DNA of 35,012 nucleotides, from positions 1 to 35,012 of IMG/VR virus record IMGVR_UViG_3300028610_000705; one strand, 5' to 3'. A program made the position numbers and the translations under genes. The notes below the pieces were generated by a model. That model did not search any database and had not been told where the DNA came from. It saw only the letters and a list, made by a program, of their open reading frames with translations. Positions 1 through 35,012 of the stretch are shown here, one piece after another. The stretch is from a virus. How positions within the stretch are numbered: the stretch's first letter is position 1; each line of letters opens with the position of its first letter.

Positions 1-212
1 AAAGGCCCGGTAGGGCGGTACGCTTCGGAATACCGGGACAATCGGATATTTTAGGGATTCTCAAGGGTGGGCGATTTTTAGCCATTGAGATAAAGAAGCC
101 GAAAAAAGACCGTGAACCAGAACAAGTGAAGTTTCAGGATACCGTAAACCAAGCGGGTGGGCTGGCGTTTGTGGCTCGAAGTATTGACGACGTAATAAGG
201 GAGTTAGGCTGA
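1..212 (+). CDS. VRR-NUC domain nuclease, 3' part (continues from 34922)
   Basis: This frame opens at base 3 and stops with TGA at 210-212. It encodes the core of a small phage VRR-NUC nuclease of the PD-(D/E)XK superfamily. The visible motifs are GIPGQSDILG, then AIEIKKPK (the E-x-K catalytic strand), then QVKFQDTVNQAGG. Family knowledge: stand-alone VRR-NUC proteins of about 100 residues are structure-selective DNA nucleases, common in phage recombination and replication regions. The start codon is not in this segment. The frame joins exactly, through a split AAA codon, to the ORF starting at 34922, giving a 100-residue protein. The stop overlaps the next ATG (TGATG). Confidence 0.85.
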   Translation, partial: RPGRAVRFGIPGQSDILGILKGGRFLAIEIKKPKKDREPEQVKFQDTVNQAGGLAFVARSIDDVIRELG

Positions 213-430
213 TGAAGTGGGAGAATATGAACAGGCAACAAAAAATAGATCGCGCAAAGGAACTTATCCAAACTACAACAGCATGGCAATTTCAAGCCGT
301 GGGAATAGCATTTAATAATTTATGGCATGAAATATTAATCTCTGTCCGGCTAGACCATCGTCACAAAAGAAGATTTTTAGATCAGGAATTAACTAAAACC
401 GCAGAGGAATGGTTAAATGCATTGCCCTAG
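212..430 (+). CDS. hypothetical protein, 72 aa
   Basis: I do not recognise this protein. It is 72 residues, soluble, charged and probably helical, with aromatic residues near residues 24-40 and a basic HRHKRR patch near residue 50. Its ATG overlaps the stop of the VRR-NUC gene, so on the circular map it is the last gene of the operon that starts at the promoter at 32381. The 46-bp gap after it holds the promoter and operator for the next unit. No terminator is visible after it. Confidence 0.6.
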   Translation: MKWENMNRQQKIDRAKELIQTTTAWQFQAVGIAFNNLWHEILISVRLDHRHKRRFLDQELTKTAEEWLNALP

Positions 431-440
431 TATAATTCTA

Positions 441-469
441 TTGCGCGTGGCAGTTTATACTAGTATATT
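441..469 (+). promoter_or_regulatory. promoter with palindromic operator TATACTAGTATA
   Basis: The -35 box is TTGCGC (441-446), followed by a 17-bp spacer and the -10 box TATATT (464-469). The perfect 12-bp palindrome TATACTAGTATA lies at 456-467, inside the spacer and over the -10. A half-site, CTAGTATAAT, sits upstream at 427-436. The predicted start of transcription falls at or next to the ATG at 476, so the mRNA would be leaderless. This is one of seven such sites in the window. Confidence 0.7.
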
Positions 470-475
470 AGCCCT

Positions 476-895
476 ATGCACAAACCGATAGAATATGTGA
501 ATCTAACACCTAAATTAGTAAAATACGTGGATAAGCGGGCTGGAAAACTGTTTGACGAACAAGCGGAACGGCTCGGATTGCATCGGCCTAATGGTCGGTA
601 TTTGAAATATTTGGTATTGCAATTCGCGGCTTCTTATTCCCACGAAGGGCAAGAGGCTATGCTCGAATCTGTCCAGGGTGTACTCGCTGCTGATCAGCGC
701 AAGGTCGAAGTATCCAAGCCGAAGATGTTGCAGGGGTTGGATAAAGTAACCAAAGCACTTTTTGCGGGTTACAGTACGTTTATGGACGTAGAGCAGGCGG
801 AGTTTTTAAAATATTTGGTACTACAACACAAAATCCACGAAGATGCGATGAACTTTGACGAACTAAAAGCGATTGTGTATTCTTATGTCGAGTAA
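476..895 (+). CDS. hypothetical protein, leaderless, under its own operator (repressor candidate)
   Basis: A 139-residue protein with no recognised domain. The heptapeptide LKYLVLQ occurs twice, at about residues 43-49 and 111-117, which suggests two related halves of roughly 60-70 residues. The N-terminal part is basic and helical (PKLVKYVDKRAGK), compatible with DNA binding but not diagnostic. No Shine-Dalgarno precedes the ATG, and the -10 box ends only 6 bases upstream, so translation is probably leaderless, as for lambda cI from PRM. The promoter carries a TATACTAGTATA operator, so the gene is probably regulated by that system. Being the regulator itself is only a possibility. Confidence 0.75.
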   Translation: MHKPIEYVNLTPKLVKYVDKRAGKLFDEQAERLGLHRPNGRYLKYLVLQFAASYSHEGQEAMLESVQGVLAADQRKVEVSKPKMLQGLDKVTKALFAGYSTFMDVEQAEFLKYLVLQHKIHEDAMNFDELKAIVYSYVE

Positions 896-1013
896 TATTT
901 GGATATTTATAGGCATAGCCTGGGCAATATTTGCAGTAATGGTGCTGCTTGGCTTTGCAATGATACACATTAAGGAAGAACGGTTATTTAGAAACGATGG
1001 ACATGAGGGATAA
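885..1013 (+). CDS. small single-span membrane protein, 42 aa
   Basis: A 42-residue ORF whose ATG overlaps the end of the preceding gene by 11 bases. A hydrophobic segment of about 24 residues (from NIWIFIGIAWAIFAV to LLGFAMI) near the N-terminus is followed by a charged tail (HIKEERLFRNDGHEG). This predicts one transmembrane helix with a short charged C-terminus. No ribosome-binding site is obvious, so translation would rely on coupling. The function is unknown. Small membrane proteins in early phage regions may act in host takeover, superinfection exclusion or lysis, but nothing here decides between these. Confidence 0.55.
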   Translation: MSSNIWIFIGIAWAIFAVMVLLGFAMIHIKEERLFRNDGHEG

Positions 1014-1167
1014 ACACGCAGAGCAGTATAAGATGTTAGCAGCCCGGCGCGATGCTAGGCGGCAGCGGCTTCGTACGCCCGTTTCTGTATTCGTCCCGCC
1101 TTGGATACTGGATAAGATTAAAAAGGCCAAGGAAAGTGGCGAGCGTGTCGTGTTGCGGCAGATGTAG
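997..1167 (+). CDS. small basic protein, 56 aa
   Basis: A 56-residue protein starting at ATG 997, or at a second ATG two codons later. It overlaps the end of the small membrane gene. It is strongly basic (AARRDARRQRLR) and ends in a predicted strand-turn-helix (VSVFVPPWILDKIKKAKESG). That pattern is compatible with a small nucleic-acid-binding protein, but no family is recognised. It is the last gene before the terminator at 1267. A longer ORF in another frame across the same region is less likely because it runs through that terminator. Confidence 0.55.
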   Translation: MDMRDKHAEQYKMLAARRDARRQRLRTPVSVFVPPWILDKIKKAKESGERVVLRQM

Positions 1168-1266
1168 ATTTGGACTACCATGCTCGGACTGTTTGCTCTT
1201 AGGGTTTTCTCTTTGCTTCGGCATTGCCTATGATAGAGCAAGCATCTTCTTGTTTGGAATCATCCC

Positions 1267-1310
1267 CCTGCCCCGTTGTGAGCGTATGCTCTTGGGGCAG
1301 GCTGGTTTTT
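1267..1310 (+). terminator. Rho-independent terminator
   Basis: An 8-bp GC stem, CCTGCCCC (1267-1274) with GGGGCAGG (1294-1301), encloses a smaller GAGC/GCTC hairpin with a GTAT loop. A TTTTT tract follows at 1306-1310 after a CTGG spacer. It sits in the 160-bp gap (1168-1327) after the unit that starts at 476. Apart from this hairpin I see nothing convincing in that gap. The four-base spacer before the T tract makes it weaker than a textbook terminator. Confidence 0.65.
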
Positions 1311-1327
1311 AAAATAAAGGCAAGATT

Positions 1328-1537
1328 ATGGATTATTTAATAGTAAGCGGCTTTGTTGTGTTTACGGCATCGTTATTTGCTGTAGTTATTACAATGAATC
1401 CCCCCTTTATTGTACTGGCTGGCCTTCAATTAGGTTTCGGCTTAGTGGCTAGTGCCGCGTCGCCAGAAGATCACGAACCACAGCCTGTAATAATTGAAGT
1501 AGACTCAATAGAGGTGAACATCCAAACAGATTTTTAA
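1328..1537 (+). CDS. small membrane protein, 69 aa
   Basis: The 69-residue product has a long hydrophobic N-terminal region, about residues 3-43. It probably forms two transmembrane helices (one through FVVFTASLFAVVI, one through IVLAGLQLGFGLVAS) separated by a short MNPP turn. An acidic tail of about 25 residues follows (SPEDHEPQPVIIEVD). AAAGG at 1316-1320 with a 7-base gap supports the ATG at 1328. It lies just after a terminator and has no clear promoter of its own, so it may be expressed by read-through. With two spans and a charged tail it could be a holin-type protein, but this is only inference. Confidence 0.6.
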   Translation: MDYLIVSGFVVFTASLFAVVITMNPPFIVLAGLQLGFGLVASAASPEDHEPQPVIIEVDSIEVNIQTDF

Positions 1538-1582
1538 AGCAGTACCTTTCCCCCTCAATAAAAAAAATATTTAATTTTTCCC

Positions 1583-1611
1583 TTGTTATACCAGTATAAC
1601 CGTTGTAAACT
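1583..1611 (+). promoter_or_regulatory. promoter with palindromic operator TATACCAGTATA
   Basis: The -35 box is TTGTTA (1583-1588), then a 17-bp spacer and the -10 box TAAACT (1606-1611). The operator is GTTATACCAGTATAAC at 1585-1600, with 7-bp inverted arms around a CA centre. It covers the -35 and spacer. The short leader then carries AAAACAAACTAGGAG before the gene at 1654. Nearly the same leader string precedes the gene at 28045, another operator-controlled unit. Confidence 0.7.
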
Positions 1612-1653
1612 ACTCTTAGGATGGATAACGAAAACAAACTAGGAGATGGAACG

Positions 1654-1890
1654 ATGAAGGAATATACAGGACCAAGCATGCTTCGGGTTTTGTCCGAATC
1701 AAAAGATACTGATTTAATGGGTGGTATAGTCGGCTTATGGGATGGTGACGGCATTACTGGCGAGAGGGTCGATGGTACAATTACCGACATAGACCGAAAA
1801 AACTGCCGCATGCAAATTGATTGGCACGACGACTATGGTCTATCTTGGATGAATATGACTTCCGATTCACTAATTTATTTAGCAATATAA
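1654..1890 (+). CDS. hypothetical protein, 78 aa
   Basis: No known family recognised. The 78-residue product has a glycine/aspartate-rich core (GGIVGLWDGDGITGERVDG) and a strand-rich second half with repeated hydrophobics (TITDIDRKNCRMQIDWHDD). This is reminiscent of a small beta-barrel such as an SH3 or Tudor fold, but it is not diagnostic. An in-frame ATG exists at 1621. I prefer 1654 because AGGAG at 1641-1645 lies 8 bases upstream of it, while the earlier ATG has no such site. It is the first gene of the unit driven by the operator promoter at 1583. Confidence 0.65.
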   Translation: MKEYTGPSMLRVLSESKDTDLMGGIVGLWDGDGITGERVDGTITDIDRKNCRMQIDWHDDYGLSWMNMTSDSLIYLAI

Positions 1891-1906
1891 TTTCGTTCCG
1901 TCCAGG

Positions 1907-1929
1907 GTCGGGCTTCGGCTCGGCCCGAC
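1907..1929 (+). other. intergenic hairpin with possible UUCG tetraloop
   Basis: GTCGGGC (1907-1913) pairs with GCCCGAC (1923-1929). An alternative inner stem puts TTCG (1914-1917) in a tetraloop. There is no T tract, so it is not an obvious terminator. It ends just upstream of the AGGAG (1939-1943) of the gene at 1951. It may stabilise the mRNA or affect expression of the downstream gene. Confidence 0.4.
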
Positions 1930-1950
1930 GGAGCAGATAGGAGCAGGAAT

Positions 1951-2229
1951 ATGGAGCGAGACGCGATAGCGGGGCCAATTTTGCGATTATTGGCACTCAC
2001 TGCAACGGGCCGGTATGTCACTAGTGATTTGGAAATAGCCATTAGCGAAATCCTAGTCCTCCAAACACCCAAGGAAAAAGCAGCCGAGGAAATGTTTGAG
2101 GCGTTGGAGGGTCTTTTGGGGGCTATTAATCGAATGGCATTTCATCAAGCAAGGGGTGGCGGAAAATCATATTTGACCGAGAAAATATTAGCGGGAAATG
2201 ATGCGCTAGCCAAAGCCAAGGGTAAATAA
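1951..2229 (+). CDS. hypothetical protein, 92 aa
   Basis: A 92-residue, mostly helical soluble protein that I cannot assign. The N-terminal half reads like a small helical bundle (GPILRLLALTATGRYVTSD). The C-terminal part has a glycine-rich basic turn (ARGGGKSYLTEKI), which superficially resembles a P-loop but lacks the GxxxxGK[ST] spacing and any second motif, so an ATPase is not claimed. AGGAG at 1939-1943 with a 7-base gap strongly supports the ATG. Its stop overlaps the next start (TAATG). Confidence 0.65.
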   Translation: MERDAIAGPILRLLALTATGRYVTSDLEIAISEILVLQTPKEKAAEEMFEALEGLLGAINRMAFHQARGGGKSYLTEKILAGNDALAKAKGK

Positions 2230-2486
2230 TGCCCCACAAACCCAAAACAACCGAGCAGGAGTTCGGCATATTCTGCCGCCGGGTCTGCAAGCGATGTAAC
2301 ACGGATCGAGAGATCACCATTAAAGACATCCTTGCTGGTTGCCCAGTAGTAAAATTAGCCGCATATCGTCGCCTAAAGGACGATCACAGTTTCGGCTATG
2401 CGAGTAGACACTTAAACGATGAAATCGCAGCCACCATTACCACACCGCTGGTTATGGCTACTGCAAACGCAACGAGGGGGATGTAA
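2229..2486 (+). CDS. small cysteine-containing protein, 85 aa
   Basis: An 85-residue basic protein translated from a TAATG overlap with the previous gene. Near the N-terminus, CRRVCKRCNTD holds three cysteines in CxxxCxxC spacing, with a further Cys about 17 residues on (AGCPVV). This suggests a zinc-stabilised fold. The C-terminus (LNDEIAATITTPLVMAT) is unremarkable. No family recognised. It is one of about eight small Cys-rich proteins in the two early regions. Confidence 0.6.
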   Translation: MPHKPKTTEQEFGIFCRRVCKRCNTDREITIKDILAGCPVVKLAAYRRLKDDHSFGYASRHLNDEIAATITTPLVMATANATRGM

Positions 2487-2490
2487 AACG

Positions 2491-2709
2491 ATGATATATG
2501 ATGCAACCGTAGAAGCCGAGTGTGATCATTGCAAGGATACCGTGTCTGTAGAACCTGATCTTGAATATACGGATTATTCAGGAACTACCAGCCATTACGA
2601 TTGCTCTGATAGTGCGATAGAGAAAAAATTGGTTGATGATCACGAATGGGTTATTGGTGATGATGGGCAATATTGTTCTGAGGCATGCAAAAAGGATGCA
2701 GAAGCATGA
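2491..2709 (+). CDS. small zinc-ribbon-like protein, 72 aa
   Basis: I take ATG 2491, preceded by GAGGGGG at 2474-2480, rather than an upstream in-frame start inside the preceding gene. The 72-residue acidic product has two cysteine pairs, ECDHCKD near residue 9 and YCSEACKK near the C-terminus, plus an HYDC in the middle. This is the layout of a small zinc ribbon. The acidic composition (EPDLEYTD, DDHEWVIGDD) argues against simple non-specific DNA binding. No specific family is recognised. Its TGA overlaps the next ATG (ATGA). Confidence 0.65.
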   Translation: MIYDATVEAECDHCKDTVSVEPDLEYTDYSGTTSHYDCSDSAIEKKLVDDHEWVIGDDGQYCSEACKKDAEA

Positions 2710-2861
2710 CACCAGACCCAAAACCCACCATCAAAGCGCGAGCCGCAGCAGCGAAAGCCGTAGTAGAGGCGAGAAGGCTAAGAGCGGGCAACGGCGCGGT
2801 CAACCCCAGCCGTCGCGAAATTACCCGGCTCTGCAAAAAGTGGGGCATTACCCGCAAATAA
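2706..2861 (+). CDS. small basic protein, 51 aa
   Basis: A 51-residue, lysine/arginine/alanine-rich protein starting in an ATGA overlap with the preceding zinc-ribbon gene. It has a helical Ala/Arg stretch (KARAAAAKAVVEARRLRAG) followed by NPSRREITRLCKKWGITRK. That C-terminus looks like a recognition-helix-type basic segment, so nucleic-acid binding is plausible. A longer ORF in another frame covers the same bases, but it lacks the coupled start and has low-complexity content, so I prefer this one. Confidence 0.55.
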   Translation: MTPDPKPTIKARAAAAKAVVEARRLRAGNGAVNPSRREITRLCKKWGITRK

Positions 2862-2892
2862 TTCCGCAAACTCTATAAAAAAGGGAAGCGCA

Positions 2893-3096
2893 ATGCAAAA
2901 GAAGTGCAAGCGGCACAATAGCGAAAACGTGGATAACATCGTAGGCACAGACGGCTATGTGTGCGTAGACTGCGTAATTGAGGACATCGAGAAGGAAAGC
3001 CGCAGCCAGGAACGCGCCCACAACTTCAAGCAGGGAGCGATCCGGGTATTGAGGCTGGATCAGGTTGCAAAGTTTTTTAAGAAAGTGGGGCTATAA
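2893..3096 (+). CDS. small zinc-finger-like protein, 67 aa
   Basis: A 67-residue protein with CKRHNSENV near the start and YVCVDCVIED at about residues 22-31, giving a C..H..C..C set suited to one zinc ion. A charged helix and a basic C-terminus follow (VAKFFKKVGL). AGGGA at 2882-2886, 6 bases before the ATG, is a good ribosome-binding site. The stop overlaps the ATG of the membrane gene at 3096. The function is unknown, with nucleic-acid or protein binding most likely. Confidence 0.65.
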   Translation: MQKKCKRHNSENVDNIVGTDGYVCVDCVIEDIEKESRSQERAHNFKQGAIRVLRLDQVAKFFKKVGL

Positions 3097-3251
3097 TGGA
3101 ATATCTGTTCATAGCAAACGCGCTTGTATTTGGGCTGCTGGCGGGCATATCAGTAACAACCACCAAGGGAGCGAAACGGGAAATAGCGGTATCGGTTACA
3201 GTGGTGCTTTTTGCTTTGACGGTGGCTAATATTATCGGGGCGTGGCTATGA
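3096..3251 (+). CDS. small two-span membrane protein, 51 aa
   Basis: A 51-residue ORF with TAATG coupling at its start and ATGA coupling at its end. Two hydrophobic segments are visible: residues 4-22 (LFIANALVFGLLAGISV) and residues 31-50 (IAVSVTVVLFALTVANIIGA). A basic loop, TTTKGAKRE, separates them. The product should be a hairpin membrane protein of holin-like size. The location in an early operon rather than a lysis cassette makes the role uncertain. Confidence 0.55.
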   Translation: MEYLFIANALVFGLLAGISVTTTKGAKREIAVSVTVVLFALTVANIIGAWL

Positions 3252-3622
3252 TACATATAAGCGACGGGCGAATAATAGTCAACTGGCATGATCGTGAGTA
3301 TAAGCGATATTTCAGGAATTTAATTGATGTTTTGAAAGCATGGCCTGAAAGCAAGTGGGAGTGGGACTGCCTGATCCATAACGCCACAGACCTGCAAAAA
3401 CTAGAGGCATATGAGCAAGCATCGGGCAAAATCCTTTGGCTAAACAACCAGGAATCGGCTATCTTGCTAGGCGTAACCGTTCCGACGCTCTGGCTTATAC
3501 GCAAAGCGCGAAATTGGACACACGAAAAAGATGGGCGTAACGTAATACTCCGGGCCAAGGATGTTCTCGAAGAAAAAGAACGGCGCAGGCAGGCGTTGAT
3601 TGCGAAAGTTTACGAAGTTTAG
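3248..3622 (+). CDS. excisionase/MerR-type helix-turn-helix protein
   Basis: The first half of this 124-residue protein (to about residue 62) is unassigned. The second half matches the HTH_17 excisionase-like fold: an ESAILLGVTVPTLWLIRKA helix-turn-helix, then a wing with DGRNVILRAKDVLEE and a basic helix (KERRRQAL). Family members bind DNA as recombination directionality factors or small regulators. No integrase is present here, so a regulatory or replication role is more likely than excision. ATG 3248 (ATGA overlap) is preferred over the in-frame GTG at 3242. The gene ends directly before the operator promoter at 3623. Confidence 0.7.
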   Translation: MIHISDGRIIVNWHDREYKRYFRNLIDVLKAWPESKWEWDCLIHNATDLQKLEAYEQASGKILWLNNQESAILLGVTVPTLWLIRKARNWTHEKDGRNVILRAKDVLEEKERRRQALIAKVYEV

Positions 3623-3651
3623 TTGCATTAGCGTTATACCAGTATTAAACT
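3623..3651 (+). promoter_or_regulatory. promoter with palindromic operator TATACCAGTATT
   Basis: The -35 box is TTGCAT (3623-3628), then a 17-bp spacer and the -10 box TAAACT (3646-3651). The operator core TATACCAGTATT (3635-3646) has one mismatch to the 12-bp consensus and lies wholly in the spacer, touching the -10. It drives the unit from 3672 to the terminator at 6497. Confidence 0.7.
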
Positions 3652-3671
3652 ATAGAGAACAAGGGGCAACC

Positions 3672-3881
3672 ATGAACTGCATAGCCGATCTATCCCAATG
3701 CCAGAGCGAGGCCGAGTTGTGGAAATCATTTAAGGCGAACTGGCGCAGGGTGGAAGCAATTCCCCCTATAAACAAATATTATACATGGTTCGATTTATGC
3801 GCTACTGATACGGGCACATTATGGGAATTACTCAAAATCTACTGGAATAACCGAAGGATAATAAGGGGCGCGGATAAATGA
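3672..3881 (+). CDS. hypothetical protein, 69 aa
   Basis: A 69-residue protein, rich in tryptophan (about five) and aromatic residues. It starts at ATG 3672, with AAGGGG (3661-3666) five bases upstream. An in-frame upstream start at 3600 would lie before the promoter and is rejected. No domain recognised. The sequence suggests a small helical fold (AELWKSFKANWRRVE, LWELLKIYWNNRR). First gene of the operator-controlled unit that includes the phosphatidyltransferase-like and methyltransferase genes. Its end overlaps the next start by 4 bases. Confidence 0.65.
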   Translation: MNCIADLSQCQSEAELWKSFKANWRRVEAIPPINKYYTWFDLCATDTGTLWELLKIYWNNRRIIRGADK

Positions 3882-4537
3882 GTTATAAAATATTTGTTGA
3901 GGATCTAGAATATTTCCAGCAGTTAGAAGATAAGCGCACTGGCCGCGTTTACAACATGGACAACTTCGGGCATTGGCTCCGAGTCGCTTCCAGGCGATTA
4001 ACGTATGTATTCTATCGGGTCGGCTTGCATGGCCCTCATATCCTGCTGGCGCATTTCGTCGCTGAGTTGATCGCGGTTTATTTCGTATTCACCGAAAGGC
4101 CGCTGATTGCTATTTCGCTATGGCTGTTTAGTTATGTACTCGACAACTGTGACGGCGATCTAGCAAGGGCCAGGGGCGAGGCTAAGCCAGGATGGGGTGT
4201 AATTGATGTATTGGGGCATCTATGGGCGAATATGCTCTATTGGCCTGTTCTGGGCTATTTAACAGGGGCTTGGCCTGTAGTCTGTGCGATACTTTGCTTG
4301 CGGGTAATCATGGAAATGCACCGAGGGCAGCACAAAACGACGGGCGACAGGTACGGCGAACGCTCAAGGCTCTGGCGGTGGGTGGTACTGCCGACGGATA
4401 TAACGATCATGTACATGCTGTACGTGCCGTTTGCGCTGATCGGGCATATTGAGATTTATTTATACTGCTATTTGGCGTATTTTGGATTGGCCTCGGTTGG
4501 TCAATCGATGGTAATGATTTGGAGGGTTGCGAAATGA
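3878..4537 (+). CDS. CDP-alcohol phosphatidyltransferase-like membrane enzyme
   Basis: A 219-residue integral membrane protein with several hydrophobic spans. It carries the CDP-alcohol phosphotransferase signature D-x2-D-G-x2-A-R at residues 89-97 (DNCDGDLAR). The family reaction transfers a phospho-alcohol between CMP and an acceptor, as in phospholipid head-group synthesis. The rest of the motif is altered. The usual Gly after eight residues is Trp106. Asp110 is kept. The fourth Asp, regarded as the catalytic base, is His114. It may therefore be a diverged or re-purposed enzyme that modifies host lipid. A methyltransferase lies two genes downstream. Starts in an ATGA overlap. Confidence 0.75.
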   Translation: MSYKIFVEDLEYFQQLEDKRTGRVYNMDNFGHWLRVASRRLTYVFYRVGLHGPHILLAHFVAELIAVYFVFTERPLIAISLWLFSYVLDNCDGDLARARGEAKPGWGVIDVLGHLWANMLYWPVLGYLTGAWPVVCAILCLRVIMEMHRGQHKTTGDRYGERSRLWRWVVLPTDITIMYMLYVPFALIGHIEIYLYCYLAYFGLASVGQSMVMIWRVAK

Positions 4538-5202
4538 AAGAACGACCAATTTTATTCAACGCTGAGATGGTTAGGGCTATCTTGGAGGGGCGAAAGACTC
4601 AGACGAGGCGAGTGATGAAGCCACAGCCAAAAGAACGCACCTTAACCATGTTTTGGAATGAGCGCTCTTGGTGGAAGTGTGACCTCAATGTTGAATGTTC
4701 TCCCTATGGCAAAGTAGGTGATCGGTTGTGGGTGAGGGAAACGTTTGCTCAAGGGAAGTTGGTGGCGGGTGATTCTATCGAAGGGTCAAACCCTCCATAT
4801 TTCATAGAGCAGATGGGGTCAGACAAAGAAGATGATCTAGTTTATCGGGCAGATACTTTTAAATTGTCAGATTACGAGGTTGATCCCGAACAACCTGTTA
4901 TTTGGAAGCCCTCAATCCACATGCCCCGATGGGCCAGCCGAATCAATCTCAAGATCACCGATATACGGGTTGAGAGGGTGCAGGATATAAAAACCGATGG
5001 CGTATGGGCTGAAGGGCTGAACAAAGAAGAGTACGAAGATTGGCTCGAAGATGTTATGTGTATTGGAGTTCCCGATGGCACAACCTATGAACAGCCTATA
5101 GACTTATTCCACAACCTTTGGAACTTCATCAATGGCAAGCGCGGTTACGGCTGGGATGAAAATCCTTGGGTGTGGGTAGTAGAATTTGAGGTTATCTCAT
5201 GA
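4534..5202 (+). CDS. ASCH/PUA-like phage protein
   Basis: A 222-residue protein beginning MKERPILFNAEMVRAILEGR, then KTQTRRV. This N-terminus is typical of a widespread prophage/phage family usually annotated as ASCH-domain or hypothetical. Further family-like features are VGDRLWVRETFA, RWASRINLKITDIRVERVQDI and an aromatic C-terminus ending NPWVWVVEFE. ASCH domains share the PUA fold and probably bind RNA or modified nucleotides. The role in this phage is unknown. GGAGGG at 4521-4526, 7 bases before ATG 4534, plus the ATGA overlap, fixes the start over an in-frame TTG at 4519. Confidence 0.75.
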   Translation: MKERPILFNAEMVRAILEGRKTQTRRVMKPQPKERTLTMFWNERSWWKCDLNVECSPYGKVGDRLWVRETFAQGKLVAGDSIEGSNPPYFIEQMGSDKEDDLVYRADTFKLSDYEVDPEQPVIWKPSIHMPRWASRINLKITDIRVERVQDIKTDGVWAEGLNKEEYEDWLEDVMCIGVPDGTTYEQPIDLFHNLWNFINGKRGYGWDENPWVWVVEFEVIS

Positions 5203-5747
5203 CCTCACCATACCGCAACATACTCGACGAGCACGACGGCGACAAGGTACGCAATCAGATACGGTGGCGTAAGACGATGCAATTTATGAAGGATGGACGA
5301 TTCCCCTATCCGCGCTATCTTGATATTGGCGATAGATCAGAACTGACGACTTATTTAGAGATATATTTTCGCGCCAACTTCACTAATACGGACGTTGATC
5401 TTGATGCTGGCTATTTACCAAAAGGATTCAACACTATTACCTGCTTTGAAGTACTGGAGCATCTATTTAATCCATTGCATTGCCTTTTGGAAATGAAAAG
5501 AGTGTTACTTCATGACGGCCGTATCTACATATCCACACCACGCTACAAACCGCACTTCCTTTGGGGCGATCACTTCCACGAAATGAGCGAGCAATCCATC
5601 CTGGCGTTGTTTGAACGGGCAGGGCTAAAGATCGTGCGCCGTAAAACCATATTCATAATGCCTTGGCGATCCCTACTGACAGGCATCAGGCCGTGGCTAC
5701 GGTTAATATTTGATCGAGTGTATTTATTTGAATTGGAGAAGAAATGA
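5199..5747 (+). CDS. class I SAM-dependent methyltransferase
   Basis: A 182-residue protein with a shortened Rossmann methyltransferase core. Motif I is degenerate (YLDIGDRSE, without the usual GxGxG). It is followed by DVDLDAG, then the strong post-motif TITCFEVLEHLFNP and RVLLHDGRIYISTPR, typical of Methyltransf_11/23 proteins. The C-terminus is basic and aromatic, like small-molecule, lipid or glycan methyltransferases. The substrate cannot be read from sequence. Proximity to the phosphatidyltransferase-like gene suggests a lipid or head-group target, by inference only. ATGA overlaps at both ends show tight coupling. Confidence 0.75.
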   Translation: MTSPYRNILDEHDGDKVRNQIRWRKTMQFMKDGRFPYPRYLDIGDRSELTTYLEIYFRANFTNTDVDLDAGYLPKGFNTITCFEVLEHLFNPLHCLLEMKRVLLHDGRIYISTPRYKPHFLWGDHFHEMSEQSILALFERAGLKIVRRKTIFIMPWRSLLTGIRPWLRLIFDRVYLFELEKK

Positions 5748-6193
5748 GAGCAGGACTAGAGGATATAGAAAGAACGGGCAATTTTGGCGAAGAATTATCT
5801 AATAGGCCAGAGCCAGATAATTTTGAAAGGGTTGTATTTATCGATAGCGCGGGCGATACGTCGGTAGGGATACAGCCACAGCGATATGAGGTTAAGGGCT
5901 TGATAATTGACGAGGGGGCCGTTGAAAACGACCGGGAATCCACAAGGGAACTACTCAATACTTGCTTTAGCGAGATTTCGGGCGAGCCAGTAACCGTAAT
6001 ATTTGACGATGAACCAGACCCCGGCGACCAAGGCGACAGGAGAAGTTCGACAGACAGGAGAGTTGATCCCGACAACGTTGGTGGCAAAGTATTCCAAGTA
6101 GATCAAAGGTGGGGTAATAATTACAGGGAAAGGCGCAAAGAAATCAAAGACGGAATCGACGATGTAATAACCAGGGCGGGAAGCCACGAATAA
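5744..6193 (+). CDS. hypothetical acidic protein, 149 aa
   Basis: A 149-residue hydrophilic protein with no recognised domain. It is rich in Asp, Glu, Arg and Gly (DDEPDPGDQGDRRSSTDRR) and probably partly disordered in its second half. The first 70 residues may fold (VVFIDSAGDTSVGI, EVKGLIIDEGAVE). The start overlaps the methyltransferase stop (ATGA). It is the penultimate gene of the unit that ends at the 6497 terminator. Confidence 0.6.
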   Translation: MRAGLEDIERTGNFGEELSNRPEPDNFERVVFIDSAGDTSVGIQPQRYEVKGLIIDEGAVENDRESTRELLNTCFSEISGEPVTVIFDDEPDPGDQGDRRSSTDRRVDPDNVGGKVFQVDQRWGNNYRERRKEIKDGIDDVITRAGSHE

Positions 6194-6201
6194 GGAGCAG
6201 C

Positions 6202-6468
6202 ATGAAAGTAACGTGTAGCGGATGTGGCGAAAAAATGACCGTAAAAGCAACGGCAATTAAAAAGGCTGTCATTACTACTACAATAGAAGCAGATGGGGGA
6301 TTCATAACAGCAGATACATTGGGGGCGCATATCAATAGTATGGCGAAAACCTTAGAAGCGGTTGCTGAAAATCTTGGCAGTAAGGTATCGGTAGGCATAA
6401 ATGATATGTCAAAAACAGGAAATAAATACTCAATTGAATTTCTAGTATTAGAGATCAAAAAGAAATAA
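6202..6468 (+). CDS. hypothetical protein with N-terminal CxxC, 88 aa
   Basis: An 88-residue protein that begins MKVTCSGCGEKMTVKATAI. A single CxxC knuckle is followed by a Thr/Ala-rich strand and helix region and a basic C-terminus (EIKKK). With only one visible Cys pair, a full zinc site would need dimerisation or other ligands. AAGGAG about 4-5 bases upstream of the ATG is a good ribosome-binding site. It is the last gene before the terminator at 6497-6522. Confidence 0.65.
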   Translation: MKVTCSGCGEKMTVKATAIKKAVITTTIEADGGFITADTLGAHINSMAKTLEAVAENLGSKVSVGINDMSKTGNKYSIEFLVLEIKKK

Positions 6469-6496
6469 CCGCATAAACAAATCAAACGTGTTTATC

Positions 6497-6522
6497 AAGG
6501 GGCTGCTAACCTAGCCCCTTTT
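6497..6522 (+). terminator. Rho-independent terminator
   Basis: AAGGGGCT (6497-6504) pairs perfectly with AGCCCCTT (6513-6520) around an 8-base loop, and the T tract runs 6519-6522. It separates the early unit from the packaging genes. Confidence 0.8.
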
Positions 6523-6576
6523 GCATTTCCGAAACACCACCAAATACACCCCTAAAACGCTACAAAACACAATATA

Positions 6577-6605
6577 TTGCGTTTCCATCAATAATAACGT
6601 AAACT
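6577..6605 (+). promoter_or_regulatory. promoter for terminase unit (no operator)
   Basis: The -35 box is TTGCGT (6577-6582), then a 17-bp spacer and the -10 box TAAACT (6600-6605). This is the same promoter type as those with operators, but the spacer has no TATACYAGTATA palindrome. It lies 49 bases before the small terminase ATG. Downstream, GGCCAGTAGGCC (about 6614-6625) is a small inverted repeat that could be part of the packaging site, without direct support. Confidence 0.65.
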
Positions 6606-6654
6606 AGGGTCAGGCCAGTAGGCCACAGATTAGTAACCCAAGCAAGGGGAAGTT

Positions 6655-7182
6655 ATGGCTGGGAAGCCCAAATATAAAGACGCGAAAACAGAGTATGTAC
6701 AGACCCCAGGTAAGGGAATTGGGCTTCGAAAACTCGCGATACAGTGGGGGATACCGTTACGGACAATTGCAGGACATTCCAAGCAAGGCGGTTGGGTTTC
6801 CCTTCGTGAGCAGTATCACAACACTGTCGCAACACACTCGCGGAGCCAAGCAATTGCTGTTACGGCTGATAAACAAGCCCATATTAATATCAAGATTGCT
6901 GAAAGTCTCGTTTTGTGCGGTGATCTTGTGCATAAATGCCTTAAAACCCTCAATAAGCCACTCACCGATAAGAACTTTGGCAAGTTCAAATCTGCCGACC
7001 TTATACTCCGTAGCGTCAAATCAGCCACAGAAAGCATTAACAATCTCGACATCAGAGTTAAAGAAATCTATGGACCTGGAGATAGCAAAGACATCACTCC
7101 AGCAGATATTGCCGCAGCGGTTCGCGCCCTTGCGTTATCACAAGGAACAATACCGACTATTCCACGCTCCGAAATCAATTAG
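6655..7182 (+). CDS. terS: terminase small subunit
   Basis: A 175-residue protein directly upstream of the large terminase. The N-terminus carries a helix-turn-helix typical of phage small terminases: GIGLRKLAIQWGIPLRTIA followed by HSKQGGWVSLREQY. The middle is helical (oligomerisation) and the C-terminus is a probable large-subunit contact. The family forms a ring that recognises the packaging site and delivers DNA to TerL. AGGGGAAG about 4 bases before the ATG supports the start. The large subunit overlaps its last 113 bases in another frame, which is long but tolerable for a compact phage. Confidence 0.8.
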   Translation: MAGKPKYKDAKTEYVQTPGKGIGLRKLAIQWGIPLRTIAGHSKQGGWVSLREQYHNTVATHSRSQAIAVTADKQAHINIKIAESLVLCGDLVHKCLKTLNKPLTDKNFGKFKSADLILRSVKSATESINNLDIRVKEIYGPGDSKDITPADIAAAVRALALSQGTIPTIPRSEIN

Positions 7183-8389
7183 ATTTAGAATAGTATCGGC
7201 AGGCAGACGTTCCGGCAAGACCGAGAACGCCAAGCGATTCCTTGCACTCGAAGCGATGGAAAACGAAAACCACCGCTATGCAATATGTGCGCCTATTCGT
7301 CCACAGGCTAAAGCGATTTATTGGGACGATATGAAAGCCTTGCTTAAAGGCTCTTATTTGCCGTCGGGCGTATCTAAAACAGATTTATCTATCACGCTAA
7401 CCAACGGCACATTTATACAATTATTCGGGCTTGGTGGTAGTGGCGCAAACTCAGGCGCAGCCGCAAGGCTTGAGGGTACACCGTGGCATGGTGTACTTAT
7501 CGACGAATACGCCAAATGCCCGCCAGATGTTTTTGAAACCAATATCAGACCAATGCTTTCCGAGTTTAAGGATAGTTGGTGCTGGTTTGTAGGCAAACCC
7601 ACTGGGCGAAATCATTATTATGATTATTACTTGCGCGGGCTTTCAGATGATTACCCCGAATGGGATTCATATACATGGCCTAGTATTGATATTCTTGATC
7701 CCGAAGAAGTGGCCTCGGCCCAGCGCGAAATGGACGAGCGCACCTTTAGGCAGGAGTACGAAGGATCATTTGAATCGTATGAAGGGCTGCTTTACTATAA
7801 TTGGGATCGTAAGTATATCCGGCCGTTAGTCGAGGAGCCACTTTTACCGCTATGGATTACGAGCGACTTTAATAAATCGCCTATGAATTGGAACATCGCG
7901 CAAATTCCGTATGTTGGCAACATCCAACATTGCCGAATAATCGACCAAATTGACATAGCGTTTAACGCCAAAACGCCGCAAGCAATCGAAATGTTTATCA
8001 AGCGATATAAGCACAGGGAATATAAAGTAGTCTACATCACCGGGGATATGTCCGGCAGTCACGAATCGCATAGGGACTGGACGACCGATTACGCAATAAT
8101 GGGTACGGCACTCGAAAATGCAGGGTGGGAAGTTATCTGGCGCGTACCGAAGAAAAACCCTGGCATTAATAACCGGGTAAACGTCGGGTGCAGTATCATC
8201 GCACATGATCGACTACTAGTTGATCCTAAATGTACCCGGCTAATATATGATTTTGAGCGCAACGAGGGCGACGGCAAGGGCGCAAAAGATAAATCTGATC
8301 TTCTACAAACCCACGCCTCAGATAACTTTGATTATTTGATGTGGGCCGCATTTGGAAACCAATTCTTCGGATCGAAAGTAACACAATAA
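7070..8389 (+). CDS. terL: terminase large subunit
   Basis: A 439-residue packaging motor. The N-terminal ATPase has an adenine-binding region (LRYHKEQYRLF), Walker A GRRSGKT at about residues 45-51 and Walker B VLIDEY at 142-147 with Asp145 and Glu146. The coupling motif is WFVGKPTGR. The C-terminal RNase H-like nuclease shows candidate metal ligands Asp266 (ITSDFNKSP), Asp326 (ITGDMSGS) and Asp418 (HASDNFDYLMWAA). ATG 7070 gives a normal-length protein. The frame stays open much further upstream, but that part is only a shadow of terS. The ribosome-binding site at 7070 is weak, and a TTG at 7130 is an alternative start. Confidence 0.92.
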   Translation: MDLEIAKTSLQQILPQRFAPLRYHKEQYRLFHAPKSIRFRIVSAGRRSGKTENAKRFLALEAMENENHRYAICAPIRPQAKAIYWDDMKALLKGSYLPSGVSKTDLSITLTNGTFIQLFGLGGSGANSGAAARLEGTPWHGVLIDEYAKCPPDVFETNIRPMLSEFKDSWCWFVGKPTGRNHYYDYYLRGLSDDYPEWDSYTWPSIDILDPEEVASAQREMDERTFRQEYEGSFESYEGLLYYNWDRKYIRPLVEEPLLPLWITSDFNKSPMNWNIAQIPYVGNIQHCRIIDQIDIAFNAKTPQAIEMFIKRYKHREYKVVYITGDMSGSHESHRDWTTDYAIMGTALENAGWEVIWRVPKKNPGINNRVNVGCSIIAHDRLLVDPKCTRLIYDFERNEGDGKGAKDKSDLLQTHASDNFDYLMWAAFGNQFFGSKVTQ

Positions 8390-8638
8390 GGTAATATTAT
8401 GAGTGAGAGATTGTTAGAAATACTATATGATTATCATAAGACATCCTTTGATGATTGGTCATTAACGGCAGAGACAGTCAAGAAAATTGATGTCCTTTAC
8501 CAATCCCAACTTGTTGAAGCCAACACCGAGATAGCGAAACTAGAAAAGGAATTATGCAAGACGTATAATTCTGTTGCCGAAATGTTAAACGAGTATAGAA
8601 TTAACCATCCAACCGAAATTAATGGGTAATATTATGAG
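8390..8638 (+). repeat. 14-bp direct repeat flanking the small gene between terL and portal
   Basis: GGTAATATTATGAG occurs exactly at 8390-8403 and again at 8625-8638. Each copy covers the ribosome-binding and start-codon region, the first of the 8399 gene and the second of the portal. The 235 bp between equivalent points is exactly the small gene. Recombination between the copies would remove it and leave terL joined to the portal with an intact start. Confidence 0.8.
8399..8629 (+). CDS. small coiled-coil protein, 76 aa
   Basis: A 76-residue, wholly helical, charged protein with a coiled-coil-like stretch (VEANTEIAKLEKELCK). It lies between terL and portal and is bounded by a 14-bp direct repeat that includes its own start region, so it looks like an inserted or duplicated cassette. 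AAGG upstream (TAAGGTAATATT) could serve as ribosome-binding site. No family recognised. A virion or packaging accessory role would fit the position, without direct support. Confidence 0.65.
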   Translation: MSERLLEILYDYHKTSFDDWSLTAETVKKIDVLYQSQLVEANTEIAKLEKELCKTYNSVAEMLNEYRINHPTEING

Positions 8639-10202
8639 CACTTTGAATTTACGCGAAGCATCACAACAAGCACTATCAGGACATATTGCCCAAGTGACAC
8701 ATGACGACCTAGACATTAGAAAAACTAAAGCCGAATTGCGCGACTTGTTTCTGGATATGGATTCAGGGGTAATCACAAGCGTTTTGAAAAGTGATTTATC
8801 GAAGTATATGGATGTCAAAGACATTAATAACATGCGTATTATATCGCTAGATCAGTACGTCGAGGTATTCATGCAGAACCTTTTGCATGTCTACGATTCA
8901 CAGCCTGCGGTGACGTTTACGCAAGAAGCCACAGAGGAACTTGACGACGACGGCAACCCGGCTATACCAGAGGAGTCCGAGGATCAAACCCGCTTCCGGG
9001 CATTGCTTGAGGAAGTCAATATTACCGAAGTATTTAGAACTAATCTAATCCAGGCCCGGCTACACAATACCACGCTCTGCGAAGTGAAATATAACAAGAC
9101 CCGAAAAAAGATGTTTGTGCAAACTGGCTTTAATATAGGCAATTCATGGGTAAGCCCGTTCGATGATTTCTGGACTGATTGGGAAGTATTCGCCTACGAA
9201 AAAATTACCGCCGATGATACTCATGTATGGGTTGTATGGGATAGGATAGATGAAGATACGACAGAGGTTTATTTGTTTACTACGAAAGAATCTGTATGGC
9301 CCAATTTCAGCGCAACAGATAAGAATAAGCACCTAACTAACGGCGATAAAACGCCACTGCCAGGGAATGAAGATTTTGTCTATCCTAAAGCCGAGGGTAG
9401 CGATATGGACTCGCCAATCATTACCTATCGCTATAACAAGCATACGGATTTCTGGGGCAATGGTATGGATTCGCTGATCGAAATAGTACGCTCTGTAAAT
9501 GTGTTACTCTCGGTTGCCAATGATGATACGATCCAAGAGACTATCCGGCTGTTAGTATTAAACTTTCACCCTACCGGAAGTACGGGCGAAAAGGCGCAGA
9601 TTAAGGGTGGCATTAGAAACCCAATTACTGCAGGTAATCCAGCACCAGGGCAAGACAACGACCCGAAAATGCAACTATTGCAAGCCGAATTATTCAACGA
9701 TGATATTATAAAATTCGTTGAAACCTTGCTAGATATGATCTCCAATATGTTCGAGATCGACAACCCAATAGTGAGCGACGTTAAAGAAACGCTGTCAGGG
9801 ATCGCTCTACGGCTTCGTGCGGAGCCTTTAATGCAGCACTGGCGGGAAGATATAGGCCGGGTAATGAAGCCCGATATGGAACTACTAGAGGCGTTGATTA
9901 ACGTCAATAATCTAAACCGCCCCAAGAATCAGATTGATGTAAAAATACTGGACTCTATTTTGCTGGACTATGTAGAGCCAAACGTAGTAAAGGACGAGGA
10001 GGGCGAATTTGCTCTGGAAGTAAAAAAATGGCCCCTTGGTTTAAGTAACCCTGTCCTATGGGCGCAACGCCAAAACCGTGAAATGTCAGCAATCGAGGCG
10101 AAGGCGTGGATCTTGAAAAATAAACAGGTAACTAGCGAATTACAGGGACAAGCCCTCAGTCTACGAACCGAAGGTTTATCAGAGCCGGGGCTTGATGTAT
10201 AA
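8634..10202 (+). CDS. portal protein, SPP1 gp6-like
   Basis: A 522-residue protein immediately after terL, the usual place for the dodecameric portal through which DNA enters the capsid. Family-like features are a long central wing region, IVRSVNVLLSVANDD, then a stem helix (DDIIKFVETLLDMISNMFEI), then SGIALRLRAEPLMQHW, which closely resembles SPP1 Gp6-type portals. The C-terminal 100 residues are helical and end in a flexible tail. ATG 8634 is chosen over the in-frame ATG at 8622 because GGGTAA just upstream mirrors the repeated start of the preceding gene. The stop TAA is part of the 10-bp repeat bordering the SpeD/DUF3326 cassette. Confidence 0.85.
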   Translation: MSTLNLREASQQALSGHIAQVTHDDLDIRKTKAELRDLFLDMDSGVITSVLKSDLSKYMDVKDINNMRIISLDQYVEVFMQNLLHVYDSQPAVTFTQEATEELDDDGNPAIPEESEDQTRFRALLEEVNITEVFRTNLIQARLHNTTLCEVKYNKTRKKMFVQTGFNIGNSWVSPFDDFWTDWEVFAYEKITADDTHVWVVWDRIDEDTTEVYLFTTKESVWPNFSATDKNKHLTNGDKTPLPGNEDFVYPKAEGSDMDSPIITYRYNKHTDFWGNGMDSLIEIVRSVNVLLSVANDDTIQETIRLLVLNFHPTGSTGEKAQIKGGIRNPITAGNPAPGQDNDPKMQLLQAELFNDDIIKFVETLLDMISNMFEIDNPIVSDVKETLSGIALRLRAEPLMQHWREDIGRVMKPDMELLEALINVNNLNRPKNQIDVKILDSILLDYVEPNVVKDEEGEFALEVKKWPLGLSNPVLWAQRQNREMSAIEAKAWILKNKQVTSELQGQALSLRTEGLSEPGLDV

Positions 10203-11561
10203 TGCATAGGAGAAATATGTACGGCAAAAGCATTAGCGTTGATCTACATAACTGTAACTCGGAACATTTCAACAGGCGGGATTTACGAAGATTCATTAAA
10301 ATTCTATGTGTTGAGATAGATATGATCCCCGCTAAATTAGTGTGGTGGGATTATGGGGGCGACGAGCAGTCTAAAGCAGAAGCCCCACCCCATTTAAAAG
10401 GCGTATCTATGGTGCAATTTATCGAAACTAGCACTATCGTTATACACACTTTGGATGATCTTAAGGCGGTGTATTTAGATTTGTTTTCATGTGGTGAGTT
10501 TGACGGAAAGGCCGCAGCACAATTTGTAGCGGATTATTTCGAGGGCGACATAGTAACCTTTAATGAAGTAGGGCGGAAATGAATACAGTTTTTATCGTGC
10601 CGACAGGCATAGGTGCTGAGATTGGTGGACACGCAGGGGACGCGATGCCAGCCGCTAATTTAATTGCCTCAATAAGCAATTTAATGATTACACATCCAAA
10701 TGTATATAATGCGTCGGATATAAATGAAATTCCCGCAAATGCCTTATATGTCGAAGGCAGTATGCTAGATAATTTTTTGAGCGGGCGACATGGCTTAAAA
10801 AAAGTATTTTCAAATAGGATTTTAGTTGCCGTTAATGCTCCTGTCAATCCAGAGACAATCAACGCTGTTTCGGCTGCTCGTGCTACATTGGGGGCGAACG
10901 TCTCGATTGTTGAATTAGAGACACCGCTTGTAATGGAGGCAAGGATTGAAAATGGATTGGCTACGGGCAGTATTGCCGGACATAAGCAATTATGTCAACA
11001 GGTTTCGGCCCTTGAATTTGATGCGCTTGCCTTGGCTACATCAATTACATTCCCATCTAGTGAGTCCAAGAAGTATTTTCGAGAGGGTGGCGTAAACCCT
11101 TGGGGGGCAGTGGAAGCAATGGCCTCAAAACTTATTAGTAGCGAGTTAGGCAAGCCTGTGGCTCATGCACCGATAGAGCATGAAGAAATGATGCTTTTCA
11201 ATGAAGTTGTTGACCCTAGAATGGCAGCGGAAATGGTATCGCTTGCATATATACATTGTGTACTCAAGGGATTGCATAAAGCCCCTCAAATTGGTGATGA
11301 AATCTATTCAAATGATGTTGATTGCTTGATAACGCCAGCGGGATGTTGTGGCCCTCCTCATATGGCCTTTATTGCTATGGGCAAACCAATTATTGTAGTT
11401 AAAGAAAATACAACAATTGGGGACGAAAAAATCATCTATAAAAATTTAATATACGTTGAAAATTATTTAGAAGCCGCGGGAGTCGTCGCTGCAATTAAAG
11501 CAGGGATTTCTATTGAATCACTCTCTAGGCCCCTAGCCTCAACTAAAGTTTTGTATAATGC
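10196..11561 (+). repeat. 10-bp direct repeat flanking the SpeD-like/DUF3326 cassette
   Basis: TGTATAATGC is present exactly at 10196-10205 and 11552-11561. Both copies include a TAATG element. The first holds the portal stop and a spurious ATG. The second holds the start codon of the gene at 11558. Removing one copy plus the DNA between them would join the portal stop to the 11558 start as an ordinary TAATG junction. This suggests that the two-gene cassette was inserted at that point. Confidence 0.7.
10217..10582 (+). CDS. SpeD-like pyruvoyl-dependent decarboxylase (AdoMet decarboxylase family)
   Basis: A 121-residue protein, the length of single-chain prokaryotic AdoMet decarboxylase proenzymes. 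It aligns by eye with that family. The autocleavage region is TSTIVIHT, with Ser72 at the pyruvoyl-forming serine and His77 at the processing histidine. LDLFSCGE then places Cys92 at the catalytic acid. GVS before the cleavage site is also kept. The residue before the serine is Thr instead of the usual Glu. The family makes decarboxylated SAM for spermidine synthesis, but some homologues act on arginine or ornithine, so the substrate is open. ATG 10217 is chosen for AGGAG at 10208-10212, although the gap is short. Coupled by ATGA to the DUF3326 gene. Confidence 0.75.
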   Translation: MYGKSISVDLHNCNSEHFNRRDLRRFIKILCVEIDMIPAKLVWWDYGGDEQSKAEAPPHLKGVSMVQFIETSTIVIHTLDDLKAVYLDLFSCGEFDGKAAAQFVADYFEGDIVTFNEVGRK

Positions 11562-11565
11562 CTGA
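10579..11565 (+). CDS. DUF3326-like protein
   Basis: A 328-residue protein matching, from memory, the DUF3326 family known mainly from cyanobacteria and other bacteria. Recognisable stretches are VFIVPTGIGAEIGGHAGDA near the N-terminus, THPNVYNASDINEIP, ALYVEGSMLDNFL, NPWGAVEAMASKLIS and LITPAGCCGPPHMAF with VVKENTT. The function of the family is not established to my knowledge. The conserved Gly-rich motifs and paired CC suggest an enzyme. It is unusual among structural genes. It overlaps the SpeD-like gene by ATGA and its base composition looks more AT-rich than its neighbours (not computed). The two probably act together. Confidence 0.7.
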   Translation: MNTVFIVPTGIGAEIGGHAGDAMPAANLIASISNLMITHPNVYNASDINEIPANALYVEGSMLDNFLSGRHGLKKVFSNRILVAVNAPVNPETINAVSAARATLGANVSIVELETPLVMEARIENGLATGSIAGHKQLCQQVSALEFDALALATSITFPSSESKKYFREGGVNPWGAVEAMASKLISSELGKPVAHAPIEHEEMMLFNEVVDPRMAAEMVSLAYIHCVLKGLHKAPQIGDEIYSNDVDCLITPAGCCGPPHMAFIAMGKPIIVVKENTTIGDEKIIYKNLIYVENYLEAAGVVAAIKAGISIESLSRPLASTKVLYNA

Positions 11566-11809
11566 AACGATCATCGCAAAAGAAGCAAAAATGACGGTGA
11601 TTAACGAGCAGATTGCCAAAGATGCGCTATTACTTTTGAAGGCGGTTGATATGCGTAAAGTATTGGACGATCCTAATTTTATGGACGAATTGAGCCGGGA
11701 ATTTATTAGGCAGCACATGGACGATATAAAAAAGGGATTGAAGGTTGGCGATGAATTGGTAGATTTGATCTTGAGTAATAAGGCGTTGAGGGAGCAACAA
11801 AATGACTGA
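11558..11809 (+). CDS. hypothetical helical protein, 83 aa
   Basis: An 83-residue helical, charged protein without recognised domain (DELSREFIRQHMDDIKKGL, VGDELVDLILSNKALREQ). The ATG at 11558 lies within the 10-bp repeat bordering the inserted cassette and has no strong ribosome-binding site now. Before insertion it would have followed the portal stop directly as TAATG. ATG 11591 is an alternative start. It sits between the cassette and the peptidase gene, overlapping the latter by 8 bases. A small head or packaging accessory protein is possible. Confidence 0.6.
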   Translation: MPETIIAKEAKMTVINEQIAKDALLLLKAVDMRKVLDDPNFMDELSREFIRQHMDDIKKGLKVGDELVDLILSNKALREQQND

Positions 11810-12287
11810 GATAGTGAAACAATATGACAATTGGTCGTGCATGGCCTGTGTTGCCGCAATGATTACAGGCGAAACCCTTCAGGATGTAGTTGATTTTGTA
11901 GGGCATGATGGGTCGGCAGTAGTAGAATGGTCAGATCATCCAGATAAAAAAGAAGGCTTTCAACTGTATGAAATTGATCAATATTTAATGTCGCGGGGAT
12001 ATTCTTTTGCAGCAGAATTAACAGTAAGGGATCAGGCGCAAATTGGCGACAAGAGTGTTGATTGTGAAGTTGATTTTTCACTGGCTATGGTATTGATTGC
12101 AAAAAGCCCAAGCCTAGAGGGTTGCACCCATGCAATGTATTGGGATGGACAGACGGTATTTGATCCAAAGCCAGATGTAATAGGCCATAGATTATTAAAA
12201 GATTATGAAATAATTAGTCTGCAAATTGTCCACGAATATGGGCCACGCGAAAGGCTTTCTTGGCATGATAGAAAAGCCGCTGGATAA
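11802..12287 (+). CDS. C39/papain-like cysteine peptidase
   Basis: A 161-residue protein with the order of a C39/papain-type peptidase. Gln7 lies six residues before the candidate nucleophile Cys13 in NWSCMACVAAMI. His110 in GCTHAMYWDG and Asp121 in VFDPKP complete a Q-C-H-D set. The His-strand-turn-strand-Asp pattern is characteristic of the fold. A bacteriocin-transporter role is excluded by the absence of a transporter. Possible roles are virion protein processing, cell-wall or peptide cleavage at lysis, or a host-directed protease. GAGGGAG seven bases before the ATG is a strong ribosome-binding site. Confidence 0.65.
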   Translation: MTEIVKQYDNWSCMACVAAMITGETLQDVVDFVGHDGSAVVEWSDHPDKKEGFQLYEIDQYLMSRGYSFAAELTVRDQAQIGDKSVDCEVDFSLAMVLIAKSPSLEGCTHAMYWDGQTVFDPKPDVIGHRLLKDYEIISLQIVHEYGPRERLSWHDRKAAG

Positions 12288-12289
12288 CA

Positions 12290-12757
12290 GTGAAAACTAA
12301 CGCCAAACAAGTAAGCAACGAAGTCGAATCCCTTGCAAGGGCGATCCACAAGGACGGGGTAAAACATACCAACCTAGCGGCCCAGGCAGCAAAGAAGGGT
12401 ATTCGTGACTCGATACTTGCGCAGAAAAAGATTAACGGGCAATCCAGGGGCAATATAAGAGCCTCAACCGCGAAGGCGAAGCGGAAAAAAGGTTCATCCA
12501 CGCCACAAGTACCACTCAGGGACAAAGGCATAATGCTCAACGTCAATATAACAACCGCAACGCTGAACAATCCCAAGTCGGTATTAACGCCACCCAAAAG
12601 CCGGGAGCGCGTGGGTCAAAAGAATTTCGACGTAGCAGCACATCACCAAGAGGGCAGGCTCGGGCCTTGGTTTGGCACATCGCCGGAAGCGAAACGGGCG
12701 GCGGATCGCTTAACGCTCGAAATTGGCAAAACCGCACTAGCAAGGTTTAATAGATAA
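12290..12757 (+). CDS. virion morphogenesis protein, Mu gpG / P2 gpS-like
   Basis: A 155-residue basic protein. The N-terminal half is Lys/Arg/Ala-rich and helical. The second half has the family pattern of phage virion morphogenesis proteins: PLRDKGIMLNVNI, then AHHQEGRLGPWFGTSPEAKRAADRL, which resembles the usual IHQFGG...FLGLS...-helix ending. Members act in tail completion or head-tail joining. The start is GTG 12290, three bases after the previous stop. No better start is visible in frame. The stop overlaps the Mu gpF-like gene (TAATG). Confidence 0.6.
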   Translation: MKTNAKQVSNEVESLARAIHKDGVKHTNLAAQAAKKGIRDSILAQKKINGQSRGNIRASTAKAKRKKGSSTPQVPLRDKGIMLNVNITTATLNNPKSVLTPPKSRERVGQKNFDVAAHHQEGRLGPWFGTSPEAKRAADRLTLEIGKTALARFNR

Positions 12758-13305
12758 TGGCTGCTGATATAGAGAGCCTTGAACTAATCATCGGCGCACA
12801 GATGGACAAAGCCGTAGCCGACTTTAAAACATCCATTAAAACCCGCATGATAACGCTACAGGCCAGCGGAATGAGCCGGGACGCAGCAATAGCCACACTC
12901 ACCGCCGAACAGGGCGCAGGGGCTAGCATAGCCGTCAATACGTATAAAAATGCGATGAAGAACCTAACGCAAAACGCTGTACGGGGTGCTTCCAACGCTC
13001 AAATGATGTCCAGATACGAGCAAACCAACGTAGAATTGTTTAGGTGGGTTACTGTATCCGGTAATCCTTGCCCACAATGTTTATCGCGCCAGGGGGAACT
13101 ATTAACCCTTCGTGGCTGGCAAGAGGCAGGCTTCCCAAAATCGGGCTTTAGCGTATGCGATGATAATTGTAAATGCATCCTTGTTCCAGAGGGCTTTGAA
13201 TCGCCGGCCCTATCAGATGCAGGCTTTTTAGTGACGCTGCCAAAAGCGATTATAATAATCCCCTTGTTACAAGGTTTATACCAGTATATACAATATATGG
13301 TATAA
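12757..13305 (+). CDS. minor head protein, Mu gpF-like
   Basis: A 182-residue protein. The N-terminal 80 residues are helical (AVADFKTSIKTRMITLQ and following). The C-terminal core carries the Mu gpF-type head morphogenesis signature, FRWVTVSGNPCPQCLSRQGE, then CDDNCKCILVPEG. Its Cys pairs stabilise the domain. Family proteins bind the portal and are minor head components (compare SPP1 gp7). The last 30 residues are hydrophobic (ALSDAGFLVTLPKAIIIIPLL) and overlap an operator promoter at 13264-13292, so the 3' end of this gene doubles as control DNA. Confidence 0.78.
   Translation: MAADIESLELIIGAQMDKAVADFKTSIKTRMITLQASGMSRDAAIATLTAEQGAGASIAVNTYKNAMKNLTQNAVRGASNAQMMSRYEQTNVELFRWVTVSGNPCPQCLSRQGELLTLRGWQEAGFPKSGFSVCDDNCKCILVPEGFESPALSDAGFLVTLPKAIIIIPLLQGLYQYIQYMV
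13264..13292 (+). promoter_or_regulatory. promoter with palindromic operator TATACCAGTATA (structural operon, P1)
   Basis: The -35 box is TTGTTA (13264-13269), then a 17-bp spacer and the -10 box TATACA (13287-13292). The operator TATACCAGTATA lies at 13277-13288, covering the spacer and the start of the -10. It lies inside the 3' end of the Mu gpF-like gene. A right half-site, TGGTATAAC, follows at about 13298-13306. Confidence 0.65.
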
Positions 13306-13317
13306 CAATAATTCTAT

Positions 13318-13357
13318 TATACTAGGGGTTGTATTGTTTTGAATAATGTAGTATATT
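13318..13357 (+). promoter_or_regulatory. second promoter of structural operon with operator half-site (P2)
   Basis: The -35 box is TTGTAT (13329-13334), then a 17-bp spacer and the -10 box TATATT (13352-13357), 27 bases before the scaffold ATG. A half-site TATACTAG (13318-13325) lies just upstream of the -35. AAGGA before the ATG at 13384 is the ribosome-binding site. Two tandem promoters fit the high expression expected for capsid genes. Confidence 0.6.
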
Positions 13358-13383
13358 TGGATAGATAAATAAGGAATTAAGCA

Positions 13384-14034
13384 ATGGATTTTGCGCAGTA
13401 CGTAGACTCGGTTGAGTCAAAGTTGAGTAAATCGGCGGTAGCCGAAGCCCTGGGCGAAGATTTGTCCGTGGTTAAATCTGCCTTACGTCAAATAACGGCA
13501 GAACACGACTCTACTCGCCTGGACTTGAAAAAGGCCAACGAGGAGAGCAAAGGACGTAAGATTAAAATCCGTGACGAATTAACCCCTGAGATAGATGATC
13601 TCAAAGACCAAGTCACGAAACTTACTGAACAGTCTGACACATCGAAATTCACTGATGAACTTGAGGGCTTGCGGAAATTCAAAACCGAGACCATAGCGAA
13701 AGCGACGGACGGATTTGGCACTTCGTTTGCGGCGGTTATCGAGCATCCCAATTTCGAGAAAGCAAGAAAAGTATTTAATCTGCCCAAAGCCGATGATAAG
13801 GGCGATTTCATCAAGGACGACTCTGGAAACTTTGACTTTAGCGCATTAGATGGCCCGGCTATGGAGGCGAATATCGCCAAAATGTCCGAGTTGAACGCTT
13901 TGGACTACTTCGGCACAAGCGAAGGCAGTACAAACAATGGCGACGGTGGTATGACAACCCGCCAAGATTCTAGTGTTTCGAGTAAGTTGTCAGAGGCAAA
14001 AACCTTTGCTGAAATCGAAAATGCAGTCCCTTAA
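13384..14034 (+). CDS. head scaffolding protein
   Basis: A 216-residue acidic, helical protein directly before the major capsid gene, the standard place for the scaffold. It has a coiled-coil-like central stretch (LTPEIDDLKDQVTKLTEQ) and a Lys-rich segment (LDLKKANEESKGRKIK). A Gly/Ser/Asn-rich linker precedes a short C-terminal helix (SSKLSEAKTFAEIENAV) that could contact capsid protein. Family role: it templates procapsid assembly and leaves or is degraded. Identification rests on position and composition, since scaffolds are poorly conserved. Confidence 0.75.
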   Translation: MDFAQYVDSVESKLSKSAVAEALGEDLSVVKSALRQITAEHDSTRLDLKKANEESKGRKIKIRDELTPEIDDLKDQVTKLTEQSDTSKFTDELEGLRKFKTETIAKATDGFGTSFAAVIEHPNFEKARKVFNLPKADDKGDFIKDDSGNFDFSALDGPAMEANIAKMSELNALDYFGTSEGSTNNGDGGMTTRQDSSVSSKLSEAKTFAEIENAVP

Positions 14035-14054
14035 TTATCAGGCGGCTCCGGGTG

Positions 14055-14060
14055 TATAAT
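14055..14060 (+). promoter_or_regulatory. possible -10 box before major capsid gene
   Basis: A perfect TATAAT lies 15 bases before the capsid ATG. The -35 region (TTAATT at 14031-14036, 18-bp spacing) is poor, and there is no operator palindrome. It may give extra capsid mRNA with a very short leader, or be chance. Confidence 0.3.
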
Positions 14061-14075
14061 TAGAAAGATAATAAA

Positions 14076-15008
14076 ATGGCCGTAACAAAAGCCTCGGATT
14101 TAACAGACAGTCAACGCGAACAGATGGAAGTAGCATTTTTCATGCAAAATCAGCAAATGCTGGTTTATGATGATCTTGTTACCCACGATCTTGGCGTAGA
14201 TGGTGTATCTACAAACCTCCCTGAATATGGGAAATTGGCAGTTGCTACCACTCCGTTAACGGATGGTTCAATCACTGCATCAACGACTCTCACCGACACC
14301 CCACATATCATAACTCCGGTTGAGTATGGTATCGTAACCCAGCCCTCCAAACTATCGGAACTTGTTACAAGTAATAAGTCTCGCGTAGCCGCTGGCCGGG
14401 CCGTTGCTATGAACGCTGCGGAAACCCAAAACGTGCAGGGCTATACGGCCTTGGCAGCATCAACCAATATCATCCTTGCAAATGACGCGGCTTCGGTTGC
14501 GGCAATTGATGAGAATGATACAGTTCAGGATCGGGACATCAAAGATGCCGTTGCTGAATTGGCGGCGTTGAACGCAATGCGCTTCCCGTTTACGCTTGGC
14601 GAAGGCAGCAAACCAGCGTATGCAGGCGGCGTACATCCTTACGTAGCAGATGATATTCGCTCTCTAACTGGCTTTATTGACGCTATGAAATATGCAGATG
14701 CCATGCGGTTGATAACAGGCGAAATCGGCACTTATGCTGGTGTACGCTTCTTTGAAACCACAGGCAACGTTGCCTCGGCTGACGCGGGCGCAGGCGCAGT
14801 TGATGTTTATACGACTGTCATATTCGCCTTGGGCGCATTGGGCAAGGGAACTAGCCTAGCCCCTCACTTGATCGTTAAGCCTAACGGTGCAGATGGTCAA
14901 AATCGGACAGTATTCGTGTCCTGGTACGGCGTTTATGAATATGGCATCATAAACCAGAGTTCGTTGTATGCGATTAAATCCGCTGCATCACTCGGCGCAA
15001 ACGTTTAG
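14076..15008 (+). CDS. major capsid protein
   Basis: A 310-residue protein following the scaffold. The sequence has the HK97-fold capsid pattern of the N4-gp56/P22-like group: an Ala-rich helical segment (SRVAAGRAVAMNAAETQNVQG), a central P-domain-like region (HPYVADDIRSLTGFI, RLITGEIGTYAGVRFFET) and a C-terminal half ending RTVFVSWYGVYEYGIINQSSLYAIKSAA. This order (GxxxGVRF..., then WYGxYEYGI) is typical of the family. It forms the icosahedral shell. The Shine-Dalgarno is weak (GAAAG), but a strong -10-like element lies upstream. Confidence 0.85.
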   Translation: MAVTKASDLTDSQREQMEVAFFMQNQQMLVYDDLVTHDLGVDGVSTNLPEYGKLAVATTPLTDGSITASTTLTDTPHIITPVEYGIVTQPSKLSELVTSNKSRVAAGRAVAMNAAETQNVQGYTALAASTNIILANDAASVAAIDENDTVQDRDIKDAVAELAALNAMRFPFTLGEGSKPAYAGGVHPYVADDIRSLTGFIDAMKYADAMRLITGEIGTYAGVRFFETTGNVASADAGAGAVDVYTTVIFALGALGKGTSLAPHLIVKPNGADGQNRTVFVSWYGVYEYGIINQSSLYAIKSAASLGANV

Positions 15009-15014
15009 TAATAG

Positions 15015-15048
15015 TTAATTAGGGTCGGTCGTTTGATCGGCCCATTAA
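15015..15048 (+). other. intercistronic hairpin after the capsid gene
   Basis: GGGTCGGTC (15022-15030) pairs with GATCGGCCC (15035-15043) around a GTTT loop, with two G-T pairs. TTAAT (15015-15019) and ATTAA (15044-15048) can extend the stem past a two-base bulge. There is no T tract. It may protect the abundant capsid mRNA or partly stop transcription before the downstream genes. Confidence 0.5.
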
Positions 15049-15070
15049 CTCAATCATAAGGAAAATTATC

Positions 15071-15721
15071 ATGCGTAAGCATTTCAAATCTCTTTTACCT
15101 GTTTTTCTATTCGTTGGCGTACTGATCGCGGGCGTATGGGACTCCAAGGTAATCACATTTAATACTGGGGATGTAACATCTTCGGCTTTCTTGACTACTG
15201 GCGGCGATACTACCGATATATTCGACCTTACCAAAGGTGGCAAGGGTAAGGTATATCCCAAGGAAGTATCATTCTTGATGAAGGTTGTTGAAGGTACAAA
15301 TTCGCCCGGCGCAGATGTTACTTTCACGCTGTTCCTGTCACAAGACCAATCTGTTTGGTATAATGCGGGTTCATTGAAAAATGTCACCGATAGCGGAACC
15401 AACGCGGAAACAATCACAGACTCCAAGACGCTCCTAATGGCTTCCATGGCTAATAGTTCAGCCGCCTCTATTGCAATTACTGAGGCATTCGTAATGACTT
15501 ACGACTCTACGCTAAACGAAGCAATTAACGCGCAGCCCTGGGTTGCCGCTGGGGATAGTTCCGCATTTGTAACTAGCGTTGCTAATACTAGAGCCGAAAC
15601 ATATACCTACAATTTTGGTTTTATGCCTCAATATAGGTATGGACAAGTTCGGGTGATAGGCGCGCTGCAGGCGGGCGATACGGTGACGGTTGGCCTTAAT
15701 ATGACCAGAGCATTTGATTAA
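15071..15721 (+). CDS. probable capsid decoration/structural protein with N-terminal signal-like segment
   Basis: A 216-residue protein just after the capsid gene, where decoration proteins often lie. The first 22 residues (MRKHFKSLLPVFLFVGVLIAG) look like a signal peptide or membrane anchor: basic n-region followed by a hydrophobic stretch. The rest is strand-rich with Thr/Ser/Asp/Gly repeats (DVTFTLFLSQDQSVWYNAG, QYRYGQVRVIGALQAGD) and resembles small beta-sandwich virion proteins. A hydrophobic leader on a cytoplasm-assembled virion protein is unusual. AAGGAAA before the ATG supports the start. Confidence 0.65.
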   Translation: MRKHFKSLLPVFLFVGVLIAGVWDSKVITFNTGDVTSSAFLTTGGDTTDIFDLTKGGKGKVYPKEVSFLMKVVEGTNSPGADVTFTLFLSQDQSVWYNAGSLKNVTDSGTNAETITDSKTLLMASMANSSAASIAITEAFVMTYDSTLNEAINAQPWVAAGDSSAFVTSVANTRAETYTYNFGFMPQYRYGQVRVIGALQAGDTVTVGLNMTRAFD

Positions 15722-15746
15722 CAAAAACAAATAACAGGAGCCAAGA

Positions 15747-16109
15747 ATGGCAACACCGACACTAAACCCAGATTCCGCAGAGGCTAAAGCAGCCGCAAAA
15801 GCAGCCGCAAAAGTAGAGGCAGATCGTGTAAAAGCCGAAGCCAAGGCAGAGGCAGATAAGATTAAAGCAGAAGCGAAGGCTGAAGCAGATCGCATCAAGG
15901 CCGAAGCGAAAGAGGCCAAAAAGTTGCGTAAGGTCGAAGCATTGCGTAACCATAAATGCAAGATCAAGCATGGGCCGCGTGGCAAAAAGTCTAGTTATAC
16001 CGAATTTGATTTGGTCAAGGGCGAGACTTACGAAATGCTCCAAGAGCATATCGACATCCTGAACCAACAGGCCAACTCTGCCGTAGATAATACTGTAAAG
16101 ATTATCTAA
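15747..16109 (+). CDS. Ala/Lys/Glu-repeat coiled-coil protein, 120 aa
   Basis: The 120-residue product has an N-terminal half built of imperfect repeats of the type AEAKAEADKIK, about residues 11-58. It should form a long continuous helix of TolA-like composition. The C-terminal half is a small basic domain (HKCKIKHGPRGKKSSYTEFDLVKGE) with a predicted strand-helix fold. The corresponding DNA (about 15780-15910) is a degenerate repeat. It lies between the decoration-like gene and the connector genes, suggesting a virion or assembly protein, but no family is recognised. Confidence 0.65.
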   Translation: MATPTLNPDSAEAKAAAKAAAKVEADRVKAEAKAEADKIKAEAKAEADRIKAEAKEAKKLRKVEALRNHKCKIKHGPRGKKSSYTEFDLVKGETYEMLQEHIDILNQQANSAVDNTVKII

Positions 16110-16526
16110 ATGGCTGACATCACGCCAATAGTACCGCTTGAGAATATTGAGGTACTCGACGCTGATTTGACTGCCCGTAAGGGGGATATAGGTTCTGGCA
16201 AATATCTTCTTACGGGCTGGTCGGATTTCTCCGAGCCTATCCTGGCGGTTAAGCGCAGGCTATACGACGATATACAGGCGAATACTGGATACACCGATAC
16301 GCAAATGGCCTTAGTAAAGGATACATCCAATCAAACCATGTTGGATAAAATCTCTTATATGGCTATTGCTGAGATTCTACGGGCTAATAACCTGTGGGAA
16401 GCCGCCGAAGGCTACGACGGAATAGCCGCCCAAATCCCGCTTAAATACGTCAACGATAGGGATGAAGATAGCGAGCAGGACGAGGGCGAAGTTGAATTAG
16501 TTAACCCGGTTACGTTTGGGCGGTAA
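16110..16526 (+). CDS. head-tail connector (adaptor) protein
   Basis: A 138-residue protein in the connector slot between capsid and tail genes. It is helical with the pattern seen in gp6/gp15-type adaptors: AVKRRLYDDIQANTGYTDTQ, then MLDKISYMAIAEILRANNLW, and an acidic tail (DRDEDSEQDEGE). Family role: it binds the portal ring and receives the tail. The ATG follows the previous stop with no gap. The next gene starts in a TAATG overlap. The assignment depends mainly on position and helical pattern. Confidence 0.6.
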   Translation: MADITPIVPLENIEVLDADLTARKGDIGSGKYLLTGWSDFSEPILAVKRRLYDDIQANTGYTDTQMALVKDTSNQTMLDKISYMAIAEILRANNLWEAAEGYDGIAAQIPLKYVNDRDEDSEQDEGEVELVNPVTFGR

Positions 16527-16969
16527 TGGCTTATAATTACTCAGCGTTACACGAGGCAATCAAGCAGGTTTTACAAACCGCCGGATTTGTCTATGCCCCT
16601 CCCCAGGATTGGGGGAATTTTGCCGAGGGTGAATTTCCCGAAGCGATGGACGATAAAGGCTTTGCAATCATCATAGGGCCACAGGTTCGCAGTCAATTTG
16701 AGGAACGGCCCCGCAAGATCGTAAATATTACTATCGAGTTCGCCCTAGAGTCTGCCAATGACTTGTATTTAGCCCGCCTAGATAACGCTGTAGCGGCGAT
16801 TGAATCGCTTTCCGATGTTACTGCTACTGGGTTAGGTACAGTCTACGAGAACGACGACGAGGGCGCAGCAGATTTAACAGATTTTAACATGCTATACCTA
16901 CCGAAGGACACAGGCAACGGTAAGATAATAGCGCAATTCCCAAATATCAGATGTGAAATAGAGGGTTAA
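16526..16969 (+). CDS. tail terminator / head-tail joining protein
   Basis: A 147-residue protein with an N-terminal helix (LHEAIKQVLQTAGFV) followed by alternating strands and helices (FAIIIGPQVRSQFEERPRK, ITIEFALESANDLYLARLDN). This layout matches lambda gpU-like tail terminators, which cap the tail tube. Its place directly before the tail-tube genes fits. No sequence motif is decisive, so the call is by context and predicted fold. Confidence 0.55.
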   Translation: MAYNYSALHEAIKQVLQTAGFVYAPPQDWGNFAEGEFPEAMDDKGFAIIIGPQVRSQFEERPRKIVNITIEFALESANDLYLARLDNAVAAIESLSDVTATGLGTVYENDDEGAADLTDFNMLYLPKDTGNGKIIAQFPNIRCEIEG

Positions 16970-16971
16970 TC

Positions 16972-17391
16972 ATGGCACTAGCAGATAAAATTTTCGGTGA
17001 TGTTACAATCACACTCAACGATATATCCAGTGGGACAAAGGCATACGCCAATATGATCCCCGGAACGTTTTCGATTAATGTCGAATCCCCAGAGGATCGA
17101 GCCGAATTTGAGGACGGCAGCGCAGCCGATCAGGAGATTGGCAGGCGGTTAATTGTCGAGTTCGATATTTCGGACGTGACCCCAGCAGACTTTGACACTA
17201 TCGAAGGATACCAGGGCGACTTTACCGTATTGGTTGCTAAAACCGGGAAACTTTACACCTTCCCAGGCACAGCAACACAGAAAAATTATGTAATTACTAG
17301 CATCGTGGACGGCAAAATGCACGTTAAGGTTACTGGCAACTGGCCTGTAAACACTACGATTGCTACATTACTCCAAGTAACCACACCATAA
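16972..17391 (+). CDS. major tail tube protein, copy 1
   Basis: A 139-residue protein, about two-thirds identical to the next gene product by manual count (about 94 of 137). Shared blocks include MALADK.FGDV, MIPGTFSIN, ESPED, DQEIGRR, PADFDTIE and TSIVDGKMH. Length, strand-rich composition and place before the chaperone/tape-measure genes fit a siphovirus tail-tube subunit, which stacks as hexamers. This copy has VTITLNDISSGT where copy 2 has VVVTFKDHAAGT and ends with a longer hydrophobic/Thr tail. Which copy forms the bulk tube is unknown. Confidence 0.7.
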   Translation: MALADKIFGDVTITLNDISSGTKAYANMIPGTFSINVESPEDRAEFEDGSAADQEIGRRLIVEFDISDVTPADFDTIEGYQGDFTVLVAKTGKLYTFPGTATQKNYVITSIVDGKMHVKVTGNWPVNTTIATLLQVTTP

Positions 17392-17400
17392 GGGACTATC

Positions 17401-17814
17401 ATGGCTTTAGCAGATAAAGTATTTGGTGATGTAGTAGTCACGTTTAAAGATCATGCCGCTGGCACTGAGGTAATTGCCTCAATGATTCCCGGCACGTTCT
17501 CTATTAACCAGGAATCCCCCGAAGATAACGCACAATTTGAGGATGGAAGTGGCGCAGATCAAGAGATTGGGCGCAGAACTATCCTTGAATTTGATGTTAC
17601 CGATGTTGTTCCGGCTGATTTCGATACAATCGAATCCTATCAGGGCGATGTTGATATACAGGTCGTAAAGACGGGTAAAACCTACACCTTCCAGGGATCG
17701 GCGTTGATACCTAATTACAATATTACGTCTATTGTGGACGGCAAAATGCACATTAAAACAACCGCCAACTTTGCCGTAAATACCACAATCGCAGCAACTC
17801 TAGGGGTGGCGTAA
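17401..17814 (+). CDS. major tail tube protein, copy 2 (tandem paralogue)
   Basis: A 137-residue paralogue of the preceding gene, separated by only 9 bases, so the pair arose by tandem duplication. The two keep almost the same length and core, with differences spread along the chain rather than confined to a tail domain, so both are probably functional. Options are two subunit types in one tube, a special ring at the tube end, or one used as tail-terminator-like cap. It ends in a TAATG overlap with the next small gene. Confidence 0.7.
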   Translation: MALADKVFGDVVVTFKDHAAGTEVIASMIPGTFSINQESPEDNAQFEDGSGADQEIGRRTILEFDVTDVVPADFDTIESYQGDVDIQVVKTGKTYTFQGSALIPNYNITSIVDGKMHIKTTANFAVNTTIAATLGVA

Positions 17815-17987
17815 TGGCTAAAGCGAAATTCAAAGCAACCAAAACCAGAGCCGGGCTTGATGCTGTGGCGATGATCGAGCCGACTACTGGCAAAGTACGC
17901 GATGTGCAATTAAGCGATGTGGAAGCATTGCTAAAGAAGGGCTATAAATACGCCCCTGTAGATAAAACACCAACTGAGGAGCAATAA
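17814..17987 (+). CDS. hypothetical small protein, 57 aa
   Basis: A 57-residue ORF with TAATG overlaps at both ends. The basic N-terminus (MAKAKFKATKTRAG) is followed by a short strand and a helix (VRDVQLSDVEALLKKGYKYAP) and an acidic tail. The tight packing between two real genes supports it being translated. The position after the tail-tube genes suggests a small tail-assembly protein. No family recognised. Confidence 0.6.
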   Translation: MAKAKFKATKTRAGLDAVAMIEPTTGKVRDVQLSDVEALLKKGYKYAPVDKTPTEEQ

Positions 17988-18355
17988 TGCTTGAATCAAT
18001 TATGACATTTTTAGGCGGTACAGCCGGGCAGTGGTTGCTCGGCATAGCAGGCTTTGCAGGATTGGGCGCGTTGCTCGATTACTTGCTCAAAAAGTTTATT
18101 TCTCAGGGCAAACTTGATGCAATACACGATTTCCTTGAATACTGGATAGCGTGGCCGGGTGAAAAGATTGGCGAGGCAATGAACGCAGCCGGGGAAAAAC
18201 TACCTATTGTCGGCAAGGCTTGGAATAAGACTATCGAACCTTGGGTAATTGTTCTGTTGCAGGCCGTATTTGGCGGCATTGTTGACGGAGTACGGGGCCT
18301 GCTGAGTAATATTGTAAAGGCCCTGCTATCGGATAACCCTTCAACCAGGGACTAA
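17987..18355 (+). CDS. membrane-active protein, 122 aa
   Basis: A 122-residue protein with two hydrophobic, glycine-rich segments: about residues 9-34 (GGTAGQWLLGIAGFAGLGALL) and about residues 82-112 (PWVIVLLQAVFGGIVDGVRG). A polar amphipathic middle separates them. It could be a membrane protein such as a holin, or an internal virion protein with membrane-inserting segments. The genome has no other obvious holin, which adds some weight, but it sits between tail genes. The start is in a TAATG overlap. Confidence 0.55.
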   Translation: MLESIMTFLGGTAGQWLLGIAGFAGLGALLDYLLKKFISQGKLDAIHDFLEYWIAWPGEKIGEAMNAAGEKLPIVGKAWNKTIEPWVIVLLQAVFGGIVDGVRGLLSNIVKALLSDNPSTRD

Positions 18356-18359
18356 ACCA

Positions 18360-19361
18360 ATGAAGCGCATTTTATTTCTGGCTCTGCTATCCGCATTTGC
18401 CTTTGGGCAAGTTACACCAAAAGGTCAGCAGAGCGATAATTATAGCACCGCTAAGAAAAAAGGCGGCGTAGTATTAGCGGGGGATATGGTCAACGAGATC
18501 ATGTACCCGCGCCAAAAGCCTGTATATGGTGCAGATTCAAGCGTAACAGACGTTTCACCCGCTACCCCGCTACCAACTTGGGGCGGGCTAGGATTCGGCG
18601 TTAACATAGCCCTTGATAACATTACGGGGATATGTTACGAAGATGTGTACGGGCGTAATATCGAACTTGATGCCGCCGACACTTCCGATATATGGGACGG
18701 CGGGCAAGTAACCGCTGGCGAATCTCAGATATGGGTTGCCCCTACAGCCGCAGCCGTTCATAATATAGTTTCTACGTCCGATCTTGATTCAGTAGGACTT
18801 ACCGGGGCGTTGACTGTCCAGATATTCGGATTGCCACGCTGGACTTCATCGGAGATCAGCGAAATAATTATAATGGACGGTACGAATGACGTTGCGACAG
18901 ACTCAAGTTATGTGATAATTCACCATATGCTTGTATTGACCAACGGCGGGACTAGCATAAACGCGGGCATTATAACCGCAACCGCAACCGCTCCAAGCGC
19001 AACAACTGTGACCGCATTAATTCGAATCGGTCAAGGGCATACGCAAATGGCTATTATTGGCGTCCCGTCAACCCAAACGCTGTTGATTGGGCGGCTGTAT
19101 GCCAACGTAAATAAAGCGGTAGGCGCGGCTGGATTGATTGATATTGCCCTACTGTTCAATAGTACGCCCGACGAGCACCTAACTACTTTCAGGGTAGCGC
19201 ATACGTTCGGGCTGCAAACTGTTGGAACGTCAGCATTTACGATCCCGTATTATATCCCCAAGAAATACGTTGGGCCGGGGATATTAAAAATACAAGCCAT
19301 AAGCGGCACAAATGATATGGATGTATCAGCAGGCTTTGACATATTACTAGTGGATCACTAA
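18360..19361 (+). CDS. probable virion structural protein with signal peptide, paralogue 1
   Basis: A 333-residue protein that begins with a typical signal peptide, MKRILFLALLSAFAFGQ, then TPKGQQSDNYSTAKKKGG. Immediately downstream lies a paralogue. The two share about 35 residues after the leader (QQSDNY.TAKKKGGVVL.GDMV..IMYP) and a related later part. That later part (DGTNDVATDSSYVIIHHMLV, RIGQGHTQMAIIGVP) resembles a beta-rich module I associate with marine phage structural proteins. Secretion signals on such proteins are unusual. It may be exported to the host envelope or be a tail-associated protein whose leader is kept. Confidence 0.6.
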   Translation: MKRILFLALLSAFAFGQVTPKGQQSDNYSTAKKKGGVVLAGDMVNEIMYPRQKPVYGADSSVTDVSPATPLPTWGGLGFGVNIALDNITGICYEDVYGRNIELDAADTSDIWDGGQVTAGESQIWVAPTAAAVHNIVSTSDLDSVGLTGALTVQIFGLPRWTSSEISEIIIMDGTNDVATDSSYVIIHHMLVLTNGGTSINAGIITATATAPSATTVTALIRIGQGHTQMAIIGVPSTQTLLIGRLYANVNKAVGAAGLIDIALLFNSTPDEHLTTFRVAHTFGLQTVGTSAFTIPYYIPKKYVGPGILKIQAISGTNDMDVSAGFDILLVDH

Positions 19362-19362
19362 T

Positions 19363-20322
19363 ATGAAGCGATTAATATTACTCCTAATGATCGGCTCGCT
19401 ATTCGGACAGACAACGCCGAGAGGTCAACAGTCTGACAACTACACAACCGCCAAAAAGAAGGGCGGCGTGGTGCTCAGTGGTGACATGGTAGACGGGATT
19501 ATGTATCCTGGTACTAAATTATTCTACGGCACTGACGGATCCGCTACGATGGTTGATACCTTGACACCGTTGCCCGTCTTATCTACTCGTGATTGGGGCG
19601 TTGAGGTTGCCGGGGGAAGGATCAACGATCAGACTTATATCCTGAAATTTGGGGCTGTGTCGGGCGTTGGTACTGACGAAATTACTTTATGGTCGGGGCA
19701 TACGCGCTATAACTACATCGACGAAGTTGGCGGTACTTCCCGCATATTGTCGGTTGCCTCAGATGATACGGACGATAACGCTTCTGGCACAGGGGCTAGA
19801 GCGGTTTACCTCGAAGGGCTGGATACGAACTATAATGTAATCAGTGATATAGTTGCGCTTGACGGCACTGATTCGGTAGACACTTCAATTGAGTTTTTCC
19901 GTATATACCAAGCGGTAGTATTAACCGCCGGAAGCCAAGGCGAGAATGACGGGATCATTGATATAGGGCTAGGCCCATTTACGGCAGGATCGGCAGATAC
20001 CGCTTACGCTCTGATTGATTCGACGCAGGGACAAACGCAAATGATGGTTTACACTGTCCCGGCGGATTTTACAGCCTATTTTATGGATGTGCGGCTAACA
20101 TCAAATGAAGGCAAATCCGCTGAGGCTTCGGGGTGGGCAAGGCCGCTTGGTGGTGCATGGATTAAACAAGGGACATGGCATATATTCCAAACTGCTTTTT
20201 CACGAAATTACCGAATACCCCTAATAATTCCTGAAAAGACCGACGTAGAATTGAGGGTAGTTTCGTCTGCGTCTGGTACAGATATTGCGGCAGCGTTCAC
20301 AGTATTACTTATACCGAACTAA
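19363..20322 (+). CDS. probable virion structural protein with signal peptide, paralogue 2
   Basis: A 319-residue paralogue of the previous gene, one base after its stop. It again starts with a signal peptide (MKRLILLLMIGSLFGQ) and the conserved TPRGQQSDNYTTAKKKGG block. The C-terminal part shows the clearest similarity to a widespread phage beta-rich structural module: SGTGARAVYLEGLDTNYNV, DIVALDGTDSVDTSIEFFR, DSTQGQTQMMVYTVP. Outside the N-terminal block the two paralogues have diverged strongly, like two members that present different surfaces. Likely exposed on the virion or host surface. Confidence 0.6.
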   Translation: MKRLILLLMIGSLFGQTTPRGQQSDNYTTAKKKGGVVLSGDMVDGIMYPGTKLFYGTDGSATMVDTLTPLPVLSTRDWGVEVAGGRINDQTYILKFGAVSGVGTDEITLWSGHTRYNYIDEVGGTSRILSVASDDTDDNASGTGARAVYLEGLDTNYNVISDIVALDGTDSVDTSIEFFRIYQAVVLTAGSQGENDGIIDIGLGPFTAGSADTAYALIDSTQGQTQMMVYTVPADFTAYFMDVRLTSNEGKSAEASGWARPLGGAWIKQGTWHIFQTAFSRNYRIPLIIPEKTDVELRVVSSASGTDIAAAFTVLLIPN

Positions 20323-20567
20323 TGAAAAAGAATAGCGCAATGTATTACAAGTGGATCACAAGCGGAATTATTGTATTCATAATGACCGCGCTAATATCAT
20401 TTGCAGTAGCAGAGGGGCGGATTGGCTGGCATATCGACAATGAATATGTCCATAATGATATTCAAGCACTGGACAATGTTTATGTGCGGAAAGACGTACA
20501 GGCCGAGCAATTCAAGGCAATGCACGAAAAAATTGATAGTATAATGAGGGAAATGGGCATTGAGTAA
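20322..20567 (+). CDS. single-span membrane protein, 81 aa
   Basis: An 81-residue protein with a transmembrane segment at about residues 10-31 (WITSGIIVFIMTALISFAVA). A hydrophilic region of about 50 residues with coiled-coil character follows (VRKDVQAEQFKAMHEKIDSI). One N-terminal anchor plus a charged periplasm- or cytoplasm-facing coil is the layout of an inner-membrane spanin or a holin accessory, but neither is proven. TAATG overlap at its start. The next gene begins at a TTG inside its last codons. Confidence 0.6.
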   Translation: MKKNSAMYYKWITSGIIVFIMTALISFAVAEGRIGWHIDNEYVHNDIQALDNVYVRKDVQAEQFKAMHEKIDSIMREMGIE

Positions 20568-20958
20568 GTATACTTATAAGATTCCTGGCGGAAAAGTATC
20601 GCAAGGCGAAATGCTGGTAGATACGTTTGAAGATACTATGGTGATCTTCAAGGATGTTGGGCTTGATAAATTGCTGACTGCTATGTCCGACATGAATAAA
20701 CTAGTGGCGGGCCGAAAGAATGAAACCGTACCTATTCCGATGGACGACTATATCAACGCTCTGTTATTGGTTGCGGGTAGTTTGGGGATACAGGGCGGAT
20801 TGCATAAATTACTCGCTACAGTGTTAGATATTACTGAGGAACGGGCCGCACTTATTCCTATGGCAGTGGTGAGGTCTGTTATACAAGATTTTTTTATATT
20901 AAATCGCGCTTGGTTGCCGATTTTCCTAGGTTTTTTTCGCATGGGTCAGCAGCGGTAA
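20560..20958 (+). CDS. tail assembly chaperone, short form (gpG-like)
   Basis: A 132-residue protein starting at TTG 20560, with GAGGGA about 8 bases upstream and overlapping the previous gene's end. It precedes the tape measure, the usual place of the gpG chaperone that coats tape measure protein during tail assembly. Near its 3' end the message reads GGT TTT TTT CGC, a run of seven T at which ribosomes can slip back one base to make the longer gpGT form. The short form ends six codons after the slip site with MGQQR. Confidence 0.7.
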   Translation: MSKYTYKIPGGKVSQGEMLVDTFEDTMVIFKDVGLDKLLTAMSDMNKLVAGRKNETVPIPMDDYINALLLVAGSLGIQGGLHKLLATVLDITEERAALIPMAVVRSVIQDFFILNRAWLPIFLGFFRMGQQR

Positions 20959-21179
20959 ATGACGACCTTGCAGAGTTGCTAGCAGCCTGCAACCCACCAA
21001 CAGCAGAAGGCAATCCCGTAATGGAATGGATTGCCGAAGCCACCAACTCACTAGCAGAAGTTCCCCAAACCCGCAAAATGACTATGCGCGACCTATTGGA
21101 ATGGCTCACCTATAAGCGTAAGCAACGCAAGGCCCAGAGCGAATTTGAGGCATCACTAGCCGGAAAGAAATTGAAGTAA
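20560..21179 (+). CDS. tail assembly chaperone, frameshifted long form (gpGT-like)
   Basis: A predicted -1 frameshift product: 126 codons of the short form up to 20937, then the -1 frame from 20937 (SHGSAAVNDDLAELLAACNP) to the stop at 21179. This totals about 206 residues. The added T-like domain of about 80 residues is helical and basic at its end (EWLTYKRKQRKAQSEFEAS), as in lambda-type T domains that bind the tape measure. The downstream frame has no start of its own with a ribosome-binding site near the overlap, so frameshifting is the simplest way to express it. Ends in a TAATG overlap with the tape measure. Confidence 0.65.
20931..20937 (+). other. slippery heptamer for -1 ribosomal frameshift
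   Basis: TTTTTTT lies in zero frame as T TTT TTT, an X-XXY-YYZ heptamer. The -1 frame is open from here into the C-terminal chaperone domain. No downstream pseudoknot was worked out. Phage G/GT shifts often rely on the heptamer alone. Confidence 0.65.
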
Positions 21180-23170
21180 TGGCTAAACTAATTTTAGAAG
21201 TTGAACTTGATGCCAGCGGAGCGATCAAGGGATTAAATAAAGTAGATAAGGGCATTGAAAAGGTCGGTAAAGAGGCCGAGAAAACCACCCCAAAAACTAA
21301 GGGATTGTCAAAGGGTTTCGCTTCTATGGCTCTACGCCTGGGCGGTGCTGCTGGATTAATTGCGCTATTTAAGGGCTTCTTTGTTAATACTGTCCAGTTA
21401 AATAAAGGGTTGCGCGAAATCGGGACGCTCATGGGTGGCTTGTCCAAGGGCGAAATGAAGGCTATGGCCGACGAATTGCGCGAGGTTTCGGTGCGATCAG
21501 GGCAAGCCCTTGATAAACTAGTTAAAGCCCGTTATGATATTGTTTCTGCTGGCTTCTCGGATGCTGCCGACTCTGCCCGCGTTCTAGCCGCCGCTGCTGA
21601 TCTTGCTACTGCTGGCGTTTCGGATGTCGCCCAAACCGCCGACCTTTTAACTACTGTTATTAACTCTTGGAATCTATCTTCCGAAGATGCGGCAGAAGTG
21701 AATGATAAGTTATTCACCATTGTCAAACTTGGTAAAACTACAATCACGGAATTGGCAACAACTCTTGGCCCGGTGGCTGCTGTTGCTGGTCAAGTTGGCG
21801 TATCACTCGACGAAGTAGGCGCAGCCGTTGCCGTCTTAACCGCTGGCGGTCAAAGTACGGCCAGGGCAATGACATCGCTACAAGGTGCGATTACAAACCT
21901 AATTACACCGACTGATACAATGGCGGGGCAAATTAGCGCACTAGGCTTTGAGTCAGGGCTTGCATTAGTTAAAGCGGAGGGATTGCAAGGCTCTATACAA
22001 CTGCTTACTGATGCAGCGCAAAAAAACAGTATCCCCATTACAAAACTATTCTCTAGCGTTGAAGGTTTGCGGGCCGTTCTGCCGTTAACTGGAACGGCGG
22101 CAGACGGATTTACCGATGCCCTCAAGGATATGAGGGACGAAGGCACAGAGCCAACAGCCGAAGCCCTTGAAGAAATGGCTAAAAGTGCAGATTTCCAGAT
22201 AACCCGAATGAAGGCCGCATTTGCCGCGCTTGGAACAATTATAGGAGGCCCGTTTGTAGGGGCTATTGCCAGAGCAGCAGAGGCATTGACCAACTTCTTT
22301 AATATTGCCCCACCGACAGCAGAGCAATTAACCCACGTCCAGCAATTAAACGAAGAAATCGCCCGAAATCGGGACGAATTGGCGCAGTTAAACGAAGTTG
22401 TACTACAGGATGAGGAGCAAAAGGCGCGGGTAATAGAATTATTATCAGCCACCGCAGCCGCACAACTCGAATTAAACGAAGTAAATGAAGCGGCCACTGC
22501 AATAGCAGAAGCCGAGCGTATCGCTGTAGAAGCCGAAACCGCAGCACTTGAGGCGCAAATAAAAGCCCTCCAAGCGGAAGCGGTAGCAGCCAAAAAAGCA
22601 GCGAAGGCGATAGAAGATAAAAGGAAAGTTGACGAAAAAGCAGCGAAGGCAGCAAGGGAAGCCGCCGAAGCCGAGCGTGACCGTACTCTTGCAATGATTG
22701 AAATGGGTATAATGGCCGGGCGAAGCGCAGAAGATGTAAAAAGCGCAGCCAGAGGGTCAATAAAGGCCGTAATAGCACAAGCCATATCTACACAATTTCT
22801 AAAAATTCTTACTAAAGTACCTTGGCCCGCTAATGTTGTTGCCGCTGCTGTTGGCTCCGCTGCTATTGGCGCAGCCATAGAAGTCGCGCTCCCTAAATTC
22901 GCAGACGGGACAATGCTTGCTGCTGGCGGTGCTTCGATAGTTGGTGAACGTGGCCCGGAAATCAAAAATCTAAACCAAGGTGATACCATTACCCCGGCCC
23001 CTGAATCAGAAACCGCTATCGAGCAGGGCAGATTGGGTGGGACGGTCAATAATTTTGATATGCGTAATTCCTTATTTGCGGCAGATGCAGACAGGGCGGT
23101 TAGTGAAATGGTTGAACGTGCCAGCGAAGCAGGGCAAGGGAAAGTTGTATTAAAGGATGATAATACCTAA
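21179..23170 (+). CDS. tail tape measure protein
   Basis: A 663-residue, mostly helical protein that sets tail length. The N-terminal third matches the TP901-type tape measure core (TLMGGLSKGEMKAMADELRE, TAGVSDVAQTADLLTTVINS, VAVLTAGGQSTARAMTSLQG). The centre is a long Ala/Glu coiled coil (about residues 390-510). A hydrophobic segment (WPANVVAAAVGSAAIGAAIE) precedes the C-terminal motif SIVGERGPEI, common in tape measure proteins. At roughly 1.5 angstrom per residue it predicts a tail of about 100 nm, consistent with a siphovirus. The start is in a TAATG overlap. Confidence 0.88.
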   Translation: MAKLILEVELDASGAIKGLNKVDKGIEKVGKEAEKTTPKTKGLSKGFASMALRLGGAAGLIALFKGFFVNTVQLNKGLREIGTLMGGLSKGEMKAMADELREVSVRSGQALDKLVKARYDIVSAGFSDAADSARVLAAAADLATAGVSDVAQTADLLTTVINSWNLSSEDAAEVNDKLFTIVKLGKTTITELATTLGPVAAVAGQVGVSLDEVGAAVAVLTAGGQSTARAMTSLQGAITNLITPTDTMAGQISALGFESGLALVKAEGLQGSIQLLTDAAQKNSIPITKLFSSVEGLRAVLPLTGTAADGFTDALKDMRDEGTEPTAEALEEMAKSADFQITRMKAAFAALGTIIGGPFVGAIARAAEALTNFFNIAPPTAEQLTHVQQLNEEIARNRDELAQLNEVVLQDEEQKARVIELLSATAAAQLELNEVNEAATAIAEAERIAVEAETAALEAQIKALQAEAVAAKKAAKAIEDKRKVDEKAAKAAREAAEAERDRTLAMIEMGIMAGRSAEDVKSAARGSIKAVIAQAISTQFLKILTKVPWPANVVAAAVGSAAIGAAIEVALPKFADGTMLAAGGASIVGERGPEIKNLNQGDTITPAPESETAIEQGRLGGTVNNFDMRNSLFAADADRAVSEMVERASEAGQGKVVLKDDNT

Positions 23171-25572
23171 TGGCTGAATTATTCGCGGCATGGGCAAGGG
23201 CAACTGAACTAGATCCGCAAGCAATAATGCTTGGGCGGTTCTATTATGGCGATGAAGGGGAGTTTCTTGGTATGGGAACCAAGGGGATGAACTTCGACGG
23301 GCATAGTTACAAGGGATTGATTGATCCAAAATCTATTAAGATAGTAAACGGCGCGGAGATTAGTCCGGTATCAGCAGAAATACAAACCGCTAATGCCTCT
23401 ATATCAATAAATAATGCAGTTGACGAGGCCGGGGAGCGATTCAGCGATGAACTAGAAAACGAGGCCAATGGCGCAGGGGATGATTTCGGATTTGAAGGCC
23501 GAATGATTGAATTGCGCCTAATTAATGATCGGGTAACAACTTGGGCCGATTCATTTCTGTTGGCTGTTGGCGTTATGGATATTTTACCAGACGGCCAAAC
23601 GTCAGTGACTATAAAATTTTCAAACGAAATAGATATAATCCTTAAAAAGATTGAGGAGTATATAACAGATGCAAACGCAGCAATCCCTAGTATTGGGTTG
23701 CCCGATGATACCCTCGGATCGGTTAAGCCATATGTCCAAGGCGATCACCAAAGAAAAATAAATATAGCGTTTCCTGCGCCAGATACAGATTGGAGCAATA
23801 CCAGAGCGAATAATTTGGTAAAAATGATTTCCCTTGGTGCTAACGCGGACGGTGATCAGTTGTATATGGTTGCGGGGCGCAAAATAGTTGGCACACCAAC
23901 TAGGCTTGAAGGCAATGGCGTATGGGCGATTGAATCAAGTTTAAATAGGCTCGTCGAGTTAGACGATTGGGAAGTTGTATCTAATACCGCAGAAGGATGT
24001 GTTATAAAGCGCACAGGCGACACCTTTTTTGATTATGTACAACCAATATCACAGAGTGGGACCGACTGGGCTATTGGTGATCATATGATAGACGGTGATT
24101 TATCAACTTCCTCTACCGTGTCCTTGGCGGCTGGCGATCCTATTGGAACACAAAAAGATATTACATTTAAGTTTCCCGAAGTGCTTGGCACTCAGGGAGG
24201 ATTATTTTTAAGATATAATAATAGTGGAATTGATACGTACACGCAATTACTATCTGATAATGTGGGGATTTATGACGGTGTTACGGATGAGGACACATTC
24301 AGGCAGCAAGTCGGAGTAGGCGCAACGCTTGATGGTAATAATGAAGTAAGCATAAACTATAAGAAAACGGGCGCGGGTGCGCTAATTACTATGCGGGCCT
24401 TCGAGGTATATTTTCAGGGCACCTTTACAGATACCGCACAAATGGATTTATATTGGGGTGGGCTGGGAGAACCTATTGGCATAGCCCATAATGCGCGTGG
24501 AACGGCTGAGGGATACACTATCGACCATGCCGACAATAATGGCGAGGGTGGTTTGGCTGAGAACCCTGCAACAGTTATTGAAATGCTTTTACGTAGCCCG
24601 CTCTCTCAGGATTTAGTTTCCGATGGTGAACTTGATAGCGTGGGTGACTGGACTGGATCGGGCCTTGTGCTTATATCGGGCGGTAAGGCTAATTGGAGTG
24701 GAGCAGGCACACTAGAGCAAGTCGGAATTTTGCGTAAATCGCACCTGACTAGAATATCGGGGGAAATATCCAATTATTCATCAGGAGATGTAACTCCCCA
24801 AGCAGGCTCTACTGGTGTCGGAACCGAATTGACTGGTGACGGTCAATTCAGCGAGGAGATAATCACGGCTGGCTCGGAAGATTTAATATTTGACGGTGGC
24901 GGTCTATTCTCCCTTGATTTTGCGGTTGCCTCGGATTCAATAGACGCGGATTCCTTCAACGTATCAAGCAATATACTATCGGCTTATAAGTTGGCCCCGT
25001 CTATTACTACTGTAATTAGTTCTAAAAAGGTTTTAGGGCAAATGGCCCTGCAATCCCGCTCTGTTTTATGGAGAACAGGGGGAAAGTTTACCCATCAGGC
25101 AATCAAGGATACTTATTCTGATAGTGACCGCGATTTATTGCTAGATTATGATACTATATTTAACGAGGATTTTGAAAGAACTAAAAAAAATTGGATATAT
25201 CCGGCGGTTGAAGTTTTGTATGGATTGGATGCAAGTGGTAAATTAACCAGAAGTAACCAAACGCTAAAATTCAAGGCTCCGTATATCTGGGACGATGCAA
25301 CCGCTTTATTGCTGCAGGCTTATTTACTGGCTCAGTGGAAACAACCGCATAATATACACCCCTTCGGCGTTGGGCTTGATGGCGTACAATTAAAAGTTGG
25401 CTCTATTTATGGCCTGAAAAATGCCCCGCCTGTACGCGGAAAGGATATAACCGCGTCCTATACCTTGCTTGGGCAAACAATTTACCCGTATTGGATAATT
25501 TACAGCGTATCACGCAACCAGTACGGAGCGCAATATAAAGCAATGCAATTACATAGACTGGACGGATCATGA
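23170..25572 (+). CDS. tail hub / baseplate protein, 800 aa
   Basis: An 800-residue protein after the tape measure. N-terminal residues 1-270 are strand-rich and hub-like (YYGDEGEFLGMGTKGMNFDG). The stretch GGLAENPATVIEMLLRSPLS and the C-terminal 170 residues (YPAVEVLYGLDASGKLTRSN, LLAQWKQPHNIHPFGVGLDG, IYSVSRNQYGAQYKAMQLHR) look like a tail-tip hub. Between them, around residues 480-600, lies a Ser/Gly/Asp-rich beta region that resembles a carbohydrate-binding insertion. It probably forms the tail tip ring and may bind the cell surface. ATGA overlap with the next gene. No peptidoglycan hydrolase motif was seen. Confidence 0.65.
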   Translation: MAELFAAWARATELDPQAIMLGRFYYGDEGEFLGMGTKGMNFDGHSYKGLIDPKSIKIVNGAEISPVSAEIQTANASISINNAVDEAGERFSDELENEANGAGDDFGFEGRMIELRLINDRVTTWADSFLLAVGVMDILPDGQTSVTIKFSNEIDIILKKIEEYITDANAAIPSIGLPDDTLGSVKPYVQGDHQRKINIAFPAPDTDWSNTRANNLVKMISLGANADGDQLYMVAGRKIVGTPTRLEGNGVWAIESSLNRLVELDDWEVVSNTAEGCVIKRTGDTFFDYVQPISQSGTDWAIGDHMIDGDLSTSSTVSLAAGDPIGTQKDITFKFPEVLGTQGGLFLRYNNSGIDTYTQLLSDNVGIYDGVTDEDTFRQQVGVGATLDGNNEVSINYKKTGAGALITMRAFEVYFQGTFTDTAQMDLYWGGLGEPIGIAHNARGTAEGYTIDHADNNGEGGLAENPATVIEMLLRSPLSQDLVSDGELDSVGDWTGSGLVLISGGKANWSGAGTLEQVGILRKSHLTRISGEISNYSSGDVTPQAGSTGVGTELTGDGQFSEEIITAGSEDLIFDGGGLFSLDFAVASDSIDADSFNVSSNILSAYKLAPSITTVISSKKVLGQMALQSRSVLWRTGGKFTHQAIKDTYSDSDRDLLLDYDTIFNEDFERTKKNWIYPAVEVLYGLDASGKLTRSNQTLKFKAPYIWDDATALLLQAYLLAQWKQPHNIHPFGVGLDGVQLKVGSIYGLKNAPPVRGKDITASYTLLGQTIYPYWIIYSVSRNQYGAQYKAMQLHRLDGS

Positions 25573-27935
25573 TAGATAGACAAGTAACACTTTATCCCAA
25601 TGAGATTTCCGAAATATTAGCCGCTACTTATCCAGAACTGTGGGAACTTGCCGGGACAGACAGTTACGGGCGCACCGTTGCAGATGAAGGACAGGCCACA
25701 GATGTACTTAACGGGAATCCGCTGTCAGCCCTTACCGTAGCCACAGACAGCAGCGCACTTAATCCCTATATCAAGATGCTATTAGATCGGCGCGTACAGG
25801 CCGATACAGCGATAATTTTAGGATTGAACGCCAGAGATACTTACCCTGGCGACGTGCGAAACAATTTCACCCTGAAGCACCACACAAGCGACGTTTACGG
25901 ATCGGCTACCGCAGTAGTACCTAATTCGGACTATGCAGGGATAATTGGGCGGGCGTTGGCGCACTTGTCATTTGATGGTGTTGATGATTATGTGTCTGTC
26001 GCCAATGATGCCAATTTGAACTTTGGCATTGGTAGTTTTTCTGTCGGGGGATGGTTTAGAAGCACTACCACAGGCCAAGATTTATTATTGAGCAAAGGAC
26101 AAAATACCCGTTATCAAGTATTTTTAAGGGGGGATGACGGCGGCTTTGTAAATGGGCAAGTATTCTCTGGAAGTGGGAGCAATGCCATTAATTCAGAAGA
26201 TGGTTTTGCTGACGGGGCACGGCATTTTTGGATGATGATTGTTGATAGAGTCGCGCAATTAGCCCAAATATATGTCGATGGCATAGCAAGCGGAAGCGCA
26301 GTAGATATATCTGGCGCTGGCGATCTTGATGACGTAACAAAACCCTTCAATATTGGCATAAGTTCTGCTGACTCGTCCAGCAGCCCACTTTTGGGAGTTA
26401 TAGGCGAGACACTTCTTTACAACCGTGCCCTTGCCCCTAAAGAAATAGAACAAATGGCCCTTGGTGTACCAGTGCCAAAGCCGTTGATTGTTGGCGATAA
26501 TTCGAGTATGAATACTGTGGGGGATTGGCAACCAAACGGGGCAGGGGTATTAACGGGCGGGTATGATTCGGGCGACTCAGGACACGAAACAACTTTGCGG
26601 GTAGTATCTGGCGATGGTTCAAATGATGGAGCATTGTTCTTGACGGGTTTTCCAACGCTTGTAGACGGACACAGGCATTTACTGACCTTCGATTATAAAA
26701 GTATTGTTGGCACTGACCAACATAAATTCTTTTTAAAGGATGGTGGAGCAAATGTATATACTCAGGATTTCGGACTTAGCGCAACTTGGGCTGAATTTTC
26801 GTTGTCCCTTACTGATGACACTGTTACAGGGGCGTTGTCTGCTGTTGACAGAATGGCTATTAATGTTGAAAGCGGTGGCGCACCGAATGACGAAATGCTT
26901 ATCGACAACGTCTACCTCACCGACCTCGACACCCTAGTAACCTTCCCGCTGGTAGTGGATCAGTGGGGACTTGGGGCGATGACCACTAACAACATGACTA
27001 CTGGCGCGGGGAATCCCTATGATACCTTTGATGGAGTGTCACCCACCGCATTCCACGCCATAAGCACAGGGGCGAACAGGCGGGGAGGAAGTCCAGACGA
27101 GGCCGCTTTTGTTATTGGCGAAACATATACAGTAATATTTAATCTGGCGATGTCAAGCGGGGAGCTACCCGCAATATCAATACGCGACTCATTTACTGGT
27201 ACTGATAGGGGGGGCGGTCGACAAAATGGGGCAGAGGGTAGCAATGCTCTAAAGTTTACTTGCACAGCAACCACTACGGGAGTTGTTGAGTTTTTCAATA
27301 CCACAACAACCGAGTACACGGTTTCAGGGTTTGCCGTTATACGTGAAGGCGCAGTAGCAGCCTATCAGCCCGAAGGCATTAGCGATAAATGGTATGATCG
27401 CAGTACGAATAACCTAGACGGCACGATCACAGGGGCCGATAAACTTAACATGGCAACCGGAACGCTCAAGGATATTTATGTATCCAAGTTCACCGAGATT
27501 AATAGCGCAAACCTATACATGGACTATAACGCCGATACGGAAACCGGGGCAGATAACCTCGAATCAACCGCTATAATTATCGGTAAATCCTTCTATACCA
27601 AACAGATTGAGCGCGGATCCTATTCAGCACCACCCAACTATCCAGGTGTTAAAAGCCGGGAAGTACAAGGTGGCTCGTTTGTATCCAATAAGCGATTCGG
27701 TGAGCGTAAAATATTCTCATGGAAGTATGTCGGATTAAGCGATGCGGAAAAGGATCGGCTCGAAGAAATCTACTTCCGGCAATCCGGCAAGCAGCGGCTA
27801 ATGGTTATCGGTGTACGCGAAGATAACAATGAGGAAAAGTTTCATCCGGTCAAGTTCCGAAGCAGCCTAAACGTGAAACGGCGCGGGCAATGGTGGGATG
27901 TTGGCGTACAATTCCAAGAGCAGGCTACAACCTAG
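25569..27935 (+). CDS. distal tail / receptor-binding protein with LamG-like domain
   Basis: A 788-residue protein with modular beta domains. Residues about 118-300 form a LamG/concanavalin-A-like domain (LSFDGVDDYVSVANDANLNF, FSVGGWFRS, IYVDGIASG, GVIGETLLYNRALAPKEIE). About 308-455 is a CBM-like sandwich. About 456-630 is another, ending in GISDKWYDRSTNNLDGTITG, a phrase common in phage tail fibres. The N-terminal 100 and C-terminal 120 residues (QIERGSYSAPPNYPGVKSRE, RGQWWDVGVQF) look like the two halves of a distal-tail platform, with the sugar-binding domains inserted between. Probably the host-range determinant. Last gene before the 27956 terminator. Confidence 0.72.
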   Translation: MIDRQVTLYPNEISEILAATYPELWELAGTDSYGRTVADEGQATDVLNGNPLSALTVATDSSALNPYIKMLLDRRVQADTAIILGLNARDTYPGDVRNNFTLKHHTSDVYGSATAVVPNSDYAGIIGRALAHLSFDGVDDYVSVANDANLNFGIGSFSVGGWFRSTTTGQDLLLSKGQNTRYQVFLRGDDGGFVNGQVFSGSGSNAINSEDGFADGARHFWMMIVDRVAQLAQIYVDGIASGSAVDISGAGDLDDVTKPFNIGISSADSSSSPLLGVIGETLLYNRALAPKEIEQMALGVPVPKPLIVGDNSSMNTVGDWQPNGAGVLTGGYDSGDSGHETTLRVVSGDGSNDGALFLTGFPTLVDGHRHLLTFDYKSIVGTDQHKFFLKDGGANVYTQDFGLSATWAEFSLSLTDDTVTGALSAVDRMAINVESGGAPNDEMLIDNVYLTDLDTLVTFPLVVDQWGLGAMTTNNMTTGAGNPYDTFDGVSPTAFHAISTGANRRGGSPDEAAFVIGETYTVIFNLAMSSGELPAISIRDSFTGTDRGGGRQNGAEGSNALKFTCTATTTGVVEFFNTTTTEYTVSGFAVIREGAVAAYQPEGISDKWYDRSTNNLDGTITGADKLNMATGTLKDIYVSKFTEINSANLYMDYNADTETGADNLESTAIIIGKSFYTKQIERGSYSAPPNYPGVKSREVQGGSFVSNKRFGERKIFSWKYVGLSDAEKDRLEEIYFRQSGKQRLMVIGVREDNNEEKFHPVKFRSSLNVKRRGQWWDVGVQFQEQATT

Positions 27936-27955
27936 CCAATTCCAGATGCTCGCTT

Positions 27956-27987
27956 AAACGCCCTTGTTGCTCCGCAGGGGCGTTTTT
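27956..27987 (+). terminator. Rho-independent terminator of structural operon
   Basis: AAACGCCC (27956-27963) pairs with GGGCGTTT (27978-27985), extended by a T-G pair, and the T tract covers 27983-27987. The operon promoter of the next unit begins 5 bases later. Confidence 0.85.
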
Positions 27988-27991
27988 GTTG

Positions 27992-28020
27992 TTGCATATC
28001 GGTTTATACTAGTATAAGTT
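27992..28020 (+). promoter_or_regulatory. promoter with palindromic operator TATACTAGTATA
   Basis: The -35 box is TTGCAT (27992-27997), then a 17-bp spacer and the -10 box TAAGTT (28015-28020). The perfect operator TATACTAGTATA (28005-28016) covers the spacer and the first two bases of the -10. The leader AAAACAAACTAGGAG before the ATG at 28045 is nearly the same as the one before the gene at 1654. Confidence 0.72.
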
Positions 28021-28044
28021 AGGGAAAACAAACTAGGAGCCGAA

Positions 28045-28863
28045 ATGACCACAGCACTAATAACACTACAGGACAATCCGATAGCGATTCAATCCGACGA
28101 GCAGATTGAGCAGGCTAAGAAATTAGCCGGGGCAGTTGCGATTCAAACGGTTGAAGATATGCTCCCCAAACTTGAGAAGTTCCGCAAGATTGTTGAAAAC
28201 AAAATCATCCGTAACGACCAAGATAGCGGCGATATGGGCGATGGAATAAAACGCGCCAAAATCTACATGAAAAAACTGACCGATTTGCGCGGCGAATGTT
28301 CCGGCGTTCATCTTGCCCGGCAAAAAGCCGTACTCAGTTGGTTTAATCAGTTTATCGATATAATGGACGCGGCTATCAAGACAGGCGGCGTAAACCAAAC
28401 CCACTACCTCGAAGAAAAGCAACGGCTCGAAATTGAGCAGGCCCGGATCGCCCAGGAAGCGGCAGCAAAAGAAGCCCGCGACAAGGCCGAAGCCCTACGG
28501 AAAGCAGCCGATGAAGCCATTGATGTAGCGGTTGACGATACGGGCGCATACAGCGAAGAAAACAAGGAACTGGCCCTTGAGGACGCGGAAGTAGCCGAAG
28601 CCCACGCTGAGATCGTTGAGGCCCAGGTAGTCGAAGCCCCTGCAATTACAGGCGTTGGTACTGGCTTTTCCAAAACCAAACTCACTTATACCTACTCTGC
28701 GAAAGTTGTGGACGTTACCAAAATCCCGGAGCGGATACTCAACAAACCGAAGGTGATTGAGGTAATCAACAAGATGTTATCAGCCGAAGCGAAAACCGAT
28801 AAGGACACTTTTGCAATCGAGGGCGCGGAATTAATTAAAACGCCCAAGGCATCAAATCGCTAG
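28045..28863 (+). CDS. hypothetical coiled-coil protein upstream of ERF, 272 aa
   Basis: A 272-residue protein, soluble. The N-terminal 110 residues are helical and charged (EDMLPKLEKFRKIVENKIIR, GIKRAKIYMKKLTDLRGEC). The middle, about 125-200, is a highly charged Glu/Ala coiled coil (IAQEAAAKEARDKAEALRKA). The last 60 residues may form a small domain (YTYSAKVVDVTKIPERILNK). Proteins of this type are often found just before ERF or RecT annealing genes and are thought to assist recombination or replication. I do not know a named family. AGGAG before the ATG is a good ribosome-binding site. Confidence 0.65.
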   Translation: MTTALITLQDNPIAIQSDEQIEQAKKLAGAVAIQTVEDMLPKLEKFRKIVENKIIRNDQDSGDMGDGIKRAKIYMKKLTDLRGECSGVHLARQKAVLSWFNQFIDIMDAAIKTGGVNQTHYLEEKQRLEIEQARIAQEAAAKEARDKAEALRKAADEAIDVAVDDTGAYSEENKELALEDAEVAEAHAEIVEAQVVEAPAITGVGTGFSKTKLTYTYSAKVVDVTKIPERILNKPKVIEVINKMLSAEAKTDKDTFAIEGAELIKTPKASNR

Positions 28864-28864
28864 T

Positions 28865-28889
28865 AATACCAGTATAACGCTATTAACTT
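28865..28889 (+). promoter_or_regulatory. promoter with operator AATACCAGTATA
   Basis: The operator core AATACCAGTATA (28865-28876) has one mismatch to consensus. The -10 box TAACTT (28884-28889) is well formed, but the -35 at 17-bp spacing (TAGTAA) is poor. It begins two bases after the preceding stop codon. It would control the ERF-exonuclease unit. Confidence 0.55.
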
Positions 28890-28901
28890 AGGAAATAGGA
28901 A

Positions 28902-28939
28902 ATCCCCCCGAATTGGAGGAGTAGCCAACAAGGGGGGAT
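28902..28939 (+). other. leader hairpin before the ERF gene
   Basis: ATCCCCCC (28902-28909) pairs with GGGGGGAT (28932-28939). An inner TTGG/CCAA stem presents AGGAGTAG in the loop, a Shine-Dalgarno-like string separate from the real one (AGGAG at 28959-28963). There is no T tract. It may be an mRNA stability or translational control element. Confidence 0.45.
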
Positions 28940-28972
28940 ATTATACAGTAACCGTAGTAGGAGATCAAAGTT

Positions 28973-30040
28973 ATGGAAAAACCAGAGAAAACGCAAGATA
29001 TAGCGGTGCATGAAGGTACTATACAAGATGTAGTGCAGGCTAACCCGGTGCATTTGTTAGAATTGGCGGTGCAATCCGGTGTCGATGTTGAGCAGTTAGA
29101 AAAACTTATGGCGATGCAGGAGCGATGGGAAGCGGCCCAGGCCCGTAAATCATTTTATGAGGCTATGTCGCGCTTTCAGGCCGAAGTTCCGAAGATCGAG
29201 AAAACAAAAACCGTTGACTATCCATCGAAAAAGGGCGGGCGGGTAAATTACAGTTATGCGCCTATCGATTCGGTAGTTGAGCAAATCTTACCAGTTGCGC
29301 GGGTATGTGGTTTTTCACATCGTTTCGAGATTGAGCCGATTGAAAACGACGAACTCAATATTATTTGTATTATCACCCACAGGGATGGGCATAGCGAGCA
29401 AACGGCAATGCGAGTGCCAGCCGATACTAGCGGGAATAAAAACACCGTACAAAGCCGGGGATCGGCTATCACTTACGGACAGCGTTATACGCTAATTGCG
29501 GCTTACGGTCTAACTACCGCCGACCAGGACGACGACGGGCGGCAATCGGTTACAAAACCCTATGAGCGCAACAATACCAACACCATCAACAAATCCGGCA
29601 TCATAGAAGCAATGGAGCGGCTATTCGATAATCCCGAAGGCTTACTTGATATGCATTTCGGCGCATCAATCCACGACCTTAATAACGACCAACTGGCCCG
29701 GCTACAATCCTGGGTAAGTGCTTACGAGAAGTACAAAGGCGAAGCCGACGACTGTAACAAGTCAGAACTAGATTGGATTCGTGAAACGTATCTCCAATTC
29801 TATGTGATCGATGAACCGCAAATGTCGAAAGCCCCGGCCCTTGAGAGTTTACGGCGGTCAATGTATGCCCGGCGCAAGATCGAGCAGGCCCGCAAGGTAA
29901 TGGGCGAGCAGATACATAGCGCAATGGTGGCTGGCTACCTCGATAAAAGCCCCAAGTTCAGCATTGATGCACTTGATTATAAAGAACTTGAGGAGTTGCT
30001 AGGCGCATTAATCACAGAAATAAAGGCGGCTAAAAAGTGA
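28973..30040 (+). CDS. erf: ERF family single-strand annealing protein
   Basis: A 355-residue recombinase of the ERF superfamily (P22 Erf/Rad52-like annealing proteins). The core, about residues 50-205, shows AQARKSFYEAMSRFQAEVPK, INYSYAPIDSVVEQIL-type sequence (here VNYSYAPIDSVVEQILPVAR), RVPADTSGNKNTVQSRGSAI and ITYGQRYTLIAAYGLTTADQ with DDDG. The C-terminal 150 residues are variable and helical. It anneals single strands for phage recombination and genome circularisation. The neighbour DnaQ-type nuclease could process ends. TAGGAG 9 bases before the ATG supports the start. Ends in a GTGA overlap. Confidence 0.88.
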   Translation: MEKPEKTQDIAVHEGTIQDVVQANPVHLLELAVQSGVDVEQLEKLMAMQERWEAAQARKSFYEAMSRFQAEVPKIEKTKTVDYPSKKGGRVNYSYAPIDSVVEQILPVARVCGFSHRFEIEPIENDELNIICIITHRDGHSEQTAMRVPADTSGNKNTVQSRGSAITYGQRYTLIAAYGLTTADQDDDGRQSVTKPYERNNTNTINKSGIIEAMERLFDNPEGLLDMHFGASIHDLNNDQLARLQSWVSAYEKYKGEADDCNKSELDWIRETYLQFYVIDEPQMSKAPALESLRRSMYARRKIEQARKVMGEQIHSAMVAGYLDKSPKFSIDALDYKELEELLGALITEIKAAKK

Positions 30041-30630
30041 ACAAAACAATATGGATCGATACCGAAACAACAGGCACAGACCATACCAAGCATGGCCTGA
30101 TACAAATTGCGGCACTCGTTGATATTGACGGGCATATTGAAGATAAAATATCATTCAATATTAAGCCGTTTGATAATGATGAAATAACCGACAAAGCACT
30201 TGAGGTAAATAAATTATCAAGGGAGCAGATAAACGAATTTACTGATCCCAAGATGGTATATTTAGAGTTCAGGGACTTCCTGCTCAAGTATATTGATCAA
30301 TATAGCCGCGATGATAAATTTATTGTTGCTGGCTATAACACCCAATTCGATATGAATTTTTTGAGGGCGTTTTGGGGCAAGTGTGGCGATAGTTATTTTG
30401 GGTCATATTTCTATCACAAGCCAATCGATGTTGATATGATTATTGTATTGATTAATAGGTTGCAAGGGGTGTTACCTAAATATGCAAAATTGATTGATGC
30501 GCTTGGCAGATTTGGGATAGAACTGCCCGACGGCCTGCACGACGCAATGATTGATATTGTGTATACTCGCAAATTATATGCAAAGGTTATGACTGAATTG
30601 GCCCGCGAACTAAACGCGGTGCAGAAATGA
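30037..30630 (+). CDS. DnaQ-like 3'-5' exonuclease (DEDDh)
   Basis: A 197-residue exonuclease with all three DEDD motifs: Exo I IDTETTG (Asp8, Glu10), Exo II GYNTQFDMNFL (Asp105) and Exo III LHDAMIDIVYT (His168, Asp173), making it DEDDh type. Such enzymes proofread or trim DNA 3' ends. Without a phage polymerase it more likely serves with ERF in end processing, or acts with a host polymerase. It starts at GTG 30037, overlapping the ERF stop (GTGA). Ends in an ATGA overlap. Confidence 0.88.
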   Translation: MNKTIWIDTETTGTDHTKHGLIQIAALVDIDGHIEDKISFNIKPFDNDEITDKALEVNKLSREQINEFTDPKMVYLEFRDFLLKYIDQYSRDDKFIVAGYNTQFDMNFLRAFWGKCGDSYFGSYFYHKPIDVDMIIVLINRLQGVLPKYAKLIDALGRFGIELPDGLHDAMIDIVYTRKLYAKVMTELARELNAVQK

Positions 30631-30830
30631 AAACCTGTAGCCTCCCAGGATGCAACCGCAAGCACTACGCTAGAGGCTTGTGTAAATTCGACTACCTACG
30701 CGCCAAAGCCACAAACGATCCCGACGCAATGCCAAGGTCGGGCCGGGGCGTAAGCGAGCGCAGATCGGCGAATGACAGGCATTTACGCAGTGAATTACCA
30801 GAGGATATCAAAGATGCCTACGGGTTCTAG
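30627..30830 (+). CDS. small zinc-finger-like protein, 67 aa
   Basis: A 67-residue basic protein with the CSLPGCNRKHYARGLCKFDY pattern, a short zinc knuckle seen at the N-terminus of some phage HNH nucleases and in stand-alone small phage proteins. No HNH residues follow, so nuclease activity is not expected. The remainder is Arg/Ser/Glu-rich (RSGRGVSERRSANDRHLRS) and probably disordered, compatible with DNA or protein binding. ATGA overlap with the exonuclease gene. The last codons overlap the small membrane gene. Confidence 0.65.
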   Translation: MKTCSLPGCNRKHYARGLCKFDYLRAKATNDPDAMPRSGRGVSERRSANDRHLRSELPEDIKDAYGF

Positions 30831-30921
30831 TATATTCGATGTATTAATTTCGCTTATCCCGGCAGTAATGATTGCGGGTATTTTCTCGCTTTATTGGCTG
30901 GCCCGGAAGTGGCTTGACTAA
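30814..30921 (+). CDS. tiny single-span membrane protein, 35 aa
   Basis: A 35-residue ORF with GAGGA (30801-30805) 8 bases before its ATG, a better ribosome-binding site than several larger genes have. One hydrophobic segment spans about residues 7-27 (IFDVLISLIPAVMIAGIFSL) and the C-terminus is basic (YWLARKWLD). The predicted topology is a single transmembrane helix with a positive tail inside. The function is unknown. A strong promoter overlaps its last codons. Confidence 0.5.
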   Translation: MPTGSSIFDVLISLIPAVMIAGIFSLYWLARKWLD

Positions 30922-30942
30922 TCAATAGAAAAAGGTTAATAT
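30914..30942 (+). promoter_or_regulatory. near-consensus promoter for replication gene (no operator)
   Basis: The -35 box is TTGACT (30914-30919), then a 17-bp spacer and the -10 box TAATAT (30937-30942). This is closer to the sigma70 consensus than the operator promoters, and it lacks the palindrome. It would start RNA near 30949, giving a leader of about 110 bases before the initiator ATG. Confidence 0.65.
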
Positions 30943-30977
30943 AACTACTGTTATGAATGGTTTAAGAAAATATAATT

Positions 30978-31055
30978 TCCCCAGTGTTTTGGTTCCGCGA
31001 GGGCCAGACTGCCTTAAACCAGCAGATAACGCACTGGGGATTTTTCTATCTGGCC
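30978..31055 (+). ncRNA. structured leader RNA with terminator-like hairpin and possible pseudoknot
   Basis: TCCCCAGTG (30978-30986) pairs with CACTGGGGA (31032-31040). Inside are TGGTT/AACCA (30990-30994 with 31017-31021) and AGGGC/GCCTT (31000-31004 with 31011-31015). TTTTT follows at 31041-31045, so the RNA could terminate there as a small RNA. In addition GGCCAGA (31002-31008) is complementary to TCTGGCC (31049-31055), which ends four bases before the ATG at 31060. The loop-downstream pairing would form a pseudoknot and compete with the innermost stem. This suggests a switchable leader or sRNA. Confidence 0.5.
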
Positions 31056-31059
31056 TAAT

Positions 31060-31896
31060 ATGACCTACCAAATTAAAGATTGGCAAAAGCATTTCGAGGT
31101 TGCCCAATCTCGACAAGCGAAAATACATACTTGGGTATCAATGCCCAATCACCATGACGGCGATTCATATACTGAATTAGTTGCAGAGCACAAAAACGGT
31201 GTAGCGCATTTTGGCGTATGGTGCGCCTTGGTTCAGGTATGCTCACAACACGAATCACCACGCGACGGCTGGCTTACCAAAGACGGGCTAAAAGATTCAA
31301 AGCCTTACGATTCTAGGATGCTAGAACGCAAAACCCGTATGCCTCAAAAGATTATTGACGAAGCGTTGCAAAGATTTGACGAAATAGGCTGGATTATAGA
31401 GGAGACTAACAGCGCACTAATAGCAGACTCCCAGCCAACTAATAGCGCACTACTACAACAAGACAGTACAGTACAGGACAATACAATACATAAGATAACC
31501 GCACCAAGAGGCGCGGATATTTACAATTCTAAAAATGGATTGAAACTTTGGGGAAGGTCGCTAGAGGGATTTAAACTGTTTTGGAAAACTTTTGCCTATC
31601 CGAAAGGGCGAGCCGACGCTATTGATCCCTGGGTTAAGTTGGTTGGTAATGGCGACGATATTGACCAACAATTAGCCATGAAGATAATTACAGGGGCGAA
31701 AGCCGAGAATAGGGAGCGCGATCCAGCGAGCCAATCGCCTAAATGGGCGCAGGGTTGGCTAAAGGCCCGTAGATGGGAAGATTTACAGGCCAAGGTATCG
31801 AGTAATGGAGTGAAGCCCGTAGAAAAGCCTTTGACAGACGGAGAAATAGCAGAGGCGGAGCAAGCGAGAATACAAGCAATGAGAGAGGTAAAATAA
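31060..31896 (+). CDS. replication initiator / replisome organiser (lambda O-like)
   Basis: A 278-residue protein with a two-domain layout common in phage replisome organisers. A winged-helix-like N-terminal part of about 125 residues (WVSMPNHHDGDSYTELVAEH, GWLTKDGLKDSKPYDSRMLE, IDEALQRFDEIGWI) is followed by a low-complexity linker and a C-terminal domain ending PKWAQGWLKARRWEDL, frequent in this group. It would bind origin DNA and recruit the host helicase. The linker DNA carries 11-bp repeats that may be the origin itself, as in lambda O. No Shine-Dalgarno precedes the ATG. The structured leader may control access. Confidence 0.65.
   Translation: MTYQIKDWQKHFEVAQSRQAKIHTWVSMPNHHDGDSYTELVAEHKNGVAHFGVWCALVQVCSQHESPRDGWLTKDGLKDSKPYDSRMLERKTRMPQKIIDEALQRFDEIGWIIEETNSALIADSQPTNSALLQQDSTVQDNTIHKITAPRGADIYNSKNGLKLWGRSLEGFKLFWKTFAYPKGRADAIDPWVKLVGNGDDIDQQLAMKIITGAKAENRERDPASQSPKWAQGWLKARRWEDLQAKVSSNGVKPVEKPLTDGEIAEAEQARIQAMREVK
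31406..31460 (+). repeat. 11-bp iterons, candidate replication origin
   Basis: Five consecutive 11-bp units start at 31406, 31417, 31428, 31439 and 31450. Units 1, 2 and 4 are close (CTAACAGCGCA, CTAATAGCAGA, CTAATAGCGCA); units 3 and 5 are degenerate. Units 1 and 4 extend to 14 bp with one mismatch. An AT/CA-rich low-complexity stretch follows to about 31498 (ACAGTACAGTACAGG, then ACAATACAATACATAAGATA). This is the iteron plus AT-rich layout of lambda ori inside gene O. The encoded peptide repeats TNSAL twice. Confidence 0.55.
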
Positions 31897-32120
31897 TGAA
31901 TTGGCTTAGGGAATTATGGCGAAATCTCAAGTGCCGTTGGCAACATCACGAATGGGATACAATTTCTCTTTTGGAGGTTGGTCAAATGAGTCAAACAACG
32001 TACCAGTGCAAAAACTGCTCAGATTCATTTACTGCAATCTCTTACGGATGGATGAAAGCCGATGATGCAATTGAGGCCGTAGCCGATACTATAACGGAAC
32101 TAGCCGAAGCGATTGAATAA
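31896..32120 (+). CDS. small zinc-ribbon-like protein, 74 aa
   Basis: A 74-residue protein with one Cys near the start (NLKCRWQHHEWD) and a CKNCSD pair at about residues 38-43, giving a C..HH..C..C pattern similar to small phage DUF1660-type proteins. The C-terminal 25 residues are an acidic helix (DAIEAVADTITELAEAIE). The start is in a TAATG overlap with the replication initiator. It may be a small regulator or host-directed protein. The assignment to DUF1660 is tentative. Confidence 0.6.
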   Translation: MNWLRELWRNLKCRWQHHEWDTISLLEVGQMSQTTYQCKNCSDSFTAISYGWMKADDAIEAVADTITELAEAIE

Positions 32121-32378
32121 ATGCCCTCCGTACTCCCAGGCTGTAACACCAACTGCCACGCCGCCACCGGAGAAGCGTGTAAATGCTCTTGTGGTGGGCG
32201 TTATCACGGTATTGTAAGGCCGGGGGAGTTACTACCACAAACCAAGATAGAAGCCGAGTACATCTTAACTGAGGGCTTTTTACCGGGTAGGCAATACGAT
32301 TTGTTTGCAAATGAAGTTGGCGAGGGGAATCTCTGGAATAGGTTCCGTAATTGGATTAGTAAACAAATAAGGATTTAG
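32121..32378 (+). CDS. small cysteine-rich protein, 85 aa
   Basis: An 85-residue protein with six cysteines/histidines in the first 30 residues (PGCNTNCHAATGEACKCSCG, then GRYH). They could bind one or two zinc ions. The rest (LPQTKIEAEYILTEGFLPGR) is unassigned and ends basic (FRNWISKQIRI). The ATG follows the preceding stop directly. It is the last gene before the operator promoter at 32381. Confidence 0.6.
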   Translation: MPSVLPGCNTNCHAATGEACKCSCGGRYHGIVRPGELLPQTKIEAEYILTEGFLPGRQYDLFANEVGEGNLWNRFRNWISKQIRI

Positions 32379-32380
32379 TC

Positions 32381-32409
32381 TTGCATTATACTAGTATAAA
32401 GGCTAAGTT
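32381..32409 (+). promoter_or_regulatory. promoter with palindromic operator TATACTAGTATA
   Basis: The -35 box is TTGCAT (32381-32386), then a 17-bp spacer and the -10 box TAAGTT (32404-32409), identical in both boxes to the promoter at 27992. The perfect operator (TTATACTAGTATAA with flanks, core 32387-32398) lies directly after the -35. It drives the unit holding the XRE regulator, the HNH and the VRR-NUC. Confidence 0.72.
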
Positions 32410-32428
32410 GTAGAAAATAGGAGTAATT

Positions 32429-32734
32429 ATGAGTATTCAATATGATAATAGAATAGAGAGGGAAGCCCAAGAGCGGGCTTTTGTTGGCAATCTAGCGTGT
32501 AAATATTGCGTTAAGGATACGATAAACGCTAATTATCTAGAGCGATATGCATTAGATCAAACAAATCCATTTGAGGAGTGGCGGGTCCCGGCCCTACAGG
32601 TAGGATGGGTGAAGGAACAGCATAGAGTTACTAAATTGCTTTTCGATATTCAGAAGTTAGAAACAATGCTGGAGTTATCTTTAGAGGGTGGCGGTTCTAT
32701 CGATATGGGAAAATTAATTCAAAGAGGCTTTTAA
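32429..32734 (+). CDS. hypothetical protein, 101 aa
   Basis: A 101-residue protein, first in its operator-controlled unit. AGGAG at 32419-32423 lies five bases before the ATG. One CKYC pair occurs at about residues 24-27 (GNLACKYCVKD). The rest is helical with acidic and aromatic residues (FEEWRVPALQVGWVKEQHRV, LLFDIQKLETMLELSL). A single Cys pair does not define a zinc fold. No family recognised. Confidence 0.65.
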   Translation: MSIQYDNRIEREAQERAFVGNLACKYCVKDTINANYLERYALDQTNPFEEWRVPALQVGWVKEQHRVTKLLFDIQKLETMLELSLEGGGSIDMGKLIQRGF

Positions 32735-32736
32735 TC

Positions 32737-33045
32737 ATGGTACATCCCAATTCGATAGAAACATTCCACGATTTAGAACTAGGTGGCATCCAGGCCGAGA
32801 TTTACGCGATATTCAAAAACGATCAACGCCCGTTTACGGATCGCCAAATCTTGCGGAAGTTCATGCATGGACGGCGGGGCGATATGAACCAAGTGCGGCC
32901 CAGGATCACCGAATTGCTACAGATGCACAACACGCCAATTAAGGAAGTTGGCTCGCTGGTATGTGAGGTATCGAAAAGGCGGGTTAGGGCCTGTATGTAT
33001 GCACCGAATACGGACAAGCAAGATAAATTCGAGGTTCCGCAATGA
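32737..33045 (+). CDS. winged-helix-like DNA-binding protein, 102 aa
   Basis: A 102-residue protein with a probable winged helix-turn-helix. Helix 1 is LGGIQAEIYAIFKNDQRP, then FTDRQILRKFMHG, then the likely recognition helix MNQVRPRITELLQMHNT and a wing (VCEVSKRRVRACMY). This resembles small phage regulators that sort out complex restriction or transcription signals. It lies two genes after an operator promoter, and its stop overlaps the next start (ATGA). Target unknown. Confidence 0.65.
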   Translation: MVHPNSIETFHDLELGGIQAEIYAIFKNDQRPFTDRQILRKFMHGRRGDMNQVRPRITELLQMHNTPIKEVGSLVCEVSKRRVRACMYAPNTDKQDKFEVPQ

Positions 33046-33209
33046 ACGCAAACATAGGCTGGCGCATAATCTGGAAGGATGCATACAGTCATTACTTCAA
33101 AAACGGTAAATCGCTCTGTGGGATGTGGGAAACCAGCGAGAAAAAATACTACGCAAAGCCGAAAAGCGAAGCGTGTCCAGAGTGTAAGAAGTTGTCAAGG
33201 AAGGGCTGA
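33042..33209 (+). CDS. small zinc-finger-like protein, 55 aa
   Basis: A 55-residue basic protein starting in an ATGA overlap. It has one Cys in the middle (SLCGMWE) and a CPECKKL pair near the end, with His at residue 17, so a mixed C/H zinc site is possible. Similar short proteins, of the pattern HxxF..LCG...C..C, are common in phage early regions with unknown roles. Supported mainly by tight coupling to both neighbours. Confidence 0.55.
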   Translation: MNANIGWRIIWKDAYSHYFKNGKSLCGMWETSEKKYYAKPKSEACPECKKLSRKG

Positions 33210-33212
33210 GGG

Positions 33213-33446
33213 ATGGATAAAATAAAACCTGGAAAAACCTACAACTACACAATGCCCGAGTGTACCCGTAGATCAGGGATTGAGAGGCGGGGTAATTGTC
33301 TTAAGTGTAAAGGTGCTGGTATTGTATTTGATGAAATGTTAGCACTTAGTAACTACGCCGATTGGGTTGATTGTGATACTTGCGGGGGTTGGCCCGAAGA
33401 AAGGGACGACGATACACGCACCACCACTAGGAGGGCCAGCAAATGA
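33213..33446 (+). CDS. small DnaJ-type zinc-knuckle protein, 77 aa
   Basis: A 77-residue protein with two CxxC pairs, NCLKCKGAGIVFDE and DCDTCGGWPEE. The first matches the CxxCxGxG repeat of DnaJ zinc-binding domains. Two half-repeats could chelate one zinc ion. The C-terminus is Asp/Arg/Thr-rich and probably disordered. The ribosome-binding site GAGGG abuts the ATG, which is unusually close, so translation may be coupled to the previous gene. Its stop overlaps the XRE start. Confidence 0.6.
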   Translation: MDKIKPGKTYNYTMPECTRRSGIERRGNCLKCKGAGIVFDEMLALSNYADWVDCDTCGGWPEERDDDTRTTTRRASK

Positions 33447-33760
33447 GTGACTTGGGAAATAAAATCAGAGAGACTAGGGAGTCTAATAAAATGTCACTTC
33501 GCCACCTTGCGAGAAACGTAAATATATCAGCCTCCTTCCTGTCTGATATTGAATTGGGACGCAGATTTCCTAGTGAAATAACGCTAGAGACTATCGCGCT
33601 TGAGTTGGGGTATAGCCCTAATTCACTATACGAACTTATGTATAAAGATCGCCCTACGGTCAAATCCCTCACCACTGAACTCGCAGAAGCGAAAGGTGAG
33701 ATTGCAAGACTTGAGGGGAAAATTCAAGGAATGCTAGAAGGAATCGAGGCGACGAAATGA
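33443..33760 (+). CDS. XRE-family helix-turn-helix regulator
   Basis: A 105-residue protein. Residues 4-66 form a cI/Cro-type HTH: LGNKIRETRESNKMSLRHLA, the recognition-helix region NISASFLSDIELGRRFPS, then TLETIALELGYSPNSLYEL. The C-terminal 40 residues are a coiled coil (TTELAEAKGEIARLEGKIQG) for dimerisation. Compact XRE dimers usually bind palindromes of 12-18 bp, so this is a good candidate for binding TATACYAGTATA, which is also present at its own operon promoter (autoregulation). It lacks a LexA-type autocleavage domain. ATGA overlap at both ends. Confidence 0.82.
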   Translation: MSDLGNKIRETRESNKMSLRHLARNVNISASFLSDIELGRRFPSEITLETIALELGYSPNSLYELMYKDRPTVKSLTTELAEAKGEIARLEGKIQGMLEGIEATK

Positions 33761-33795
33761 CAGACTATAAACAATTTGCTTTGGAGAAGTTATGA
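33757..33795 (+). CDS. 12-residue mini-ORF bridging two genes
   Basis: The ORF encodes MTDYKQFALEKL. Its ATG overlaps the XRE stop (ATGA) and its TGA overlaps the HNH start (ATGA). It contains the HNH gene's GGAG. It may keep ribosomes in place to couple XRE and HNH translation, or be a remnant of an inserted segment. Its peptide need not have a function. Confidence 0.35.
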   Translation: MTDYKQFALEKL

Positions 33796-34274
33796 CTGAG
33801 AAAATGCCCACGCTTGGGATGTCACTCAACGAGAAATTGGACTACTATACTAGCAAGCCCATTTTGTACGATAGTTGCTGGTCGTGGACAGGCCCGATAA
33901 CAAGCGAAGGATATGGGAAGGTCAATCACGGCGGAAAACAGATTGGCGCGCATAGAGCGCAGTGGGCTAGGGATAACGGGGAAATACCCAAGGGAATATT
34001 CGTGTGCCATATTTGCGATGTTAAACATTGCGTTAATCCCAATCATCTATTTCTAGGCACACCAGCCGATAACATCCTAGACGCTGCAACCAAGGGGCGT
34101 ATGAGGCGCGGGGAGGGCCAGCCACATTCTAAATTAACTGATGCACAGGCTATTGCAATATTCAACGATCCCAGGATCGCCAGAGAAATTGCAAAAGATT
34201 ATCCTGTATGCAAGACCACAATAAATGAAATAAAGAGGGGTAGAAAATGGACGCACTTAACCCAAAACACGTAG
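33792..34274 (+). CDS. HNH endonuclease
   Basis: A 160-residue HNH protein of the common phage type. The motif order is CWSWTG, then YGKVNHGGKQIGAHRAQWA, then the zinc/HNH core VCHICDVKHCVNPNHLFLGT (Cys72, His73, Cys75, Cys80, Asn82, His85), then DNILDAATKGR. The C-terminal 45 residues hold a small helix-turn-helix (SKLTDAQAIAIFND, AREIAKDYPVCKTTINEIKR) for site recognition. Such enzymes are either homing endonucleases or assist packaging; here it is far from the terminase, so homing is more likely. GGAG precedes the ATG. Confidence 0.85.
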   Translation: MTEKMPTLGMSLNEKLDYYTSKPILYDSCWSWTGPITSEGYGKVNHGGKQIGAHRAQWARDNGEIPKGIFVCHICDVKHCVNPNHLFLGTPADNILDAATKGRMRRGEGQPHSKLTDAQAIAIFNDPRIAREIAKDYPVCKTTINEIKRGRKWTHLTQNT

Positions 34275-34597
34275 AGTTTGTGCGCGAGAAGGTGGGATAT
34301 AAATTTTGCACAGGGGATTGCCCTAACAAATTCGGGAAATTGGTTAGGCATTATCACCACCCAAGCAGGGATATTCTCCACCTGCCAGAGAGAACTCCTA
34401 TGATTACCTATGAGTTCATGCACGAACTGATTAAGGGGCTGGATGGTGATGACAGGTTGATATATTATAGAAATATGATAAATATGATGACCAGTTATGA
34501 TGAAGATGATCCGCTAGATGCCCTTGTGACTATAGCAATTCAATGCGCCACCGTAGACCAACTCCTTCAAGCCTACTGGATGGTATTTAATGGATAA
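34247..34597 (+). CDS. hypothetical protein, 116 aa
   Basis: A 116-residue protein that overlaps the HNH 3' end by 28 bases. GAGGGG lies about 8 bases upstream of the ATG and supports the start. It has a CTGDCPNKFG pair near residue 20 with HYHHPSRDILHLPE nearby, so an N-terminal zinc site is possible. The rest is helical and acidic (MMTSYDEDDPLDALVTIAIQ, CATVDQLLQAYWMVF). No family recognised. Confidence 0.6.
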   Translation: MDALNPKHVEFVREKVGYKFCTGDCPNKFGKLVRHYHHPSRDILHLPERTPMITYEFMHELIKGLDGDDRLIYYRNMINMMTSYDEDDPLDALVTIAIQCATVDQLLQAYWMVFNG

Positions 34598-34925
34598 CAT
34601 TGCCGAATTTATGCTTGGCGAATGTGACGCGCATTTAAACTTGGTGCGCTCAAAGGATTGCGCGGTAGCCAATGGCGACTGCCAGGGCGATATAGTCCCG
34701 GCCCATACTAAGCCAGTAGGTAGAAACCCGCGTAAACGCCCGTCATTTCGGCACTTTAGTTGCGTACCTCTATGCGGTGGATTTCATCACCAAGAGCAAG
34801 AAGGGAAAACGCTTGAATTTAATTTAAAATATAATATTGATTTATCGCTATATGCTTTGCAACTTACCATTGAAACGCTAACAGGAATCGAAGCCTGCTG
34901 GCATAATAACACGGGGAAGCGATGA
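34590..34925 (+). CDS. DUF968/Rap-like HNH-type nuclease
   Basis: A 111-residue protein with the pattern of small phage recombination nucleases: RSKDCAVANGDCQGDIVPAH, KPVGRNPRKRPSFRHF and VPLCGGFHHQEQEGKTLEFN. The Cys/His set (C..C...H...C..HH) matches the DUF968 (lambda Rap-like) HNH group, which cut branched DNA. Short even for that family, so only the core is present. Overlaps the preceding gene by 8 bases and is ATGA-coupled to the VRR-NUC gene, giving two nucleases in one recombination cluster. Confidence 0.68.
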   Translation: MDNIAEFMLGECDAHLNLVRSKDCAVANGDCQGDIVPAHTKPVGRNPRKRPSFRHFSCVPLCGGFHHQEQEGKTLEFNLKYNIDLSLYALQLTIETLTGIEACWHNNTGKR

Positions 34926-35012
34926 AATATAAATCTAGTGCAATCCGGGCGCAGTTTATCGGTAGCCTAAGAACCAAGGGGCAGGCCGTCGCCTACGCAA
35001 TGGACGGGTATA
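34922..35012 (+). CDS. VRR-NUC domain nuclease, 5' part (continues at base 1)
   Basis: ATG at 34922 overlaps the TGA of the preceding gene (ATGA), so translation is probably coupled. Thirty codons are visible before the window ends one base into codon 31. Alone it looks anonymous. Read across the end into base 1 it runs straight into the RPGRAVRFGIPGQSD stretch, which is how phage VRR-NUC proteins continue after their N-terminal helix. It is the last gene of the operon with the XRE regulator, HNH and DUF968-like genes. That the two ends belong to one gene is inferred from the frame and the sensible product. Confidence 0.8.
   Translation, partial: MKYKSSAIRAQFIGSLRTKGQAVAYAMDGY

Follow-up and report, generated by a model that had tools for sequence, protein, structure and literature searches.

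A SpeD-like decarboxylase gene coupled to a DUF3326 gene in a phage head region, and recurrence of the pair with exchanged decarboxylases in phages, bacteria and archaea

A gene for a SpeD-fold pyruvoyl decarboxylase and a gene of the DUF3326 family stand next to each other in many unrelated phages, bacteria and archaea, and the decarboxylase is repeatedly exchanged for members of unrelated families, which points to an unrecognized small metabolic pathway. The reading that we favour, and to which we give an even chance, is that the two proteins form a conserved two-enzyme module in which an ornithine-like or aminocarboxypropyl amino acid is decarboxylated by a pyruvoyl enzyme and DUF3326 makes or presents the substrate. 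More tentatively, the pair could represent an unrecognized pathway to a decarboxylated aminocarboxypropyl or diamine product, with unrelated families supplying the partner step, located in the packaging/head module of phages and in Septu and envelope-stress operons of some bacteria and archaea. SpeD homologues whose substrate has changed are already known from phages. In a literature search that had most subscription journals outside its reach, DUF3326 turned up in only two papers, and the SpeD–DUF3326 pair, the decarboxylase swaps and Septu with a decarboxylase turned up in none. The exchange of the partner between unrelated decarboxylases narrows the chemistry of DUF3326 to one small compound class, testable in E. 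coli, and the pair connects a polyamine-type pathway with phage packaging regions and with a known defence system, Septu.

The window, by which we mean the whole stretch of DNA analysed, is an entire IMG/VR record of 35,012 bases. Its SpeD-fold decarboxylase gene (gene 1; 10217..10582, + strand, ATG at 10217 and stop TGA at 10580-10582) encodes the 121-aa protein P0001, and its DUF3326 gene (gene 2; 10579..11565, + strand, ATG at 10579 and stop at 11563-11565) encodes 328 aa. We place the start of gene 1 at 10217 and not at the upstream ATG at 10202 because an AGGAG ribosome-binding site, read from the sequence, lies at 10208..10212 (+ strand). The ATGA start–stop overlap of the two genes, given in a preliminary description of this DNA and read again here at 10579..10582 (+ strand), couples them, and a further open reading frame (ORF) starting at 11558 overlaps the 3′ end of the DUF3326 gene. 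The pair sits inside the terminase–portal–head region of this phage, with the large terminase upstream (6695-8389; PHROG 2, 6e-32) and the major head protein downstream (14076-15008; PHROG 1357, 1.7e-33). The earlier placement between portal and head genes thus stands as regards the head operon, whereas the portal, a 526-aa ORF at 8622-10202 with no profile match, is called by position only. Two genes past the pair, a 161-aa ORF (11802-12287) has a cysteine-peptidase-like look and a weak match to PHROG 5845 (2.8e-4); at 3878-4537 lies a 219-aa membrane protein with a sub-threshold match to CDP-alcohol phosphatidyltransferase (0.069), unusual for a phage if real. No tRNA genes were found in the window.

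The SpeD-like identity of P0001 is borne out by matches to Pfam AdoMet_dc (PF02675; 4.3e-15, 56 bits, cut-off 25) and to PHROG 3125, ‘S-adenosylmethionine decarboxylase’ (1.7e-13), whereas its 33 bits against the AdoMetDC equivalog TIGR03330 fall far short of the cut-off of 75.65. Alignment confirms the self-cleavage Ser72, the processing His77 and the catalytic Cys92, which together with the fold are common to bacterial SpeD class 1b, and likewise the loss of the usual Glu before the cleavage site, where Thr71 stands. The cleavage-site stretch reads IETSTIVIHTLDD, compared with IAESH..IHTWPE in canonical SpeDs of the same genome survey, and the window protein is without the Trp-Pro that these carry after the catalytic His-Thr. 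The pattern is general among 81 pair-type SpeD proteins (Ser72 in 81, His77 in 81, Cys92 in 80, Gln67 in 77 and Thr71 in 72), across which position 79 is Leu, not Trp. PMC10407285 lists Gln, Thr, Phe and Tyr as hallmarks of the ornithine decarboxylases derived from SpeD and reports for true AdoMetDC a fully conserved Pro, the position of which we deduced from the text. Measured against that description, the window SpeD lacks the Pro and holds two of the four SpeDC diagnostic residues, Gln67 and Thr71 but not the Phe or the Tyr; its Thr78 and Phe95 compare with HF and CKPY in the SpeDC-like proteins L286-L288, at positions deduced from the text and from these sequences. The arginine decarboxylase of pelagiphage HTVC201P, a validated enzyme, likewise carries the Gln and the Thr.

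Phylogenetically, the pair-type SpeDs are one clade (97/99), whose neighbours are SpeDC-like proteins of Omnitrophota and planctomycetes; canonical SpeDs are separate from it (99/98), with class 1b on the opposite side. The sister of the clade is an Omnitrophota SpeDC-like protein, in a comparison set that represented SpeDC by SpeDC-like proteins. This Omnitrophota SpeD2 adjoins a canonical SpeD in its genome, and ornithine decarboxylases encoded in such arrangements have been validated (PMC10407285). The SpeD of phage phiN3, a validated AdoMetDC (PMC9992855), also joins the pair-type side, loosely and by a long branch, which means that position in the tree does not by itself amount to proof. 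Judged by residues and branching, P0001 appears to group with the SpeD-derived ornithine decarboxylases. It resembles the SpeDC and SpeDA proteins of phages and bacteria (PMC9992855, PMC10407285) in fold, in the Ser/His/Cys set, in Gln67 and Thr71, in neighbouring branches and in phage occurrence, and differs in its separate clade and the missing Phe and Tyr; the DUF3326 partner goes unmentioned in PMC10407285.

The product of gene 2 is a clear member of DUF3326 (PF11805; 6.7e-76, 256 bits, cut-off 25, profile positions 2-336 of 337), as had been proposed. We know of no function for the family, whose members are spread over cyanobacteria, phages and many phyla of bacteria and archaea. The sole earlier context that we noted is a cyanobacterial neighbourhood with fed3 and DUF650 (PMC4284462). 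The window protein is a short form, lacking the approximately 90 residues by which most cellular homologues are extended at the N-terminus, and retains the near-invariant family residues. Across 135 DUF3326 sequences, the near-invariant polar residues are mainly Asn and the acids Asp47, Glu50, Glu59, Asp148, Glu179, Glu218 and Glu298, together with His196 and Lys230; the acids would be compatible with a cationic substrate. An AlphaFold2 model (mean pLDDT 92.3) has two Rossmann-like domains, for which Foldseek returned no confident relative (best E 1.4e-3, superposition poor). A likeness to ornithine carbamoyltransferase, seen at weak Foldseek ranks, was unconfirmed by VIA-align and was set aside. 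VIA-align related the N- and C-terminal part to GT-B/UDP-GlcNAc-epimerase-type domains and the middle part, in both models, to lumazine synthase, each at a middling Z (about 9). A DUF3326 sequence search against the PDB and a search of the model against a viral structure library gave no matches.

The recurrence of the pair in viruses is extensive. P0001 by itself gave no matches as a query of viral contigs, and an alignment was required; a two-sequence DUF3326 alignment returned 54 viral DUF3326 loci, and AdoMet_dc was present in 45 of the 50 records of that first set, mostly directly upstream of DUF3326. In a wider scan of 67 viral DUF3326 loci, a pair-type SpeD lay within 5 kb in 58 and within 50 nt in 48, with the exact −4 ATGA overlap in 18 of the 58 pairs. 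Counted from the SpeD side, DUF3326 stood nearby in 50 of the 77 viral loci of pair-type SpeD and was absent from the flank in the other 27; 4 viral DUF3326 loci, like the planctomycete short-form loci, had no adjacent decarboxylase. Since lone loci of both genes exist, neither strictly requires the other as neighbour. The adjacency is nonetheless not chance, and far beyond it, and the earlier view of the pair as one unit is upheld. A tblastn search found no DUF3326 in 50,697 annotated phage records. In phages, the genes immediately beside the pair or beside a lone SpeD most often match families of terminase, portal (several unrelated families), minor head, head-morphogenesis and protease genes; the packaging/head-side position is thus recurrent and not peculiar to the window phage. 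Such a position would fit late expression and a polyamine role in packaging, but would also fit a common site for cargo genes.

The strongest evidence that the partner acts on an amino acid and that DUF3326 belongs to its pathway comes from the exchange of partners. Our scan of cellular genomes retained 80 of 188 DUF3326 loci. Cellular DUF3326 proteins fall into two groups, a short form like that of the window and a long form with about 90 extra N-terminal aa. Some short-form genes adjoin SpeD, and several of these loci may be prophage; those of planctomycetes and their relatives have no decarboxylase beside them. Among 51 long-form loci, the gene directly upstream is of the SpeD type in 23, an NspC-like PLP decarboxylase in 21, never both, and neither in 7, two of which lie at a contig edge; a decarboxylase thus stands directly upstream in 44 of the 51. 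The PLP partner, of a fold unrelated to SpeD, is a divergent NspC (carboxynorspermidine/carboxyspermidine decarboxylase), which matches the carboxynorspermidine decarboxylase model TIGR01047 at 3e-75 but under its cut-off (232-337 versus 409 bits), and whose nearest solved structures are carboxynorspermidine decarboxylases; each of the 10 NspC-type genomes searched held exactly one strong NspC match. On the DUF3326 tree the SpeD label changes 11 times, at least 7 of them forced by well-supported branches, and the NspC label 9 times, at least 4 of them so forced. The same slot is filled by a phosphatidylserine-decarboxylase-like gene in one phage lineage (L046) and by an ornithine-cyclodeaminase-family (OCD) gene in one (L266 and, across an intervening small HNH-like ORF, L275/L276). 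Because unrelated enzymes replace each other in a fixed slot, the partner is expected to act on an amino acid, and DUF3326 to belong to the same pathway.

The substrates of SpeD and NspC relatives are 4-substituted 2-aminobutyrates (SAM or carboxynorspermidine) or ornithine, and the common denominator of the partner families is the head of an α-amino acid. An NspC at the same position probably does the same step as the SpeD type. In the pathway that we favour, P0001 would cleave itself at Ser72, converting this residue to a pyruvoyl group with which it would decarboxylate an amino acid. The substrate is most likely something other than SAM: a diamino acid resembling ornithine, or an N-linked 3-amino-3-carboxypropyl compound of the carboxyspermidine kind. 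DUF3326 would be a dedicated partner enzyme, whose most likely task is to make or present this substrate. An OCD-family gene in the partner slot better fits an order in which DUF3326 acts before its partner, and we take it to be about evenly balanced whether DUF3326 makes or presents the amino acid and the partner decarboxylates it. The output would be an amine or a polyamine-type product, which phages may use late, around DNA packaging. In the aminopropyl installation of microcin C7 (MccD/MccE), one enzyme adds a 3-amino-3-carboxypropyl group and a decarboxylase trims it to aminopropyl; the proposed module would work in a like manner, by analogy only.

A different division of labour, which we consider possible but on the whole unlikely, would make gene 1 an ornithine (or arginine) decarboxylase yielding putrescine or agmatine, and DUF3326, acting after it, a new kind of polyamine synthase or modifier, which is the direction taken in the preliminary description. 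Both kinds of SpeD-derived decarboxylase have been described from phages and bacteria, in gene clusters that include downstream polyamine genes (PMC9992855, PMC10407285), Gln67 and Thr71 are shared with the HTVC201P arginine decarboxylase, acids make up most of the near-invariant charged positions in DUF3326, in keeping with the needs of a cation-binding site, and the head-gene position agrees. An OCD-family enzyme in the same slot, however, is not expected to yield a diamine. Moreover, in 7 of the tested genomes with the pair, a further SpeD, of the canonical kind, lies next to a match to spermidine synthase, so there the pair is neither the usual way to spermidine nor needed for it.

Septu-linked operons raise the question of defence. 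Using PADLOC to identify PtuA and PtuB, we found 12 ptuA–ptuB–partner–DUF3326 operons, with SpeD in 8 and NspC in 4 (L059, L085, L086, L089, L099, L101, L103, L105, L109, L110, L121 and L126), spanning several bacterial phyla and one archaeal metagenome-assembled genome. PADLOC has no models for their decarboxylase and DUF3326 genes, and the four genes may constitute an extended Septu defence system. The module might then make a group that modifies nucleic acid (DNA or tRNA) and protects it from Septu-type nucleases, with phages carrying the modification part alone as counter-defence. Septu is reported to cleave tRNA-Tyr (PMC13096335), and the short-form, phage-rich DUF3326 clade holds one Septu-linked member, L059. 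Yet ptuA and ptuB are absent from most cellular pairs, no nucleic-acid-modifying enzyme was found linked to the pair, and the window has no PtuA- or PtuB-like ORF and so does not qualify as Septu (PtuAB) by its genes, all of which leaves this explanation improbable.

Eight further operons have a glutathionylspermidine (GSP)-synthetase-like gene with the partner and DUF3326 (SpeD in 3, NspC in 5; L092, L106, L111, L116, L117, L124, L129 and L132), often together with PspA, DUF350, DUF2170 and a potassium channel. AdoMet decarboxylase genes have been linked to related GSP-synthetase/PspA/DUF350 operons (PMC11237479), which, along with the AdoMet_dc fold, the catalytic residues and the loose placement of phiN3 SpeD on the same side, would suit gene 1 as a divergent SAM decarboxylase and DUF3326 as an aminopropyltransferase acting on decarboxylated SAM in place of SpeE. 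Against this stand the sub-equivalog score, the missing canonical Glu, Trp and Pro, the branching on the ornithine decarboxylase side and the swap for PLP enzymes whose family acts on amino acids. We consequently rejected the SAM decarboxylase reading of gene 1, and with it decarboxylated SAM as a product, which the preliminary description had offered, and regard this alternative as very improbable. That there is no common pathway, the two metabolic genes co-travelling by chance or as a cargo cassette, would suit the phages that carry just one of them but is already strongly disfavoured, to the point of being scarcely credible, by an adjacency found in phages, bacteria and archaea and by swaps that repeatedly leave an enzyme of amino-acid metabolism in the position just upstream of DUF3326.

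Several arrangements at individual phage loci are worth recording. A homing-endonuclease-like ORF (HNH or GIY-YIG by eye) lies between SpeD and DUF3326 in L008, L012 and L016, and in large phages the SpeD domain forms the C-terminal end of long proteins directly upstream of DUF3326 (L050:4273-7983, 1236 aa; L047:5467-7320, 617 aa). Phages with a lone pair-type SpeD include L146, L164, L173, L175, L191 and L204, several of them with SpeD beside portal or terminase genes. In Microcystis phage MaAM05 (L137), speE and agmatinase cluster with a pair of SpeD genes, the second of which may encode an arginine decarboxylase; this set apparently covers nearly all of the way from arginine to spermidine.
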